In this document: one piece after another, positions 1 through 64,000 of the stretch
How positions within the stretch are numbered: the stretch's first letter is position 1
How the letters are laid out: the number at the start of each line of letters is the position of its first letter
NCBI GenBank assembly: GCA_003168375.1
Contig: PMSI01000003.1
Coordinates: forward strand, 62,001-126,000
DNA from: Vulcanimicrobiota bacterium
Lineage (GTDB): Bacteria; Vulcanimicrobiota; Vulcanimicrobiia; Vulcanimicrobiales; Vulcanimicrobiaceae
Direction of reading: 5' to 3'
Length of the DNA stretch: 64,000 nucleotides
Program-made: the position numbers and the translations under genes
The notes under the pieces: model-generated
Database searches by the model: none
What the model saw: only the letters and a program-made list of their open reading frames with translations
What the model was told of the DNA's origin: nothing

Positions 1-705
1 CGACCGATGCTGCCGATCGACGCATATCTGTTCGGCTGCCTTCTCGGCGACGGTGGTCTGAAATACCGGTCAAACTTAAATTTCACGACGGCTGACGAGG
101 AACTGCTCGAATCCTGTCGTGAGTTGTTGCCAACGGGCTCGGAACTCGCTCCTGTCCATAGGTACCACTATCGGATTCGTAAGCCGCACGGCGAGCCGAA
201 CAGATTGCTCGCGACCCTCGACGGATTCGGTATTACCGGATGTGGGTCGTCAACAAAGTTCATCCCCACGGTGTATAAGACGGCGTCGCTGCCCGACCGG
301 CTCGCGATGCTACAAGGCCTTCTCGACACTGACGGCACCGTAAGCCCAGATGGCGTCCACGTCGAGTTCTGCTCGACTTCCGATCAGCTTGCACAGGATG
401 TCACGTTTCTCGTGCAATCTCTGGGTGGTGTCGCTCGCGTGCGATATAGGGCCGAGCCGAAGTATACGTACAAAGGCGAGCAGCGCATCGGCAAGCCGGC
501 ATATCGCGTTGGTATCTCATTGCCGCCGGAGTACCCACCGTTCCGGCTCGCGCGGAAGCTCGAGCGTTACACGCCGCGCAGCAAGTACTTGCCGACGCGC
601 GCGATCGTCAGCGTTGAGTACGATCAGGACTGCCAGATGATGTGCATCGCGGTCGATGCGCCGGATCGGTTGTTCTTGCTCGAAGACTTCGTCGTCACGC
701 ACAAC
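1..705 (+). mobile_element. Intein (C-terminal part) with LAGLIDADG homing endonuclease
   Basis: Two LAGLIDADG blocks are visible: 'LFGCLLGDGG' (about residues 8-17 from the Met at base 7) and 'LAMLQGLLDTDG' (about 99-110). The splicing end has block F/G features, 'RLFLLEDF' followed by 'VVTHN'. Asn is codon 703-705 and Thr, the downstream nucleophile, is codon 706-708. Excision would join the preceding '..GK' to 'TVQVIAHV', so the element sits in the P-loop, a common intein insertion site. The start of the intein (block A Cys/Ser) is outside the window. The lower GC and looser codon use of this stretch compared with the helicase fit horizontal acquisition. Confidence 0.92.
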
Positions 706-2013
706 ACGGTGCAGGTGATCGCGCACGTGCAGCGGCGGAAGGAGAACGAGGGGCAGTCTCCCGTCCTCGTCATCGCGCCGACGTCGGTGACGCATACGTG
801 GGAGAACGAGATCAAGAAGTTCGCGCCGACGCTGCGGACGCTGCGGCTGCAGTCGGGGAGCGATCGGGCGGCCAAGTACGAGACGTTGCACGACTACGAC
901 GTCGTCGTCACCTCGTACGCGCTGGCGCGGCTCGACGCGCATCAGCTCGAGCGCTTCCGCTTCCGCACGCTGGTCCTCGACGAGGCGCAGAACACGAAGA
1001 ATCCAGCCTCGCAGATCGCCAAAGTCGTGCGCGGGCTGCAGGCCGATCACCGCCTCGCGCTGACCGGTACCCCGGTCGAGAACTCGCTGCGCGATCTGTG
1101 GGCGATCTTCGGCTTCGTCGAGCCGGGGCTGCTCGGCTCGGAGGCGTCGTTCCGCCGGCGTTTCGAGCTGCCGATCGCCGACGGCGACGAGGGCGCGGCG
1201 GCGGCGCTGCGCTCGCGGCTCGAGCCGTTCCTGCTGCGGCGCACGAAGGAAGACGTCGCTCGGGAGCTGCCGGAGCGCACCGAGGCGGTGATCGAGTGCG
1301 AGCTCACGCCGCTGCAGCGCCGGCTGTACCGCGGGATCGCGGAGGCCGCCCGGCGCGACGTCCTCTCGAAATATGACGAGGAGGGCGCCGAGTCGGCGAC
1401 CGTGCACGTCCTCGCGGCGCTGACGCGTCTGCGGCAAGTCTGCGCGCACCCAGGTCTGCTCGTCCCCGAGTACCTCGACGATCCCGACGCGAGCGGCAAG
1501 TTCGACGCGTTCATCGAGACGGTCGAAGAAGTGCTCGACGGCGGTCATAAGGTGCTCGTCTTCAGCGCGTTCGCCTCGATGCTGCGCGTCATGCGCACCG
1601 CGCTCGATCGTAAGAACGTCGCCTACGGATATCTGGACGGCTCGACGAAGGACCGCGACCGGCAGACCGAGGTCGACCGGTTCATGGCGGACGACGGCCC
1701 GCCGGTGTTCCTGTGCTCGCTCAAAGCGGGCGGTGTCGGTCTGACCTTGACGGCGGCAGACTACGTCGTGCTCTACGATCCGTGGTGGAATCCGGCGGTC
1801 GAACGCCAGGCAATCGACCGCACTCACCGCATCGGGCAGACGCGTCCGGTCACCGCGTACCGCATGGTCACCGTGGGCTCGGTCGAGGAAAAGATTCGCG
1901 CGCTCGCCGAGCGCAAGACGGCACTTTCGAAGGCCGTTGTCAAGGCCGATAGCGCGGTAGCGAAGACGCTCACACGTGAGGACCTCGCCTTCCTGTTCAG
2001 CGACCCGGAGTAG
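1..2013 (+). CDS. SNF2-family helicase, intein-interrupted, 5' end outside window
   Basis: This is the C-terminal part of a SWI2/SNF2 ATPase, which translocates on double-stranded DNA and remodels protein-DNA complexes. After the intein, the helicase resumes at Thr (706-708), the T of Walker A 'GKT'. It continues with the DEAQ Walker B motif, motif III 'LALTGTPVEN', and the C-terminal RecA lobe with 'GVGLTLTAA', 'DPWWNPA' and 'RTHRIGQTRPV'. The last two are diagnostic of the SNF2/HepA-RapA group. The reading frame is open back to base 1, so the N-terminal extein, including the first Walker A residues, lies off-window. Any N-terminal SWIM or zinc domain cannot be judged. A hairpin follows at 2071-2116. 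The family call is firm; the physiological role is not known. Confidence 0.93.
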   Translation, partial: RPMLPIDAYLFGCLLGDGGLKYRSNLNFTTADEELLESCRELLPTGSELAPVHRYHYRIRKPHGEPNRLLATLDGFGITGCGSSTKFIPTVYKTASLPDRLAMLQGLLDTDGTVSPDGVHVEFCSTSDQLAQDVTFLVQSLGGVARVRYRAEPKYTYKGEQRIGKPAYRVGISLPPEYPPFRLARKLERYTPRSKYLPTRAIVSVEYDQDCQMMCIAVDAPDRLFLLEDFVVTHNTVQVIAHVQRRKENEGQSPVLVIAPTSVTHTWENEIKKFAPTLRTLRLQSGSDRAAKYETLHDYDVVVTSYALARLDAHQLERFRFRTLVLDEAQNTKNPASQIAKVVRGLQADHRLALTGTPVENSLRDLWAIFGFVEPGLLGSEASFRRRFELPIADGDEGAAAALRSRLEPFLLRRTKEDVARELPERTEAVIECELTPLQRRLYRGIAEAARRDVLSKYDEEGAESATVHVLAALTRLRQVCAHPGLLVPEYLDDPDASGKFDAFIETVEEVLDGGHKVLVFSAFASMLRVMRTALDRKNVAYGYLDGSTKDRDRQTEVDRFMADDGPPVFLCSLKAGGVGLTLTAADYVVLYDPWWNPAVERQAIDRTHRIGQTRPVTAYRMVTVGSVEEKIRALAERKTALSKAVVKADSAVAKTLTREDLAFLFSDPE

Positions 2014-2070
2014 GCGCAACATACGGCGCTCGTAGCGCCGGACGCTACCAAATAGGGGGCGGTCGAAAAT

Positions 2071-2116
2071 AAGGAAGTGGCGCGCGTCACAAAACGCGCG
2101 TCACGTACGTTCCTTT
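2071..2116 (+). terminator. Hairpin after the SNF2 gene, probable terminator
   Basis: An 11-bp stem (2077-2087 with 2094-2104, one G-T pair) closes a 6-base loop. An outer AAGGAA/TTCCTT pair (2071-2076 with 2110-2115) extends it past a 5-base bulge. The run of T after it is short, so intrinsic termination is likely but not certain. A smaller perfect 7-bp hairpin with a triloop lies at 2024-2040. Confidence 0.5.
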
Positions 2117-2224
2117 GAGCAGTGTCAGCAACTTAACCGGAGCTCGACACTGCCGATGACGTTCATACGCGGCAAGCGCGGATAGCTTGCGGCGTCCTCA
2201 TCGTCGCCTGACAAGGATGTCTCC

Positions 2225-2626
2225 ATGAAACGCGTTCTTCTAGCGTTGGTGCTCGCATTGTCGTTTGCCGCTCCCGTGTTTGCCGGACCGACTACGAATC
2301 TGGCCCCTGCCGACCGCTATTTCGGACGGCTGAAGATGAGTATTCTCGGCGTCCGCAACTCCCTCAAAGATCTGTCGGCGCGTGCCGACGCTCACCCCGA
2401 AGACGCCGAGCACATCTTCGACAAAGCGGTGCTGGTCGAAGACGCGCTGCGCGACTGGCACGCGCACTTCCCCCTCGATCCGTGGATTCCCAAGTTCGCT
2501 TACAGTCTCGCCCAGCTCTACGGCAAGCTCGACTCCGACGATGCGCGCGTGCGCCGGAACGACACGCTGGACTGGCTGGTCGCGACGTTCCCGGAGTCTG
2601 AATATGCAATGCTTCCGCGTGACTAA
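2225..2626 (+). CDS. Small secreted protein, first of a tandem pair
   Basis: A 133-residue product with a clear Sec signal peptide (basic start 'MKR', hydrophobic core, 'AFAG'-type cleavage near residue 20). The mature part opens with 'LAPADRYFGRLKMS.LGVRN' and is predicted helical and charged. The next gene encodes a paralogue sharing this opening and a later 'DALRDWHAHFPLDPWIP' segment. I do not recognise the family. An AAGGA ribosome site lies about 8 bases before the ATG. The gene overlaps its paralogue by 23 bases, so the two are probably co-transcribed. A periplasmic or surface role is inferred from the signal peptide only. Confidence 0.75.
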   Translation: MKRVLLALVLALSFAAPVFAGPTTNLAPADRYFGRLKMSILGVRNSLKDLSARADAHPEDAEHIFDKAVLVEDALRDWHAHFPLDPWIPKFAYSLAQLYGKLDSDDARVRRNDTLDWLVATFPESEYAMLPRD

Positions 2627-2954
2627 ACTCGCCGCTCTCGCGTTGATGACGTTCGTGACCTGCTTCGCTTCGGTGGCGCACGCCGGCGGCATGCGCGACT
2701 TGGCTCCGGCCGACGAATACTTTGGCCGCCTCAGGATGAGCGTGCTCGGCATTCGTAACGAACTCGTGACGCTCGAGCGCCGGGCGGAGAGCGGCGAGGC
2801 CAATCTCGCGGCGCTGAACGGCAAGCTAGCGATGGTCGACGACGCGATGCGCGACTGGCGCGCACACTACCCGCGAGACACGTGGCTTCCGCGCTATGAG
2901 GCGCAGCGAGCGCACGTCGCCGAGCTCATCGGCTACGACGTGATGCGCCGCTAA
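2604..2954 (+). CDS. Small secreted protein, second of a tandem pair
   Basis: A 116-residue product starting at the ATG at 2604, inside the end of the upstream gene. It has a signal peptide (hydrophobic 'LAALALMTF', cleavage near 'AHAGG'). The mature part has 'LAPADEYFGRLRMSVLGIRN' and 'DAMRDWRAHYPRDTWLP', matching the upstream product block for block. This is a recent tandem duplication that has kept both copies in frame. A longer reading frame begins further upstream, but its first 70 residues are an arginine/serine-rich shadow of the first gene. The family is unknown to me. Confidence 0.75.
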   Translation: MQCFRVTKLAALALMTFVTCFASVAHAGGMRDLAPADEYFGRLRMSVLGIRNELVTLERRAESGEANLAALNGKLAMVDDAMRDWRAHYPRDTWLPRYEAQRAHVAELIGYDVMRR

Positions 2955-3009
2955 CCGGGCGGCAGCGGCGGAACCGGCGGGATCGCCGAAAAGCGAAGGC
3001 AACGGCTCC

Positions 3010-3212
3010 TTACGCCGGCGCCTGCGCACCGGTCAAATCGGCATGGCCTGCTGAGGCTCGCGCCGACGAGCTTGACGCCGCGCAGGTCCGCGTCGTGCAT
3101 GTCGAGGCCCTTCAGCGAACCGCCGGTGCAGTCGCGCATAATGATGCGACCGGCCGCGCCGTCGAGATCACCTTGCGAGACGCTGGCGCCGATGAACTTG
3201 ATCCCGCTTGTA
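3010..3212 (-). pseudogene. Pentapeptide-repeat remnant downstream of the M56 gene
   Basis: Reading the minus strand just after the terminator of the M56 gene gives more pentapeptide-repeat sequence ('IIMRDCTGGSLKG', 'HDADLRGVKLVGASLS') in a different frame from that gene and without its own start codon. Removing one G from a GG pair continues it as 'SHADLTGAQAPA' to a TAA at 3010. It resembles the third '..C.G.' module of the neighbouring protein. The likeliest origin is a duplicated and truncated copy of that tail. Confidence 0.5.
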
Positions 3213-3215
3213 GGC

Positions 3216-3252
3216 AAAGAAAAAGCGGGCGGCGTCAGCCGTCGCGCCCGCT
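3216..3252 (-). terminator. Rho-independent terminator overlapping the M56 gene stop codon
   Basis: On the minus strand a perfect 8-bp stem AGCGGGCG/CGCCCGCT (3245-3252 with 3224-3231) encloses a 13-base loop and is followed by TTTTCTTT. The stop codon (3235-3237) lies inside the loop, so the terminator is built from the last codons of the gene. Confidence 0.85.
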
Positions 3253-5541
3253 CCCTTGCATCATCATTCCGGTGGTGCGCGCGCCGCGAAGATCGACGCC
3301 GCTCAGGTCGCATGCGTCGAACCGAGCGTTGGTGAGATCGGCTCCGGCGAGGTTGGTGTGTGAGAGGTTGACGCCGTTGAACCGCACCCCGCTCAGGTTG
3401 GCGTCGCGCAGGTCCGCGTAGCTGAGATCGGCGCCGCTCAGCGAGATCCCGTGCAGGTCCTGGCCGTGCAGGTCGAGCTTCGTGAAATCGCAGCCCGTGC
3501 AACTCGCGATGATGTTTCGCAGCGGTGTGCCGCGCAGGCCGAGGTGCCGCACCGACACGCCGAACAGCTTGATACCGTCGAGCTGTGCTCCGTCGAAGTT
3601 CGCGCCGCGCAGGTCGACGCCGTTGAGCTGGGCGTTACGCAGGTCGGCGTTCGCCAAGTTCGCGCTCGCGAGCGAGACGCCGAAGAGCTGCGCTCCCGAG
3701 AGGTTCACGCCGCGCATGTCGGCGCCGCTGAAGTCGCCCGCGCTGATCTTCAGGCCGTGCAGGTCGAGGCCGCGCACATCGGCATGACGGAACGAGCAGC
3801 CCAGGCACGCGGCGATCAGATCGCGGGTCAGCTTCACGCCGTCGAGCCGCGTCCCGTGGTTTCTCGGCGTGCCCGCCTCCTGGGCGATCTCGCGCGGGAT
3901 CGAACCCATCACGTCCTGTATCACGCGAGCGACCTCGGTCCCGACGTTCTCGGCGTCGTGCGTGCCTTGCGAATGGGTCGCGGCGGCCGCGGAGGCGGCG
4001 CGAATCTTGCCCAGTGTTTCGGGCGAGAACGACGGTACGGCGGGGAGCGGCGGCAAGGGCGGAACCGCGACTTCGGGGACGGTTGCGACCTGGCCGAGCA
4101 CCTTCGGCTTGGTGGCGGTCACCGGCACCTTCGGCAGTGCCTTCGCGGGCAGCGGCGGCTGCGCCGGTCGCCGCTGCTGCACCGTCTGCACGATCCGTAT
4201 GATGCGCTGCTCGCGCACGGCGTACGGCGCGCTCGGGGTCGTCGCCGACTTCTCGGCGACCTTGGCGAAGCGCGGTTTCGCGGGATTCGCCTGCCAAATG
4301 CTCGCCCGCACTGTGGTCGATGGGGGTTCGGCGGGCATCGCCGCAATCGGGGCGGTCGCCGCCTCGGCCGGCAGCTCAACGGCCGGTGCGCTGGTCGCGA
4401 CGAACGCGACGGCCAGCATCCCGGCGAGACCGATGCCCAGCGCCGCGGCGGGCGAGCGGTGGAGCCGCGAACGATTCTTGTCGAGCAGCTGCTCGATGCG
4501 GATGGTGATCTGCTTGCGGGTCAGCAGCGCGCCCGGCGCGACGACGGCGTGCTCGGGCATGCGCATCTCTCGCGCCAGCTTCCAGAGCGACGTTGCGTAC
4601 GCGTGCGGTTCGCCGGTCTTGTCGACGACCGCGTCGTCGGACGCGATCTCGCGTTCGAGCGCGATCTTGCGGCCGACGAGCCAGACGATCGGATTGAACC
4701 AGAAGACGCGCTCGATCGTCCGCTGGACGAGGTTGGTCCAGTCGTCGTAGCGGCGGAGGTGGGCGTGTTCGTGCAGCACGAGCTGCTCGATCGCCGCCAG
4801 ACCGTCGGCCGTCGCGAGTTCGGTCGGGATGAGGATGACCGGGCGGCGGAAACCGATCGCAACCGGCGTCTCGGTCTCGAACGAAAGGCGAAGGTAGATC
4901 TCGCGTCCGGAGTCGACCTCGGTCAGCCACGCCAGCTCGTCGGCGAGCGAACCGTCGAGCGGGCTCGAACGCCGCTTGAGTCCGCGCACGCGAACGATGC
5001 TGCCGGCGAGTCCGATCAGCCCGATCAGCGCGCCGGCGAGCCAGATTCCGGCGACGCCGAGCGCCAGTGCGCGCGACACGCGCGGGGTCCAGCGCGCGAA
5101 CGCCATGTCGAACGGCTTGAAGTTCAATGGCGCTAAGTTGAATGGCGCTCCGCCCCAGGCTGCGCGCCCCCCACGCGTTGCGTGGGGCCCCCTGTCCGAG
5201 CTCGCAACTGACACCGTGGCGGGGCGCGATGCTGCTGCGCTCGCTCCATCACCGCGCGTTGTGTTCGTCGAACGTTTCGCGTGCTCGACGGGGACGGTAA
5301 CCGTGTTCGACACGATCGCCGGTTCGGCCGGCAGCGCGGACGTGCGCGACAGCGACACGACGACGCCCGCCAGCGGCATGACGGCGGTCGCGATGAGGGC
5401 CGTGGTCCACAGCGCGTGCCGGGTCGCGGCGGTCAGCGCCAGCGTGCGGGTCGCGAGCAGGACGAGTCCCGCCAGGAGACCGCCGAGGAGGACGCTCGCG
5501 AGAATCGCGCGCAGCGCGACGCCGACGATCGCCTCGAGCAT
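3235..5541 (-). CDS. BlaR1/MecR1-like M56 metallopeptidase with pentapeptide-repeat tail
   Basis: 768 residues. An N-terminal membrane region (helices near 10-30, 42-62 and 158-182) precedes a cytoplasmic M56 zinc protease. HEHAH is at 257-261 and the further zinc-binding Glu lies in 'LEREIASDDAVV' near 298. A proline/alanine-rich linker follows another membrane segment near 365-385. Residues from about 565 to 755 are pentapeptide repeats (A/N)(D/N)L.G, forming a right-handed beta helix. In BlaR1 relatives, the sensor activates the protease, which inactivates the paired repressor. Here the beta-lactam-binding sensor is replaced by the pentapeptide helix. Start and stop overlap as TAATG with the repressor gene, the usual blaI-blaR order. 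The stimulus is unknown. Confidence 0.88.
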   Translation of the reverse strand: MLEAIVGVALRAILASVLLGGLLAGLVLLATRTLALTAATRHALWTTALIATAVMPLAGVVVSLSRTSALPAEPAIVSNTVTVPVEHAKRSTNTTRGDGASAAASRPATVSVASSDRGPHATRGGRAAWGGAPFNLAPLNFKPFDMAFARWTPRVSRALALGVAGIWLAGALIGLIGLAGSIVRVRGLKRRSSPLDGSLADELAWLTEVDSGREIYLRLSFETETPVAIGFRRPVILIPTELATADGLAAIEQLVLHEHAHLRRYDDWTNLVQRTIERVFWFNPIVWLVGRKIALEREIASDDAVVDKTGEPHAYATSLWKLAREMRMPEHAVVAPGALLTRKQITIRIEQLLDKNRSRLHRSPAAALGIGLAGMLAVAFVATSAPAVELPAEAATAPIAAMPAEPPSTTVRASIWQANPAKPRFAKVAEKSATTPSAPYAVREQRIIRIVQTVQQRRPAQPPLPAKALPKVPVTATKPKVLGQVATVPEVAVPPLPPLPAVPSFSPETLGKIRAASAAAATHSQGTHDAENVGTEVARVIQDVMGSIPREIAQEAGTPRNHGTRLDGVKLTRDLIAACLGCSFRHADVRGLDLHGLKISAGDFSGADMRGVNLSGAQLFGVSLASANLANADLRNAQLNGVDLRGANFDGAQLDGIKLFGVSVRHLGLRGTPLRNIIASCTGCDFTKLDLHGQDLHGISLSGADLSYADLRDANLSGVRFNGVNLSHTNLAGADLTNARFDACDLSGVDLRGARTTGMMMQGSGRDG

Positions 5542-5924
5542 TACTGCTGTCCTTTGGCCTTGTCGAGGAGTTCGCGCAGCCGGTCGAGCTCCGCGTCGTC
5601 GACCGCCTCGGACTCGAGCAGGTTCAGCACGAGCTCGCGCGGCGAACCGTCGAAGAAGCGCGAGAGGATGTGGGTGACGACGCTGCGCTGGGCTTCGTCG
5701 CGGGCGACCAAGGTACGATAGATGAAGGCGCGTCCGACGGCCTTGTGGCGGACGTAGCCTTTCTGCTCCAGGATGCGCATCGTGGTGAGGACGGTATTGT
5801 ACGCGAGCGGCGGATCGCCGATCGCTTCGACGACGTCAGCGACGCTCGACTCATCACGGTCCCAGAGGACTTGCATGAGGCGATATTCCGCCTCCGTGAG
5901 GGTCGGCGACTTCTTGCGGGGCAT
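5541..5924 (-). CDS. BlaI/MecI-family transcriptional repressor
   Basis: 127 residues, the family's usual length. A winged helix occupies about residues 8-80 ('LTEAEYRLMQVLWDR', 'AYNTVLTTMRILEQKGYVRH') and a helical dimerisation region follows, rich in Leu/Glu ('LLESEAVDDAELDRLRELLDK'). It should bind DNA as a dimer and repress its own operon until cleaved or released through the M56 protein encoded next, which it overlaps by one base (TAATG). No Shine-Dalgarno sequence precedes the ATG; the promoter sits directly on the start codon (see 5931-5979), implying a leaderless mRNA. Confidence 0.93.
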   Translation of the reverse strand: MPRKKSPTLTEAEYRLMQVLWDRDESSVADVVEAIGDPPLAYNTVLTTMRILEQKGYVRHKAVGRAFIYRTLVARDEAQRSVVTHILSRFFDGSPRELVLNLLESEAVDDAELDRLRELLDKAKGQQ

Positions 5925-5930
5925 ACGACG

Positions 5931-5979
5931 ACGCTATCACGCGTCCGCCCAGCTGTCAACTAAGGTTTTAAGAAATTAG
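5931..5979 (-). promoter_or_regulatory. Promoter and candidate operator of the BlaI-M56 operon
   Basis: On the minus strand TTGACA (5954-5959) is followed after 17 bases by TAGCGT (5931-5936). Only 6 bases separate the -10 box from the ATG at 5924, so transcription should start at or within a base or two of the start codon. Just upstream, CTAA...TTAG (5960-5963 and 5976-5979) frames an AT-rich core in otherwise GC-rich DNA and could be a repressor site. The promoter is well supported; the operator is a guess. Confidence 0.65.
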
Positions 5980-5998
5980 CCTCGGCCGGCCGAAATGG

Positions 5999-6030
5999 AA
6001 GACGGCGCCCGCTTGCGCGACCGCCGTCTT
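5999..6030 (-). terminator. Hairpin terminator after the substrate-binding protein gene
   Basis: A perfect 9-bp stem AAGACGGCG/CGCCGTCTT (5999-6007 with 6022-6030) and a 14-base loop lie 18 bases beyond the stop of the minus-strand gene at 6048. The T tract after it on the minus strand is short (CCATTTCG), so it may be a weak or partial terminator. Confidence 0.6.
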
Positions 6031-6047
6031 TCCGTTCGAACGATGGG

Positions 6048-7397
6048 CTACTTGGTCGAGACGACCGTGTAGCCTTCGCGCGGGCCGACCTTCTCCGAGG
6101 TGATGACCTTCTCGGCCGCAGCGTTGTCCGGGTCCGCGCACGACTGCGCGGCGTACTCACCGCCGACGGTCGCTGCGATCTCGAAGTACTCGCCTTCGGT
6201 GCGGCGCTTGCTCTTCGGCACGATCACGCCTGCGTAGGTCTGCTGGATCGCCTGATGATCGCACTTGCGGAAGTATGCACCGGACTTCTTCGCGGCGTCG
6301 TAGTGGTAGTTCTCAAACGCCTCGATGAGCTTTTCGGTGTCGGTGGTGCCTGCCGCGTTCAGCCGGTTGATGATGTTGCGGCCGGCCATGTACCCGAGAT
6401 ACTGGCGCCAGTCGACTGCCGAGACACCGGGCTTGAGCGCCTTGTAGACCTGCATGGCGTTGCCGCCCGCTTCCGGTCCCCAGACGTAACCCCAGATCGA
6501 GCCGACGATGTCATCGACGGGCATGCCGACGGCGACGTCGTTGCCGCTTAGGATGCCGCCGAACTGCATCTTCTTGTTGAGTCCGAGCTGCACGGCCGCC
6601 TTGGTAGCGTTCTGACAGTCGGGCCCGTAGTTCGAGAAGAAGAGCACGTCCGCGTCCGTGTTGCGCGCCTTGGTGAGATAGGACGAGTAGTCGGTCTCGC
6701 CGAGCTTGTGAAGGTCTTCGCCGACGACTTGGCCGCCGTGCGCGAGCAGGATCTTCTTGAGCCGCGCGGCGCCGTCCGTTCCGAACGCGTAGTCGGCGAC
6801 CAGGAAGTACCACTTCTTGCCGTGCTTCAGCAGCTCGGGTCCGATGGCGTTTGCGAGCATCGCGTTCGACGTCGTCTGGCGGAACGTGACGCGGTGCGCC
6901 TTCGGTCCGGTGATGTTCGTGTCGTGCGTGCCGATCGCCAGGAAGAACGTGTTCGCTTCCTGTGCTTGCGACGAGACGGCAAGCCCGACGGCCGAGCTCA
7001 GGCACCCGGTCAGCAGGTCGACCTTCTCTTGCGAGATCAGGCGCTTCGCCTCGGTCGTACCGTTCGCCGGTTTGCTCGCGTCGTCGCCTTTGATGATCTC
7101 GTACTTGATGCGGCTGCTCTTTTTCATCGCTTCGGCGACGGCGACTTCCAGGCCGTGATGCTGCGACTGCGACGCGGCGGCGTAGACGCCGGAGAAGCCG
7201 TCGATGTGGCCGATCTTGACCGTCGCGCCACCGCCCGCGGCGATCACGTCGCGCGCCGGAAGCAGAGGCATCGCGCCTGCAGCGCGCGTTTCGAGAAGCG
7301 GAAATCCAAGCGCTGTGGCGCCGGCGACGCCGAGGGCGCCGGTTCGTCGGAGAAACTCCTTCCGGTCAACGGAAGTGTCCGGGCGGTGGTCGTCCAT
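6048..7397 (-). CDS. Periplasmic substrate-binding protein, branched-chain amino acid/amide type
   Basis: 449 residues. An RK-type twin-arginine-like signal ('DRKEFLRRTGALG', residues about 11-23) precedes a hydrophobic stretch, so export may be by Tat. The mature part is a two-lobed type I periplasmic-binding fold of the LivJ/urea-amide group ('IGHIDGFSGVYA', 'EAKRLISQEKVDLLTGCLSSAV', 'DYAFGTDGAARLKKI'). No permease or ATPase genes adjoin it. It may serve the liv system at 10361-14715 or another transporter. A strong AAGGAG ribosome site lies 4 bases before the ATG. The WYL regulator gene is divergent with 111 bp between, so it could be the regulator. The ligand cannot be read from sequence. 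Confidence 0.88.
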   Translation of the reverse strand: MDDHRPDTSVDRKEFLRRTGALGVAGATALGFPLLETRAAGAMPLLPARDVIAAGGGATVKIGHIDGFSGVYAAASQSQHHGLEVAVAEAMKKSSRIKYEIIKGDDASKPANGTTEAKRLISQEKVDLLTGCLSSAVGLAVSSQAQEANTFFLAIGTHDTNITGPKAHRVTFRQTTSNAMLANAIGPELLKHGKKWYFLVADYAFGTDGAARLKKILLAHGGQVVGEDLHKLGETDYSSYLTKARNTDADVLFFSNYGPDCQNATKAAVQLGLNKKMQFGGILSGNDVAVGMPVDDIVGSIWGYVWGPEAGGNAMQVYKALKPGVSAVDWRQYLGYMAGRNIINRLNAAGTTDTEKLIEAFENYHYDAAKKSGAYFRKCDHQAIQQTYAGVIVPKSKRRTEGEYFEIAATVGGEYAAQSCADPDNAAAEKVITSEKVGPREGYTVVSTK

Positions 7398-7508
7398 GGT
7401 GCTCCTTACCGGGTCAGGCTGCTTTTCCGGAACGATTCTTCGCTTTTGCCGCGCACCCTACGAGAAATCCGCACGGACCCCGAACATTAACGACGAAGGC
7501 GTACCGCC

Positions 7509-8486
7509 GTGGCAGAGGAACGGGCCGAACCCAAAGTCGTCCTCCTCGTTCGGCTGCTCAGCGCAATCGACGAAGGACGCTTCACGTTCGAGGAGCTGAA
7601 GGACCAGATCGCCGACGAGAAGCCGCCGAGCACTCGCACCCTGCGGCGCTACCTGAGCGTCCTCGCCGACGCCGGTTTCCCGTGGTTCTTCGACCGGGGG
7701 ACGAGCCGCTACCGGTTCGCCGACGGCTACAGCCTGCGCCGCCTCAACCTTTCGCACCGGGAGCTGCAGGGGCTGGTGACGCTGAAGCGGCTGGGTACGT
7801 CGCTGGGCCCGGCGTTTGCCACGGCGATCGAGGAGACCACCCAGAAGCTCCTGCGCTCTAGCGACCGGCGCGCCGAGGTCTCGATCGAGAGCTCGTCGCT
7901 CGCGATCCGCTTCGACGCGGTTGCGATGGATGACGCGGTGGAGCGCGTCTTCGAGCAGCTCCAGGGCGCGGAACGGGACCACCGTCGCGTGCAGTTCGGC
8001 TATACCGACAAGCGCGGCGCGCGGACGGATCGACGGGTCGACCCCTATGGCTTCATCGTCTCCAATGGGCGCGTCTATCTCGTCGGCTACGACCACAACC
8101 GGTCCGACATGCGCGTCTTCGCGGTCGACAACGTTTCCGAGGTTCGGGTGACGCCGCAGACCTTCGAGAAGCCGGCGGACTTCAACCTCGACGCCTACGG
8201 CGCGAACTCGGTCAGCGGCGTCGTGCAGGGCGATGCCGTCGTTGAAGTCACCGTCCGGTTTTCGCCGCTGATCGCGAAGGCGGCCGTGGCGTCGGCGATC
8301 GCCCGCGACCGCCGCGTCGTCCGGCACGACGACGGCGGCGTCGAGATCACCTACCGCGTCGCCGACCCGCTCGAAATCGTGCGCTGGTCGTTCGGCTGGG
8401 GAGCCGAGGCAGAAGTCCTCGGCCCCGACGAAGCGCGGCAGTCGGCGGCAGAGATCGCGCGGCAAGTCGCGGCGCGCTACACCTGA
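7509..8486 (+). CDS. WYL-domain transcriptional regulator
   Basis: 325 residues starting at GTG with an AAGG site upstream. The N-terminal about 70 residues form a helix-turn-helix ('TFEELKDQIADEKPPSTRTLRRYL'). The WYL domain follows in the middle ('YGFIVSNGRVYLVGYDHNRSDMRVFAVDNVSEVR'), then a C-terminal WCX-like extension with 'VRWSFGWGAEAEVLGPDEAR'. WYL proteins bind nucleic-acid or nucleotide ligands and switch transcription of nearby genes. The gene is divergent from the substrate-binding protein gene at 6048-7397, the most likely target. Confidence 0.88.
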   Translation: MAEERAEPKVVLLVRLLSAIDEGRFTFEELKDQIADEKPPSTRTLRRYLSVLADAGFPWFFDRGTSRYRFADGYSLRRLNLSHRELQGLVTLKRLGTSLGPAFATAIEETTQKLLRSSDRRAEVSIESSSLAIRFDAVAMDDAVERVFEQLQGAERDHRRVQFGYTDKRGARTDRRVDPYGFIVSNGRVYLVGYDHNRSDMRVFAVDNVSEVRVTPQTFEKPADFNLDAYGANSVSGVVQGDAVVEVTVRFSPLIAKAAVASAIARDRRVVRHDDGGVEITYRVADPLEIVRWSFGWGAEAEVLGPDEARQSAAEIARQVAARYT

Positions 8487-8527
8487 GCAGGAACCCGGCA
8501 ACGCGACGGAGCGTTAGACCTACGATC

Positions 8528-9043
8528 ATGATGCGACCGATGAACTGGCTCCTCTCCCTCGCGGCCGTCGCGGCGCTGTCGTGCGCCGGCGCTGCGGGCG
8601 CGGCGGTCCCAGCGGGCCAGCCGATCGACGGGATCCGCTGCGAGCAGATGGAGGGGTCGGTGCTGCACATCCATCAGCACCTCGACATCCGCGACCACGG
8701 CAAGCCGGTGACGGTACCCGACGACATCGGCCGTCCGATCGTCGGGCAATGCTTCTACTGGCTGCACACGCACACGCCGGACGGGATCATCCACATCGAA
8801 GCGCCGAAGTTCCATACGTTCACGCTCGGGAATCTCTTCGACGTCTGGGGTCAGCCGCTGACGAAGACCAACGTCGCCGGCGCGAAAGCGAAGCAGAACG
8901 AACGCATCGTCGTATGGGTCGACGGACGCCGCTACGATGCCGACCCGCGCAAAATCGAGCTGACGCAACACCTCGACGTAACGATCGAAGTAGGCCCGCC
9001 CTACACCAAGCCGACGCCCTTCACCGCCTGGAACGGCAACTAG
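8528..9043 (+). CDS. Secreted histidine-rich-motif protein of unknown function
   Basis: 171 residues with a signal peptide (cleavage near 'GAAGAAVP', about residue 26). Two histidine clusters, 'HIHQHLDI' and 'WLHTHTPDGIIHIE', are followed by 'FTLGNLFDVWGQPL'. I recognise this arrangement from uncharacterised exported bacterial proteins and know of no assigned function. The spaced histidines suggest metal binding, which is inference. The gene begins 41 bases after the WYL regulator and may be in its operon. The start has two consecutive ATGs and no clear ribosome site. Confidence 0.75.
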   Translation: MMRPMNWLLSLAAVAALSCAGAAGAAVPAGQPIDGIRCEQMEGSVLHIHQHLDIRDHGKPVTVPDDIGRPIVGQCFYWLHTHTPDGIIHIEAPKFHTFTLGNLFDVWGQPLTKTNVAGAKAKQNERIVVWVDGRRYDADPRKIELTQHLDVTIEVGPPYTKPTPFTAWNGN

Positions 9044-9050
9044 CACAAAC

Positions 9051-9360
9051 GCGACGAAGCCGCGGGGGCCGGAGGCCGACGCGGCTTCATTCTGCGCGAG
9101 AATCGAGGAGCGCTTCCCCTCGCCGATCAGATCAGCCAGGAGGGCGTCGTATTCGTCTCGGCTGCACCGCACCCGTCGGGCTTTCGCCTTCCGTAGCTGC
9201 GGTGCTCACCGGCGAGCTTCTCGCTGCTCGCCGTCGACTGTTCGTCGACGTGCCCGCATCATAACTGCGCCCGCCACAACCGCGCAATACCCCCGACCCG
9301 CGCATCCACAAGAAACTGCTGATATCCACGTCGTTCCTCAGGAAATCGCTCATTCCACAG
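9051..9360 (-). repeat. Intergenic repeat unit, copy A
   Basis: First and most divergent of three related units. Shared blocks in plus-strand order are a GAAGCCG hairpin, a CACGAGAAT-like block, a GACGTCGTCGAACTTCG-like block, GAGCTTCTCGC...GTCGACGTGC..CATCATA, and a terminal block with two DnaA-box-like 9-mers (9302-9310 and 9322-9330). No intact gene is supported here; reading frames on both strands are broken or arginine-rich shadows. Confidence 0.65.
9056..9092 (+). terminator. Hairpin after the secreted-protein gene
   Basis: A perfect 9-bp stem GAAGCCGCG/CGCGGCTTC (9056-9064 with 9080-9088), with an inner GGCC/GGCC hairpin in the loop, starts 12 bases after the stop at 9043. A weak AT stretch follows. 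The same position in the other two copies of the repeat unit (9594 on, 10047 on) also forms a GAAGCCG...CGGCT hairpin, so this is part of that element as well. Confidence 0.55.
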
Positions 9361-9374
9361 GGCAGCGTGGCGGT

Positions 9375-9519
9375 GGTTGCGGGCGGCGTGCAGTGGTGCT
9401 CCGGGCACGCTCGCTGCGCGCATCCTGCGCTCCGCTCGCTACCTCTCCGTTCGCTCTCGCCATCCTGGCTCCGCGAACTCCGAGAGTACCCGGAGCACCA
9501 CTGCACGCCACCCGCAACC
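9375..9519. repeat. Large inverted repeat between repeat copies A and B
   Basis: 31-bp arms (9375-9405 and 9489-9519) match as an inverted repeat with a single mismatch, separated by 83 bases. The core is GTGCAGTGGTGCTCCGGG. A similar but shorter hairpin lies between copies B and C (9984-10026), so the two spacers may be related. Confidence 0.85.
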
Positions 9520-9533
9520 GGCACGATGGTGGA

Positions 9534-9557
9534 CCCTTCGACAAGCTCAGGGTGACA
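9534..9557 (-). repeat. Dispersed REP-like element, copy 1
   Basis: CCCTTCGACAAGCTCAGGG with flanking TGACA, an imperfect palindrome. The same 22 bases recur in the opposite orientation at 20604-20625 beside an unrelated gene. Short elements of this type are familiar from intergenic regions of many bacterial genomes. Confidence 0.7.
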
Positions 9558-9593
9558 AACGTGTGTGGCAGCTGACGAAAGGCGCGGGCAAAT

Positions 9594-9922
9594 GCGACGA
9601 AGCCGTCCAAGTTTCCCTGTACGGCTTCGGTCAGCACGAGATTTCCGATCTGCGAGCGTCCTCGCCGCCTTGCGGCGGCCATTACGTCGTCGAACTTCGT
9701 TTTGGCGCTTCTTTGATTGTGCCGCTCGGCTTTCACCGCTCGACACCTTCGCATTCCGCGCCGCGAGCTTCTCGCAGCTCGCCCGTCTTCGTTGCCGTCG
9801 ACGTGCACACATCATAAACGGCTGCACGACAAACGTGCAATAGGGCAAACGCCCAAACGGCCGCTTGTCCACAAGAAACTTTCGTTGTCCACCACGTTCC
9901 CCAAGATTTCACGCAATTCACA
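9594..9922 (-). repeat. Intergenic repeat unit, copy B
   Basis: Second copy, closest to copy C. It has the GAAGCCGT/ACGGCTTC hairpin and the CTTCTCGCAGCTCGCCCGTC block. The terminal block holds TTGTCCACA (9865-9873) and TTGTCCACC (9885-9893), start to start 20 bp. On the minus strand a frame reads 'KFDDVMAAARRRGRSQ' and 'GNLDGFVAF', echoed in the other copies, but with no conserved start or stop. Confidence 0.75.
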
Positions 9923-9983
9923 CCCCACCGCCGTGCGGCGCGCCGCGCCGCCGGCCACGATCGTGCCGGGCGCGGTGGCGCGC

Positions 9984-10026
9984 GGTGGTGCTGCGGGCAC
10001 TCGCGGAGCGTGCCCGCGGCACCACC
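9984..10026. repeat. Strong hairpin between repeat copies B and C
   Basis: 17-bp arms (9984-10000 and 10010-10026) pair with one G-T wobble around a 9-base loop (core GGTGGTGC.GCGGGCAC). It could act as a bidirectional terminator or be the remnant of a mobile palindrome. Confidence 0.8.
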
Positions 10027-10046
10027 ACAACAAGAGACCCCGGAAA

Positions 10047-10334
10047 GCAACGAAGCCGCCCAGGTTTCCCTGTTCGGCTCCGGCACGAGAATCGATCTGC
10101 GCGTGTCCTCGCTGATTTGCATCTGCCAAGACGGCGTCGAACTTCGAGTCGGCGCTTCGTTTCCTAGGCGCCGGTGAGCTTCTCGCCGCTCACCCGTCTT
10201 CGTTGCCTCCGACGTGTTCGCATCATACGGCCGGGTTTGCTGCGACGCAAGGGGTTCGGCGCACTTGAAACACCCCGTCCACAAGAACTTTGAGTTATCC
10301 ACCGAGGCTCACCGATTTTCACCGTATTCGCAAG
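10047..10334 (-). repeat. Intergenic repeat unit, copy C
   Basis: Third copy, ending 27 bases before the stop of the livF-like gene. The terminal block has CCGTCCACA (10275-10283) and TTATCCACC (10295-10303), again 20 bp apart and in the same orientation as in copies A and B. Confidence 0.75.
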
Positions 10335-10360
10335 CGCTTCGCGGTTGCGGCGGCGGCGGT

Positions 10361-11092
10361 TCAGCCGCCGAGGTAGGCTGCGACGACGTCGCGGTGGGTC
10401 GCGAGCTCGGCGCCGGTTCCGGTCAGGACGACGCGTCCGCGCTCCATGACGTAGGCGTGGTCGGCGAGGGCGAGCGCGCGGCGCGCGTTTTGCTCGACCA
10501 AAAGGATCGACGTTCCGCGTGCTCGCTCGTCGGCGACGATCGAGAAGATCTCGTCGACCAGCTTGGGGGCGAGGCCCATCGACGGTTCGTCGAGCAGCAG
10601 CGCCTTCGGTCCGATCGCGAGGGCGCGGGCGATCGCGAGCATCTGCTGCTCGCCGCCGGAGAGCGAGCCGGCGGGAAGGTTGCGGCGCGTGCGCAGGATC
10701 GGGAAGCGGTCGAAGAGTCCCTCGATGCGGCCGAAACCCGCTGCGCCGCTGACGCTTGCGGCGACTTGGAGGTTTTCCTCGACGCTCATGCCCGGGAGCA
10801 TCCGGCGGCCCTCGGGGACGAGCACCAGGCCGCGCCCGACCCTCGCGTGAGACGGGAGCCTGGTGATCTCGGCGCCGTCGAAGCGGACGTGACCGCCGCG
10901 CGTCGGCATCACCCCGGCGAGGGCCATCAGCAGGGTCGTCTTCCCGGCACCGTTCGCGCCGACGATCGCGCAGAGGGTGCGCTCTTCGAGCGCGATCGAG
11001 ACCTCGTGCAGCACCTCGATGTTGCCGTATCCGGCGCGCAGGGATTCGACCTCCAGCAGGATGCGGGGCGGCCCCGCCGGGACGGCGCTCAC
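10361..11092 (-). CDS. livF: ABC transporter ATP-binding protein, LivF type
   Basis: 243 residues with Walker A 'GANGAGKTT', signature 'LSGGEQQMLAIARAL', Walker B 'ALLLDEPSMGLAP' and switch His region 'LLVEQNARRAL'. 'LVPEGRRMLPGMSVEENL' is typical of LivF. It forms the ATPase pair with the LivG-like protein and drives uptake through the LivH/LivM-type permeases at the cytoplasmic face. The ATG overlaps the upstream stop by 4 bases. It is the last gene of the operon and is followed by the repeat region. Confidence 0.93.
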   Translation of the reverse strand: MSAVPAGPPRILLEVESLRAGYGNIEVLHEVSIALEERTLCAIVGANGAGKTTLLMALAGVMPTRGGHVRFDGAEITRLPSHARVGRGLVLVPEGRRMLPGMSVEENLQVAASVSGAAGFGRIEGLFDRFPILRTRRNLPAGSLSGGEQQMLAIARALAIGPKALLLDEPSMGLAPKLVDEIFSIVADERARGTSILLVEQNARRALALADHAYVMERGRVVLTGTGAELATHRDVVAAYLGG

Positions 11093-11811
11093 GCGAGGGC
11101 CTCGGCGCCGGTGCCCAGATAGGCCTCGACCACGACGGGGTCGCGGCCGACCTCGCTGGGCGTACCGCGCGCGATCGTCTGGCCGAAGTTGAGGACGACG
11201 ACCGAATCACACGCGGCGCGCACGAGCGGCATGTCGTGCTCGATCAGCAGCACGGCGATCCCGCCGGCGGCGATCGCGCGGATCGTGTCGACCAGCCGCG
11301 TGGTCTCGGACGGGTTCATCCCGGCGGCCGGCTCGTCGAGCATCAGGACGGCCGGCGAACCCGCCAGCGCGCGTGCGATCTCGAGCCGGCGCTGATCCCC
11401 GTACGGCAGCGAGCCGGCCCGCGCGGACAGGTCGGCCCCGGCGATCCCGGCGCGCTCCAGGAGCGTCGCGATCTCCGCGGCGCTCAGGCGGCCGGGCCGC
11501 GCGAACGCGCCCGCGGCCAGGTTCGCGTGGACGTCGAGCGCGCCGAAGAGTCGGATGTTCTGATAGGTGCGGGCGATCCCGGCGCGGGCGATGCGATGCG
11601 GCGGAAGCCCGTCGATCCGGGCGCCGTCGAGCGAGATCGTTCCCGACGCGAGCGGCGCCAGGCCGGTCGTCGCGTTGACTAGGGTCGTCTTGCCGGCACC
11701 GTTCGGTCCGATCAGACCCAGGACGTGGCCGCGCTCGACGGTCAGCGTGACGTCCCGCAGCGCGTCGACGCCGCCGTAGCGGACGCCGACGTCCTCGAGC
11801 ACGAGGCTCAC
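11089..11811 (-). CDS. livG: ABC transporter ATP-binding protein, LivG type
   Basis: 240 residues: Walker A 'GPNGAGKTTLVN', family signature 'GIARTYQNIRLFGAL', 'LPYGDQRRLEIARALAGSP', Walker B 'VLMLDEPAAGMNPSE', and 'LLIEHDMPLVRAACD'. The 'EPAAGMNPSET' wording is characteristic of LivG. The gene starts 10 bases after the LivM-like gene and its end overlaps livF (ATGA), giving coupled synthesis of the ATPase pair. Confidence 0.93.
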   Translation of the reverse strand: MSLVLEDVGVRYGGVDALRDVTLTVERGHVLGLIGPNGAGKTTLVNATTGLAPLASGTISLDGARIDGLPPHRIARAGIARTYQNIRLFGALDVHANLAAGAFARPGRLSAAEIATLLERAGIAGADLSARAGSLPYGDQRRLEIARALAGSPAVLMLDEPAAGMNPSETTRLVDTIRAIAAGGIAVLLIEHDMPLVRAACDSVVVLNFGQTIARGTPSEVGRDPVVVEAYLGTGAEALA

Positions 11812-11821
11812 GCGGCGCCCA

Positions 11822-12670
11822 TCAGACCCGCACCCGAATCGTGCCGCGGCGCCAGAGCGACGACAAGCCGCCGGGGGCGAACAGGATCACTGCCAAGAGG
11901 ATGATGCCGTTGGTGATCTCGCGATAGTCGGCGAGGAAGCGAATCGCTTCGGGCAGGATCGAGAGCACCGTCGCGCCGAGCAGCGCGCCGAGCGGGCTGG
12001 TGACGCCGCCGACGACGCACCATACCAGGATCTGCTCCATGCGCCCGAACCCGAAGTCGGTCGGCGTGATGAAGAAGGACGCGTGTGCGTAGAGCGCGCC
12101 GCCGAGACCGGCGATCGCGCCGCCGAGCGCGAGCGAGAGCGTGCGGATCATGCCGACGTCGACGCCGACGCCGCGCGCGGCGTACTCGTCCTCACGGACC
12201 AGCGCGACGGCGAGCGCGAACTTGGTGCGCGAGAGGGCGAAGAGCGCGAGCCCGACCAGGGCCAGCGCGCCGTAGATCACCGGCGTGGTGGCGTCGTTCG
12301 GGATGCTGCTGATCCCCTCGGCTCCGCCGGTGATCTTGAGGTTGTTCGCGACGACGCGGACGATCTCGCCGAAACCGATCGTCGCGATCGCGAGAAACAC
12401 TCCGCGCAGCCGGCGAACGGGATACGCGAGCAGCGCGGCGACGATGGTGGAGGCGAGCACCGCGACCGCGATCGTGGCGAACAGCGGCCAGTGCGCGTTC
12501 ACGGCGAGGATCGTCGAGATGTACGCGGCGATACCCATGAACGCAGCTTGCGCGAGGGCGAGCTGCCCGGCTTGGAGCGAGACGGAGAGCGAGAGCGCGA
12601 GGATCGCGTTGACGCCGATCTGATCGATCAGCCGCGAGTGCTTGGCGTAAAAGTCGAGCAGTACGCTCAC
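11822..12670 (-). CDS. livM: ABC transporter permease, LivM type
   Basis: 282 residues with about eight to ten hydrophobic segments. Conserved LivM features are 'LSLSVSLQAGQLALAQAAFMGIAAY', 'GEIVRVVANNLKITGGAEGI' and 'ARGVGVDVGMIRTLSLALGGAIAGLGGALYA' (read in parts). It is the second inner-membrane permease of the transporter. It begins 8 bases downstream of livH and is shorter than E. coli LivM because it lacks the N-terminal extra helices, as is usual outside enterobacteria. Confidence 0.92.
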   Translation of the reverse strand: MSVLLDFYAKHSRLIDQIGVNAILALSLSVSLQAGQLALAQAAFMGIAAYISTILAVNAHWPLFATIAVAVLASTIVAALLAYPVRRLRGVFLAIATIGFGEIVRVVANNLKITGGAEGISSIPNDATTPVIYGALALVGLALFALSRTKFALAVALVREDEYAARGVGVDVGMIRTLSLALGGAIAGLGGALYAHASFFITPTDFGFGRMEQILVWCVVGGVTSPLGALLGATVLSILPEAIRFLADYREITNGIILLAVILFAPGGLSSLWRRGTIRVRV

Positions 12671-12678
12671 CGCTGCGC

Positions 12679-13560
12679 CTACGCTGTGCGCAGCGCGCGC
12701 TTCCCGAACAGTCCGGTCGGGCGCGCGACGAGCAGGACGAACATCACGCCGAAGAGGACGGCGTCGCGCCAGGCAGAGAGCCCGTAGGCGATCGCGAGCG
12801 TCTCGACCGCGCCCAGGATGAAGCCGCCGATCACCGCGCCGGTGACGCTGCCCATCCCACCGAGGATGATCACGGCCAGCCCTTTGAGCTCGATCGGGCC
12901 GCCCATGTCGATGGTGACGCTATTGTACTCGAGGCCGGTGAGGATGCCGGCGGCACCGCCGAGCGAGGACGCGATGAAAAAGGTCGCGGCGATCGTGCGT
13001 TCCAAGTCGACCCCGAGCAGCGCGGCGGCGACCCGGTCTTCGGCGACTGCGCGAATCCGCCGCCCGAGCGTCGTTGCGCGCAGGATCCAGCTCAGCACGA
13101 GCATGAGCGCGATCGCTGCCAGGAAGATCGTGAGCTCGACGGTCGTGAACGTCAGCGGGCCGAGCCGGATGACCGGCGCGGTGTCGAGGCCGCCGACCGT
13201 GAAATGGCGTTCGTCGACGCCGTAGATGCCGCGCAGGATCGCGCCGATGATGATCGCGACGCCGATCGACGAGATCAGCGGCACGAGCGTCCCGGCGTTC
13301 CGCGCCCGGAGCGGCGCGAACGCGACGCGGTCGAGCAGGATCCCCATGATCCCGGCCAGCACGGCGGCGGCGAGAAACGCGAGCGGCAGCGGCACGCCCG
13401 CCGCGGCCAGCGAGAACGCGGCGAACGCGGCGGCCGTGAAGATCGCCGCGTGCGCCAGATTCAAGATGTCGAGCACGCCGAACACCAGCGTATACCCGAC
13501 CGCAAACAGCGCATAGACGGCGCCCAGAAACAACCCGTTGAGCAGCTGCTGAGCTATCAC
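12679..13560 (-). CDS. livH: ABC transporter permease, LivH type
   Basis: 293 residues, strongly hydrophobic. It opens with 'LLNGLFLGAVYALFAVGYTL' and has the LivH hallmark 'GLEYNSVTIDMGGPIELKGL' followed by 'IILGGMGSVTGAVIGG'. It pairs with the LivM-like protein in the inner membrane. It sits 18 bases after the binding-protein gene. The order SBP, H, M, G, F is the standard complete branched-chain amino-acid/amide uptake operon. Confidence 0.93.
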   Translation of the reverse strand: MIAQQLLNGLFLGAVYALFAVGYTLVFGVLDILNLAHAAIFTAAAFAAFSLAAAGVPLPLAFLAAAVLAGIMGILLDRVAFAPLRARNAGTLVPLISSIGVAIIIGAILRGIYGVDERHFTVGGLDTAPVIRLGPLTFTTVELTIFLAAIALMLVLSWILRATTLGRRIRAVAEDRVAAALLGVDLERTIAATFFIASSLGGAAGILTGLEYNSVTIDMGGPIELKGLAVIILGGMGSVTGAVIGGFILGAVETLAIAYGLSAWRDAVLFGVMFVLLVARPTGLFGKRALRTA

Positions 13561-13578
13561 GCTATGCGCTCGGTTTCC

Positions 13579-14715
13579 TCAGTGAAAGTAGGCGAAGCCG
13601 TCCTTGACGATGGAGAGGATCACCGGGGACGATTTTACGTCGCGGTTGGAGTCGAAGCCGATTGGGCCGAGGACGGTTTGGATGACGCGCACGTTTTTGA
13701 GTCCGGCGGTCATCTCGTCCTTGGTCGTCGCGCCGTGCAGCACCAGATACGCGACGATCTGCGCGGCGGCGTACGACTGCGCGGCGAACTGATCGGGTCC
13801 CTTGCCGTACTTCGCGCTGTAGTGCTTCACGAAGTCGACGTTCGACGGATAGATTGCGCCGGAGAACCAGGCCGCGCCGACGACCGTGCCCTGCGCGGCT
13901 GGACCGGCGACGCTGTACATCTCGGGCGAGTTCAGTCCGTTCCCGCCCATCATGTGCGCCTTGATCCCGAGCTTACCGGCCTGCTGGATGATCTTCGTCG
14001 CCTCGGGGAAGAGCGCGCCGACCGCGATGACGTCCGGGTGCTTCGACTCGATCCGCGTCAGCGCGGCTTGGAAGTCGGTGTCCTTGATGTGGAACGTCTC
14101 GGTGTCGACGACGTCGATGCCCGCGGCCTTGAGCTCGCGCGCGAAGACGTCGCCGTCGGTCTTGGTGAACGCGTTGTCGTCACCGTAGATGATCGCCGCG
14201 GTCTTGTAGTGCCATTTGTCGTGCGTGCGCTTGACGGTGGTCGGGATCACCTGCGACTCGGCCAGCGAGTCGCGGAAGACCGTCGGTCCGATCGCCGTGA
14301 CGCCTTCGGCGGTCGTCGAGGTACCCATCACCGGGAAGTTCGCGGCCTTCGCGATCGGGAACGCCCGGAACGCCTCGCCCGACAGCGTCGGACCGAGCAC
14401 GATCGGGGTCTGTCCGTCGGTGGTGAACTTCTGCATCAGGTTGACCACCTGAGCACCGTCGGTCGCGGCGTCTTGTACGTCGAACACGAGGTTCGCGCCG
14501 CCCGCGTCGATCTTGCCGGACTTCACGTCGTCGTTGGCGAGCTCGTACGCGTTCTTCTGCGGCGTGCCGTAGACGCCGGCGCCGCCGGTGACGTCGGCGA
14601 TCACGCCGACGTGCACGGATTTGCCGGCGGCCGGCCCCTTCGAGGCTGCGCCCGACGGCGCGACGAGCGCGGCGATCGCGAGAAGCGCGAGCGCCGACAC
14701 CGTGTTTCGGTTCAT
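13579..14715 (-). CDS. livJ: Branched-chain amino acid-type substrate-binding protein
   Basis: 378 residues. Signal peptide 'MNRNTVSALALLAIAALVAPSGAAS' (in two parts), then a type I periplasmic-binding fold ('VHVGVIADVTGGAGVYGTPQ', 'VVNLMQKFTTDGQTPIVLGP', 'KTAAIIYGDDNAFTKTDGD'). A Met 12 bases upstream would also be in frame. The start at 14715 is preferred because GGAG lies 6 bases before it and its ATG forms an ATGA overlap with the upstream stop. Ligand choice is uncertain: Leu/Ile/Val, amides or aromatic acids are all used by this family. Confidence 0.92.
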   Translation of the reverse strand: MNRNTVSALALLAIAALVAPSGAASKGPAAGKSVHVGVIADVTGGAGVYGTPQKNAYELANDDVKSGKIDAGGANLVFDVQDAATDGAQVVNLMQKFTTDGQTPIVLGPTLSGEAFRAFPIAKAANFPVMGTSTTAEGVTAIGPTVFRDSLAESQVIPTTVKRTHDKWHYKTAAIIYGDDNAFTKTDGDVFARELKAAGIDVVDTETFHIKDTDFQAALTRIESKHPDVIAVGALFPEATKIIQQAGKLGIKAHMMGGNGLNSPEMYSVAGPAAQGTVVGAAWFSGAIYPSNVDFVKHYSAKYGKGPDQFAAQSYAAAQIVAYLVLHGATTKDEMTAGLKNVRVIQTVLGPIGFDSNRDVKSSPVILSIVKDGFAYFH

Positions 14716-15578
14716 CCTGTACTCCATGGGTCGCGTGGGATTGGGGCGCCGTTCGCAGGGCCACCGGCGGCATCCCCCGGCCAGGCAGCGTGCAAGTACG
14801 GACGGAGCATACGCATGAACGCTCCGAACCGCAGATCGTTCTCCTCACTGCTGGGCAGTTCCGTGTAGACGACGAGCACCCAGCGTGAAGAGTCGGCGAG
14901 CGTCAGGATCCCGGCGTCGTGCGCGACCTCGTCCGTGTCCCCGGTCTTGTGAGCGAACGAATCGCCGGTCCCCAGGCCTCGCGACAGCTTCACGTCCCAC
15001 CACGACGTGGCCATGATCTCCCGCAGCGCGGCGGCTCCGGGGACGCGGTCCGCGGCGATCGCAGCGAAGAGCCGGGCCGCCTCATGCGCCGGGAAGGCGT
15101 TGCGGCCGGTCGCTTCAGGATCGTCGATCAGGGGGAGATCGCCGGAGAGCTTGCGGCGGAAGGACGTCTCGGGGAAGCCGAGCGCTTGGACGTCCGCCGT
15201 GGCACGCTCGCGACCCAGGACGTCGTAGAGCTGGTTGGTCGCGACGTTGTCCGAGCGCTGCAGCATGAAGGTCGTCAGCTCGAGGACGGTGGTGGCGTAA
15301 CCAGGCTCGATCGGCGAGGGGGCGTCGTTCACCGTCGCGTTGCGGGGATCGACGACCACGCGTGTCTCCCAGTCCAGCCGGCCCGCGGCGATCGCGACCG
15401 TGACGGCGACGGCGAGCGGCACCTTGATCATCGAGGCGGGATAGATGAAGCGGCCGTCGTCCAGGCTCCAGGCCAAGCCCGCCGATACCAAGCTTTGGAC
15501 GTGAACCTGGGCCGCTCCGAGCCCCGTTTGCTCCGCGAGCGCGGCTAGGTCGGGTTGGTGCATCGAATCACGCTGCAA
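14712..15578 (-). CDS. Serine beta-lactamase-like hydrolase (class A fold)
   Basis: 288 residues with the three serine penicilloyl-enzyme motifs in order: S49-M-I-K52, S109-D-N111 and K211-T-G213. The omega-loop ExxLN of true class A enzymes is absent; the nearest is E155-A-T-G-R-N160, with different spacing. No signal peptide is visible from either possible start (15578 or 15563), unlike secreted beta-lactamases, although an upstream start could have been missed. The gene is first in the liv operon and ATGA-coupled to the binding-protein gene. It may therefore be an amidase/peptidase linked to uptake rather than a resistance enzyme. That role is inference. Confidence 0.82.
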   Translation of the reverse strand: MQRDSMHQPDLAALAEQTGLGAAQVHVQSLVSAGLAWSLDDGRFIYPASMIKVPLAVAVTVAIAAGRLDWETRVVVDPRNATVNDAPSPIEPGYATTVLELTTFMLQRSDNVATNQLYDVLGRERATADVQALGFPETSFRRKLSGDLPLIDDPEATGRNAFPAHEAARLFAAIAADRVPGAAALREIMATSWWDVKLSRGLGTGDSFAHKTGDTDEVAHDAGILTLADSSRWVLVVYTELPSSEENDLRFGAFMRMLRPYLHAAWPGDAAGGPANGAPIPRDPWSTG

Positions 15579-15581
15579 GCG

Positions 15582-15630
15582 GGTACTTGCACGAATCGCT
15601 TCGACTTGGTATCGTGTTCATGCAAGTACC
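15582..15630 (+). promoter_or_regulatory. Promoter with perfect inverted repeat between divergent genes
   Basis: GGTACTTGCA (15582-15591) and its exact reverse complement TGCAAGTACC (15621-15630) flank a promoter for the plus-strand gene. TTGCAC (15587-15592), a 17-base spacer and TATCGT (15610-15615) put the start of transcription near 15622. The left arm overlaps the -35 box and the right arm the start site, the classic layout of a repressor acting at two half-sites. The TetR-type gene at 16631 is a possible owner. Confidence 0.65.
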
Positions 15631-15637
15631 TACACGC

Positions 15638-16630
15638 ATGAATTTTATGGAAGACGCACACCAGAACCAGCTTCGTTTACACGCCGAGGATACCGACGCC
15701 CGTTCGGAGGTCACGGCGGCGGTCGATGCCTTGCTCGCCACCGACGCGAGGAACCCGCGGCTTCGCGTCGTTCTCGCCGGAGCGCGACTCCCGGACGAAT
15801 TGATCGCCGGCCTCGTGGCGGGGCTGCGCCGGCTGCGCGAACGCGGCGGGGCGATCGAGGTCGAGGCCGCGAGCACCGCGGTTCACGACACGCTGGCACT
15901 GACCGGTCTCGACCGCGTCTTCGCCTTCCCGTTGGTGCCGGCCGAGCCGGCCGGTCCGGAGCGGCCTCGCACGCTGGCGCGTCTGGTCGCGGCGTCGTTC
16001 GCGGCGTTCCTCGCGTTCGCCGGCCTGCCCGCGTTCGCGGCGGCCGACCACCCGACCGATCCCGCGCTGATCTTGGCGCGGGTCGAGGAGCGGAACCCGA
16101 GCCTGAGCACCTACCAAGGCCGGATGCACGTCGACCTGCGGATGACCTCGTTTCCGTTCGTCCGCCAGCACCTGGACGGGACGACGTTCTTCAAGCGTCC
16201 GTCGAACTACGAAGTCGTCTTCGACAAAGTGCCGCCGCTCGCGAAGGGCTTCGACAAGATGTTCGCCGACGTCGGCGATCCGTCGAGCTGGCCGCAGAGG
16301 TTCGCGATCACCTATGAAGGTGAGCACGACTACAACGGCCGCAAGGATATCCAGCTGCGGCTGGTCCAGCGCGTTCGCGGGATGATCGACCACGAGACGG
16401 TCCTGGTCGACCCGAACGCATGGGCGATCGACTCGATCCGTTACGACTATTACAACGGGGGGCACATCACCATGACGCAGACCTTCCGTGAGGTCGGCGG
16501 TTATTCGATGCTCGCCGAACAAGACGCCGAGATCGCGATCCCCTACGCGAAGGCCGTCGCGCACGGCACCTACTCAGACTACAAGGCCAACGTCGCCGTC
16601 GACGATTCGGTCTTCACGAAGAAGAAATAA
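15638..16630 (+). CDS. STAS-like domain fused to exported LolA-like domain
   Basis: 330 residues from the ATG at 15638, chosen because the promoter start lies near 15622; Met codons further upstream fall inside the promoter. The first ~100 residues look like a STAS/anti-sigma-antagonist fold ('LRVVLAGARLP', 'GLRRLRERGGAIEVEAAS', 'LTGLDRVFAF'). A hydrophobic segment with a signal-like end follows ('AASFAAFLAFAGLPAFAAAD'). The C-terminal ~190 residues resemble lipoprotein-sorting LolA-type beta folds ('YQGRMHVDLRM', 'TTFFKRPSNYEVVFDKVP'). The hydrophobic segment could be a membrane anchor placing the two domains on opposite sides. The TetR gene follows without a gap. Confidence 0.7.
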   Translation: MNFMEDAHQNQLRLHAEDTDARSEVTAAVDALLATDARNPRLRVVLAGARLPDELIAGLVAGLRRLRERGGAIEVEAASTAVHDTLALTGLDRVFAFPLVPAEPAGPERPRTLARLVAASFAAFLAFAGLPAFAAADHPTDPALILARVEERNPSLSTYQGRMHVDLRMTSFPFVRQHLDGTTFFKRPSNYEVVFDKVPPLAKGFDKMFADVGDPSSWPQRFAITYEGEHDYNGRKDIQLRLVQRVRGMIDHETVLVDPNAWAIDSIRYDYYNGGHITMTQTFREVGGYSMLAEQDAEIAIPYAKAVAHGTYSDYKANVAVDDSVFTKKK

Positions 16631-17224
16631 ATGCTCACGACCGGTCAGCGCTCACATGCCGGTGTCGAGGAGACGCGCGGCAAAATATTGGCCGCTGCGC
16701 GCGACCTGTTCGAACGGAACGGGACCCGCGGGACGACGACGCGGGAAGTCGCGGAGCGCGCCGGCGTCAACGAAGCGACGCTGTTCCGGCACTTCGGCTC
16801 GAAGCGCGCGCTGCTCGACGCGATGCGCGAGCAAGCATGCGGCGTCGAGCACCTGCGCTCGATCCTGGCCACGCTGCCCGGACTGGACTTCGCCGCCGAC
16901 TTGCGAACGCTCGCCTACTACACGGTCGAGCACATGCTCACGAAGCGCGCGATGATGTGCGTCTCGCTCGCCGAAGACGCGGCGGGAACCGACGACGCGC
17001 CTGAGTGGCGCGGGCCCTCGCAGATCCACACCGACCTCGCCGCGTACTTCACGGCCAAGTTTGAAGCGGGGCAGATCCGGGGCGAGCCGACCTTGGTGGC
17101 GCGCTATTTCATGGGCATCCTGTTCTCGTACGTCGTGGGGCGAAAGCTCTGGCACAGCGAGGTCCCGGATCGGGCCGTGCTCGATGCCATCGTCGACGTC
17201 TTCATCAACGGAGTCTCAGCCTAA
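16631..17224 (+). CDS. TetR-family transcriptional regulator
   Basis: 197 residues. The N-terminal helix-turn-helix is typical ('ILAAARDLFERNGTRGTTTREVAERAG', then 'NEATLFRHFGSKRALLDAM'), followed by a helical ligand-binding domain. Its ATG immediately follows the preceding stop. The efflux adaptor gene begins 3 bases after its own stop. It therefore probably controls the adaptor and outer-membrane channel, possibly through the inverted repeat at 15582-15630. Confidence 0.92.
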   Translation: MLTTGQRSHAGVEETRGKILAAARDLFERNGTRGTTTREVAERAGVNEATLFRHFGSKRALLDAMREQACGVEHLRSILATLPGLDFAADLRTLAYYTVEHMLTKRAMMCVSLAEDAAGTDDAPEWRGPSQIHTDLAAYFTAKFEAGQIRGEPTLVARYFMGILFSYVVGRKLWHSEVPDRAVLDAIVDVFINGVSA

Positions 17225-17227
17225 GCC

Positions 17228-18646
17228 TTGGAAACGCGCACTGAAGCTCCCGCGCAGCGACCCCTCCCGGACGGCCGCGGCGCTCCACCGCCTGCCGCAC
17301 CCGTTCCGCCGCCGCCTGCGGCCCCCGCCGCCGAGGTGACGGCGTCCAAGCGCCGGCGCCAGCCGGTCCTCGTGCTGGTGATCGGCGCGATCGTCGTGAT
17401 CGCCGCGCTCATCTGGGGGATCCGCTATCTCGCCTACGCCTCGACGCACCAGACGACCGACGACGCGCGCGTCGATGCCGACACGGTGACCATCTCGAGC
17501 AAGATCGAGCAACGCGTGGCGCAGATCCTGGTCGACACCGACCAGCCCGTGCGCAAGGGCCAGATCATCATTCGCTTCGACGACACCGACGAGCGCGCCG
17601 CGCTGCAGCAGGCCCAGGCCGGTCTGCAGGCACAGCGCGCGACCGCACGAGCGGCGCAGGAGAACGTCTCGCTCACCGCCGCTCAAGTTGCCGCGCAGGC
17701 GACGCAGGGGGCGGGCAGCGTCGCGGCAGCCCGCAGCGGGATCCAGAATGCCGCAGCGCAGGCGCAGTCGGCGCAGCAGCAAGCCGACGCCGCGCGCTCG
17801 GCGATCGGACAAGCGCAGGCGCAGCTTCGCGTCGCGCAGTCGCAGGTGCCGGCGGCACGCGCCGCATTGCAGCGTGCGAACCTCGACCTGGCTCGTTATA
17901 TCGCGCTCGTCCGCACCGGCGACATCGCATCGCAACAGCTCGACGCGCAGCGCGCTGCGCAGGCGCAGGCGCAATCGCAGTACCAGGCCGCACTCGACAA
18001 CGTCGCCGCCGCCCAGACCGGCGTCGCGCAGGCGCAAGCGCGCTACACCGCGTCCCTGTCGACCGCGAATGCCGCAACGGCCGGGATCGGCGCTCAGCAA
18101 GGTCAGCTGGAAACGGCGCAAGGGCGGCTGACCGAAAGCGACAATCCGTACCGCGTCTCGGCGACGCAGGCGCAAGCCGACGCCGCCTTCGCGCAAGCCG
18201 GTTCGCTCCAAGCGCAGGTCAACGCCGCCCAGAACCGCCTCGACAAGACGGTGCTCCGTGCCCCGATCGACGGCTTCGTCGGGGCGAAGAACGTCGCGAT
18301 CGGCGCCGCGGTTGCGCCCGGGCAATCGCTGATGACGCTCGTGCCCTCGCGCGGGATCTACATCACCGCGAACTACAAAGAGACGCAACTCGGCATGGTC
18401 AGGGTCGGACAACCGGTCGACCTCAAGGTCGACGCCTACAAGGGCGTTGACTTCCACGGCCACGTCGCGGCGATCGCGCCGGCCTCGCAGAACACGTTCA
18501 GCCTGGTGCCGGCTCAGAACGCGACCGGGAACTTCGTGAAGGTGACGCAGCGGCTGCCGGTGCGCATCCTGGTCGACGATCCGCCGCAGGGCTATCCGCT
18601 GCGGGTCGGCATGTCGGTCGAGACCGCGATCAACGTCGGCAAGTAG
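17228..18646 (+). CDS. HlyD/EmrA-type efflux membrane fusion protein
   Basis: 472 residues, TTG start. A proline/alanine-rich cytoplasmic leader (1-40) precedes one membrane helix (about 45-66), the biotinyl-lipoyl half-motif ('TTDDARVDADTVTISSKI'), and a very long Ala/Gln-rich coiled-coil hairpin (about 110-330). The second half-motif and barrel follow ('VLRAPIDGFVGAKNVAIGAAV', 'IYITANYKETQLGMVRVGQPV'). The 'NYKETQL' block is characteristic of EmrA. It bridges an inner-membrane MFS pump and a TolC channel. No pump gene is adjacent; the nearest is the MFS gene at 21285. Confidence 0.9.
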   Translation: METRTEAPAQRPLPDGRGAPPPAAPVPPPPAAPAAEVTASKRRRQPVLVLVIGAIVVIAALIWGIRYLAYASTHQTTDDARVDADTVTISSKIEQRVAQILVDTDQPVRKGQIIIRFDDTDERAALQQAQAGLQAQRATARAAQENVSLTAAQVAAQATQGAGSVAAARSGIQNAAAQAQSAQQQADAARSAIGQAQAQLRVAQSQVPAARAALQRANLDLARYIALVRTGDIASQQLDAQRAAQAQAQSQYQAALDNVAAAQTGVAQAQARYTASLSTANAATAGIGAQQGQLETAQGRLTESDNPYRVSATQAQADAAFAQAGSLQAQVNAAQNRLDKTVLRAPIDGFVGAKNVAIGAAVAPGQSLMTLVPSRGIYITANYKETQLGMVRVGQPVDLKVDAYKGVDFHGHVAAIAPASQNTFSLVPAQNATGNFVKVTQRLPVRILVDDPPQGYPLRVGMSVETAINVGK

Positions 18647-18650
18647 GCAG

Positions 18651-20594
18651 ATGATCTCGCGATCCTCGCTCGCGCTCGCGCTGAGTGCATGCATCGTCAC
18701 CGCGCAAGTGCTTTCGCCCGCCGTTGCCGCGGCGCAGAGCACTCCGCCATCGCCCGCGCCGCCGAGCGCGCAGTCGTCACCGCAGCCGATGCAAGGCGGG
18801 GGGCTTCCGCCGCCGCCGGTCCCCGTCGTGCTGCCGCCGGTGCCGAGCATCGCGCCGGGGTTCAGCGCGCCGGTGAGCGCCGTACCGAACGGCGAGTTGA
18901 TCGGCGTGCAGCAGCAGCCGTTCGTCGGGCTGGCGCTGCAGGACGCGATCGCGATGGCGCTCCAGCGGAACACCGATCTGGCCCTCGCACAGTCGAACCG
19001 CCGGATCGCGAACTATCAGATTATCGCCGCGGAAGGCGCGTACGACGTGCGCTTCCAGCTGGTACCGCAGTACTCGCACAGCGTCTCGGCGGCGGTGAGC
19101 TCGTTCTCGTCGGGACCCGGCGCTGGGCCGGTCACGCAGGACACCGCGGGCGTCACCGCCGCGTTCCAGGGAGCGACGCAGAACGGCGGCACGTATCGCG
19201 CGGGGGTCGTGGGAACGCGGATCACCTCGAACTCGACGATCAACAGCTACGACCCGTTCTACGAAACCGCGCTTCAGCTCAGCATCACGCAGCCGCTCGG
19301 GCGCGGCCGCGCGATCGACCAGAACCGCTTGCAGCTCCAACTGGCGCGCACCAACGCCTCGATCCAGAACGATATCGCGCTGACCCAGGCGTCGAACACC
19401 GTCGTGCAGGTGTCGAACGCCTACTACGACCTGGTCGCCGCCTGGCGCAACGTCGCGATCCAAGAAGAAGGCCTGCGGAACGCGCAGGCGCAGGCCGCTT
19501 CGAATGCGCGGCTGGCTGCGCAAGGCGCGGTCGCACCGACCGACATCGTCGAGGCGAACACGCAGGTCAACGTCTTCCAGGACAACGTGTTCTCGGCGCT
19601 CCAGAACGTGCAGCGCCTCCAGACGCAGATCAAATCGCTGCTGCTCGCGAATCCGGCCGACCCGGTGTGGTTCGCGAACCTCGTCCCGACGACCGCGATC
19701 GTACAGATACCGCAGGAGCCTGCCTTGGACGCGCTGATCGCCTCGGCGATCGCGAACCGGCCCGAGATCGCGCAGCTGCGCTCGCAGCGTGACAATGCGA
19801 ACAGCAACCTCGCCTTCGCGCGCGATCAGCTGCGCCCGCAGATCGACCTCGGCCTGAACTACACGTCGAACGGCTTCGCGGGACAGCCGGTCGACCCGGC
19901 GACGAACCCGATCTTCGGCCTGTTCGGCGCGCAGATCGCCGCGATCAACGCGCTGATCGCCCGCTCGAACGCGCAGAACGCGGGCTCGCCGCCGATCCCG
20001 CCGATAACCGGCGGCTTCGGGACGCTCCCGACGTACCAGACGGGCCGGCTCGGCCAGTCGCTCCAGAACACGCTCGACAACCGGTTCCCGACCTACAGCG
20101 CGCAGGTGACGCTGCAGATCCCGATCGGTAACCGCACCGCGAAAGCCGACTACGCGATCGCCGAAGAGCGCGCCCGCCAAGTCGCGCTGCAAGAAACAGC
20201 CGTGTTGCAGCGCATTCGTTCCGAGTCGGTGAACGCGATCCAAGGCCTGCGCTCCGCGCAGTACCGGCTCGTCGCGGCGAGCGCCGCGCGCGAGGCCGCG
20301 GAGCGCGTCCTGCTCGGCGAACGCCGCCGCTTCCAAGCCGGAACGTCGACGACGTTCCTCGTGCTGCAGCGCCAGCTCGACGTCGCCAACCAGCAAGGCC
20401 GCGAGCTGCAAGCCCAGACCGACCTCGACAAAGCGATCGTCGAACTGAACCGCGTCAGCGGCGGGATCTTCGCCCAGAACGGCATCGACACGACCGCCCT
20501 CGGCGGCACCGCCCTGAACGCCGCCTCACCGACGCAGAGCGTTCTGCCGCCCGCCTCAACCGCAACCGCGCCTCCGGTGACGCGCCGGCCGTAG
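18651..20594 (+). CDS. TolC-family outer-membrane efflux channel
   Basis: 647 residues with a signal peptide (to about residue 28, 'AVAAAQS'), then a proline-rich insert before the channel fold. Two OEP-type repeats rich in Ala/Gln/Asn coiled coil are present ('LALQDAIAMALQRNTDLALAQS', 'ALIASAIANRPEIAQLRSQRDNAN'). A C-terminal repeat ends in a Pro/Ala tail. It should form the trimeric outer-membrane duct used by the adaptor encoded 4 bases upstream. The protein is longer than E. coli TolC (about 490) because of the N-terminal linker and an insert near residues 400-450 rich in Gly/Pro/Ile. Confidence 0.9.
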   Translation: MISRSSLALALSACIVTAQVLSPAVAAAQSTPPSPAPPSAQSSPQPMQGGGLPPPPVPVVLPPVPSIAPGFSAPVSAVPNGELIGVQQQPFVGLALQDAIAMALQRNTDLALAQSNRRIANYQIIAAEGAYDVRFQLVPQYSHSVSAAVSSFSSGPGAGPVTQDTAGVTAAFQGATQNGGTYRAGVVGTRITSNSTINSYDPFYETALQLSITQPLGRGRAIDQNRLQLQLARTNASIQNDIALTQASNTVVQVSNAYYDLVAAWRNVAIQEEGLRNAQAQAASNARLAAQGAVAPTDIVEANTQVNVFQDNVFSALQNVQRLQTQIKSLLLANPADPVWFANLVPTTAIVQIPQEPALDALIASAIANRPEIAQLRSQRDNANSNLAFARDQLRPQIDLGLNYTSNGFAGQPVDPATNPIFGLFGAQIAAINALIARSNAQNAGSPPIPPITGGFGTLPTYQTGRLGQSLQNTLDNRFPTYSAQVTLQIPIGNRTAKADYAIAEERARQVALQETAVLQRIRSESVNAIQGLRSAQYRLVAASAAREAAERVLLGERRRFQAGTSTTFLVLQRQLDVANQQGRELQAQTDLDKAIVELNRVSGGIFAQNGIDTTALGGTALNAASPTQSVLPPASTATAPPVTRRP

Positions 20595-20603
20595 CCCCAC
20601 TAT

Positions 20604-20625
20604 TGTCACCCTGAGCTTGTCGAAG
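20604..20625 (+). repeat. Dispersed REP-like element, copy 2
   Basis: TGTCACCCTGAGCTTGTCGAAG, the exact reverse complement of the element core at 9534-9557, lies 9 bases after the TolC-family gene stop. Its position after a gene end suggests a role in mRNA 3' end formation or stability, or simple insertion in neutral DNA. Confidence 0.7.
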
Positions 20626-20665
20626 CGCGGCCATCAATCTCGCCGCAGAGCGGGGGATGAGGATC

Positions 20666-20695
20666 TTGAAACAGTTGTTTCAAATGTGCTAGAGT
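20666..20695 (+). promoter_or_regulatory. Palindromic operator and leaderless promoter of the second tetR-like gene
   Basis: TTGAAACA-GT-TGTTTCAA (20666-20683) is a perfect 18-base palindrome. Its left end TTGAAA serves as -35, with an 18-base spacer to TAGAGT (20690-20695). Six bases then separate the -10 box from the ATG at 20702, so the mRNA is probably leaderless. A TetR dimer bound here would block its own promoter. Confidence 0.75.
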
Positions 20696-20701
20696 GCCGG
20701 T

Positions 20702-21310
20702 ATGGCACGGAGCGCGGACGAGCGCCGCGCCGCACTTCTCGAACGGATCACCGACTACGTCGCCGCGAACGGTCTCTCCGATCTTTCGCTGCGGCCGCTG
20801 GCTGACGCGGTCGAGTCAAGCCCGCGCGTCCTGCTGTACTATTTCGCGTCCAAGGAGGACCTGATCGGCGAGGTGCTCGCGCGGCTGCGCGCGCGCCAGC
20901 GTGACGTATTCGCAACGCTGCCGCGGAACGCGGTGACGTATGCCGACACGGTGCGTGCCGCGTGGAAGCTGATGAGCGCACCGGAACACGAGAGGGTGTT
21001 CCGCCTGTTCTTCGAGGTGTACGGTCTCGCGCTGCAGGCTCCCGAGCGCTACTCGGAGTTTCTGCGGGGCGCGGTGAGCGACTGGATCGCCTACCTCGCG
21101 GCAGCGAAGCTCGCGGAAGGATACGCGCGGCGGGACGCGCGAGCGATCGCGACGGTGCTCCTCGCCGGCTACCGCGGCTTCTTGCTCGACCTGCTCGCGA
21201 CGCGCGAGCGAGCGCGCATCGATCGCGCGGTGGAGCTGTGGATTCTCGCCTTGGACGCAATCCCCGAACCGGAGATCCTCGCCGATGACGACGCCCGAAG
21301 TCGCCGCTGA
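20702..21310 (+). CDS. TetR-family regulator, autoregulatory type
   Basis: 202 residues. The DNA-binding domain is N-terminal ('ERITDYVAANGLSDLSLRPLADAV', 'SPRVLLYYFASKEDLIGEVL'), followed by a helical effector-binding domain. The 'LLYYFASKEDL' recognition region is typical. The perfect palindrome at 20666-20683 covers its promoter. The MFS transporter gene starts 26 bases before its stop, so repressor and pump form one coupled unit of the TetR/TetA kind. Confidence 0.93.
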   Translation: MARSADERRAALLERITDYVAANGLSDLSLRPLADAVESSPRVLLYYFASKEDLIGEVLARLRARQRDVFATLPRNAVTYADTVRAAWKLMSAPEHERVFRLFFEVYGLALQAPERYSEFLRGAVSDWIAYLAAAKLAEGYARRDARAIATVLLAGYRGFLLDLLATRERARIDRAVELWILALDAIPEPEILADDDARSRR

Positions 21311-22556
21311 CCCGACTCCCGACGGAAGGCCGACGCTGCCGCGGCGTGCCGCGGTGATCTTCGTGTTCATCACCGTCGCGCTCGACATGATCGCGCTCGG
21401 TGTGATCGCGCCGGTCTTCGTGCCGCTGGTCGAAGGGTTTCTGCACGGCGACGTGCAGCGAACGGCGTTTGTCGTCGGCGTGTTCGGAACGGTGTTCGCC
21501 TTGATGCAATTTGTGTGGGCGCCGCTGTTCGGCGTGCTCTCGGACCGCTTCGGCCGCCGGCCGGTGATCGTCCTCTCCAACATCGGCATGGCGCTGGACT
21601 ACATGGTGATGGCACTCGCGCCCGGTCTGTCGTGGCTGCTGATCGGCCGGGTCATCTCCGGCGTCACGTCGGCGACCGCGACCGCCGCCGGCGCGTACAT
21701 CTCCGACGTCACGCCGCCCCAGGAACGCGCCCGTGCCTTCGGGCTGATCGGTTCGGCGTTCGGCCTCGGTTTCGTGCTCGGCCCGGCGATCGGCGGTCTG
21801 TGCGGTCAGTTCGATCCGCGACTGCCGTTTTGGGTCGCCGGCGGCTTGAGCTTACTCAATGGGGTCTACGGCGCGTTCGTGCTGCCCGAGTCGCTCGCGC
21901 GCGAGCACCGCGCGGTTCGCTTCTTGTGGGCGAAGGCGAATCCGCTCGGGTCGCTGCGATTGCTGCGGAGTCACCCTGAGCTGAGCGCCGTCGCGACCAC
22001 GACGTTCTTGAGCACGATGGCCGGGATGGTGATGCAATCGACGTGGGTGCTGTACGTCACCTACCGCTTCGGGTGGGGTCCGGGCGCGACCGGCGTCTCG
22101 CTGGCGGTCATCGGCGTCACCTCGTCGGTCGCGCAGGTCGCGGTGATCGGTCCGTACGTGAAGCGTTTCGGCGAGCGGAGCGCGCTGTTCTCGGGGATCG
22201 CGTTCGGGACGCTCGCGCTCGCGATCTGCGGCCTTGCCCCGAACGGCTGGCTGTTCGGTATCGGCATCCTGCCGCTGTGCCTGTGGGGGCTGGCTCCCGC
22301 GGCGGGCCAGGCGATGATGAGCCGGCGCGTGCCGCCGCAGGAACAGGGTGAACTGCAGGGTGCGATCGGCTCGATTCGCGGTCTCTCCGCGCTGTTCGGC
22401 CCACTGATCTACACGACGGCGTTCGCGATCGGGGTCGCGCGCGGCGTGCCGGGCGCGGCCTGGTTTCTCGGCGCCGTGATCCTGTGCGCCGCCGTCCTCC
22501 CCGTCCTCCGCGAACACCGCGACGAAGAAGAACCCGCAGCCGCAGGAGCAGCATGA
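21285..22556 (+). CDS. MFS efflux transporter, TetA-like (12 TM)
   Basis: 423 residues and twelve hydrophobic segments. Motif A 'GVLSDRFGRRPV' lies between helices 2 and 3, and 'ATAAGAYISDVTPPQERARAFGLIGSAFGLGF' (in parts) is the region conserved in TetA/TCR multidrug antiporters. It would export drugs or metabolites in exchange for protons. The overlap with the upstream TetR gene supports substrate-induced control. The 12-helix form differs from the 14-helix EmrB, so pairing with the EmrA-like adaptor at 17228 is not assured. The terminator at 22604 follows. Confidence 0.9.
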   Translation: MTTPEVAADPTPDGRPTLPRRAAVIFVFITVALDMIALGVIAPVFVPLVEGFLHGDVQRTAFVVGVFGTVFALMQFVWAPLFGVLSDRFGRRPVIVLSNIGMALDYMVMALAPGLSWLLIGRVISGVTSATATAAGAYISDVTPPQERARAFGLIGSAFGLGFVLGPAIGGLCGQFDPRLPFWVAGGLSLLNGVYGAFVLPESLAREHRAVRFLWAKANPLGSLRLLRSHPELSAVATTTFLSTMAGMVMQSTWVLYVTYRFGWGPGATGVSLAVIGVTSSVAQVAVIGPYVKRFGERSALFSGIAFGTLALAICGLAPNGWLFGIGILPLCLWGLAPAAGQAMMSRRVPPQEQGELQGAIGSIRGLSALFGPLIYTTAFAIGVARGVPGAAWFLGAVILCAAVLPVLREHRDEEEPAAAGAA

Positions 22557-22603
22557 CCGTGATCGGTTCGCATCTGGCGTCTCCGGAAATCCATAGCGGC
22601 GCG

Positions 22604-22636
22604 AAGAAGCCGCCGGATCGTTCCGGCGGCTTTGCG
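22604..22636. terminator. Bidirectional terminator between the MFS and SEC-C genes
   Basis: A perfect 11-bp stem AAGCCGCCGGA/TCCGGCGGCTT (22607-22617 with 22622-22632) closes a TCGT tetraloop. T follows on the plus strand and TTCTTC on the minus strand, so it can end both convergent transcripts. Confidence 0.85.
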
Positions 22637-22637
22637 G

Positions 22638-22886
22638 TTATTCGCGGAAAGAAGTAGTCGCGCTCGACGCCGTCATAGCGACCGCTTCGCATGCAGCACT
22701 TCTTGAAAGCGTCGGCCCGAGCCGCAGATGCACGGATCGTTGCGGCTGAGCTTTTCGATCAGCTCTTTATCGCCGTGGACGACGCGATCGCCGCGCTTGA
22801 CGTTGGTTTCGGACGGGTAGCCCCTGCGGCGCTTGCTAGAACGCGTAAAAGCTGGGCAGTTTGTCGTAGTCGCTGTCGTGTCGCAT
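22638..22886 (-). pseudogene. SEC-C motif protein gene with single-base frame breaks
   Basis: A perfect AGGAGG ribosome site lies 6 bases before the ATG at 22886, but the frame stops after 16 codons ([13 protein letters not shown]...). Removing one T from the TTTT run continues it as '[20 protein letters not shown]' to '[12 protein letters not shown]', the zinc-binding SEC-C motif. Removing another T from the next TTT restores 'FKKCC'. A third, in a further TTT, gives a TAA at 22638, right before the terminator. The restored protein has about 80 residues. Either the gene is broken or the consensus has homopolymer errors; I favour the second. Without the later fixes the frame ends at 22673. 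Confidence 0.7.
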
Positions 22887-22950
22887 GATGAACCTCCTTG
22901 CGGACAACGATCAGCATTCTACACGACCGTAGCGCGATGCGTCAACCCGC

Positions 22951-23682
22951 TCAATCACACTGCCAGTCGAACGCCCAGACATCGCGCGCGCCGCCGGTGC
23001 CGCGTCCGATGTAGCAGACGGTGTCGGCGAGGCACGTCCAGTTCGCTTTCGGGACTGCGTCGATCTGCAAGACGAACTCGGGGTTCGCCGGGTGCTCGTT
23101 ATACGGTGCCCAGGAGATCTCGGCCTGGAGCAAGTTCGGCCACCCGCCCAGCTTACAGCCGCGAGCGGCGCCGAAATGGTCTTCCCAGTTGTCGGAGATG
23201 CGGTCCGGGATGTCGATATCGACGTCCGGCCAGTCGGGGAAGTCGCGCGCTAGGATGCGGTACGAGATCGGATAGGGTCTGATCGGCCGGCCGGCCCCGC
23301 TCATCTCCGAGACGGCGCGCCGCGCATCTTCGGACTCCTCGAGCGTACAAAGTGCGCCGACATTCGGATACGCGCGAACGAGCCAGCCGTCGCCGTTTGG
23401 CGTGTCCGTCGGCAACACACCACGACCAAAGAAGACTGCGAGGACGTCGAGATCACTCAGCGACGGCGGAACGTACGGTGCGTCGCGCAGGTTCAACTGC
23501 ACGATCGGCAGCATCGGGCCCGCCGCGTCGATGGGCCACGATTCGTGCGGCAGGCGGAGGTTCACGCGGCCGAACCACGACGCCGCCGGATTCGGCGAGG
23601 GCGGGCCTTTGCCGACCTCGATCAGCGTCGCCGGGCGCCCGAAGCGCTCTTGCAGGCTCTTTACGGTGATCTTGCCGCCCAT
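22951..23682 (-). CDS. DUF1963 (YwqG-like) family protein
   Basis: 243 residues from the ATG at 23682; an upstream extension in frame is an arginine-rich shadow. The order of blocks fits DUF1963: 'SWFGRVNLRLPHESWP' early, 'MLPIVQLNLRDAPYVPPSL' and 'DLDVLAVFFG' in the middle, then 'GCKLGGWPNLLQAEISW', 'FVLQIDAVPKANWTC' and a closing 'WAFDWQCD'. Function is unknown for the family. It begins 11 bases after the 6-phosphogluconolactonase gene and probably rides on the sugar operon. Confidence 0.82.
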   Translation of the reverse strand: MGGKITVKSLQERFGRPATLIEVGKGPPSPNPAASWFGRVNLRLPHESWPIDAAGPMLPIVQLNLRDAPYVPPSLSDLDVLAVFFGRGVLPTDTPNGDGWLVRAYPNVGALCTLEESEDARRAVSEMSGAGRPIRPYPISYRILARDFPDWPDVDIDIPDRISDNWEDHFGAARGCKLGGWPNLLQAEISWAPYNEHPANPEFVLQIDAVPKANWTCLADTVCYIGRGTGGARDVWAFDWQCD

Positions 23683-23693
23683 GACCGGGCGAA

Positions 23694-24422
23694 CTAGAGC
23701 TTCGCGGCGGCGGCTGCGTCGACGAGCCAGCGGAGCTCGCCGTGGTGCGGGTTGACGAGCTGCGCGGGATAGACGTCGGGCTCGCGCGGGCCTTCGAGCA
23801 CCGCGTGCAGCGCGTCGGCTTTCTCCTTGCCGCCGGCCGTGATCACCACGTTCCGAGCGGCGTTGATCGCGCGCGGCGTCAGCGTGATCCGCCATTTGTC
23901 GAGCTGCGGCACATAGTGCGCGATGCAGTACTTGTCCTTGTCGATCCCCTTGGTCGTGCCCGGAAAGAGCGAAGCGGTATGGCCTTCAGGTCCCATCCCG
24001 AGCTGGACGAGATCGAGCCGCGGATGCTCGCCGAGCTCGCGCTTCATCACGGCATCGTAGTCCGCGGCGGCGGCGCTCGGATCGTCCTCGCCGCGTATGC
24101 GATGGACGTGCGAGGACGCGACGTCGAGCGGGTCGAGCAGTGTCTCGCGGTTCATCCGGTAGTTCGAGTCCGCGTCGTCCGGCGGGACGCAGCGCTCGTC
24201 GCCGAACCAAAAGATGACGCGGCTCCAGTCGACCGCCTCGCGGCGCGGCTGCGCGGCAAGCAGGGCGTTCACCGCGCGCGGCGTCGACCCGCCGGCGAGC
24301 GCGACGTGCGCAAGATCGCGCTGTGTGAGCGCATCGATCAGCACCGCAATGGCGTGATCGGCCGCGGCTTCGGCGAGCGCCGCGGCATCGGCCAGCACGG
24401 TGACGTTGCCCGGGATCGCCAT
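23694..24422 (-). CDS. pgl: 6-phosphogluconolactonase
   Basis: 242 residues, DevB/SOL family. Start chosen at 24422, where similarity begins ('MAIPGNVTVLADAAAL'). Motifs include 'LAGGSTPRAVNALLA', 'FWFGDERCVPPDDADSNYRM', 'LGMGPEGHTASLFPG' and 'VITAGGKEKADAL'. It hydrolyses 6-phosphogluconolactone, the product of Zwf, to 6-phosphogluconate in the cytoplasm. It lies 5 bases after opcA in the operon, completing the oxidative branch with zwf and gnd. Confidence 0.93.
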   Translation of the reverse strand: MAIPGNVTVLADAAALAEAAADHAIAVLIDALTQRDLAHVALAGGSTPRAVNALLAAQPRREAVDWSRVIFWFGDERCVPPDDADSNYRMNRETLLDPLDVASSHVHRIRGEDDPSAAAADYDAVMKRELGEHPRLDLVQLGMGPEGHTASLFPGTTKGIDKDKYCIAHYVPQLDKWRITLTPRAINAARNVVITAGGKEKADALHAVLEGPREPDVYPAQLVNPHHGELRWLVDAAAAAKL

Positions 24423-24427
24423 CGCTG

Positions 24428-25426
24428 CTAGCCGAGCAGCGTGGCGGCGGTGGTGAGCGCCGTCTCGAACAGCTCGACGGCGCCGGATTCGAGGACGGCG
24501 CGCTCCAACAGGCTCGCGTTGTCGATCGCCATGAGCGGGAAGAGGCGCGGTTCGCGCGCATGCTCGCCCTCGACCCAGACGCTGACGACGCCGGGGTCTT
24601 CGGTGACCTCGCCGTGATACCACGAGGTCTCGCTGTCGAGGCAGATGCTTTGCACGCGGCGGATCTCGCCTTCACGGCGCCGGTTGAACGCGATGGTCTT
24701 GCCGGCGCGGTCGGTGAACGCGTCGCGGCCGGTGGCGGTCCAGTCGAGACGGCTCGCAAGCCAGCCGCCGAGGTAGAGCGCTTCGGAGTCCGAGCCGCTG
24801 GCGATGTGCAGCGCGCGGATCGTGAACAACTCGCCGAGCAGTCTCTCGTCGTCGAAGAAGTTCGCGATCATGTCCCGCCATGGGGTGAGGCGCATCCAAG
24901 CGAGATCCCGCAGCGTGACCTCCATGTGCTCCGCGTGGAAGTCTGCCAGCGCGCGGAGCGCCGAGTCGTCAGCCAACCCGCCCGACGAGTCGACGATCAG
25001 CGTGCCGATCAGCGGCAGCAGCGCGTAGAACGTCGCGCGGCTCGCCTCTTTGAATCCGCTCCACCAGAGGATCGTCTCGACGCCGGCCGCGCACAGCCCG
25101 GTGACGTACCGCGCGATCGTCGCCGCGTCGAGGCCGGAGACGTCGATCTCGACCCGTTCGCCGCGCACCGTGACGGTCGCGTGCGGATCGCGCGCGCCGG
25201 TCGTCACCGTCGCGTCGCCCTCGCGCACGCCGGTGTTGTCAAAGATCAGCGTGAACGACGGGTGCTTCTCGCTGAGCATCCCGGCGCGCTCGCGGATCCA
25301 GTCGCGGCGTGCCGGATCGTCGATCCAGACGATGAAGTTGAACGTCGAGGTGGCGAGCTTGCCGCGCGAGAGCTCGGCGCGAATGGCGTCGAGCGACGTC
25401 CCGACCGTCGACGATTCTAGGCTCAT
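24428..25426 (-). CDS. opcA: OpcA, glucose-6-phosphate dehydrogenase assembly protein
   Basis: 332 residues. Recognised from 'LATSTFNFIVWIDDPARRDWIRERA', 'TLRDLAWMRLTPWRDMIANFFDD' and 'YLGGWLASRLDW' (read in parts), typical of OpcA in actinobacteria and cyanobacteria, where it activates or assembles Zwf and relays redox control. The ATG at 25426 overlaps the zwf stop (ATGA), so the partners are translationally coupled. A longer frame upstream is a shadow of zwf. Confidence 0.9.
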   Translation of the reverse strand: MSLESSTVGTSLDAIRAELSRGKLATSTFNFIVWIDDPARRDWIRERAGMLSEKHPSFTLIFDNTGVREGDATVTTGARDPHATVTVRGERVEIDVSGLDAATIARYVTGLCAAGVETILWWSGFKEASRATFYALLPLIGTLIVDSSGGLADDSALRALADFHAEHMEVTLRDLAWMRLTPWRDMIANFFDDERLLGELFTIRALHIASGSDSEALYLGGWLASRLDWTATGRDAFTDRAGKTIAFNRRREGEIRRVQSICLDSETSWYHGEVTEDPGVVSVWVEGEHAREPRLFPLMAIDNASLLERAVLESGAVELFETALTTAATLLG

Positions 25427-26973
25427 ATCTTGCGCCACTCCCGGCCGTCCATCGCGAGCAGCCGGTCCGACGAGGGCGGTCCCTGGCCTCCGGCGCTGTA
25501 GTTCGAGAAGCTCTCGTCGATCGTGTTCTGCCATTTGTCGAGGATCGGCATGACGATTTGCCAGGCGGTCTCGACCGCGTCCCAGCGGGTGAAGAGCGTC
25601 GCGTCGCCGCGCATCGCGTCGCCGATCAGCCGCTCGTACGCCGGCGCCGACACGACACCGAAGCCGGTCCCGTAGTTGAAGTCCATCGAGACCGCCCTGA
25701 TGTGCATCTTCGGCCCCGGCACCTTCGCGTTGAAGCGCAGCGAGATGCCTTCCTCGGGCTGGATCTTCATTACCAGCACGTTGTTGTCGAGGGCATCGCC
25801 GGCGTCGCCGAAAAGACGGTGTGGGATCGAGCGGAAGGTGATCGCGATCTCCGACGTCTTGTGCGCGAGCCGCTTGCCTGAGCGCAGGTAGAACGGCACG
25901 CCGGCCCAGCGCCAGTTGTCGATCAGCAACTTCACCGCAGCGAATGTTTCGGTGTTCGAGTCTGGGCGCACGTTGGGCTCTTCGCGGTAGCCGGGGACCG
26001 GTTTGCCGGCGATCGAGCCCGCGTCGTACTGGCCGCGCGCCGATTCCAGCGTCACCCGCGCCCGATCGATCGGGCGGATCGCGCGGAGCACCTTGAACTT
26101 CTCGTCGCGGATCGAGTCGGCATCGGCGGCGACGGGCGGTTCCATCGCGACGAGCGCGAGCAGGTTCATCACGTGGTTCTGGATCATGTCGCGCAGCGCG
26201 CCGGCGTTGTCGTAGTAGCCGCCGCGCTGCTCGACTCCGACGGTCTCGGCGGCGGTGATCTGCACCGAATCGACGTAGCGCCGATTCCAGAGCGGCTCGA
26301 AGATCACGTTCGCGAAGCGCAGCGCCATGATGTCCTGAACCGGCTCTTTGCCGAGGTAGTGGTCGATTCGGTAGATCTGCTTTTCGTCGAAGACTTTCGA
26401 GACTTCGGCCTGCAGCGCGCGCGCCGAGTCGAGGTCGGTTCCGAACGGCTTCTCGACGATGATGCGCGTCCAGCCGGTCTGGTTGTCGCGCGGCCCGAGG
26501 CCGCCTTTGTCGAGTTGATCGACGATTGGCGCGAACAGCGACGGCGGCGTGCTCAGGTAGAAGAGCCGGTTCCCGCCGGTGCCGAGTTCTTTATCGTTCT
26601 TTTCGAGCTGCGCCCGAAGCTTGTGAAAGCAGTTCGTGTCATCGAACGTTCCGGAGACATACGACAGGTGTTTCGCGAAATCGCTCCACAGCGGTTCCTT
26701 CGCCGGGCCGCTGCGCGAGAACTCGTCGACCGCCTTGCGCATCTCCTCGCGGAACTTCTCGTCGTCGTCGTCGGAGCGCGAGAAGCCGACGATGCCGTAG
26801 TTCGAGGGTAGCATGTCCTCGAGCCGCAGGTTCCACATCGCGGGCAGCAGCATGCGCTTCATCAGGTCGCCGGTCGCGCCGAAGAAGATGACGTTGCACG
26901 GATCCGCGATGCGGTTCGCTGCAAGACCTTTGCGGAGCGGGTTCGCGGCGACGCCGCCGGCGGTTGCGGTCAT
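25423..26973 (-). CDS. zwf: Glucose-6-phosphate 1-dehydrogenase
   Basis: 516 residues, normal length. The nucleotide-binding start 'VIFFGATGDLMKRMLLPA' and the catalytic 'RIDHYLGKEPVQDI' are intact. Later conserved blocks are 'IQNHVMNLLALVAMEPP', 'PFYLRSGKRLAHKTSEI' and 'YERLIGDAMRGDATLFTRWDAVE'. It oxidises glucose 6-phosphate, yielding NAD(P)H. The ATG at 26973 is ATGA-coupled to the gnd stop. Cofactor preference cannot be settled from sequence alone. Confidence 0.96.
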   Translation of the reverse strand: MTATAGGVAANPLRKGLAANRIADPCNVIFFGATGDLMKRMLLPAMWNLRLEDMLPSNYGIVGFSRSDDDDEKFREEMRKAVDEFSRSGPAKEPLWSDFAKHLSYVSGTFDDTNCFHKLRAQLEKNDKELGTGGNRLFYLSTPPSLFAPIVDQLDKGGLGPRDNQTGWTRIIVEKPFGTDLDSARALQAEVSKVFDEKQIYRIDHYLGKEPVQDIMALRFANVIFEPLWNRRYVDSVQITAAETVGVEQRGGYYDNAGALRDMIQNHVMNLLALVAMEPPVAADADSIRDEKFKVLRAIRPIDRARVTLESARGQYDAGSIAGKPVPGYREEPNVRPDSNTETFAAVKLLIDNWRWAGVPFYLRSGKRLAHKTSEIAITFRSIPHRLFGDAGDALDNNVLVMKIQPEEGISLRFNAKVPGPKMHIRAVSMDFNYGTGFGVVSAPAYERLIGDAMRGDATLFTRWDAVETAWQIVMPILDKWQNTIDESFSNYSAGGQGPPSSDRLLAMDGREWRKI

Positions 26974-27866
26974 TCCGGCTTGATCGCGTGGCCGCCGAAC
27001 TGATTTCGCAGCGCGGCGATCACCTTCGCACTGTACGACTCTTCCTGGCGCGAGACGAAGCGCGAGAGCAGCGAGAGGGTGATCACCGGTGCCGGGACGT
27101 TCTCGTCGAGCGCAGCCTGCACGGTCCAGCGGCCCTCGCCGGAATCGTCGACCCAGCCCTTGACCTTGGCCAGCTCGGGATCTTCTTTGAGCGCGAGCTC
27201 GAGCAGCTCGAGCAGCCACGAGCGGACCACCGAGCCGTAGCGCCAGATCGAGGCCAGCTCGTGCAGGTCGTACGTGTACTCGGATTTCTCGAGGATCTCG
27301 AAACCCTCGCCGTACGCGGCGAGCATCCCGTACTCGATCCCGTTGTGGACCATCTTCGAGAAATGTCCGGCGCCGCTCGGCCCGACGTGGGCGTAGCCGT
27401 CCTTCGGCGCGAGCGTGATGAAGATCGGCTCGACGCGCGCGACCGCGTCGTCGTCGCCGCCGACCATCAAGCAGTAGCCGTTGGCGAGCCCCCAGACGCC
27501 GCCCGACGTCCCGGCGTCGACGAACGAGACGCCCTTGTCCTTGCAGCGCAGGTGGCGCTGCTTCGAATCGGTCCAGCGTGAGTTGCCGCCGTCGATGATG
27601 ACGTCGCCCGGCTGCAGCAATTCGAGCAGCGCGCCGATCGTCGAATCGGTCGGATCGCCGGCCGGTACCATGATCCACACCGCGCGCGGCGCCTTCAGTT
27701 TCGCGACCAGATCGTTCAGCGACGACGCGCCGGTCGCGCCGTCGGCCGCCGTCCGCTGCACCGCCGTCGGATCGCGGTCGTACGCCACCACCTGATGTCC
27801 ACCGCGCTGGAGTCGGGTCGTCATGTTGGCGCCCATCCGCCCCAGCCCGATCATGCCAAGTTGCAC
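26970..27866 (-). CDS. gnd: 6-phosphogluconate dehydrogenase, decarboxylating, short form
   Basis: 298 residues, the short GntZ/YqeC-type rather than the ~470-residue enzyme. Rossmann motif 'MIGLGRMGANM' followed by 'VVAYDRDP', substrate motif 'DAGTSGGVWGLANGYCLMVGG', and catalytic 'GHFSKMVHNGIEYGML' (Lys and His-Asn). Asp after the second strand would suit NAD, while the neighbouring Arg could accept NADP; cofactor is undecided. It lies 6 bases after the tal-pgi gene. Confidence 0.93.
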   Translation of the reverse strand: MQLGMIGLGRMGANMTTRLQRGGHQVVAYDRDPTAVQRTAADGATGASSLNDLVAKLKAPRAVWIMVPAGDPTDSTIGALLELLQPGDVIIDGGNSRWTDSKQRHLRCKDKGVSFVDAGTSGGVWGLANGYCLMVGGDDDAVARVEPIFITLAPKDGYAHVGPSGAGHFSKMVHNGIEYGMLAAYGEGFEILEKSEYTYDLHELASIWRYGSVVRSWLLELLELALKEDPELAKVKGWVDDSGEGRWTVQAALDENVPAPVITLSLLSRFVSRQEESYSAKVIAALRNQFGGHAIKPE

Positions 27867-27872
27867 GGGCGC

Positions 27873-30743
27873 CTACGCTCTCGCGCTGACGGCGGCTTCG
27901 AGGGCGGATGCGAGGGCGGCGAGTCCCGCCTTGGGGTCGCCGGGGAAGTGGACGCGGATCCCACGCCGGTCGCGTTTGTCGAGCGACTCGAAGTCGCCGA
28001 GCGCCTGCGCGCGTTGCAGCGTGCGGAAACCGACCATCCCGGGGATCGGCAGATCGAACGGCGGCTCGTAGGTGATCTGGAAGAAGACGCCCTCGTTCGA
28101 GCCGCCCTTGTGCAGCTGGCCGGTGGAGTGCAGGAAGCGCGGCCCGAAACCGACCGTGGTCGCGACGCGCAGGGCGTCGCGCACCGTCGTACGGATGCGC
28201 AGCAGTGCGGCAGCATCGTCCTCGTTCATCGGGACGTACGCGTTGAAGGCGACGTAGTCGCCGGGTTTGATCTGCTCTGCGACCGCCGCGACGGCGGACG
28301 GCAGATCGGTTCCGAGCGCCGCGCCGCGCGAACCGCTCAGCGGGAACACGAGCGCTCCGCTGGTGCGAACGCGCGGCTCGGGTTCCGAGAACGTCCCTTC
28401 GGCCGCGAACTCGGCCAGCAGCCGTTTCGTGTTGTCTTTTGACTCTTGCACGTTCGGCTGGTCGAACGCGTCGATCTCGAGGACCGTGCCGGCGGCCGCC
28501 GTCGCGATCTCCCACAGATAGAACTGCTCGCCGATGTCGAGCGTGTCGCTCATCGCGAGGCGGATCACCGGATGGCCGGCGTTCTCGAGCTGCTCGAACC
28601 ACGGTTCCAGCGTGGCGGGCTCGTCCGGCAGGCCGCAGCCGACGTAGACGAAGACGCGATCATCGCCGTACGCAGCGGGCGTCCCCGCGGGCTCACCTTC
28701 GATCGGGACGATTCCCGTACCGGACTTGCCCGTCGACTCGGCGATCAGTTGTTCGGCCCAGGCACCAAAGGCCCGTATTGCAGGGTGCGTGACGATCGTC
28801 AGCTTGTCGCGGCCGTCCTTCGCCAGCGCGGAGATCGCGGCGCCGAACCGTACGCCCGGCGCGTCGTAGGCCGAGACCGTCGCAGCATTCGCGTGCATGG
28901 CGTTGATCGCGCGGTCGAGGATCGCCGCGACGTCGTAGCCGGCAAGCGCCGCCGGCACCATCCCGAAGTACGAGAGCGCCGAGTACCGCCCGCCGATGTT
29001 CGGATCGTTGGTGAAGACGCGCAGGAACTTGTCCTCTTTCGCTTCCTGCTCGAGCTTGGTCCCCGGATCGGTGATCGCGATGAAATGGTCGGAGGCGTTG
29101 CTGGCGCCGACGGTCTGCTGCACGCGTTGGAAGAAGTAGCGGAAGAACGCGTCGGGCTCGGTCGTCGTCCCCGACTTCGAGGCGACGATGAAGAGCGACT
29201 TCGCGATATCGAGGCTTTCGTCGAGCGCCTTGATCTGCTGCGGGTCGGTCGAGTCGAGCACGTGCAACTGCGGATAGCCCGGTGTCTTCCCGAACGTCTC
29301 CCGCAGGATGTCGGGCGCGAGCGAGCTCCCGCCCATGCCGAGCACGACGACGTGCTCGAAGCGCTTCGCGCAGGCGTGCGCGAAATCGCGCAGTTCGCCG
29401 CTCTGGGCGTGTGTCTGCTGCGCGATCTCCACCCACCCGAGCGCGTGCTTGATGATCTCGACGTGCGCCGGGTCGGTCGACCACGGCGTGGCGTCGTGCG
29501 TCCAGAGCTTGTGGAGGAAGTCGTTCTGCGCGAGCTTGTCGAGCGCGGCGTCGATCAACGCCACCTTCTCCCCGGCCGCGGTCACGCCGACTTTCGGGGG
29601 GCCGCCTTGGCGAAGCTGTTGGAGCTTTCCCTGGATCGCGGCGAGCATCGCGTTGAACGAGTCGGCGAACGACTTCACGCCCTCGGCGACCAGCTCTTCG
29701 GTCACGTCGTAGAGCGAGATCTGCGCCTTGCCGAACGCCTCGATCGTCGCACGCGCACCCTCGATGTCCGCGGTGATCGTGTCCGCGCGGATCTGCCCGT
29801 GGTCGAGCAGCCCCTCGAGCGTGTTCGGCGGAACGGTGTTCACCGTGTCGCGGCCGACCAGCGACTCGACGTACATGAGGTCCGGGTACGCCGGGTTCTT
29901 GGTCGAGGTGGACGCCCAGAGCGGGCGCTGTACGTGCGCGCCTTTGGCTTTGAGCGCGGCGAACCGCTCGCCGCCGAAGAGCTTGAGGAAGCGCTGATAG
30001 GCGAGTTTGGTGTTCGCGACCGCGGCCTTGCCGAGCAAATGCTCGAGCTGCTCGGCCTTGTCGATCCGGGCTTGCAGCTGTTTGTCGATCGCGGTGTCGA
30101 TCCGCGAGACGAAGAACGAGGCGACCGAGGCGAGGCGGTCGATCGGCTGCCCCTTGCCGGCGCGCTCCTCGAGTCCCTCGATGTACGCGTTCGCCGCCGA
30201 TTCGTAGCGGTCGACCGAGAACAGCAGCGTCACGTTGACGTTGATGCCGGCGGCGATCGTCGCTTTGATCGCGGGCATGCCTTCGGCGGTACCCGGGATC
30301 TTGATCATCAGGTTCGGCCGGTTGACTTCGCCCCACAGCCGCTGGGCCGCCGCGATCGTCCCTTGTGTGTCCTGCGCCAGCGTCGGCGGGACTTCGAGCG
30401 AAACATACCCGTCGAGCCCCTTCGTCGATTCCCAGACCGGATGAAACAGGTCGCACGCGCTACGGATGTCGCGAATCGCGAGCGCCTCGAAGACTTTGAT
30501 CGGATCGGTCTCGTCGACCAGCGTGCGGAGCTGGTCGTCGTAGTCGGAGCCCGAGCCGATCGCCTTCTCGAAGATCGTCGGGTTCGACGTCATTCCGCGC
30601 AGACCGAGGTCGATGAGGCGCTGCAGCTCGCCGGACGCGAACATGCTGCGCCGGATGTTGTCGAGCCAGATGCTCTGGCCTACGTTCGCGAGTTCGCGAA
30701 GCTGGTCGCCCATGATGATCTGCTTTCTCACTTCGTTGGACAT
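27873..30743 (-). CDS. tal-pgi: Bifunctional transaldolase / glucose-6-phosphate isomerase
   Basis: 956 residues. The N-terminal half (to about 370) is transaldolase: 'DLGLRGMTSNPTIFEKAI', 'NLMIKIPGTAEGMPAI', and the Schiff-base lysine in 'LWASTSTKNPAYPDLMYVE'. The C-terminal half is phosphoglucose isomerase: 'VVLGMGGSSLAPDILRETFG', 'IVASKSGTTTEPDAFFRYF', 'GGRYSALSYFGMVP'. The frame is continuous through the junction, and such fusions are known, so it is not an assembly artefact. Start set at 30743, 5 bases after tkt; an ATG at 30713 is an alternative. It links the non-oxidative branch to glycolysis. Confidence 0.95.
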   Translation of the reverse strand: MSNEVRKQIIMGDQLRELANVGQSIWLDNIRRSMFASGELQRLIDLGLRGMTSNPTIFEKAIGSGSDYDDQLRTLVDETDPIKVFEALAIRDIRSACDLFHPVWESTKGLDGYVSLEVPPTLAQDTQGTIAAAQRLWGEVNRPNLMIKIPGTAEGMPAIKATIAAGINVNVTLLFSVDRYESAANAYIEGLEERAGKGQPIDRLASVASFFVSRIDTAIDKQLQARIDKAEQLEHLLGKAAVANTKLAYQRFLKLFGGERFAALKAKGAHVQRPLWASTSTKNPAYPDLMYVESLVGRDTVNTVPPNTLEGLLDHGQIRADTITADIEGARATIEAFGKAQISLYDVTEELVAEGVKSFADSFNAMLAAIQGKLQQLRQGGPPKVGVTAAGEKVALIDAALDKLAQNDFLHKLWTHDATPWSTDPAHVEIIKHALGWVEIAQQTHAQSGELRDFAHACAKRFEHVVVLGMGGSSLAPDILRETFGKTPGYPQLHVLDSTDPQQIKALDESLDIAKSLFIVASKSGTTTEPDAFFRYFFQRVQQTVGASNASDHFIAITDPGTKLEQEAKEDKFLRVFTNDPNIGGRYSALSYFGMVPAALAGYDVAAILDRAINAMHANAATVSAYDAPGVRFGAAISALAKDGRDKLTIVTHPAIRAFGAWAEQLIAESTGKSGTGIVPIEGEPAGTPAAYGDDRVFVYVGCGLPDEPATLEPWFEQLENAGHPVIRLAMSDTLDIGEQFYLWEIATAAAGTVLEIDAFDQPNVQESKDNTKRLLAEFAAEGTFSEPEPRVRTSGALVFPLSGSRGAALGTDLPSAVAAVAEQIKPGDYVAFNAYVPMNEDDAAALLRIRTTVRDALRVATTVGFGPRFLHSTGQLHKGGSNEGVFFQITYEPPFDLPIPGMVGFRTLQRAQALGDFESLDKRDRRGIRVHFPGDPKAGLAALASALEAAVSARA

Positions 30744-30748
30744 TGACG

Positions 30749-32728
<1,980 letters not shown>

Positions 32729-32836
32729 GTCGTCTCCTGATGTACCGGGGGAAACCGCGTTATCGAGGGCCCCTTCAGGACCCTCCATCGCCAAGGCGAC
32801 GGGAGCGCGGTTTGTGGCGCGGGAACGCCCCGCTCG

Positions 32837-33715
32837 ATGGATGGAACCCTGGAAGCACGGGTCGTCGAGCTCGAGGAGCGCCTCGCCGCCGACCCCAAGG
32901 CCGTCAAGAAAAAGGCGGGACGCGTCGTCGACGAGGTCCTCGAAGCGCTCGACACGGGGATGCTGCGCGTCTGCGAACCGATCGACGGTGAGTGGGTCGT
33001 GCATCCGTGGGTGAAGCGGGCGATCGTGCTCTCGTTCGCGCGCTTCGACAGCGCGCGCATCGTCGAGGACGTGTTCGCCAAGACCGCAGGATCGCTCGAC
33101 GCGGTGAAATTCCGTTATCGCCTCCCTTCGTACTACGACAAGTTACCCACCAAACGGAATTGGAAGAAGCTCGGCGCGCGCTGTGTCCCGCCCGGTGTTG
33201 CACGCTACGGTTCGTACCTCGGCAAGGGAGCGATCCTCATGCCGGGCTACGTAAACGTCGGAGCGTACGTCGACGACGGGTCGATGGTCGACACGTGGGC
33301 GACGGTGGGGTCGTGCGCGCAGATCGGCAAGAACGTCCATTTGAGCGGCGGCGTCGGGATCGGGGGCGTGCTCGAGCCGCCCCAGGCGCTCCCGGTGATC
33401 GTCGAGGACGGGGCGTTCGTCGGCTCGCGCTGCATCGTCGTGGAGGGTGTGCGTATCTGCACGGAGGCGGTGCTCGGTGCCGGTGTCGTGCTCACCGCAT
33501 CGACCCCGATCGTCGACGTCCGCGGCAGCGAGCCCGTCATCACCAAGGGCGTCATCCCGGCGCGCGCGGTCGTCATCCCCGGCACGCAGCCGAAGCGTTT
33601 TGCGGCCGGCGAGTTCGGGACGCCGTGCGCGCTGATCATCGGCGAGCGCAGCGACGCGACCGACCAGAAAACGTCGCTCAACGCTGCCCTGCGCGAGTAC
33701 GAGGTAGCGGTTTAG
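32837..33715 (+). CDS. dapD: Tetrahydrodipicolinate N-succinyltransferase
   Basis: 292 residues. An N-terminal helical domain is followed by a left-handed beta helix of hexapeptide repeats ('[34 protein letters not shown]' read in parts; '[19 protein letters not shown]'), the signature of DapD. The C-terminus '[18 protein letters not shown]' also fits. It succinylates tetrahydrodipicolinate in the lysine/diaminopimelate pathway. The aminotransferase gene follows after one base, consistent with the next pathway step. Confidence 0.93.
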
Positions 33716-33716
33716 C

Positions 33717-34832
33717 GTGAATCCTCGGGTCGACGCGATCGAGCCGTCGGTCATCCGGCAGATCGCGGCGAAGAAGAAGCCCGGCGCGATCGATCTCGGG
33801 CTGGGCGAACCGACGCTGTTCCCGCAGCAGCGCTTCATCGAGGCGGCGGCGCGCTGGGCGGCCGAGCACGGCGTGAAGTACACGGTGAACGCCGGCGATG
33901 CGGGTCTGCGCGAGCGCATCGCGGCGCATTACGCGTACCCGGCGATGTCCGAGGCCCGGCACGTCTGCGTGACGACCGGCTCGCAAGAGGCGGTGTACAT
34001 CGCGATCAAGACCCTGCTCGACCCGGCGAAGGACGAACTGCTGGTCGCCGACCCCGCATTCCCTGCGTACGCGAAGATGGCGCAGCTCGAGGGCGTGTCG
34101 TGCCGGCGCGTCCACATGCGCGCAGACGAAGACTTCCGCTACGACGTCGACGTGATCCTCGACGCGGTCGATCGCGCGACGCGCGCGATCGTGATCGCTT
34201 CGCCGGCGAACCCGACGGGACGCGTCATCCGCGCGGCGGACGCGCGCCGTCTGGCCGATGGATTGCTCGCGCGGGGCGGACCGCCGGTGTGGGTGCTGCA
34301 GGACGAGATCTATCGCGAGCTCACCTACGTCGACGATCCTGGCTACGTCGCGCGGCACTATCCGTACACGGTCGTCGCGAACTCGATCTCGAAGTCGAAC
34401 GCGCTGACCGGGATGCGGATCGGCTGGCTGATCGCCCCCGACGGCGCGATCGAGGCGCTGAACAAGACGCATGCGTGGGTGACGTCGACGGCGAGCGCGT
34501 TCGGCCAGCGCGTCGCGTTCGAGATCTTCGGTGAGCCGGGAGCGCTGACGGAACAGGCGGCCTGGTACCGAGAGCAGCACGCCCGCGTCACCGCCGCGCT
34601 CGACGCCAGCGGTTTGCGCTACGTCCCGGTCGACGGCGCGTTCTACGCCTGCGTGAAGCTGCCGCGCGGAAACGACTCGCTCGCGGCGGCGCTCGACCTC
34701 GTCGAGAACCGCGGCGTGGTCGCGATCCCCGGCCGCATCTTCGGTGACAACCTCGAAGGCTGGCTGCGCCTCAGCTGGGTTGCGCCGATCGGGGACTTCG
34801 AAGAAGGTCTCCGGCGCATCGTAGCGCTGTAG
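33717..34832 (+). CDS. Class I/II PLP aminotransferase, probable DapC
   Basis: 371 residues, GTG start. PLP lysine in 'NSISKSNALTGMRIGWLI', and other fold-type I features 'VTTGSQEAVYIAIKTLLDP', 'IASPANPTGRVI' and 'LQDEIYRELTY'. The C-terminal arginine region is 'LEGWLRLSWVAP'. Position directly after dapD suggests N-succinyl-LL-diaminopimelate aminotransferase, but this family also includes aspartate and aromatic aminotransferases and the sequence does not separate them. A strong promoter with inverted repeats for the next genes starts right after its stop. Confidence 0.85.
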   Translation: MNPRVDAIEPSVIRQIAAKKKPGAIDLGLGEPTLFPQQRFIEAAARWAAEHGVKYTVNAGDAGLRERIAAHYAYPAMSEARHVCVTTGSQEAVYIAIKTLLDPAKDELLVADPAFPAYAKMAQLEGVSCRRVHMRADEDFRYDVDVILDAVDRATRAIVIASPANPTGRVIRAADARRLADGLLARGGPPVWVLQDEIYRELTYVDDPGYVARHYPYTVVANSISKSNALTGMRIGWLIAPDGAIEALNKTHAWVTSTASAFGQRVAFEIFGEPGALTEQAAWYREQHARVTAALDASGLRYVPVDGAFYACVKLPRGNDSLAAALDLVENRGVVAIPGRIFGDNLEGWLRLSWVAPIGDFEEGLRRIVAL

Positions 34833-34839
34833 CGCGTCG

Positions 34840-34897
34840 TTTGTGTCATGCCATTTGACACAAACAAACGCTTTGTGATAGGGTCCCTGGTACAAAG
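34840..34897 (+). promoter_or_regulatory. Promoter with two inverted repeats before the membrane protein/GntR pair
   Basis: TTGACA (34855-34860), an 18-base spacer and TAGGGT (34879-34884) form the promoter. TTTGTGTCA (34840-34848) and TGACACAAA (34856-34864) are exact inverted repeats over the -35 box. CTTTGT (34870-34875) and ACAAAG (34892-34897) form a second pair around the -10 box. AAAGG before the ATG at 34901 is the ribosome site. The GntR-type regulator encoded second in this transcript is the natural ligand. Confidence 0.7.
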
Positions 34898-34900
34898 GCG

Positions 34901-35716
34901 ATGGAAAGCGACTACCTCGCGACGATCCTGAACGTGCAGCGGTGGTTCCTCGTCGGGCTGTGGACCGTCTTCGGCATCTGGTCGCTGTGCAGGCCTGCGG
35001 GATCGTCGTGGATCCGGGACGGGTTTGCGAAGGTGCAGGTCGCGGATCGAGCCCGTTTGGATCGGGCCCTCGCATTGCGGGAGCGCCTCGAGGGCGCGCC
35101 GACGTGGCTCGGGCGTGCGCTCGGGATTCTTTCGCTGGCGGCCGCGGCGGTGGCCGCCAACAACCGCGTCGCGATCGACCTGCTCGTCGCGGTGGTCACC
35201 CTCGCGTCGGCCGCCTTCCTCGCCGCAGCGTACTCCCGCTTGCGAAAGGCTCGCGGACCGCGCGCCGCGTCGCTGAAAGCGCGGATCCGCTCCAGCGTCG
35301 TTCCGAGGTCGTTGTTCGCGACGGTAACGGCCTCCGTGCTCTGTCCGTTGTTCTTCCTCGACGTGTCGCCCTTCGCCGCGACGGTAACGGCGGCCGCCTC
35401 ACTGTCGATCGTCGTGCTCGCCTGGATGATCGCCGGTCTGCCGGCCCTCGTACGCGGTGACGACGTCGCCGTCGAGTCGTTCGTCGATGACCGCCTGCGG
35501 CATCAGCGCGTCGCCGCCATGCTTCAGCTCGCGACGACGCCCAGCGTTTTCTTCTTCACGCTGCACCTTGCAGCGATGTACGCATCCCCGTGGCGGCTTT
35601 CCGCGTTCTGCTTCACCGCCGTTGCGAGCTGCGTCATTCCGTTCTTGTCGGGTGGGTTCGGGCCGCGCGGTCCGAGCCCCGACGAGCTTCGAGCGTGGGC
35701 CGGCGATGCGCGGTGA
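34901..35716 (+). CDS. Integral membrane protein of unknown function
   Basis: 271 residues with about six hydrophobic segments: near 15-28, 78-100 (two), 133-170 (two), and 200-245 (two shorter). The middle is positively charged ('ARDR'-type loops). No family recognised. The stop overlaps the GntR-type regulator gene by 11 bases, so the pair is one unit. YtrA-type regulators usually control a transporter or membrane complex gene beside them, and this protein is the obvious candidate target. No ATPase gene accompanies it. Confidence 0.75.
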   Translation: MESDYLATILNVQRWFLVGLWTVFGIWSLCRPAGSSWIRDGFAKVQVADRARLDRALALRERLEGAPTWLGRALGILSLAAAAVAANNRVAIDLLVAVVTLASAAFLAAAYSRLRKARGPRAASLKARIRSSVVPRSLFATVTASVLCPLFFLDVSPFAATVTAAASLSIVVLAWMIAGLPALVRGDDVAVESFVDDRLRHQRVAAMLQLATTPSVFFFTLHLAAMYASPWRLSAFCFTAVASCVIPFLSGGFGPRGPSPDELRAWAGDAR

Positions 35717-36092
35717 ACCGTACGTCACCGTCGACCCGGATGCCGAGACGCCGCCGTATCAGCAGATCTTCGAGCAGCTGCGCGTCGCGATCGAGCGCCG
35801 CGCGCTCGAGCCGGGCGATACGCTTCCGACGGTGCGTCAGCTTGCGGCCGACCTCGGCGTCGCGCCGAATACGGTCGCGCGCGCCTATGCCGATTTACAA
35901 GGAGAAGGTCTCATCGTCTCGGACGGGCGGCGCGGCTCGCGCGTGACCGAGCGCAGCCGCACGATCGCGACCCGCGCGCGCGGCCAGGCTCTCCGGGAAG
36001 CCGCCGACCGGTTCATCGGGTCGTTGTCGGAGCGCGGTTACACGCGCACCGAGATCGGCGCGGCGCTCCGCAGACTCCTGACCGAGCCCTAA
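35706..36092 (+). CDS. GntR-family regulator, YtrA type
   Basis: 128 residues, the short YtrA length. The winged helix-turn-helix covers residues 15-80 ('PPYQQIFEQLRVAIERRALEPGDTLP', 'TVRQLAADLGVAPNTVARAYADL') and a short helical tail dimerises. Start set at 35706, inside the end of the membrane-protein gene; the in-frame extension upstream is a shadow. It probably binds the inverted repeats at 34840-34897 and represses its own operon. Confidence 0.92.
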   Translation: MRGEPYVTVDPDAETPPYQQIFEQLRVAIERRALEPGDTLPTVRQLAADLGVAPNTVARAYADLQGEGLIVSDGRRGSRVTERSRTIATRARGQALREAADRFIGSLSERGYTRTEIGAALRRLLTEP

Positions 36093-36396
36093 CCGGGCAG
36101 GTCGGCCGCCGCCGCAGGCGCCGGGCGGCAGAAGTGGATCGTGCCGAGCGGATACGTCTCGTTGAGATCCGGACCAGATCCGCCGCTCTCTCCGTCGTAG
36201 CAGCCGCCGTCGTAGCCGATGTCGGTGATCGAGTATCCGAGCGCGTCGTTCAGGTAGTTTGCGTACCACTGCACGGTGTTGACGGCGTAGGTAAGGCCCC
36301 GGGTAGTCGAACGTGTAGCTCGCGCCGCCGTCGCCGGTGTTGCTCGGCAGCGGGCCCCGCACCAGCGCGGTGAACTTCGGGCGCGGGCGGTGTCAT
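36089..36396 (-). pseudogene. Small unknown gene coupled to the M16 peptidase gene, frame broken
   Basis: The ATG at 36396 overlaps the M16 stop (ATGA), but the frame degenerates. Removing one C from CCC gives 'MTPPAPKFTALVRGPLPSNT', and removing one G from GGGG continues 'FDYPG' into 'LTYAVNTVQWYANYLNDALG' down to the TAG at 36089. The restored product has about 101 residues, with 'DGGCYDGESGGSGPDLNETY' near the end. An alternative start is GTG at 36362. No family recognised. It ends 4 bases inside the GntR gene end, convergent. Confidence 0.6.
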
Positions 36397-39092
36397 GCCG
36401 GCGGACCGATTCTGACTTCGACCAGGTTGTCGGGATGGAACCAGGTTTGCGCGGCGCGGCGCACGTCGGCAGCGGTGATCGAAGCGTAGCGCTCCGCCAG
36501 GGTTGCGTAGTACGACGTCGGCAGTTCGTCGAGCCCGATGCGGAGCAGGTCGCCGGCGATCGATGCCGTCGCCTGCTCGGCGTTCAGCTGCGTCGCGACG
36601 AGGCGGGTTTTGGCGCGCGCGAGCTCGTCGGCGCTCACCTCGTCGGTCTGCATCCGCTTGAGCTCGGCGCGCACGAGCGCCTCCGCCGCGTCGATCTTCG
36701 AGGGCACCGCGCTGAACGAGATGGTGAAGGTCCCGCGGTCGCGGTTCGCCGCCAGAGCGCTCGACGCGCCGTAGACGAGTCCGCGCTTCTCGCGCACCTC
36801 GCGGAAGAGCCGCGACTCCATCGAGCCGCTCCCGCCGTAGATCGCGTTGGCCAGCGTCAGCGAATCGTAGTCGGCCGACGTGCGCGACAGCGTCGGAGCG
36901 CCGAGCTGCACGGTGACGTCCTGAGAGGCCGTCATGACGTTGCGCGTCTGGGGGAAGGGCAGCGGGATCGGCGGGAGGTGCGGATCGGGTTTCGGTCCGG
37001 TCGCCGTCCAGTCGCCGAAGGCGCGCTGCACCTCCTGCGCGACCTGCGCCGGATCGACGTCGCCGACGACGACCAGCGTAATGAGATCGGGCCGCACGTA
37101 CTGCGCGTGATAGGCCTTCACGTCGGCGAGCGTCACGGAGGCGATCGAGCGCTCCGACGCGACGCGCAGCGCCGGATCGCCGGCCGGGTAGAGCGCTGCG
37201 TCGAAGAGCCGCTGCGCTTCGAACCCGGCCTGCAGCGCACGCCGCCCGGCGAAGGCCGAGAGCTGCGAGCGCACCAGATCGAACTTGTCGCTCGGCAGGA
37301 GCGGACGGCGTACGTCGTCGGCGAGCGCGGCGAGCAGCGGCGAGAAGTCGCGTGCCCGCCCGTGCGCCGCGAACGACATCCCGAACGAGATCTCCGCGGC
37401 GCGGTCGTCGGCGAGTTTGCGCTGCGCGTCGTAGTCGTACTTCGCGCTGCCCCAATCCATCAGCGCCGAGGTGACTTCGCCCAGGCCTTCCTTCCCGTTC
37501 GGGTCGAAGCTCGGCGACGTGCGCACCAGCCCGTCGATGAAGACGGTCGGATTCGTCGCGACGCGCTGCACGAGCAGCCGCAAGCCGTTCGGCAGCGTCG
37601 TGACGACGGGATCGACCGCGCTGTGCAGCGCGAGCGGCTTGGCGAGCGCGGCCTTCATCCAGTCGGGCTGCACCAGCGGCCCGTTGGAGGTGCGGTCGCC
37701 GAAGTTGTCGCTGACCGACGAGGTGACGTTGGCCGCGGGTTTCGCGTTCTCGGGACTCGACTGACCCGGCTGCAGTACGGCGACGACGCTCGCCTTTGCG
37801 TAGACGCGCCGCGCCACCGCGGTCGACTCGGCGCGCGTGATCGCGCCGTAGAGCGCGTCGAACTCGGCGGGATCGGTGTCGCCGGGGAAGACCATGTTCG
37901 CGCCGACGGCGTCTCCGAGTCCGACGATCGAGTCACGCGCGTACGTCATCGACGCGAGCTGCGAGCGTTTCGAGGCGTCGAACAGGTCTTCGTCGAGCCC
38001 TTTGGCGAGGACGTCCGCCATGATCTTCTCGTAAGCGGCGCGGACCTCGCCCGGCGTGTGACCCGGCGCGACGATCAGCATGACGTGAACGACCGACGCG
38101 CGCCGGTCCTCGAGGGGTGTCGGGTTGTACGCCAGCACCAGGCCGCGCTCGACCAGCGCGCGGAACGCGCCGCGCGGGTTGAACATTGCGCCCAGGGCGA
38201 CGTCGTTGCGGACTTGATCGTGCTCGTACGGCTTCGCGTTGCCGGGCGCGGCGTAGGCCTCGTCGACGATCGTGTACGGATAGTTCGAACGGTCCGTATA
38301 CGTCGCGCCGGTCGCCGGGTGCAGGGCGTACTGGCGCCGCGCCGGCAGCTTTGCGGCCGCGATCGGTCCGAACCAGCGCTGCGCGGCCGCGAACACCTCG
38401 GCGGCGTGGACGTCGCCGGTCACGGTGAGGGTCGCGTTGTTCGGCCGGTACCAGGCGTCGTAGTAGCGCCGCAGGTCGACGACGGTCGCCCGCTCGATGT
38501 CGGCCTTGGCGCCAAGCGAGGTCGAGCCGAGCCGCGAGTTCGGGTAGACGCGCTGGTTGACGTCGTAGATGAACGAGCTGACCGGGTTGCTGTGCTTCTC
38601 GGCGTACTCTTCGAGCACGGCGCCGCGTTCGAGATTCCAGTCCGCCGGATCGAGCTTGAGCCTCCGCATCCGGTCGGCTTCGAGGTGCACGATCACATCG
38701 ACGCGGTCGGCCGGCACGACGAAGTAGAAATGGGTCATCTCGTTCTCTGTCTCGGCGTTCACCTCGCCGCCGAGCCGCGCCGTCATGTCGTCGAGGCCGG
38801 CGGCCGAGAAGTCGTGCGTACCGCGGAACATCATGTGCTCGAGCGCGTGCGCGAGTCCGGTCTTGCCCGGCGTCTCGTCGAGCGCGCCGAACCGGTACCA
38901 CATGTGGATCTGAGCGACCGGCGCGGCGTGGTCCTCGATCACGACGACCTTTAGACCGTTGGCGAGCGTGCGCGATTGCGGGGCGGGCGTGGCGCTCTGC
39001 GGCGCCTGTGCCGCCTCCACGGCGAGCGGCATGACCGGCGAGCACAGCAGCGCAACTGTGGCGAACGCGGCGGCGAGTCGGCGAACGAGCAT
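36393..39092 (-). CDS. M16-family zinc peptidase, two-domain, secreted
   Basis: 899 residues from the ATG at 39092; the frame upstream is non-coding. A signal peptide (to about residue 28) is followed by an active M16 domain with inverted zinc motif H82-A-L-E85-H86 and downstream 'NAETENEMTHFYF'. A second M16-like half from about 440 ('LPNGLRLLVQRVAT') lacks the zinc motif and carries 'EKRGLVYGAS' substrate-binding features. The two halves close like a clamshell around peptides. The protein is probably periplasmic. It is the last complete gene of the minus-strand run from radA. Confidence 0.92.
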   Translation of the reverse strand: MLVRRLAAAFATVALLCSPVMPLAVEAAQAPQSATPAPQSRTLANGLKVVVIEDHAAPVAQIHMWYRFGALDETPGKTGLAHALEHMMFRGTHDFSAAGLDDMTARLGGEVNAETENEMTHFYFVVPADRVDVIVHLEADRMRRLKLDPADWNLERGAVLEEYAEKHSNPVSSFIYDVNQRVYPNSRLGSTSLGAKADIERATVVDLRRYYDAWYRPNNATLTVTGDVHAAEVFAAAQRWFGPIAAAKLPARRQYALHPATGATYTDRSNYPYTIVDEAYAAPGNAKPYEHDQVRNDVALGAMFNPRGAFRALVERGLVLAYNPTPLEDRRASVVHVMLIVAPGHTPGEVRAAYEKIMADVLAKGLDEDLFDASKRSQLASMTYARDSIVGLGDAVGANMVFPGDTDPAEFDALYGAITRAESTAVARRVYAKASVVAVLQPGQSSPENAKPAANVTSSVSDNFGDRTSNGPLVQPDWMKAALAKPLALHSAVDPVVTTLPNGLRLLVQRVATNPTVFIDGLVRTSPSFDPNGKEGLGEVTSALMDWGSAKYDYDAQRKLADDRAAEISFGMSFAAHGRARDFSPLLAALADDVRRPLLPSDKFDLVRSQLSAFAGRRALQAGFEAQRLFDAALYPAGDPALRVASERSIASVTLADVKAYHAQYVRPDLITLVVVGDVDPAQVAQEVQRAFGDWTATGPKPDPHLPPIPLPFPQTRNVMTASQDVTVQLGAPTLSRTSADYDSLTLANAIYGGSGSMESRLFREVREKRGLVYGASSALAANRDRGTFTISFSAVPSKIDAAEALVRAELKRMQTDEVSADELARAKTRLVATQLNAEQATASIAGDLLRIGLDELPTSYYATLAERYASITAADVRRAAQTWFHPDNLVEVRIGPPA

Positions 39093-39100
39093 CCGGCTTC

Positions 39101-39973
39101 CTACGACGGATACGGGGATCGTTCCGCCGCGGCGTACGCTCTCGCGGTCCGCTCGACCGTGCGACGTGGCGCCAGGCCGATCAGCTCGCTGCGGGCGACC
39201 GCGACGCCCCGGCGCGCGGCCGCACGCCGAATCAGCTCGGTGACGCGATAGAGCGGCACCGCATCGACGTCGGTCAGGTTGCACGAGACTTGGACGCGGC
39301 CGGCGCCCAGGCGCAGTCCCAGACACTTCAGCGAGCGCAGACCGCCGTTTGACGCTCTCAGCGTCCGGGCGATCCCCTTCGCCAGTGCGAGGTCGTCGCT
39401 CGCCAGCTCGACGTTGTACGCGATCAGGAACGGCCGGGCACCGATCGCGATCGCGCCGGCCGATGCGTGTGTCGCGTCGCCGTAGTCGAATCGCCAGTCC
39501 GGGCCGGCGGCTAACCGATCGGCGAGTCCTTCGAATCCGCCGCGGCGGAGCTCGGCCAGGTGTGCGCGGTGCGGCGCGCTCGCCGCCGCGCCGTAGAGAT
39601 ACGATGGGATGCCAAGCTCGCGCCAGATGCGGGCCGCCGCGCGGTGCGCCAGCGAGACTGCCTCATCGAGCGTCGCCGCGCCGAGCGGGACGAACGGCAG
39701 CACGTCGAGTGCGCCGATCCGCGGGTGCGCGCCGCGATGGCGTCGCAGATCGATGCGCGCGTGCGCAACGCGCGCCAGCGCAACGGAAGCCGCGACGACC
39801 TGCGACGCGCGCCCGATCGCGGTGATCACGCTGCGGTGGTGAACCGGATCGCTCATGCGGTGCACGACCTGCGCGCCTTCCGTCTCCATCGCCGCGACGC
39901 ACGCATCGATCACGCTCCGATCGCGCCCCTCGCTGACGTTCGGCACGATCTCGAACTCGTACGAACCGCTCAC
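39101..39973 (-). CDS. Glutamate formimidoyltransferase (FtcD-like)
   Basis: 290 residues from GTG at 39973, which overlaps the S9 peptidase stop (GTGA). Family motifs: 'IVPNVSEGRDRSVIDA', 'VHHRSVITAIG', 'HRGAHPRIGALDVLPFVPL', 'IPSYLYGAAASA' and 'VQVSCNLTDVDAVPLYRV'. In histidine breakdown this enzyme moves the formimino group from formiminoglutamate to tetrahydrofolate. No other hut genes are here, so the substrate in this organism is uncertain. The cyclodeaminase half of mammalian FtcD is absent. Confidence 0.9.
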   Translation of the reverse strand: MSGSYEFEIVPNVSEGRDRSVIDACVAAMETEGAQVVHRMSDPVHHRSVITAIGRASQVVAASVALARVAHARIDLRRHRGAHPRIGALDVLPFVPLGAATLDEAVSLAHRAAARIWRELGIPSYLYGAAASAPHRAHLAELRRGGFEGLADRLAAGPDWRFDYGDATHASAGAIAIGARPFLIAYNVELASDDLALAKGIARTLRASNGGLRSLKCLGLRLGAGRVQVSCNLTDVDAVPLYRVTELIRRAAARRGVAVARSELIGLAPRRTVERTARAYAAAERSPYPS

Positions 39974-41829
39974 CGGAGGTGCGGGTCGATCGACTCGCCG
40001 GCGTGGGCGGGCTCGGCGCGGCCACCGAGGTGGGTCGCGAGAAACGCTTCGAGTGCCGCGTTGAAGCGCTGGTTGTTCTCGGGCCGGGCGAAGCCGTGCC
40101 CTTCGTCGTCGAACACGACGTACGTGACGGGCTGCCCGTTGCGCCGCATCGCGGCGACGATCTGATCGGACTCGGCGATCTTCACGCGCGGGTCGTTCGC
40201 GCCTTGGCCGATCAGCAGCGGTACGCGAATCGCGTCGGCCTTGAAGAGCGGCGACTGCGCGGTGAGGACCTCCTCCGAGTCGCCCATCCGGCGCGTGAAC
40301 GTCGCGCGCAGCGACTCCCAGTACGGCGGAATCGACGAGAGCAGCGTGTTGAGGTTGGAAGGTCCGACCAGGTCGACGCCGCAGGCGAAGGCATCGGGCG
40401 CGAACGCCAGCGCCGCCAGCGTCGCGTAGCCGCCGTACGAGCCGCCGACGATCCCGACGCGCGCCGGATCGGCGATCCCCTGCGCAATCAGCCAGTCCTT
40501 CGCGTCGAGCAGGTCGGTGTGCATCGCGCCTGCCCATTCGCGGTCGCCGGCGTTCAGGTGCGCTTTGCCGTAGCCGGTCGAGCCGCGAAAGTTCGGCTGC
40601 AGCACGGCGTAGCCGCGATTCGCCAGCCACTGCACGAACGGGTTGAACCCCCAGTTGTCGCGCACCCACGGGCCACCGTGCACCAGCACCACCGCCGGAA
40701 GAGCCCGAGCCGGAACGCCCGCCGGCGTCGTCACGTAGCCGTGGATCGTCAGACCGTCGCGCGCCGTATAGCTCACCGGCGTCATCGGCGCGAGCGTGTA
40801 GCGGTCGAGCTCGGGGCGCATCGAGAATATCTTCTCGGCGCTGCGCGTGCGCCGATCGTACGTCCAGAACGACCGCGAGCCGGTGTCGATCGTCGATGAG
40901 ACCAGCCAGATGCGGTCGTCGCGATCGGTCGACTCGAGCCCAAGATCTCCGGGCACCTGTGCCGCGAGCGCGGCGAAGTCGGCGGCGTAGTCTGGATCGA
41001 GGACGGTCCAGGCCTCGCGTTCGCGGATGATCGACGCGGCGATCGGTGCTTTCGTCCGCGGCGAGACGACGACGTGAGAGACGTCGTACTCGGGGTCGCC
41101 CGCGACAACGGTTCGCTCGCCGCTCGCGAGATCGAAGCTGACGAGCCGCGCGGCGTTCGCATCCGCGCTCGTGATCGCCAGCAGCGCGGTCCCGTCCGGC
41201 GTGAAGCCGACCAGTTGCGGCGTGCCGTCCTCGGCCTCGAAGCGCGCCAGCGTGCGCCACGGCGCGTCGGCCGCATCGCGTACGACGATCTCGCAGGCCG
41301 CGTCCGCGTGCTGGATCACGCCGACCCGCACGACCATCTGCGCGTCGTCGGCAAACGACGAGACGCCGCCGGGATTTTCCGTATCGAGGGTCGTCTCGCC
41401 GGTCCGCGGATCGAGCCGGTAGACGTCGAAGAATTGCGGATCGCGGCGGTTCATCAAGATCAGGATTACCTCGGGCCGATCGAGATTGACCGACTGCACG
41501 AGGACCAGACAGCCCTCGTACGGCGTCAGATCGACCGGCGCTGCGGCTCCGCCGGGATCGGCTGCGAACAGATGGAAGTTCTCATTGCCGGCCGCGTCCT
41601 GCACGTAGAGGACGCGCGTGCCGTCCGGCGTCCAGAACGCGGTGCGAATCGGCCGCGCCGGATCGCTGGCGACGACGCGGTCGTCCTCGCGGCCGATCGT
41701 GCGCACCCACACCGAGAGGGTCCCTTCGTGCGGTGCGAGGTACGCGATGCGCGTCCCGTCGGGCGAGATGAACGGTGCCGCTTTCTCGGGGTTCCCGAAG
41801 AGCATGTCGCGGGGGATGAGTTCGGCCAT
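39970..41829 (-). CDS. S9-family prolyl oligopeptidase-like serine peptidase
   Basis: 619 residues, ATG at 41829. The N-terminal ~350 residues are a beta-propeller with repeated strand patterns ('AFWTPDGTRVLYVQD', 'VGFTPDGTALLAI'). The alpha/beta hydrolase domain has nucleophile 'GIVGGSYGGYATL', acid 'GANDPRV' and histidine 'DEGHGFARPEN'. 'VLVHGGPWVRDNWGFNP' is the oxyanion region of the acylaminoacyl-peptidase/DPP subgroup. No signal peptide, so cytoplasmic. It lies 8 bases after radA and is GTGA-coupled to the FtcD-like gene. Confidence 0.93.
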   Translation of the reverse strand: MAELIPRDMLFGNPEKAAPFISPDGTRIAYLAPHEGTLSVWVRTIGREDDRVVASDPARPIRTAFWTPDGTRVLYVQDAAGNENFHLFAADPGGAAAPVDLTPYEGCLVLVQSVNLDRPEVILILMNRRDPQFFDVYRLDPRTGETTLDTENPGGVSSFADDAQMVVRVGVIQHADAACEIVVRDAADAPWRTLARFEAEDGTPQLVGFTPDGTALLAITSADANAARLVSFDLASGERTVVAGDPEYDVSHVVVSPRTKAPIAASIIREREAWTVLDPDYAADFAALAAQVPGDLGLESTDRDDRIWLVSSTIDTGSRSFWTYDRRTRSAEKIFSMRPELDRYTLAPMTPVSYTARDGLTIHGYVTTPAGVPARALPAVVLVHGGPWVRDNWGFNPFVQWLANRGYAVLQPNFRGSTGYGKAHLNAGDREWAGAMHTDLLDAKDWLIAQGIADPARVGIVGGSYGGYATLAALAFAPDAFACGVDLVGPSNLNTLLSSIPPYWESLRATFTRRMGDSEEVLTAQSPLFKADAIRVPLLIGQGANDPRVKIAESDQIVAAMRRNGQPVTYVVFDDEGHGFARPENNQRFNAALEAFLATHLGGRAEPAHAGESIDPHLR

Positions 41830-41837
41830 CCGGTCCT

Positions 41838-43157
41838 TCAATCGAACGCGAGACGGATTGCGGCGGCGAGGTCGCGCGCGCCTTCGGGGGTGATCAGGCG
41901 CGTGAAACCGAGCTTCGTCGCTTCGGCGGCGCGTCGTGCGGGCTGCGAGACGCCGCGTACTTCGCCGGAGAGGCCGAGCTCGCCGAATGCAACCGTGCCG
42001 GAGGCGAGCGGAACGTCGCGAAACGCCGACGCGATCGCAAGCGCGATGCCGAGGTCGGCGCCGGTCTCCGCGACACGCAAGCCGCCGGCGACCGAACAGT
42101 ACACGTCGTGACTGCCGAGCTGAAGACCGGCGCGCCGCTCGAGAATGGCGATGATCATCGCGAGCCGCGCCGCATCGACGTTGGCGGCGAGCCGGCGCGG
42201 CGTTCCGTAGGCGGCCTCGCCGACCAGTGCTTGGATCTCGACCAGCACCGGGCGCGTTCCGACCAGCGTCGGGACGACGCACGAGCCGCTCGGCCGCAGC
42301 CCGCGCCCCTGCAGGAAGAGCGCCGACGGGTCGGCGACCTCGTGCAGCCCGCGGTCGTCCATCGCGAAGACGCAGATCTCGTCGGTCCCGCCGAAGCGGT
42401 TCTTGTAGGCGCGCACGATGCGGTACTCGCCCGACTGATCGCCCTCGAAGTAGAGCACGGTGTCGACCAGGTGCTCGAGCAACCGCGGTCCGGCGATCGC
42501 GCCGTCCTTCGTGACGTGGCCGACGACGAACGTCGAGCAGCCGGTGCGCTTCGCGAACTCCATGAGCACTTGCGTGCAGTCACGAATCTGCGAGACGCTG
42601 CCGGCGAACGACTCGACGTCGGGGAGCCACATCGTCTGGATCGAGTCGATGACGAGAATCTCGGGGACGTCGCGCTCGAGCGCATCGAGCACCGCGCGCA
42701 GGTTCGTCTCGGGGAAGACGAGCAGCGACTCAGCGGCACCGACGCGTTGCGCGCGCAGCTTTGTCTGCGCTGCCGACTCCTCGCCGCAGACGTAGACCGA
42801 GCGTGCGCCGGCGCGCGAGAGCGTCGTCGCGAGCTGCAGCAGCAGCGTCGATTTCCCCGCCCCGGGCGGGCCGCCGAGCAGCACGAGGCTGCCGGGGACG
42901 ATCCCGCCCCCGAGCAGCCCGTCGAACTCGGCCATCCCCGTCCGCCGCCGCGCGATCCGCGTATCCTCGATCGCGGCCAGCAGCATCGGCCCGTTCGAGC
43001 GCAGCGGAACGGCGCGTCCCTGCGCCGCCTTGACCGGCTTGACGACCGGCGCGTCCTCGAACGTGTTCCACGCCTCACACGAGGGGCAGCGCCCCAGCCA
43101 GCGCGCCGACTCGAACCCGCACCCGGTACAGTAATACGCAGACTTGGCCTTTGCCAC
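41838..43157 (-). CDS. radA: DNA repair/recombination ATPase RadA
   Basis: 439 residues, GTG start at 43157. An N-terminal C4 zinc finger ('YYCTGCGFESARWLGRCPSC') precedes the RecA-like ATPase with Walker A 'GGPPGAGKSTLLLQL', Walker B 'EILVIDSIQTM' and the RadA-specific KNRFG motif ('YKNRFGGTDE'). The C-terminal Lon-like domain is present ('DVYCSVAGGLRVAETGADL', 'GELGLSGEVRGV'). RadA drives branch migration and processing of recombination intermediates. It leads the minus-strand run with the S9, FtcD-like and M16 genes, which looks like transcriptional convenience rather than shared function. Confidence 0.95.
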   Translation of the reverse strand: MAKAKSAYYCTGCGFESARWLGRCPSCEAWNTFEDAPVVKPVKAAQGRAVPLRSNGPMLLAAIEDTRIARRRTGMAEFDGLLGGGIVPGSLVLLGGPPGAGKSTLLLQLATTLSRAGARSVYVCGEESAAQTKLRAQRVGAAESLLVFPETNLRAVLDALERDVPEILVIDSIQTMWLPDVESFAGSVSQIRDCTQVLMEFAKRTGCSTFVVGHVTKDGAIAGPRLLEHLVDTVLYFEGDQSGEYRIVRAYKNRFGGTDEICVFAMDDRGLHEVADPSALFLQGRGLRPSGSCVVPTLVGTRPVLVEIQALVGEAAYGTPRRLAANVDAARLAMIIAILERRAGLQLGSHDVYCSVAGGLRVAETGADLGIALAIASAFRDVPLASGTVAFGELGLSGEVRGVSQPARRAAEATKLGFTRLITPEGARDLAAAIRLAFD

Positions 43158-43218
43158 GCCCCAGTGTTGCGCGCCGGTGTGCCAACTGCCTGGCGCAGGG
43201 CTCATCGGCCGGCAAGCA

Positions 43219-44097
43219 TTACTCCACCGCGAAATACGCGCCGATGAACCCGGCCGCCCGTTCGACCTCGTCATCGTCCGCCAGCCGAAACGTCGGTTCG
43301 AGACGTTCCTCCGAGTACGGCTCACAGGTCACCCGGACGTCATCGGACCCGTGGGTCAACCAGACCTCCCGGTCGAGAGAGCTCCAGCACACGTAGCTTC
43401 CGCGACGATGATGCTTCGTGACGAGCGCATTTCGTCCGGGCTGTTTCAGAAGACGTCGCCACACGCGCTCGGCGAACCGGTCGAAGCGCCGGCTTCGCTG
43501 CGACCGAATCGTCGGCGGTGCTTCGAACCGAAGCCATCGCGGAAAAATACCTGAGAAAAGAGCGGTCCACACTTCCCAGTCACGATCTGCGCGACGACGT
43601 TCGTCGCCTTCGATCGCGCGCCATCTCCGGACTCGCCGTTTGCCGAAGCGCCGTTCGTGCAATACCACGTGAAGCTCGTTCATTCGGGCGAGTGCAGAAA
43701 TGAACGTCCAAGGCCGAAGGTCGGGAAGAAGTGCGTCGTACGCCGCGACGATTGCCCGGCGTTCTGAAGCGGTTTTGGCCTCCTGATCGAACCGGCTACG
43801 ATCTTCGGCACGGTATTGCGTGCGGTGACTAGCGAAGTTGAGACGGGCTTCCGTCAGCGAGTAGTCTGAATTCGGCCCGCCGCGGACGTCATCGGCGTCG
43901 GCGTCGTCCTGGCCATCGTCTTCCCAACTACAGATTGGGCACGTGTCATAGCCGCGGATCGTCAACGTTGGATATCCGCAGCAGGGGCAGACAATGAAGC
44001 GCGGCAGGTCGAATCGGGAGGTCGCGATGAGGGCGCCCTGTACGCGTTGGTCGGCAAGGACGAGTTGAAACGAGCGCGTGCGCAGTCGCAGCGTCAT
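43219..44097 (-). CDS. CPCC-domain protein with long basic C-terminal region
   Basis: 292 residues from the ATG at 44097, preferred because GAGGAG lies 3 bases upstream; in-frame Met codons further up would lengthen it. Residues about 33-95 match the cysteine-rich CPCC domain: 'RFIVCPCCGYPTL', 'YDTCPICSWEDDGQDD', then 'GGPNSDYSLTEARLNF'. Cys 37, 39/40, 53 and 56 probably bind zinc. The remaining 200 residues are rich in Arg/Trp and unrecognised ('WTALFSGIFPRWLRFE'). Lower GC than its neighbours and a divergent nuclease gene beside it mark an accessory island. CPCC proteins are often linked to toxin-immunity or mobile loci, but the role here is unknown. Confidence 0.75.
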   Translation of the reverse strand: MTLRLRTRSFQLVLADQRVQGALIATSRFDLPRFIVCPCCGYPTLTIRGYDTCPICSWEDDGQDDADADDVRGGPNSDYSLTEARLNFASHRTQYRAEDRSRFDQEAKTASERRAIVAAYDALLPDLRPWTFISALARMNELHVVLHERRFGKRRVRRWRAIEGDERRRADRDWEVWTALFSGIFPRWLRFEAPPTIRSQRSRRFDRFAERVWRRLLKQPGRNALVTKHHRRGSYVCWSSLDREVWLTHGSDDVRVTCEPYSEERLEPTFRLADDDEVERAAGFIGAYFAVE

Positions 44098-44299
44098 CGT
44101 CTCCTCGGAACTGAGTTGCATTCGTGGGCGGTTTGCGAGCGCCGCGTTACGCAATCGCCGGGGCCCGGCGCAGAGAAGCGGGTCAGCCTGGCGTTTTCGG
44201 CTCTTCCGCACCCACGTCCGCACACCCTTGGCACGCAACGCTGCCTTCGTCGCGGAGTGCCAGGGGTGTGGCACCGTCGTTCTTTACGCTATCGTTTGC

Positions 44300-45538
44300 A
44301 TGAGCGAACAGACTTTGAAAACGTTGGCGTGTGTGGCGGAAGACCGCGGGGCGGTCTTCCTTGGCGTTCAATCGATCGTAGTCGGAACGTCCAAAGGTAT
44401 TCGAGCGAAGCTCCACTGCCATTGCCATGGTTCGTTTCTCGCAAAGATCAACAAGTCGCGGACCGATTTTCGAACGTGGTGTCCGCCCTGCCGGATCAAG
44501 GCGGGTATGGCCCGTGTCCGGGCAAGAACTCGCTCCCGTCTCGAGATCTATGTTCGATTACGAAGTGGGTGGCTTCTCGACGAGCGGCTCGAACCCGGGC
44601 AGGAGTACGTGGAGATTCTCTGTGGACGTCACGGGCTTCAGCGGCTATCGATTCGAGGGGCCCTGTCGAAGCGTCGTCTATGGTGCGCGGCATGCAAGTT
44701 TGAGAAGCTCCGGCGATTGCACCGTACGCCCTTCTCGGTCGTCGAGCGCGTCGTCCGCGAAAACGGATGGCTCATAGCGATGACCGAGAGCGAGTACGTT
44801 AGCGGAAAGCGAATACATGTCAAGTGCTCGAACGGACACGCGTCGACGCGGGCAATCAATGACATTAGAAAGCGTCACGGCTGCCGTTCGTGCTTTGCAA
44901 GAGTCGGCGAGACCGCGATTCGGAGCGTATTCGAGGCACTGTTCGACGCCGAATTTCCGCTGCGGCGTCCCGCGTGGCTCCACTCGTCGAGGGGAGGGCG
45001 ACTGGAGCTTGACGGATACAACGCCGATTTGAAGCTCGCGTTCGAATACCAAGGCTTCACACATTCGCGCGAAAAGGGATACGGCGAGCCGCTTGCTGCT
45101 ATCGTACGCCGCGACGCGGAGAAAGCCGAGATTTGTTCGCAGCGCGGCGTCACCCTGGTCCATATTACCGAGATGGCGCAGGACGTGCTGTACAACCCGG
45201 AAGCGGTCGTGCAACACGCGGTGAAAGCACTGCGTCTTTACGGAATTCATGTCGCAGTTCCTGACGCCGTTCAGATTCCGCAGGGAGGCTGGTTGTCGCG
45301 CGGCCTGGCACGTCTGCGGAGCGCCGCTCCTTCGCTCGGGCTCGAGTTACGCGACGAAAAGTACAAGGGTATAGACCACCGGTACCGCTGGCGATGCCTA
45401 TTTTGTGCGGAGACGTTTCAAGGTAATGGCTACTACCGTCTGATCGGTCGGGGATGCCCGCGCTGTTGGCGTCGTCGGCGATCCGAAGGAACTTGGTGGA
45501 ACAGCCGAAACAATCGGCCCGTTCATGCCGCAGAATAG
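44300..45538 (+). CDS. Zinc-finger repeat protein with PD-(D/E)XK nuclease domain
   Basis: 412 residues from ATG 44300, where the first repeat begins; the frame is open back to 44078, with a CxxC just before. Three repeats each carry a Cys/His pair and a closing CxxC: 'LHCHCHGSF'...'WCPPC' (40-64), 'ILCGRHG'...'WCAAC' (108-132), 'VKCSNGH'...'CRSC' (176-198). A restriction-like nuclease follows: 'GETAIRSVFEALF', 'LELDGYNADLKLAFEYQG' (D238, E249, Q251) and 'RRDAEKAEICSQRGVTLVHI'. A fourth finger closes the protein ('WRCLFCAETF'...'CPRC'). This architecture resembles Vsr-like homing or defence nucleases of mobile elements and large viruses. It overlaps cmk by 14 bases and has lower GC than the flanks. 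Confidence 0.78.
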   Translation: MSEQTLKTLACVAEDRGAVFLGVQSIVVGTSKGIRAKLHCHCHGSFLAKINKSRTDFRTWCPPCRIKAGMARVRARTRSRLEIYVRLRSGWLLDERLEPGQEYVEILCGRHGLQRLSIRGALSKRRLWCAACKFEKLRRLHRTPFSVVERVVRENGWLIAMTESEYVSGKRIHVKCSNGHASTRAINDIRKRHGCRSCFARVGETAIRSVFEALFDAEFPLRRPAWLHSSRGGRLELDGYNADLKLAFEYQGFTHSREKGYGEPLAAIVRRDAEKAEICSQRGVTLVHITEMAQDVLYNPEAVVQHAVKALRLYGIHVAVPDAVQIPQGGWLSRGLARLRSAAPSLGLELRDEKYKGIDHRYRWRCLFCAETFQGNGYYRLIGRGCPRCWRRRRSEGTWWNSRNNRPVHAAE

Positions 45539-46208
45539 CAACGTTGCAATTGACGGCTTCAGCGCCAGCGGGAAGACGACGGTGGCCAAAATCCTCGCTT
45601 CCGAGCTGCAGATTCTTTATCTTGACACCGGCGCGATGTATCGGTCCGTTGCGTACCTTGCGCTCAAGAACGGCATCGATCTCGACGGCGGCAGTGCGTT
45701 GATCGCGATGCTTGCTCATCACAAGTTCGAGATCGTCCCCGACTCCGACCGGGTCGCCGGCTATCGCGTCGTTATCGACGGCCAAGATACCGGCGACCGA
45801 CTGTTCGAACCTGACGTTTCCGCGGCGGTGTCTTCGGTCGCGGCACTTCCGGCCGTTCGGACCGAATTGGTCGCCCGACAACGTGCGCTCGCCACACGTG
45901 GTACAGTTGTCATGGCGGGGCGCGACATCGGTACCGTCGTCCTTCCGGACGCGCGATATAAGTTTTTCCTTACCGCGTCGGTCGATGAGCGCGCGCGGCG
46001 CCGGCAGGCGGAGTTCCACGAACGCGGGCTGGACGTTCCGTTCGACGAAGTCCGCGCGCAGATCGTCGAGCGCGACCGGCTCGATTCGACCCGCGCGGTC
46101 TCGCCGCTGCGGGCCGCGCACGACGCGATGACGATCGACTCCACCGACGTGAAGCCGGCCGAGGTGGTCGCGCGGATGCGCGCGGTCATGGACGCCGCCC
46201 GCGCGTGA
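45525..46208 (+). CDS. cmk: Cytidylate kinase
   Basis: 227 residues. P-loop 'IDGFSASGKTTVAK', then 'YLDTGAMYRSVAYLAL' (nucleotide-binding Asp/Arg), 'VVMAGRDIGTVVLPDA' and the lid/CMP region 'RARRRQAEFHERG', all characteristic of Cmk. It phosphorylates CMP and dCMP. The start lies inside the tail of the nuclease gene, suggesting the island joined next to, and perhaps displaced, the native upstream sequence of cmk. Its end overlaps plsC (GTGA). Confidence 0.95.
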   Translation: MPQNSNVAIDGFSASGKTTVAKILASELQILYLDTGAMYRSVAYLALKNGIDLDGGSALIAMLAHHKFEIVPDSDRVAGYRVVIDGQDTGDRLFEPDVSAAVSSVAALPAVRTELVARQRALATRGTVVMAGRDIGTVVLPDARYKFFLTASVDERARRRQAEFHERGLDVPFDEVRAQIVERDRLDSTRAVSPLRAAHDAMTIDSTDVKPAEVVARMRAVMDAARA

Positions 46209-46792
46209 CGTTCTACGACGTGGCGAAAGTAGTCGTCAAAGCGATCCTGCTGACCACGTTCCGGTTCAGGGTCGTCGGGGCCGAGAAGGTGCCTCGTGAC
46301 GGCGGGCTGATCGTCGCCGCGAACCACATCTCGAACTTCGATCCTCCGATCCTGGGCGTCGCGGTCCCGCGGCCGGTCTGGTACATGGCGAAGAAGGAGC
46401 TCTTCGCGATGCCGATCATCCGCTGGCTGATCCCGCGCTTGAACGCCTTCCCGGTCGACCGGCAGGCCGGCGGAACCGCCGCCTTGCGCGCTTCGTTGCG
46501 GATGCTGAAGGAAGGTCGCACGATCGTTATCTTCCCGGAGGGTGGCCGTAACGTGACCGGCACGAACGAGGAAAAGGCCGGTGCCGCGTTCCTCGCGGCG
46601 GCGGCCGGCGTTCCCGTCGTTCCGGCGGCGATCGGGGGGACGCGGCGACTGCGTCCGTTCAGGCGGGTGACGGTCGTCTTCGGCGAGCCGATGCGGGTGG
46701 TCCGGAACCGGCAGTCGGATGGGGACGATTTGGAGAAGGGAACGGCAACGATCATGCAACGGATCCGCGCGCTCGAGGAGAGCATTCGGTGA
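46205..46792 (+). CDS. plsC: 1-acyl-sn-glycerol-3-phosphate acyltransferase
   Basis: 195 residues, GTG start in a GTGA overlap. The catalytic HX4D motif is varied as 'NHISNFDPPIL', followed by 'MAKKELF' and 'FPEGGRNVTG' (glycerophosphate-binding) and 'VVPAAIGGTRRL'. It acylates lysophosphatidate at the inner membrane. The cmk-plsC-ispH order is common in bacteria. It is GTGA-coupled to ispH. Confidence 0.93.
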   Translation: MTFYDVAKVVVKAILLTTFRFRVVGAEKVPRDGGLIVAANHISNFDPPILGVAVPRPVWYMAKKELFAMPIIRWLIPRLNAFPVDRQAGGTAALRASLRMLKEGRTIVIFPEGGRNVTGTNEEKAGAAFLAAAAGVPVVPAAIGGTRRLRPFRRVTVVFGEPMRVVRNRQSDGDDLEKGTATIMQRIRALEESIR

Positions 46793-47634
46793 TCATCAAG
46801 CGGGCCAAGACCCAGGGCTTCTGCTTCGGCGTCGCCATCACGGTCAAGAAGGCCGAGGAAGCGGTCGAGCGGCTCGGCGGCGGCGTCACGACCCTCGGCC
46901 ACGTCGTCCACAACCCGCAGATGGTCGCCTCGCTCGCGGCGAAGGGCCTCAAGAACGCCGACAGCCTCGACGAGGTCGATACCGAAGCGATGTTCGTGCG
47001 GGCGCACGGCCTGCCGGTCGAGGTACTCGACAAGGCGAAGGAGCGCGGGCTGACCGTGATCGACGCGACCTGCCCGATGGTCACGAAGATCCACGTCCAG
47101 GCCGAGAAGCTGCGCGACGAGGGCTACAAGATCGTCGTCGTCGGCGACCCCAACCACCCCGAGGTGAAGGGGACGCTCTCGCACGTGCCCGGCGCGTGGT
47201 GCATCACCAGTGCCGACGACATCGCGGCGCTTCCGCGCGCGAGCCGGGTCGGCGTCGTCGTGCAGTCGACCTGGAACGGAACGGGCTTCAGCGAAATCGT
47301 CCGCACACTCAGCGAGAAGTACTACGAAGTCCGCGCCATCAACACGATCTGCACCGACACCAAGAACCGCCAGAGCGAGGTCGACGCACTCTCGCGTGAG
47401 GTCGACGTGATGGTCGTCGTCGGCGGCAAGACCTCGGCGAACACCAAGCACCTCGCCGAGCTGGCCGCGATCAACGGGGCGCGGTCGTATCACATCGAGG
47501 GACCCGACGAGCTTCGAGCCGAGTGGTTCGCAGGGATCGGAACCGCCGGTTTGATGTCGGGCGCGTCGACCCCCGGCTGGCTGGTCGATCGGGTCGCGGA
47601 CCGGATGGATGCTCTCGCCGCCGGCGCTGGATAG
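46789..47634 (+). CDS. ispH: 4-hydroxy-3-methylbut-2-enyl diphosphate reductase
   Basis: 281 residues, GTG start. The three iron-sulfur cysteines are in 'GFCFGV', 'DATCPMVTKIH' and 'NTICTDTKNRQ'. Conserved 'GHVVHNPQMV', 'RAHGLP', 'GDPNHPEVKG' and 'GGKTSANTKHLAEL' complete the family pattern. It catalyses the last MEP-pathway step, producing IPP and DMAPP. The neighbouring prenyl transferase uses these, and ispD and ispF lie further along the same strand. Confidence 0.96.
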   Translation: MIIKRAKTQGFCFGVAITVKKAEEAVERLGGGVTTLGHVVHNPQMVASLAAKGLKNADSLDEVDTEAMFVRAHGLPVEVLDKAKERGLTVIDATCPMVTKIHVQAEKLRDEGYKIVVVGDPNHPEVKGTLSHVPGAWCITSADDIAALPRASRVGVVVQSTWNGTGFSEIVRTLSEKYYEVRAINTICTDTKNRQSEVDALSREVDVMVVVGGKTSANTKHLAELAAINGARSYHIEGPDELRAEWFAGIGTAGLMSGASTPGWLVDRVADRMDALAAGAG

Positions 47635-48601
47635 TCTCGAGGCGGCGCTGGAACGCGCCGTCGCCCGGTTCGACGACGGCTCCGCCACCAGCGCGCAGAT
47701 CCGCTACCACTTCGGGTTCGTGGAGGCGGGGCGGCGTGGCAAGCGCCTGCGTTCGCAGCTTGTGCTCGAGGTCGCCGAAGAAGAGGGCGGGTGCCTCGAG
47801 GATGCGCTGGCGCCGGCCTGCGCGGTCGAGATCGTCCACGAATTCTCGCTGATCCACGACGACATCGAGGACGGCGACCGGCTGCGCCGGGGCCGAGAGA
47901 CCGTCTGGTCGCGCTACGGGCTCGCCCACGGTATCAACGCCGGCGACGCCCTGTGCTCGGTGGCCTACCTCACCCTGCTCGACGGGAGCCGCGCGACCGC
48001 GGAGCGCAAGCTCGAGATGAACCGGGTGCTGCTCGCCGCGCACCTGGCGATGTGCAGCGGCCAGGGCCGGGACATCGCGTTCGAGGCGGAACCGCGCGTA
48101 ACGATGGAGGACTACCGGGCAATGATCGGCGGCAAGACCGGCGCGCTCTTCGGTGCGGCCTGCGAGCTGGGTGCGTTGGCGGCGGGGGCAGACGCTGCGC
48201 GCGCCGCCGCGTACGCGCGCATCGGCCGGGCCTACGGGACGGCGTTCCAAATCGAAGACGACGTGCTCGGAACTTGGGGCGACTCGGCGACGACCGGGAA
48301 GCCGTGCGGTGCGGACCTCGCGATGCGGAAGTGGACGTTCCCGGTGGTCTGGGCACTCGCCGGACCACCGTCCGAGGCGCGCGAGACGATCGCCAACGCC
48401 TACTCGCGCGGCGGCGCGCTGACCCCGGCCGACGTCGCCGCGACCTTCGCGGCGCTCGACCGGCTCGGCGCGCGCGAAGCAGCCCATCGCGCCTCGCGCA
48501 CCGAGCTGGCCGACGCCGACGCGGTCGCCGCCGCCCGCGAGATCGATCGCAGCGGACGCGTCCGCGCGTTCTTCCACCGCGCCGCCCGGCGGGTCGCATG
48601 A
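47609..48601 (+). CDS. Polyprenyl (geranylgeranyl/farnesyl-type) diphosphate synthase
   Basis: 330 residues. The first Asp-rich motif is 'LIHDDIEDGDRLRRGR', and the second is altered to 'FQIEDDVLGTWGD'. Substrate Lys/Arg 'GRRGKRLRSQL' and 'GKTGALFGAACELG' are present. It condenses IPP with allylic diphosphates. Chain length cannot be fixed from the residues before the first motif, although 'EIVHEFSLIHDD' with a Phe five residues upstream favours a short-chain enzyme. It overlaps ispH by 26 bases and the glycosyltransferase gene by 4 (ATGA). Confidence 0.93.
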   Translation: MLSPPALDSLEAALERAVARFDDGSATSAQIRYHFGFVEAGRRGKRLRSQLVLEVAEEEGGCLEDALAPACAVEIVHEFSLIHDDIEDGDRLRRGRETVWSRYGLAHGINAGDALCSVAYLTLLDGSRATAERKLEMNRVLLAAHLAMCSGQGRDIAFEAEPRVTMEDYRAMIGGKTGALFGAACELGALAAGADAARAAAYARIGRAYGTAFQIEDDVLGTWGDSATTGKPCGADLAMRKWTFPVVWALAGPPSEARETIANAYSRGGALTPADVAATFAALDRLGAREAAHRASRTELADADAVAAAREIDRSGRVRAFFHRAARRVA

Positions 48602-51600
48602 GCGCCTCGGCACGCGCGTCGTTCGCACCCGCGACCGCGGCCCGCATGGGGCTTGCGCCGCTCTGGGCGATCCTCGGCGCCGGACTCGTGGTGCGGCTGC
48701 TGTTCCTGGGCAGTTCGGGATTCCACAACGACGTGTCGGCGTTCGAGTCGTGGACGCTCACGCTGCGCGACAACCCGCCGTGGATGTTCTACGCGAAGTC
48801 CGGCTTCGCCGACTATCCGCCGGGGTATTTCGTCGTGCTGTGGGTGCTCGCCAAGCTGTACGCGCTGATCCCCGGGATCGGCGGCGAGGCGAACCACGGC
48901 TGGCCGATATTGCGCGTGCTGGTGAAGCTGCCGGCGATCGCGATGGACCTGGTCGACGCCGGCGTCATCTTCCTGATCGTGCGCCGCTACGCGGCGCAGA
49001 ATATCGCGCTGCTCGCCGCGGCGCTGCTGGCGCTCAACCCCGCCGCGATCTACGTCTCATCGTACTGGGGTCAGATCGACTCCGTCTCGTGGGGCCTCGT
49101 GCTGATCTCGGTGTGGCTGGTTTTACGTGCCGGCGACGAGCCCGCGCGGACCGTACCCCGGCTGATCCTGGCCTGGCTCGTGCTGGGGTTCTCGGTCTTG
49201 ATCAAGCCGCAGGGCGCAACGATCGGACTCTTGCTGCTGGCGTATCCGTTCGCGACCAGCGACGCCGTGGTGCGCGCACGGCGGCTGACCGGGACCTTGA
49301 TCGGCGTCGCCGCGTCGTTCGCGCTCGCCGGGGTGGTGGGCTTGCTGTTCCATCCGGCGGCCGACGTCTACGGCTGGCTGTTCCAGCGCTACGCGTTCGG
49401 TAGCGGCGTCTATCCGTACACGTCGGTCAACGCGTTCAACCTCTACGCGCTGCGGCTGCCGTTCTGGAGCCCGGACAGCGCGACGATCTCGCTGTTCGGG
49501 TTGCCGGTCGGATCGTACGCCGTGTGGGGGATCGGGCTGGTCGCCGCGGCGACGCTGCTGATCGTCGGGCGCTATCTGCAGCGCCGCGACGAGCGCGCGT
49601 TCCTCGAAGCCGCCATGCTGTGCGCGCTTGCGTTTTTCGTGCTGGCGACGCGCATGCACGAGCGCTACGTCTACGGCGCGTTCCTGCTGGCGATCCCGCT
49701 GGTCGCGTTCGGCCGCGCCGGGCTTTGGTCGACGATCGTCCTCTCGGTCACGATGTACTTGAACCTAGCCTACTCGCTCGCCTATCAAGCGGTGATGGAG
49801 GCGCACACGCAAGGCGTGAACGCGACCGACCTGTGGCCGGCGATCTCGCACCCGGCGTCCTTTGCGAACGTCGTGCTGTTCTTCTGGCTCGGCTACCTGT
49901 ATCTCGGCGGCCTCGGTGAGGCGACGGCCGATGCCGGCGGCGTCGCCGGCGCGAACGCGAAACCAGGTATTTTCGATGCGGCGCTCGCCCGTGCGCGCGA
50001 CTGGTTCGACCCGCGCGAAGGCGTGATCGGGATGACGCGCACCGACTGGATGCTCGCCGGCGGCATCGTCGCGTTCGCGTTCATCGTCGCCGTGATCGGC
50101 TACGCGTGGCCGCCGGAGAAGATCTTCGACGAGGTCTACTTCGCGCGCGGCGGCGGCGAGTATTTGCTCGGCCTCAAGCAGTACGAGTGGACGCACCCCC
50201 CGTTCGCCAAGCTGTTCATCGGCTTCTCGATGCTGCTGTTCGGCGGCATGCACGGGCTTGGCAACACGTCGTGGGGCTGGCGCTTTCTCAACGTGGTGAT
50301 CGGTGCGGTACAGTGCGGCGTGATCTACGCGTTCGCGAAGCGCCTGACCGGCAAAACGTGGCTCGCAGTGTTTGCCGGCGGCCTACTCGCGCTCGACGGC
50401 TTCCACTACGTCGAGTCGCGCATCGCGACGGGCGAGATCCTGATCGGTATGCTCGGGCTCACGGTGCTCTACGCGCTCTACCGTTATCTGCTCGCGTCGC
50501 AGGTGCGCGTGAAACGCATCGTCCCTGACCGGTTCGGCGCGCGCTTCATCGCGACGCTGGTCGCCGGAACGCCGGTCGCGGCGGGTCTCGCATGGCTCGC
50601 GAACATCCCGCCACCGCACCGGGCGGTCGAGATCGTCAACGGCATCGCGCCGGCCGATCCCAGCTCGCTCTCGTACGGGGTCGCGTTCGCGTACTTCGAG
50701 CTCGGCATCTACCTGCTCGCGCGCTGGCTCGGCTCGCGCGGCGTGCAACGCGGCACGAGCGTGTCGTACGCGGACGGCACGGTCGTCGACGTGCCCGAAA
50801 AAGGCGACGTGAGCGTGCGCGAGCCCGAGGGCGCGGCCGCATCGGCGGAGCTGCGCGCGAACGTCGACAAGACCGGCGTGCTCACGTACGCGACGCCGGA
50901 CGGCACCGCGACGTTCGCGCCCGACGGCACGATGGCCGTCGACGGAGCGGTTCGCGTGCGAAGCCGCGATGCGCGCGTGTGGCTCGCCGTGCTGTCGGTG
51001 GCACTCGGCCTCCTGCTCTCGAGCAAGTGGACGGGATCGCTCGACCTCGCCGTGATCTGGGCCGTGATCTTCGGGGTGAGCGCGCAGCGCTTTCTGCCGG
51101 GGCGCGCGCTGTACGGCAACCCGCGCGGCTTCCCGATCGACATCGTCCTGGGCGTGACCGCGTTCACCGCCGCGACGATCTACCTGCTCACGTACATCCC
51201 GTTCTACGCGCGCGGCGCCGGCTTCTCGGACCTGATCGCGCTGCAGCAGCAGATGTACTGGTACCACAGCAACGGCGTAACGCACGCGACGCACCCGTAT
51301 TCCTCGGTGTGGTGGCAGTGGCCGATCGAGCAGATCCCCATCTCGTACTACTATAAGGATTTCCGGACCGGTATCGATGCCGCAAACGGTGCCGCCTGCT
51401 GCGTCGCGGAGATCCTCGCGCTGCCGAACCCCGCGGTGTTCATGTTGGGGCTGATCTCGGTGCCGTTCGTCGCCTGGCTCGCGTGGTGCGAGCGCAATAA
51501 GGGCTACGCGCTGCTCGTGATCGCATACTTCATGCAGTGGCTGCCGTACGCCGGCTCGCCGCGGCTCATGTTCGAGTACCACTTCTTCCCGAACGTCGCG

Positions 51601-51840
51601 GTGATCGTGCTGTGCGACATCGTGCTGATCCACTACGTGTGGAAGCGGCTGTCGGCGCGATCGTTCGACACCGCGCGCTGGACGATCGGCGTGTACGGTG
51701 CGCTCGTCGTAGGCCTGTTCGTGTTCTTCTATCCCGTGCTGGCCGGGACGAAGGTGACCTACGCGGCGTGGTACCAGCGCATGTGGCCGGACGAGCTCGG
51801 CATTCCGGGAACCAGCTGGATCATCCCTCACCGCAACTGA
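48598..51840 (+). CDS. Double GT-C glycosyltransferase: mannosyltransferase-like plus PMT-like
   Basis: 1080 residues, ATGA-coupled to the prenyl synthase gene. The first half (to about 450) is a multi-helix GT-C enzyme: 'SSYWGQIDSVSWGL', 'LIKPQGATIGLLLLAYP', 'ATRMHERYVYGAFLLAIPL'. The second half (from about 480) is a protein O-mannosyltransferase type: 'EKIFDEVYFARGG', 'EWTHPPFAKLFIGF', 'HYVESRIATGEI', and the PMT C-terminal region 'HPYSSVWWQWPI'. A soluble insert near 720-790 is charged and beta-rich. Both halves normally use polyprenyl-phosphate sugars, which fits the neighbouring prenyl synthase. Acceptor unknown. Confidence 0.85.
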   Translation: MSASARASFAPATAARMGLAPLWAILGAGLVVRLLFLGSSGFHNDVSAFESWTLTLRDNPPWMFYAKSGFADYPPGYFVVLWVLAKLYALIPGIGGEANHGWPILRVLVKLPAIAMDLVDAGVIFLIVRRYAAQNIALLAAALLALNPAAIYVSSYWGQIDSVSWGLVLISVWLVLRAGDEPARTVPRLILAWLVLGFSVLIKPQGATIGLLLLAYPFATSDAVVRARRLTGTLIGVAASFALAGVVGLLFHPAADVYGWLFQRYAFGSGVYPYTSVNAFNLYALRLPFWSPDSATISLFGLPVGSYAVWGIGLVAAATLLIVGRYLQRRDERAFLEAAMLCALAFFVLATRMHERYVYGAFLLAIPLVAFGRAGLWSTIVLSVTMYLNLAYSLAYQAVMEAHTQGVNATDLWPAISHPASFANVVLFFWLGYLYLGGLGEATADAGGVAGANAKPGIFDAALARARDWFDPREGVIGMTRTDWMLAGGIVAFAFIVAVIGYAWPPEKIFDEVYFARGGGEYLLGLKQYEWTHPPFAKLFIGFSMLLFGGMHGLGNTSWGWRFLNVVIGAVQCGVIYAFAKRLTGKTWLAVFAGGLLALDGFHYVESRIATGEILIGMLGLTVLYALYRYLLASQVRVKRIVPDRFGARFIATLVAGTPVAAGLAWLANIPPPHRAVEIVNGIAPADPSSLSYGVAFAYFELGIYLLARWLGSRGVQRGTSVSYADGTVVDVPEKGDVSVREPEGAAASAELRANVDKTGVLTYATPDGTATFAPDGTMAVDGAVRVRSRDARVWLAVLSVALGLLLSSKWTGSLDLAVIWAVIFGVSAQRFLPGRALYGNPRGFPIDIVLGVTAFTAATIYLLTYIPFYARGAGFSDLIALQQQMYWYHSNGVTHATHPYSSVWWQWPIEQIPISYYYKDFRTGIDAANGAACCVAEILALPNPAVFMLGLISVPFVAWLAWCERNKGYALLVIAYFMQWLPYAGSPRLMFEYHFFPNVAVIVLCDIVLIHYVWKRLSARSFDTARWTIGVYGALVVGLFVFFYPVLAGTKVTYAAWYQRMWPDELGIPGTSWIIPHRN

Positions 51841-51862
51841 CGAGAAGAGATATCGGCGCAAC

Positions 51863-52603
51863 ATGTCAGGTCATTCCAAGTGGCACAACATCAAGCTGCG
51901 CAAAGGGAAGGTCGACGCTCAACGCGGCGCGCTCTTCACCAAGCTCAGTAAAGAGATCATCCTGGCGGCGAAGAACGGCTCGTCCGACCCTGAGGCCAAC
52001 TATCGGCTGAAGATGGCGGTCGAGAAAGCCCGCGAGAACAACATGCCGATGGACAACATCAAGCGTTCGATCGGCCGTGCGAGCGGTGCGGGGGAGCGCG
52101 AGATCGAGGAGATCCGGTACGAGGGATACGGTCCGGCCGGGATCGCGGTGATCGTCGACGCGGCGACCGACAACCGCAACCGCACCGCATCGGAGGTGCG
52201 CTTTTTGTTCAGCCGCAACGGCGGCAACCTCGGCGAGACCGGGAGCGTCGGCTGGATGTTCGCCGCGCGCGGGCTGATCGCGGTCGATCCCGGCAAGCTC
52301 TCGGAGGACGAGCTGACCGAGAAGGCGCTGGTCGACGGCGTGATCGACGTGCGTTTCGGGGAGCCGGTCGAAGTCCTCACCGAGCCGCAGTCGCTGATGG
52401 CGGTGAAGGACGCACTCGAAGCGCAAGGGCTGCACGTGCGTTCGGCACAGCTCGCGATGGAGCCCACGCAGACCTCGCGACCCGACGGACCGGATGCCGA
52501 ACGCGTGCTGACGTTCCTCGACGCGCTCGAGGAGCACGAGGACGTGCAGCGCGTCTACAGCAACGCGGACTTCGACGAAGCGCAGCTCGAGGCGCTCGCC
52601 TGA
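51863..52603 (+). CDS. YebC/PmpR (TACO1) family protein
   Basis: 246 residues, the usual length. It opens with 'MSGHSKWHNIKLRKGKVDAQRG', with the classic 'FTKLSKEI', 'NYRLKMAVEKARENNMPMDNI', 'RYEGYGPAGIAVIVDAATDNRNRT' and 'NLGETGSVGWMF' blocks (in parts). Members are DNA-binding regulators or ribosome-associated factors helping polyproline translation; sequence does not decide which. ATP or metal motifs are absent. The stop shares bases with the ATG of the PASTA gene (TGATG). It begins 22 bases after the glycosyltransferase gene. Confidence 0.95.
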   Translation: MSGHSKWHNIKLRKGKVDAQRGALFTKLSKEIILAAKNGSSDPEANYRLKMAVEKARENNMPMDNIKRSIGRASGAGEREIEEIRYEGYGPAGIAVIVDAATDNRNRTASEVRFLFSRNGGNLGETGSVGWMFAARGLIAVDPGKLSEDELTEKALVDGVIDVRFGEPVEVLTEPQSLMAVKDALEAQGLHVRSAQLAMEPTQTSRPDGPDAERVLTFLDALEEHEDVQRVYSNADFDEAQLEALA

Positions 52604-53676
52604 TGCAGCTGGACGGCGCCGAGGGCGCGCCGGCCGCACCCCGCCGGCGGTTCGCGCCGCTGCTGGACCGCGATTGGGCCTTTGCGATCGCGCTCGCGCT
52701 CGCGGTCGGCGTGCTGGTGTGGTTCGGGCGCTCGATCAAGGAGTTCTTCGCGCCGACCGCCGCGACGGTGTACGTGCCGGCGTTCGCCGGACAGACGAAC
52801 CTCGACGCCCGCGCCGAATGCGGGCGCTTGCGGCTGCGCTGCGTCGTGATCGCGACCCAGCCCAGCGACCGGTATCCGAAGGACGTCGTGATCAACCAGC
52901 AGCCGGGATCCGGCGCCCGCGTCCGCGAGGGCCGACAGATCTCGCTGGTCGTCAGCAGCGGCGTCGTGATCTTCCCGATGCCCGACGTGCGCTTCGAGAC
53001 GCTGCGCAACGCCGGCGTCGACCTCAACCGCCTCAAGCTCGAGCTCGACAAGACGTCCTACGTCGTCGACGACAACGTTCCGCGCGACCACATCGTCGCG
53101 CAGGATCCGGCGCCGCTTTCGAGCGTGCGCCTCGGCACGAAGGTCTCGCTGACGCTCAGCAAAGGTCCGCCGGGCGGGGTCAAGGTGCCGAACTACACCG
53201 GCATGTCGATCGACGCAGCGCGGTCGGCGGCACAGCACGACCGCGTCCATCTCGGTCAGATCGTGTGGACCCCGTTCGGGCCGTCAGGCCCATCGCGGGG
53301 CGTGATCGTGCGCCAGAGTCCCTCCGCGGGTGCGACGATCGATCCGTTCGAGGAGGTCTCGCTGCAAGTCAGCGCCGGTCCCGGCGAGTACGGCTATCTC
53401 ATCCGTCAGGTGCACGCGTCGGCGACCGTCCCGCCGCGCGACGACGCGGCGCACGTGCGCATCGAGGTCCGCGACGACACCGGGACGTGGAACGTGTACG
53501 ACGGTTTCGCGCAGGGCGGTCAGAAGCTCGACTTCAACGTGACGGCGGTCGGCACCGCGGAGATCGATACCTACATCAACAACGAACTGCTCAATCAAAC
53601 GCAGATCGGTCGCGAGCCGAACCGCTGGGTCCCCTCGCTGAAACCGGCGGATCCCGCAAAGAACAAGAAACCGTGA
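52603..53676 (+). CDS. Membrane-anchored PASTA-domain protein without kinase
   Basis: 357 residues. A short cytoplasmic Ala/Arg-rich start precedes one membrane helix (about 26-44) and three PASTA repeats: 'VYVPAFAGQTNLDARAEC', 'FPMPDVRFETLRNAGVDLNR' and 'VKVPNYTGMSIDAARSAAQ', each closing with '..QPGSGARVREG', 'QDPAPLSSVRLGT' and 'QSPSAGATIDPFEEV'. A C-terminal beta domain follows ('DDTGTWNVYDGFAQGG'). PASTA units bind muropeptides outside the cell and usually follow a Ser/Thr kinase. None is present here, but the rpe-side location is where PrkC kinases often sit. Confidence 0.85.
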   Translation: MQLDGAEGAPAAPRRRFAPLLDRDWAFAIALALAVGVLVWFGRSIKEFFAPTAATVYVPAFAGQTNLDARAECGRLRLRCVVIATQPSDRYPKDVVINQQPGSGARVREGRQISLVVSSGVVIFPMPDVRFETLRNAGVDLNRLKLELDKTSYVVDDNVPRDHIVAQDPAPLSSVRLGTKVSLTLSKGPPGGVKVPNYTGMSIDAARSAAQHDRVHLGQIVWTPFGPSGPSRGVIVRQSPSAGATIDPFEEVSLQVSAGPGEYGYLIRQVHASATVPPRDDAAHVRIEVRDDTGTWNVYDGFAQGGQKLDFNVTAVGTAEIDTYINNELLNQTQIGREPNRWVPSLKPADPAKNKKP

Positions 53677-54368
53677 GCAAGGCGGCCCGGCGCGCCATCA
53701 AGATCGCACCCTCGCTGCTGTCGGCGGATTTCGCCGATATCGCGAACCAGATCCGGATGGTCGAAAGCGCCGGCGCGAACGAACTGCATCTCGACTCGAT
53801 GGACGGCGTCTTCGTCCCCAACTTCACGTGGGGGATGAAGATCGTCAAGGACTTGCGCAAGCTGACGCACTTGACGTTCGACTGCCACCTGATGATCGTC
53901 GAGCCCGAGAGGTACGTCGACGCGTTCCGCGAGGCGGGCGCCGACGTGATCACGTTCCACTACGAGGCGACACCGCATCAGCACCGGCTGCTGTACCATA
54001 TCCGCGAGATCGGCGCGAAGGCCGGTATCGCGATCAACCCCGGCACCCCGGTCGCGATGCTGGTCGACCTGGTCGAGGAGATCGACCGCGTGCTCGTCAT
54101 GAGCGTGAACCCCGGCTTCGGCGGTCAGTCGTTCATCGAACGCGCGCTGACGAAGATCGCGGAGGTGCGCGCGCTGCTCGACGCACGCAATCCGGCCTGC
54201 GAGATCGAGGTCGACGGCGGGATCGGCCTGCAGAACGTCGAGCGCGCCGTGCAGGCGGGTGCGGACGTGCTGGTCGCCGGCAACTCGGTGTTCGCGTCCG
54301 ACGATCCGCCCGAGGCCCTGCGCGAGATGCGCCGCCGCATCGATGCGGTGCAGCGCGCGGCGCGGTGA
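53673..54368 (+). CDS. rpe: Ribulose-phosphate 3-epimerase
   Basis: 231 residues, GTG start at 53673 in a GTGA overlap. TIM-barrel motifs: 'APSLLSADFADIANQI', 'LHLDSMDGVFVPNFTWG', 'DCHLMIVEPERYVDAF', 'MSVNPGFGGQSFIERAL' and 'EVDGGIGLQNVERAV'. Metal-binding His/Asp residues are intact. It interconverts ribulose and xylulose 5-phosphates and complements the sugar operon 20 kb away. Its end is GTGA-coupled to thiL. Confidence 0.96.
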   Translation: MSKAARRAIKIAPSLLSADFADIANQIRMVESAGANELHLDSMDGVFVPNFTWGMKIVKDLRKLTHLTFDCHLMIVEPERYVDAFREAGADVITFHYEATPHQHRLLYHIREIGAKAGIAINPGTPVAMLVDLVEEIDRVLVMSVNPGFGGQSFIERALTKIAEVRALLDARNPACEIEVDGGIGLQNVERAVQAGADVLVAGNSVFASDDPPEALREMRRRIDAVQRAAR

Positions 54369-55339
54369 CCGAAGACGAGCTCGTCGGCGCCATTCGCGAG
54401 CGTATCGCCGGCGTGCCGGCGCAGCGGCTGCTGCTCGGGATCGGCGACGACGCCGCGGCGTGGCAGCCGTCGCGCAGCAATCGCAGCGTCATCACGACCG
54501 ATGCGCTGGTCGAGGGCGTTCATTTCACGCGCGATGCCATGAGCGCGTACGACGCCGGCTGGCGCGCGCTGGCGTCGAACCTCTCCGACGTCGCGGCGAT
54601 GGGCGCGCGTCCCGTGCTGGCGACGGTCGCGCTCGGGTTTCCGCCGGGCACCGATCCGGCGTGGCTGCTGGCATGCTACGACGGGATCGCGGCGCTCGCG
54701 AAAGACGCTCGCTGCGCGATCGCGGGCGGCGACCTGACGCGCGCTCCCGCGATCGTCGTATCGATCACCATCGTCGGCGAGGTGCGCGCGTCGAATCTCA
54801 AACGCCGCGACGGCGCGCGACCGGGCGACATCGTCGCGGTCACCGGCTCGCTCGGCGCGAGCCGCGCCGGGCTGCGCGTCGCGCTCGACCGGCCCGATCT
54901 CGCCGGCGAACCCGAGCTCGCCGGGGCGCTCGCCGCCTATCGGACTCCGCAGCCGCGGCTGCGCGAAGGGCGCTGGTTCGGCGCGTCGCGACACGTCCGT
55001 GCGATGATGGACCTCTCGGACGGCCTTTCGACCGATCTCGCCCGCCTCTGTGCGGCGTCGGGCGTCGGAGCGACGATCGACCTCGTCCCGGTGCACGACG
55101 CGGCGCGACGGGTGGCGGCGCGCACCGGCGACGACGCCGATGCCTGGGCGCTCGGCGGCGGTGAGGACTTCGAGCTGCTCGTCGCGATCGAAAAGCGCGC
55201 CTTCCCGCATCTCTCGGCCCGGTTTGCCGCCCGGTTCGGCCACTCGCCGATCGCCGTGGGCCGGATCGCCGCGGGAGCGGGCGTTCGGCTGGCCAACGGC
55301 GTCGCCATCGACCCTTCCGGCTGGGATCACCTGCGATGA
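54365..55339 (+). CDS. thiL: Thiamine-monophosphate kinase
   Basis: 324 residues, GTG start. ATP/metal motifs 'LLGIGDDAAAWQ', 'TTDALVEGVHFTRDAMSAYDAGWRALASNLSDVAAMGA' (in parts), 'GGDLTRAPAIVVSITIVGEV', 'MDLSDGLSTDLARLC' and 'ALGGGEDFELLVAI' are all present. It makes thiamine diphosphate from the monophosphate; transketolase in this window needs that cofactor. Another small gene is ATGA-coupled to its stop. Confidence 0.95.
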   Translation: MTEDELVGAIRERIAGVPAQRLLLGIGDDAAAWQPSRSNRSVITTDALVEGVHFTRDAMSAYDAGWRALASNLSDVAAMGARPVLATVALGFPPGTDPAWLLACYDGIAALAKDARCAIAGGDLTRAPAIVVSITIVGEVRASNLKRRDGARPGDIVAVTGSLGASRAGLRVALDRPDLAGEPELAGALAAYRTPQPRLREGRWFGASRHVRAMMDLSDGLSTDLARLCAASGVGATIDLVPVHDAARRVAARTGDDADAWALGGGEDFELLVAIEKRAFPHLSARFAARFGHSPIAVGRIAAGAGVRLANGVAIDPSGWDHLR

Positions 55340-55738
55340 TGACGAGCTCGGCGAACGGCGACGAGCGTACCCGCGCCTACCCGCTGCTGGGGTCGATCCA
55401 GAACAGCGTCGGCTACGGCTTTCTCGGAAACGAAGCGGTCAGCGGGCGACGTCTTGGCCGGCGGGATCGCCGTGATGCTCGCGCTCGGGGCGACCCCCTG
55501 GGCGGCGACGGTGCTGGCGACGGCCCTGGCTTCACTCGCGGTGGAGCGGACCACCGGATACGGCGCCGCGACCGCCGACCCCGTCGCGGCGCTCGACCTG
55601 TTCAAGCCGCTCTCATACCTCTCCGACGGCGCCGCCGCGCGGTACGCCGAGCGGTTCGGGGTCGCGTCCACCCCGATCGCGGCGAAAGACGGAGAAGGGG
55701 CCCGACTCACGTTCGCGCCCCCGAAGAATTCGCCTTAG
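55336..55738 (+). pseudogene. Small membrane-type gene after thiL, apparent single frame break
   Basis: ATG at 55336 overlaps the thiL stop (ATGA). It reads 'MTSSANGDERTRAYPLLGSI' and 'GFLGNEAVSG', then an arginine-rich non-coding pattern. Removing one G from the GGG near 55450 moves into the frame beginning 'DVLAGGIAVMLALGATPWAA', a hydrophobic helix, and on to '[10 protein letters not shown]' and the TAG at 55736-55738. The joined product has about 133 residues. As read, only the second part (TTG 55454 to 55738, 94 residues) is open. The family is unknown to me. Confidence 0.5.
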
Positions 55739-55932
55739 ACCGAGCCGACGCGCTTGACGCGCTTGCTCCGCAGGCAGTTGGTGCAGACGCGGGCGGTCTT
55801 GTGCGTGCCGCGGTCGTCGACGCGAACCGCTTGCAGGTTGGGCAGCCACCGGCGCTTGGTCTTGTTCATCGCGTGGCTGACGTTGTTCCCGGCCATGGGA
55901 CCCTTGCCGCACACATCACATCGCTTGGCCAT
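55735..55932 (-). CDS. rpmB: 50S ribosomal protein L28
   Basis: 65 residues. It starts '[20 protein letters not shown]' and has '[12 protein letters not shown]' and a second zinc-type pair '[12 protein letters not shown]'. The Cys pairs mark the zinc-binding (C+) form of L28. It is transcribed against the flanking plus-strand genes from its own promoter (55942-55970), which lies almost on the start codon. The end overlaps the preceding convergent gene by 4 bases. Confidence 0.95.
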
Positions 55933-55941
55933 AACAGGCGG

Positions 55942-55970
55942 ATTGTATCAGAACGGACCCAGCCGAACAA
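55942..55970 (-). promoter_or_regulatory. Promoter of rpmB
   Basis: Minus strand: TTGTTC (55965-55970), 17-base spacer, TACAAT (55942-55947). Only 9 bases lie between the -10 box and the ATG at 55932 and there is no ribosome-binding site, so the message has a leader of about 0-3 bases. Confidence 0.75.
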
Positions 55971-56044
55971 GGCCGCGTCAGCACGCGGCCCGGTTTCCGG
56001 GCGCAGGGCGGAGCCCGATCCGCCAGGAACGCGAGGAGCGCTCC

Positions 56045-57637
56045 ATGGCAGTCACCCAGCTCGACGGGCGGGCGTTCGAGAAGTTCGTCGCCGCCGGCAC
56101 GTACTTCTTACGGAAGTACCGCGGTGTGCTCAACGACCTGAACGTCTTCCCCGTCCCCGACGGGGACACCGGGTCGAACATGTTTCTGACGGCCAAGGCA
56201 GCGCTCGCCGAGGCCCGGCAAGCCCGGGCGAACGGGCTCTCGGCGGTCGCGGCCGCTGCCGCGAACGGGTCGCTGCTGGGCGCGCGCGGGAACAGCGGCG
56301 TGATCCTCTCGCAGATGCTGCGCGGGTTCGCCCACAGCGTGCGCCATCGCTCGACGATCGACACCTTTCAGCTCGCGCTCGGGCTGCGGGCGGCCGTCGC
56401 CGCCGCGCGCGCGGCCCTCACGAAACCGGTCGAGGGGACGATCCTCTCGGTCGCCTCGGCCGCCGCCGACGAGGCATACCGGCTCGCGGTCCGCGAGCCC
56501 GACTTCTACCGGCTCGCGAACGCGGTGCTGCGCGCGGCGAACGACGCGCTCGACCGGACCCCCGAACAGCTCCCGGCGCTCAAGGAGGCGGGCGTGGTCG
56601 ATGCAGGAGGCGCGGGGTTCTGCTATTTCCTCGAAGGGGTGCTGCGCTTTCTCCCCGAGCAGACCGTGCGCGCCACCGCCTTCCCGCGGCGCCCGGTCCG
56701 TTCGTCGGTCTTCACGCGGCAGCAGGTCGTCGGCGACAACCACTATTGCACGGAGTTCGTCCTTGAGGGCGCGACCGTCGAGGCGCACCCGCTGCGCGAC
56801 GAGCTGCAGCGCTACGGTGACTCTCTGCTCGTGATCGGCGGACGGCCGACGATCAAAGTCCACGTGCACACCGCCGAGCCGGAGACCGTGAAGGCGATCG
56901 CGGCCCGGTACGGGACGGTGACGCGCTGGAAGCGCGAGGACATGGCGCAGCAGCACAACCTGCTCGTCGTCGACGCGCCGGCGCGGGCGCTCGGCGTCGC
57001 GGCCGTGGTGCAGGGCGCCGGGTTCGACCGCATTGCGCGCGAGCTCGGCGCCGAGGTGACGATCCCGGTTCCGGACGGCGCGAACCCGTCGGTGCGCGAT
57101 CTGCTGGTCGGCGTCAACGCCTCGATGGCCGGTACCGTCTACCTGCTGCCGAACGACCCGAACGTCGCGCTCGCGGCGCGTGAAGTCGCGGCGCTCACGA
57201 CGAAATCCGTCGTCGTCGTTCCAAGTCCGGATCCGGTTGCGGGCCTCGCGGTTCTGTTGCGGCTAGGCGGCGCCGAGGAACCGGTCGGGCCGGACGAGCT
57301 GGCGCGGACGCTCGACGGCGTCCGCAGCGCCTCGGTGTTTTTCGCCGGCAAGGACGCGAGCGTGGGTGGCGTCGCCGTGCAGAAGGGTGCGCCGACCGCC
57401 GCGATCGGGAAGCAACTGCTGACCGCGGGATCGCTCGGCGAGGTCATCGTCGACGCCGCGCGCGCGCTCGGCGCCGGGACGGGCGCCCTGGTGACCCTCT
57501 ACTACGGCGGCGCGCAAAAAGAGCGCGACGCCCAGAAGTCCGCGGCGCTGCTCGGCGAACAGTTCGGCGGCGTGGACGTCGAGTATTACTACGGTGGCCA
57601 GACCTCGGTCGAGTACTGGATTTCGGTTGAGCGCTAG
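56045..57637 (+). CDS. fakA: DhaL/DAK2-domain kinase subunit, FakA-like
   Basis: 530 residues from ATG 56045 with GAGGAG about 8 bases upstream. The N-terminal DhaL domain binds ATP: 'LNVFPVPDGDTGSNMFLT', 'LLGARGNSGVILSQMLRGF', 'EAGVVDAGGAGFCYFLEG'. A middle domain ('NHYCTEFVLEGATV', 'IKVHVHTAEPE') and a C-terminal DegV-like part ('VTLYYGG', 'DVEYYYGGQ') complete the FakA architecture. It phosphorylates fatty acids held by a FakB/DegV partner, encoded two genes on, for use by PlsX. A 7-bp hairpin lies in the leader at 55971-55990. Confidence 0.9.
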   Translation: MAVTQLDGRAFEKFVAAGTYFLRKYRGVLNDLNVFPVPDGDTGSNMFLTAKAALAEARQARANGLSAVAAAAANGSLLGARGNSGVILSQMLRGFAHSVRHRSTIDTFQLALGLRAAVAAARAALTKPVEGTILSVASAAADEAYRLAVREPDFYRLANAVLRAANDALDRTPEQLPALKEAGVVDAGGAGFCYFLEGVLRFLPEQTVRATAFPRRPVRSSVFTRQQVVGDNHYCTEFVLEGATVEAHPLRDELQRYGDSLLVIGGRPTIKVHVHTAEPETVKAIAARYGTVTRWKREDMAQQHNLLVVDAPARALGVAAVVQGAGFDRIARELGAEVTIPVPDGANPSVRDLLVGVNASMAGTVYLLPNDPNVALAAREVAALTTKSVVVVPSPDPVAGLAVLLRLGGAEEPVGPDELARTLDGVRSASVFFAGKDASVGGVAVQKGAPTAAIGKQLLTAGSLGEVIVDAARALGAGTGALVTLYYGGAQKERDAQKSAALLGEQFGGVDVEYYYGGQTSVEYWISVER

Positions 57638-58637
57638 CACGTCGCCCGCGTCGAAGCTGCCAGTCATCGCGGTCGACGCGATGGGAGGTGACAACGCGCC
57701 GCACGCGATCGTCGCGGGGGCGGTCGCGGCCCACCGCGACGGGCTCGGATCGATCGTACTCGTCGGCGACCGTGCGCGCATCGAGCCGCTGTTGCACGGC
57801 GAGCGCGGGATCGAGATCGTGCACTCGGCCGGCGAGGTGGCGATGGACGCCCACGCGTCGCAAGCGGTGCGCAAATCGGCCGGAACCTCGCTCGGCGACG
57901 CCGTCGACCTCGTCCGCGACGGACGCGCCGACGCCGTCGTCTCGGCCGGCAACAGCGGTGCGTTTCTCGCGATCGCATTGATTCGGCTGCGCACGATCCC
58001 GGGGATCGCGCGGCCGGCGATCGGAGCGGTGCTGCCCGGCCGCGACGGGCCCGTCGTGCTCTGCGATGCGGGCGCGAACGTCGACTGCAAGCCCGAGTGG
58101 CTCGTGCAGTTCGGCCTGATGGGGAGCGCATACGCACGCGCAGCGCTCGGGATCGCGGAGCCGCGCGTGGGCCTCGTCTCGGTCGGCGAGGAACCCAGCA
58201 AAGGGAACGCGCAAGTGCTCGAGACGGCCGCGCTCCTCCGCGAAGCGCGGGTGAATTTCGTCGGAAACATCGAGGGAAATCACATCCTCACCAACCTTGC
58301 CGATGTCGTCGTCGCCGATGGTTTCGTCGGCAACGTGATCCTGAAGACCGCGGAGGGGAGCGCGAGCTTTTTCCGGGACACGCTGCGCGAATCGTACGAA
58401 TCGGCCGGCGTGCTCGGAAAGCTTGGGACGCTGTTCAGCCGCGGCGTCTTCGGCGCGATGAGGGTGAAGCTCGACTACTCGACGTACGGCGGTGCGCCGC
58501 TGCTCGGCGTTCGCGGCAACTGCATCGTCGCGCACGGTCGGTCCGACCGCACCGCGATCCGCAACGCGATCCGCCAAGCCGCGACGATCGCCGGACACGA
58601 TCTCATCGGCTCGATCGCAAGGCTGCTGCCCGCATGA
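57627..58637 (+). CDS. plsX: Phosphate acyltransferase PlsX
   Basis: About 336 residues from TTG 57627, just inside the end of fakA; GTG at 57594 is an alternative start. Motifs: 'IAVDAMGGDNAPHAIVAG', 'VSAGNSGAFLAIALIRL', 'ANVDCKPEWLVQFGLMG', 'EEPSKGNAQVLETAALL' and 'FVGNVILKTAEG'. It converts acyl-ACP to acyl phosphate at the membrane, the donor for glycerol phosphate acylation, and also accepts acyl phosphate from the FakA/FakB system. The stop is ATGA-coupled to the degV-like gene. Confidence 0.94.
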   Translation: MSASTSPASKLPVIAVDAMGGDNAPHAIVAGAVAAHRDGLGSIVLVGDRARIEPLLHGERGIEIVHSAGEVAMDAHASQAVRKSAGTSLGDAVDLVRDGRADAVVSAGNSGAFLAIALIRLRTIPGIARPAIGAVLPGRDGPVVLCDAGANVDCKPEWLVQFGLMGSAYARAALGIAEPRVGLVSVGEEPSKGNAQVLETAALLREARVNFVGNIEGNHILTNLADVVVADGFVGNVILKTAEGSASFFRDTLRESYESAGVLGKLGTLFSRGVFGAMRVKLDYSTYGGAPLLGVRGNCIVAHGRSDRTAIRNAIRQAATIAGHDLIGSIARLLPA

Positions 58638-59485
58638 ACGCCGTCGCGATCGTCACCGACTCCACCGCCGATCTCGATCCGGCCGACGCGGCGACGCGCG
58701 GAATCGAAGTCGTCCCGCTGTTCGTCAACTTCGGCGACACGCGCTATCGTGATCGCGTCGAGCTCTCCCTGGAGGAGTTCTACCGCAAGCTCGCGAGCCT
58801 GACGGTCTTGCCGACCACGGCGCAGCCGACGCCGGCGATGTTCGAGGATGCGTACCGTCCGAACGTCGAGGCGGGCCGTCCGGTCGTCTGTATAACGTGC
58901 ATGTCGACCCTGTCGGGGACGAACAATGCGGCGAATACCGCCGCGAAGGCGTTCCCGAACGCCGAGATCCATGTTTTCGACAGCGAGTCCGTCGCCGGCG
59001 GCCTCGCTTTGCTGGCCCAGCACGCCGCCGAAATCGCGGGCGCGGGAGGCGATGCCCAGACGGTGCTCGCGGCGCTCGAACGCGATCGCGCGGTACTGCG
59101 CGGCTTCGCGACGATCCCCGATCTCTCGCACGCCGTGCGCACGGGGCGCGTATCGCGCGCGCAAGCGTTCATCGGTTCGCTGGTCAAGATCGTCCCGGTG
59201 TTGCGGGTCGGGGGCGGCAAGCTCGAGGAATACGCGCGCGTGCGCACCTTCGCGCGGGCGATCGACACGATGGTCGACGCCGCCGCGCTCGAAGCGAACA
59301 AGGCCGACGGAGCACGCCTGGCCGTGATCCACTCTCGCGCCGCCGATCTGGCGACGACCATCACCGCGCAGTTGCGCGAGAAGATCACCACGGTCCCGCA
59401 CTCGTTCGAGCAACTCGAAGCCGGCCCGGTGATCGGCACGCACGCAGGCCAAGGAGCGGTCGGAATCTTCGTCATCCCCGGCTGA
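58634..59485 (+). CDS. DegV-family fatty-acid-binding protein (FakB-like)
   Basis: 283 residues. It begins 'AIVTDSTADLDPADAATRGI' and has 'VVPLFVNFGDTRYRD', 'TTAQPTPAMFEDAY', 'CITCMSTLSGTNNAANTAA' and 'VFDSESVAGGLALLAQHA' (fatty-acid and phosphate contact regions). In FakB, the bound fatty acid is presented to FakA. The fakA, plsX, degV order makes that partnership likely here. Its stop and the next ATG share a base (TGATG). Confidence 0.93.
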   Translation: MNAVAIVTDSTADLDPADAATRGIEVVPLFVNFGDTRYRDRVELSLEEFYRKLASLTVLPTTAQPTPAMFEDAYRPNVEAGRPVVCITCMSTLSGTNNAANTAAKAFPNAEIHVFDSESVAGGLALLAQHAAEIAGAGGDAQTVLAALERDRAVLRGFATIPDLSHAVRTGRVSRAQAFIGSLVKIVPVLRVGGGKLEEYARVRTFARAIDTMVDAAALEANKADGARLAVIHSRAADLATTITAQLREKITTVPHSFEQLEAGPVIGTHAGQGAVGIFVIPG

Positions 59486-59655
59486 TGGACCGGCTCGAGC
59501 CCGTTGCTCTCGTCGCGGCGGCAGTTTTGATCGGCGTGCTGTGGTACAGCCTTGCCGGCTGGGCGTTGCTTCGCGTTCGCGCGGACTTCGCCGCTGCCGC
59601 GCAACTCGCCGCCCACGCCGGAAAGACGTCCATGGTCGAGGCGCATCATCGCTGA
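59485..59655 (+). CDS. 56-residue single-helix membrane protein
   Basis: Starts at ATG 59485 in a TGATG overlap with the degV-like gene. One hydrophobic helix (about 7-28, '[21 protein letters not shown]') is followed by a charged helix. No family recognised. The tight coupling argues that it is translated, and the hemW frame begins within or just after it. Confidence 0.6.
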   Translation: MDRLEPVALVAAAVLIGVLWYSLAGWALLRVRADFAAAAQLAAHAGKTSMVEAHHR

Positions 59656-60778
59656 CCGCGCGGGCGTCTACGTTCATCTGCCGTTCTGTCCGTATGTGTG
59701 TCCGTACTGCGATTTTGCGAAGTGGGCGTGGGACGATGCGCGGGCCTCGCGCTATCTCGATGCGCTGCGCGCCGAGATGTCGTCGGTGCCCGCGGTTTCG
59801 GCGCGCACGCTGTTCTTCGGCGGCGGAACGCCGTCGATGTACACGCCCGAGATCATCGGTTCGCTGATCGCCGATGTGCGCGCGCGGTTCGATTTGCCCG
59901 CCGATGCCGAGGTGACGGCCGAGGCGAATCCGGACCCGCTGCTCGCCGCGCGAATCTCCGGACTGTCCGCTGCCGGAGTGAACCGGCTCTCGATCGGCGT
60001 GCAGTCGTTCGACCCGCGCGAGCTGCGCGTGCTCGGACGGCGGCACACGGGCGCCGACGTCGAGCGCGCGGTCGGCGCCGCCCGCGAGGCCGGATACGCG
60101 AACGTCTCGATCGACCTGATCTTCGCGGTGCCGGGTCAGACCGAGGCAAGCTGGGCGGCTTCGCTCGACGCGGCGATCGCGCTCGGCGTCGTGCACGTTT
60201 CGTGCTACGGCTTGACGATCGAAGAGGGCACGCCGTATGCGACCTGGTTCGCGCGCGATCCGTCGGCGTTTGCGGACGAGTCGCGGGAGGCGGCGATGTA
60301 CTCCCTCGCGATCGAACGGCTCCGGGCGGCGGGGTTCGAGCACTACGAGATCTCGAACTGGGCGAAACCCGGGTTCCGTTCGCAGCACAATCAGCTGTAC
60401 TGGGCCAATGAGTCGTATCTGGGCCTCGGTGTCGGCGCCGCCTCGTATCTGGGCGGCGTCCGGTCGACGCATACCCGGGATCTCGAGGCCTACTGTGGTG
60501 CCGCGCTCGCCGGCGAGCCGATTCCTGGTGAAAGCGAGCGGCTCGAAGGCGCCGCCCAGGCCGGTGAGGCGATCATGCTCGCGCTGCGGACGGCCGAAGG
60601 AGTCGACCTGGAGCGCTTCCGCGAACGGTACGGGATCGATGTGCACGAACGGTACCGGAAGGTGGTCGGCGATCTGGTCGCGGCGGGAGTACTCGTCGCC
60701 GACGGCGCTGGGCTGCGCCTCACCGAGCGCGGCCGGTTCGTAGCGAACGATGTCTGTGGCGCGTTCCTCGCCGACTGA
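59552..60778 (+). CDS. hemW: HemW-like radical SAM protein (heme chaperone family)
   Basis: Homology starts at '[19 protein letters not shown]' (about base 59660) with the radical SAM cluster motif CxxxCxxC. Then '[17 protein letters not shown]', 'EANPDPL', '[19 protein letters not shown]' and the HemW-specific 'NYEISNWA'-type block ('[17 protein letters not shown]') follow. No ATG or GTG precedes in frame; the only normal start codon is TTG at 59552, which adds about 35 odd residues overlapping the previous gene. So the true start is unresolved, possibly a rare codon or a sequence error. HemW inserts heme; older annotations call it coproporphyrinogen oxidase-like. Confidence 0.85.
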
Positions 60779-61865
60779 GCCCGGCCGCGGGATCGGGACG
60801 GCGGTCCTCCGGCTCGTGTTCGCCGCGATCTTCGGCGTCACGGGGTTCCTGCTCGGACAGCAGGCCTATCTCCACCTGATCTCGCTGCACGTCGCCAGCC
60901 AGTTCTGGCAGCTCGCGTTCGTGGTCGCCGCGCCGGTGGTCGGCGCGGTCATCGGCGTGCTGCTGGTCCCGGCGGCGCAGGTGCTGTTCGAGACCGAGCT
61001 CCATGCGGTCGAGCGCGCGATCGATCGCCTCGCGCCGGGCGAGCTCGTCGGGGGTGCGGTCGGGCTCGTCACCGGGCTCGTGATCGCGTTCCTGGTGAAG
61101 AGCATCCTGTTCGAGTTCGTCGCGTTCGCCGGACCGACCGGCGGGTACATCGCGATCGCGCTGTACCTCGTGCTCTCGATCTTCGCCGCATTTCTCGGCG
61201 CTCGCGTCGGTGCCAAGCAGCGCGTCGCGATCGGCCGTATCGCGGCTCCCGCGGCGTCGACCGCCGGCGGCGGCGAGCCGAAGGTTCTCGACACCTCCGT
61301 CGTGATCGACGGACGGGTGCTCGACATCGTGCGCAGCGGGTTCTTGGAGGGGCCGCTGCTGCTGCCGCGTTTCGTGCTGCGCGAGCTGCAACTGATCGCC
61401 GACAGCGCCGACCCGCTCCGGCGCACGCGCGGACGGCGCGGCTTGGAGATGCTCTCGACCCTGCAGCAGACCGTTCCGATCGAGATCGTCGAACGTGATC
61501 CCGAGGACATCGCGCAGGTCGATGCCAAACTGGTGCGGCTCGCGCAGGAACGCGGCGCGAAGCTGGTGACCAACGACTACAACCTCAACCGGGTCGCGCA
61601 AGTGGAGGGTGTCGCGGTTCTCAACATCAACGAGCTCGCCAACGCGCTCAAGCCGGTGCTGCTGCCCGGCGAAGAACTGCGCGTCGCCGTGATCCGCGAA
61701 GGCCGCGAGGCGCACCAGGGCGTCGGCTATCTCGACGACGGCACGATGATCGTGATCGAGAACGGCCGCCGCTTGATCGGCGAGACGATCGACGTCGCGG
61801 TGACCAGCGCGCTGCAAACAAACGCCGGCCGCATGATCTTCGCAAGGCCGAAGGCGCGCGCATGA
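60750..61865 (+). CDS. PIN/TRAM-domain membrane protein (YacL-like)
   Basis: 371 residues. Four hydrophobic segments in the first 155 residues are followed by a PIN nuclease domain from about 175 ('[21 protein letters not shown]', acidic residues also in '[29 protein letters not shown]', in parts) and a C-terminal TRAM RNA-binding domain ('[21 protein letters not shown]', in parts). It is probably a membrane-anchored RNase. This protein commonly precedes ispD-ispF in Firmicutes, as here; it overlaps hemW by 29 bases and ispD by 4. Confidence 0.93.
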
Positions 61866-62824
61866 TCTGGGGCGCGATCATCGTTGCGGCGGGGCATGGG
61901 ACGCGGTTCGGGCGGCCGAAGCAGCTGGTGGAGCTCGCCGGGAAGCCGATGATCGCGTGGTCGATCGAAGCCTTCGCGACGATGCCGGAGATCGCGGAGC
62001 TGGTCGTCGTCACCGAGCCGGAGTTCGTGGAACGCGTCGAAGCGGTCGTCCATCCGCGCGTGCGCTACGCGTCGGTGCGGGTGGTGCGCGGCGGCCCGGA
62101 TCGGCAGGCCAGCGTTGCGCAGGGGCTCGACGCGCTCTCCGACGAGGTCGCGGCGGTGCTCGTTCACGACGGCGCGCGGCCAATGGTGCGAACCTCCGAC
62201 GTTCGTGCCGGGATGCGCGTCGTTCGCCAAGGCACCGCGTCGCTGCTCGCGACGCCGGTCGTCGACACGGTGAAGGCGGCCGACGCCGACGGCAAGGTGA
62301 CGCGCACGCTGGACCGTACGTCGCTGTGGGCGGCGCAGACGCCCCAGTTCGCCACCGCGCGCGACCTGCGACGTGCGCACGCGGACGCGCTGCGGCGCGG
62401 TCAGCCGCCCGCGACCGACGACGCGGTGCTGCTCGAACGCGCCGGCTTCGACGTCGTGATCGTGGAAGGTTCGCCGGAGAACTTCAAGGTGACGCTCGCC
62501 GCCGATCTCTCGCGCGCCGAAGCGCTGCTGCGCGAGCGCGGCGAGGAGGGCGCGGCCGAGGAAGAGATCCTCGTCGTCGAGTGTTTCGTCGATCCGCGCG
62601 CCGTCGATCACGTCCTGCTCGAGTTCGAGGCGCGCGACGCGCGCATCGACGAGATCGATCGCGATCTTCCGAGCGCGACCGTGATCCGCGCCTACGCAAC
62701 GCGCGCGGCGCTCCGCGGCTTCGGCGCGCGCCTGCACGCGCTCGCCGGCGAGGACGCGCTCTTCACGACGCACCTCTCGCACTTGGCGCCACGCACGTCG
62801 CCGCCGCTCGATCGCGAGCACTAG
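61862..62824 (+). CDS. ispD: IspD cytidylyltransferase with C-terminal EF-G domain V-like extension
   Basis: 320 residues against about 230 for the family. Residues 1-226 are 2-C-methyl-D-erythritol 4-phosphate cytidylyltransferase: '[17 protein letters not shown]', '[16 protein letters not shown]', 'VLVHDGARP', 'TPVVDTVK' and '[15 protein letters not shown]'. Residues about 235-312 form an extra domain ('[19 protein letters not shown]', '[11 protein letters not shown]', '[20 protein letters not shown]', 'SHLAPR') whose pattern recalls the C-terminal ferredoxin-like domain of elongation factor G. The frame is continuous, and ispF starts 2 bases after the stop. The effect of the extension is unknown. 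Confidence 0.9.
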
Positions 62825-62826
62825 CT

Positions 62827-63366
62827 TTGCACCCGCACCAGTTCCGGGTCGGACACGGGTTCGACGCGCACCGGCTGGTCGAAGGACGACCGTTCGTCTT
62901 GGGCGGCGTGCGCATCGAGCACGAGAAGGGCCCGCTCGGCCACAGCGACGCCGACGTGCTCTCGCACGCGATCGCGGACGCGCTGCTCGGTGCGTGCGCG
63001 CTGGGCGATCTCGGCGCTCACTTTCCGGAGACCGACCCGCAGTGGAAGGATGCCGACTCGCTACGGCTGCTGGCGGCCTGTCACGAGCTTGCGGTGCGCC
63101 ACGGCTGGACGATCGCCAACATCGATGCGACGGTGGTCGTGCAGCTCCCACGGTTGTCCTCGCACGTCCCGCTGATGCGCGACGCAATCGCGGACGCGCT
63201 CGGGCTCGACGTCGCCCGGATCAGTGTCAAAGCGAAGACGAGCGAGGGAATGGGCTATACGGGCGACGGTTCGGGGATCGCGGCGTATGCCGTCGTGCTG
63301 GCCGAAGCGCTCGATCGCCGCGACGGATCGTCGTCGTCGGCTTCCGCGGCGTCACCCGGCGGCTGA
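62827..63366 (+). CDS. ispF: 2-C-methyl-D-erythritol 2,4-cyclodiphosphate synthase
   Basis: 179 residues from TTG 62827, right after ispD; no better start precedes 'FRVGHGFDAHRL'. Zinc-binding Asp/His in 'GHGFDAHRL' and 'LGHSDADVLSHAIADALLGA', 'GDLGAHFPETDPQW', and 'VKAKTSEGMGYTGDGSG' are typical. It performs the ring-forming MEP step after IspD and IspE. A Ser/Ala/Gly-rich tail of about 12 residues follows the core. The ispD-ispF pairing is the usual one. Confidence 0.94.
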   Translation: MHPHQFRVGHGFDAHRLVEGRPFVLGGVRIEHEKGPLGHSDADVLSHAIADALLGACALGDLGAHFPETDPQWKDADSLRLLAACHELAVRHGWTIANIDATVVVQLPRLSSHVPLMRDAIADALGLDVARISVKAKTSEGMGYTGDGSGIAAYAVVLAEALDRRDGSSSSASAASPGG

Positions 63367-63442
63367 GCCGGTCTGCGGGCGGACGCGCACGAGCGCGCGA
63401 ACCGGTCGTCGTCGCCGAGTCCTCGAAAGGGCGCGAACCAGA

Positions 63443-63631
63443 TCACAGCGCTTTGCCCTGGAGCTCCGCGGCGCGCAGGTCGAGCCCGCGAGTATCGTCG
63501 CGCTGGCGCCGACGCGCCGTCAGGTCATCATCCCACACCCCGGTAGCGGCGCATTCTGCGGCGACCGAGGAAAGCTCGGCTAGGAACCGCATCGCGCCGA
63601 CTACGCGCCGGCTCTCCGTCGTGGAGTCCAT
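63443..63631 (-). CDS. Possible small protein, unsupported by homology
   Basis: 62 codons, ATG at 63631 to TGA at 63443, in the 339-bp gap between ispF and the LuxR-type gene. The composition is charged, helical and without membrane segments ('MRFLAELSSVAAECAATG', then Arg/Asp-rich). No ribosome site stands out. It could be a chance frame in GC-rich DNA. Nothing else is evident in the gap apart from a small 5-bp GAGCC/GGCTC hairpin near 63650. Confidence 0.3.
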   Translation of the reverse strand: MDSTTESRRVVGAMRFLAELSSVAAECAATGVWDDDLTARRRQRDDTRGLDLRAAELQGKAL

Positions 63632-63705
63632 GGCCCAACGATAGCCGAGCCTTCCGGGCGGCTCTATCCGGGCCGGTACGGATGTTGGGCGCCGGAAGTA
63701 CGTAG

Positions 63706-64000
63706 TTACGGCTCTGCAGCGCCGTTGAGCAGAGCCTCCAGCCCTCGCCGGCTCGTGACGCCGAGCTTGCGATAGATCGCGGCGATGTGCGTCTCCACGG
63801 TGCGCTCCGAGATCACCAGCCGTTCGGCGATCCGCCGCGTCGGATGGCCGGCGGCGACGAGTCCTGCGATCTCGCGCTCGCGTCCGGTGAGCGTCGCGTC
63901 GCCGCGCCGCCGCGTCCGGTCGAACCCGCCCACGTGCGTGATCCGTGCGACCTCGGCGCTCGCGCCCATCCGCCGGAAGAGCGCGACCGCCTCCGCGACG
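63706..64000 (-). CDS. LuxR-type transcriptional regulator, C-terminal part
   Basis: The window edge cuts the 5' end; the frame is open through 64000. The visible end is a LuxR/NarL helix-turn-helix: 'LTGREREIAGLVAAGHPTRRIAERL', 'ISERTVETHIAAIYRKLGV' (in parts). 'FRRMGASAEVARI' just before resembles the end of the helical or TPR region of large MalT-like AAA regulators, so the whole protein may be long. A start at 63969 would leave only the DNA-binding domain (87 residues). Confidence 0.85.
   Translation of the reverse strand, partial: VAEAVALFRRMGASAEVARITHVGGFDRTRRRGDATLTGREREIAGLVAAGHPTRRIAERLVISERTVETHIAAIYRKLGVTSRRGLEALLNGAAEP

Follow-up and report, generated by a model that had tools for sequence, protein, structure and literature searches.

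The window analysed here, a stretch of 64,000 nucleotides from contig PMSI01000003.1 of a Vulcanimicrobiota bacterium (assembly GCA_003168375.1), contains a gene for a hydrolase of the class A beta-lactamase fold that is flanked by two different groups of genes (Table 1). On one side, and on the same strand, lie the genes of a transporter that Pfam places in the HAAT/liv type; all of them score below the NCBIfam Liv cut-offs, and the models assign no substrate. On the other side, a divergent gene is followed by genes for a TetR-family regulator and two components of an efflux pump. The start codon of the divergent gene is uncertain, and the listed start overlaps the first of two palindromic sites. 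In a related locus (L131) the STAS-like part and the second half of this gene are separate neighbouring genes, the first of which scores over the STAS cut-off.

Table 1. Features of the hydrolase locus, in window coordinates
Feature	Coordinates	Strand	Remarks
LivF-like ATPase	10361..11092	-	below NCBIfam LivF cut-off
LivG-like ATPase	11089..11811	-	below NCBIfam LivG cut-off
LivM-like permease, PF02653	11822..12670	-	below NCBIfam LivM cut-off
LivH-like permease, PF02653	12679..13560	-	below NCBIfam LivH cut-off
Peripla_BP_6 (HAAT-type) binding protein	13579..14715	-	hydrophobic leader; start overlaps hydrolase stop by ATGA
PF13354 class-A-fold hydrolase	14712..15563	-	283 aa from likely ATG; without recognisable signal peptide
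HKTGDTDE of hydrolase	14951-14928	-	residues 205-212
Omega-like loop of hydrolase	15155-15099	-	R137-N155
SDN of hydrolase	15254-15246	-	residues 104-106
SxxK of hydrolase	15434-15423	-	S44-M-I-K47
Palindromic operator-like site, copy 1	15574..15591	.	14/16 to TGCAAGTANNTACTTGCA
Palindromic operator-like site, copy 2	15621..15638	.	14/16; 47 bp from copy 1
Divergent gene	15587..16630	+	weak STAS_2 match (below cut-off) fused to part without Pfam match
TetR-family regulator	16631..17224	+	presumed binder of both palindromes
EmrA/HlyD-type adaptor	17228..18646	+	L045 relative matches EmrA/EmrK model below cut-off
TolC-type outer-membrane efflux protein, PF02321	18651..20594	+	
PF02971 (FTCD) partial match	39119-39430	minus	

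The ATG at 15563 is a likelier start for the hydrolase than the listed TTG at 15578 because the closest relatives (L031-L033) share it. An in-frame TGA sits 14 codons upstream of this TTG and therefore leaves no place for a missed upstream signal peptide, which the initial annotation had named, together with robust beta-lactam hydrolysis, as a finding that would overturn its reading. The best 12-residue hydrophobic window at the N-terminus scores 1.26 on the Kyte-Doolittle scale, compared with 2.89 in the adjacent binding protein. This test is crude, and export was judged from it together with the upstream stop; both agree with the earlier remark that a signal peptide is not evident. No upstream leader was seen by eye among 32 aligned orthologues. 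In three orthologues (L115, L117 and L118) a hydrophobic stretch scores 2.07-2.48, which is inside the range of exported paralogues, and the separation of orthologues from exported paralogues consequently relies on position and not on score alone; at its place in the protein, this stretch is read as the first strand. The absence of a recognisable signal peptide suggests that the hydrolase is cytosolic.

The hydrolase matches PF13354 (Beta-lactamase2) with 125.9 bits against a cut-off of 22 (E 1.9e-36). The SxxK, SDN and KTG motifs, described as intact in the initial annotation, were all located in the open reading frame 14712-15578 on the minus strand, and the 32 aligned orthologues show SxxK, SDN and HKTGDTDE without variation. 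At the place of the class A ExxLN motif the hydrolase has the loop RKLSGDLPLIDDPEATGRN, and ExxLN was found neither there nor in the corresponding loop of the 32 orthologues, as had been proposed for the window alone. Asp148 in this loop is invariant, and two alignments to PBP-A disagree on whether it could take the place of Glu166. The fold and the three motifs would suit an ordinary class A beta-lactamase conferring resistance. However, the protein has neither signal peptide nor ExxLN, reaches only 54.3 bits with the NCBIfam bla_class_A model (cut-off 200) and stays far below every listed NCBIfam beta-lactamase cut-off. We rejected this explanation on motif, signal and model scores and regard it as highly improbable.

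By sequence, PBP-A is the solved protein closest to the hydrolase (1e-13 with the single sequence and 2.9e-27 with a profile of the 32 orthologues), and named class A enzymes begin at about 3e-17 in the same profile search. The combination by which PBP-A is recognised, that is, the fold and the three motifs without Glu166, is found in the hydrolase. A structural model, which the initial annotation had proposed as a check, was obtained with AlphaFold from the family alignment (mean pLDDT 91.9, pTM 0.89) and has the class A/PBP-A fold. Foldseek ranks BlaB, PBP-A and 4ewf first. With VIA-align the model superimposes on PBP-A with Z 29.9 and rmsd 2.4 over 249 residues, followed by LRA-5 (Z 29.3) and by class A enzymes (Z 29.2 to 28) among the best 50 rows. 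In the fold searches, LRA-5 and the class A enzymes thus trail PBP-A by no more than about one to two Z; with so small a gap the fold is common to all of them, and it is the motifs that must decide between PBP-A and class A. By itself, the modelled fold decides for neither. Where to draw the line between DD-peptidases and class A beta-lactamases is a long-standing question. The earlier suggestion of a repurposed beta-lactamase fold is best restated as a repurposed or ancestral form; the curated beta-lactamase models fail, and PBP-A is closest by sequence.

PBP-A (Thermosynechococcus elongatus Tll2115; 2j7v, 2j9o, 2j8y) shares with the hydrolase the SxxK, SDN and HKTGD motifs and the absence of Glu166, and it is also among the best structure matches. 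In the excerpted text of PMC11189452 it is described as cyanobacterial and, from assays on muropeptides, as a DD-carboxypeptidase/endopeptidase specific for amidated muropeptides, which are gated by Glu96. The hydrolase differs in its RKLSG..PLI.DP loop, in its TxND..SP and HKTGDTDE..HD motifs and in its neighbours. LRA-5 (8eo5), a soil protein studied as a precursor of class A beta-lactamases, has the same fold but falls outside the hydrolase clade and context as far as tested; the Val166Glu in the title of PMC12777564 implies that it has no native Glu166, and the wild type gives control-level MICs in the excerpt of that source. BlaB of Streptomyces cacaoi (2wuq; 5.4e-18, 22% identity) is a beta-lactamase regulatory protein by its PDB name, whereas the neighbours of the hydrolase are amino-acid and efflux genes. 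Two further class-A-like proteins, 4hes (Veillonella) and 4ewf (Sphaerobacter), are close by profile; the former shares HKTGSLDRVEHDGG, and the loop of the latter begins SRKMKG.

Our comparison set consisted of 60 related genomes, 55 of the same class and five of other classes. All 60 contain a match to the hydrolase at E <=0.001; at 100 bits or more, 53 of the 55 class genomes have one and none of the five outside the class does. The two class genomes without an orthologue are G027 and G036. In G049 the gene is split over two contigs, and the tree holds its N-terminal part. A 100/100 branch separates the 53 orthologues from eight distant homologues. Three of these eight come from other classes, and some (for example L085 and L086) carry evident signal sequences. 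The hydrolase is thus a distinct branch of the PBP-A/class A fold without an export signal. Named relatives are mostly records of Candidatus Eremiobacterota or WPS-2; the matches in phages (two records) and plasmids (one record) are all distant, and a PHROGs search with the hydrolase returned nothing useful. In the third-family orthologues that were displayed, the TxND..SP motif is altered. Other PF13354 proteins, some of them exported, also exist in these genomes (G000:C4:811416-812057 and relatives), and in G030, G012, G047, G044 and G043 a PF13354 protein adjoins a PF00491 (arginase-family) gene.

Gene neighbourhoods were compared in 34 loci of the same family plus the window (35 in total), in four loci of a sister family and in 14 loci of a third family. 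The initial annotation had the hydrolase leading an amino-acid transporter operon to which it is ATGA-coupled. The coupling is real for a binding-protein start at 14715, which has GGAG six bases upstream, and does not apply to the start of the longer open reading frame at 14727; the exact overlap occurs in four of the 17 liv-type loci (the window, L031, L032 and L033). The operon arrangement itself holds in all 11 members of the genus, as far as contigs reach, and in six other genera, which amounts to 17 of 35 family loci; the contigs of L037 and L040 end too soon to show the later liv genes. The hydrolase and binding-protein genes of L034 and L039 are separated by a long open stretch of some 900 codons, which by its signature resembles a methyl-accepting chemotaxis protein. 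Beyond the family the linkage is retained only in part: liv genes lie divergent from hut genes in three of four sister-family clusters and beside the hydrolase in none of the 14 third-family loci. On these counts liv was set aside as the probable conserved core of the locus; the linkage exists but is limited.

These counts bear on the proposal that the hydrolase frees the transporter's own substrate from a peptide or amide. The downstream liv genes in the genus and six further genera, as well as the divergent liv genes of the sister family, are what this proposal would lead one to expect. On the other hand, an enzyme without a signal peptide would act after and not before transport, 17 of the 35 family loci have no downstream liv genes and one more, L063, ends too early to show them, and all 14 third-family loci lack them as well. 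We consider that the proposal has a slim chance of being correct; the initial observation as such is confirmed, and its interpretation is supported in part.

The TetR/EmrA(B)/TolC module is tied to the hydrolase more constantly than liv is. In the family, TetR is present on the other side of the hydrolase in 34 of 35 loci and EmrA in 33 of 35; L031 ends early and L067 lacks both. Paired palindromes like TGCAAGTA-NN-TACTTGCA sit between the hydrolase and the divergent gene. A site with at least 13 of 16 positions matching occurs within 200 bases upstream of the hydrolase in 31 of the 35 family loci, compared with 3 of 985,271 positions in the rest of the 60 fetched loci, a contrast that is partly by construction since the motif was derived from these upstream regions. 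The exceptions are L040 and L062, which reach 12, L067 with no site, and L052 (G025), where the site is about 260 bases upstream. When whole genomes were searched with at most two mismatches, 50 sites were found in 32 of the 60 genomes, and 44 of them are at the hydrolase locus; the control pattern, read backwards, gave 17 matches in 15 of 60 genomes. The genome of the window (4.43 Mb) has two sites at this threshold, both at the hydrolase locus, and no control match. In G040 the site lies between the hydrolase and TetR genes, and none of the 14 third-family genomes has a site. The arrangement points to a putative operator at which TetR would bind the paired palindromes; both this binding and the direction in which TetR would regulate are things that we infer.

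It is possible that the hydrolase is a partner of the EmrA(B)/TolC pump, acting as a sensor, scavenger or detoxifier that binds or hydrolyses a toxic cytosolic compound or signals to TetR, and in this respect it would be comparable to the S. cacaoi BlaB. No other neighbours recur in the family as constantly as TetR and EmrA, the paired sites are shared by hydrolase and pump and concentrate at this locus, and BlaB is the top Foldseek match. In the sister family, however, the hydrolase gene is downstream of a HutF-like gene and is not divergent from the pump, no pump gene was found beside the third-family orthologues, and a pure sensor need not keep catalytic motifs that are intact here. We regard a role as pump partner as unlikely, with a small but appreciable chance.

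A second group of neighbours is related to histidine degradation. A convergent hut operon is found in 11 of the 35 family loci, as far as each locus reaches, and neither liv nor convergent hut genes are seen in seven loci, among them L063, which stops 549 bases past the hydrolase. In all four sister-family loci the hut genes, the hydrolase, TetR and EmrA are on one strand, and three of them have the order HutH-HutU-HutI-HutF-like-hydrolase-TetR-EmrA (the contig of L053 ends before HutH). EmrB is present in three of the four, with L047 ending early. By coordinates, the hydrolase start overlaps the stop of the HutF-like gene as GTGA in L045 and as ATGA in L047, and the junction is similar in L051 and L053. 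HutH, HutU and HutI of L045 are over the NCBIfam cut-offs; the HutF-like protein is below (181 versus 413), and the solved proteins closest to it are other amidohydrolases. No liv, hut or TetR/Emr neighbours occur in the 14 third-family loci. Six of them that were displayed have a long open reading frame of 1,323-1,430 codons nearby, which proved to be a fused 2-oxoglutarate dehydrogenase in the one scanned (L079), and Pfam gave no match for the third-family neighbours L079 5336-6328, L079 2559-3314, L075 10379-11335 and L068 5554-6300.

A strict dependence between hydrolase and hut genes was rejected. G027 and G036 retain the hut and efflux cluster with the hydrolase gone. Six class genomes have the hydrolase and no HutU match (G017, G028, G031, G035, G053 and G054, the last three being 72-86% complete), which indicates that histidine breakdown is not the only role of the hydrolase. 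Part of the locus linkage may also be passive synteny, since the gene for AnmK is on the same contig 25-83 kb from the hydrolase in 17 genomes.

The position in the sister family raises the possibility that the hydrolase is a beta-lactamase-fold N-formyl-L-glutamate deformylase that replaces HutG, completes histidine degradation in Eremiobacteria and is coupled to the efflux pump. This reading draws on the direct, overlapping succession of the hydrolase to the HutF-like gene and on the acyl-NH-CHR-COO- shape that N-formylglutamate shares with DD-peptidase substrates. HutG (PF05013), the N-formylglutamate amidohydrolase, belongs to an unrelated family; the hydrolase would possibly share its reaction and its place in the hut operon. 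Set against a near-universal hydrolase, the counts are as follows: among 18 genomes with the divergent HutF-like type, PF05013 is found in none and the hydrolase in 16 (G027 and G036 lack both enzymes), and among 17 genomes with classical HutF, PF05013 is found in nine and the remaining eight all have the hydrolase. The 17 comprise 16 over the cut-off and G032, whose two pieces (222 and 205 bits) look like a classical HutF in two frames. The two HutF types occur together in none of the 55 class genomes. As the lead explanation this reading was set aside because PF05013 coexists with the hydrolase in seven of the 11 genomes of the genus and because of the genomes without HutU and of G027 and G036; we give it a rather small chance. 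In the third family, histidine breakdown may be finished by formimidoyl transfer, as a partial match to FTCD (formimidoyltransferase-like) is found near HutI there; such partial matches occur in 58 of the 60 genomes, so that Eremiobacteria at large may use this ending, which also speaks against the deformylase reading. PF00491, a family that includes formimidoylglutamases and thus offers another possible route, is present in 56 of 60.

The main rival explanation places the hydrolase in the recycling of peptidoglycan, as a cytosolic carboxypeptidase that removes D-Ala (or a different D-residue) from stem peptides under recycling and stands in for LdcA. The solved protein nearest to the hydrolase by sequence, PBP-A, is, in the excerpt of PMC11189452, a DD-carboxypeptidase/endopeptidase. 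The recycling enzyme AnmK is present in 53 of 60 genomes and LdcA (PF02016) in only nine, and both family members without the hydrolase have LdcA; the association of LdcA with loss of the hydrolase gives p = 0.054 within the family and p = 0.024 over the class by a post hoc Fisher test. Yet Mpl is over the cut-off in none of the 60 genomes, so that the recycled tripeptide may not be needed, seven of the nine LdcA genomes have the hydrolase too, and the neighbours of the hydrolase are not cell-wall genes. Moreover, the PBP-A specificity residue Glu96 aligns with the invariant Asn79 of the hydrolase (by sequence alignment only). These findings leave the recycling role improbable, with a chance that is small but worth keeping in view.

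The explanation that we favour, tentatively and with somewhat less than even confidence, is that the hydrolase is a cytosolic serine amidase of the PBP-A/class A fold that serves amino-acid catabolism and is co-regulated with the efflux pump. The chemistry shared across the superfamily is that a serine is acylated and an amine with a free carboxylate is released. In the hydrolase, Lys47 and SDN would assist the acylation of Ser44, and the leaving amino acid would be held at its free carboxylate by the HKTG-D strand, in the manner of DD-peptidases. The lack of export, a KTG strand that would hold a carboxylate and neighbours for amino-acid uptake and breakdown together suggest a small N-acyl-amino acid or a dipeptide-like amide as the substrate, which would be cleaved inside the cell, and the product would feed amino-acid catabolism, probably of histidine or the glutamate family. 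The locus-specific TetR on the paired palindromes would switch the hydrolase and the EmrA(B)/TolC module and, in the genus of the window, also the HAAT-type amino-acid importer. Among the papers listed on Eremiobacterota (with beta-lactamase, or with histidine or amino acid transport, the latter as 10 of 5,261), on histidine utilisation with N-formylglutamate and on hut genes with efflux and TetR genes, none describes this system in its title or the opening lines of its abstract, and formiminoglutamate gave no hit. If the serine amidase interpretation is correct, this conserved branch, which lacks the class A deacylation loop, acts in the cytosol and serves amino-acid catabolism instead of the cell wall, which would be a third use of the fold.

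Two further observations concern the hut genes. Elsewhere in the genome of the window lies a classical hut locus that encodes HutU, HutH, PF05013, HutI and HutF (G000:C2:211000-230900; L136). A conserved small, apparently secreted protein and a WYL-domain regulator are encoded upstream of HutH (L131 13660-15250 and L132 14986-16784), the former having no Pfam match in a scan of the pair that covered L131 only.
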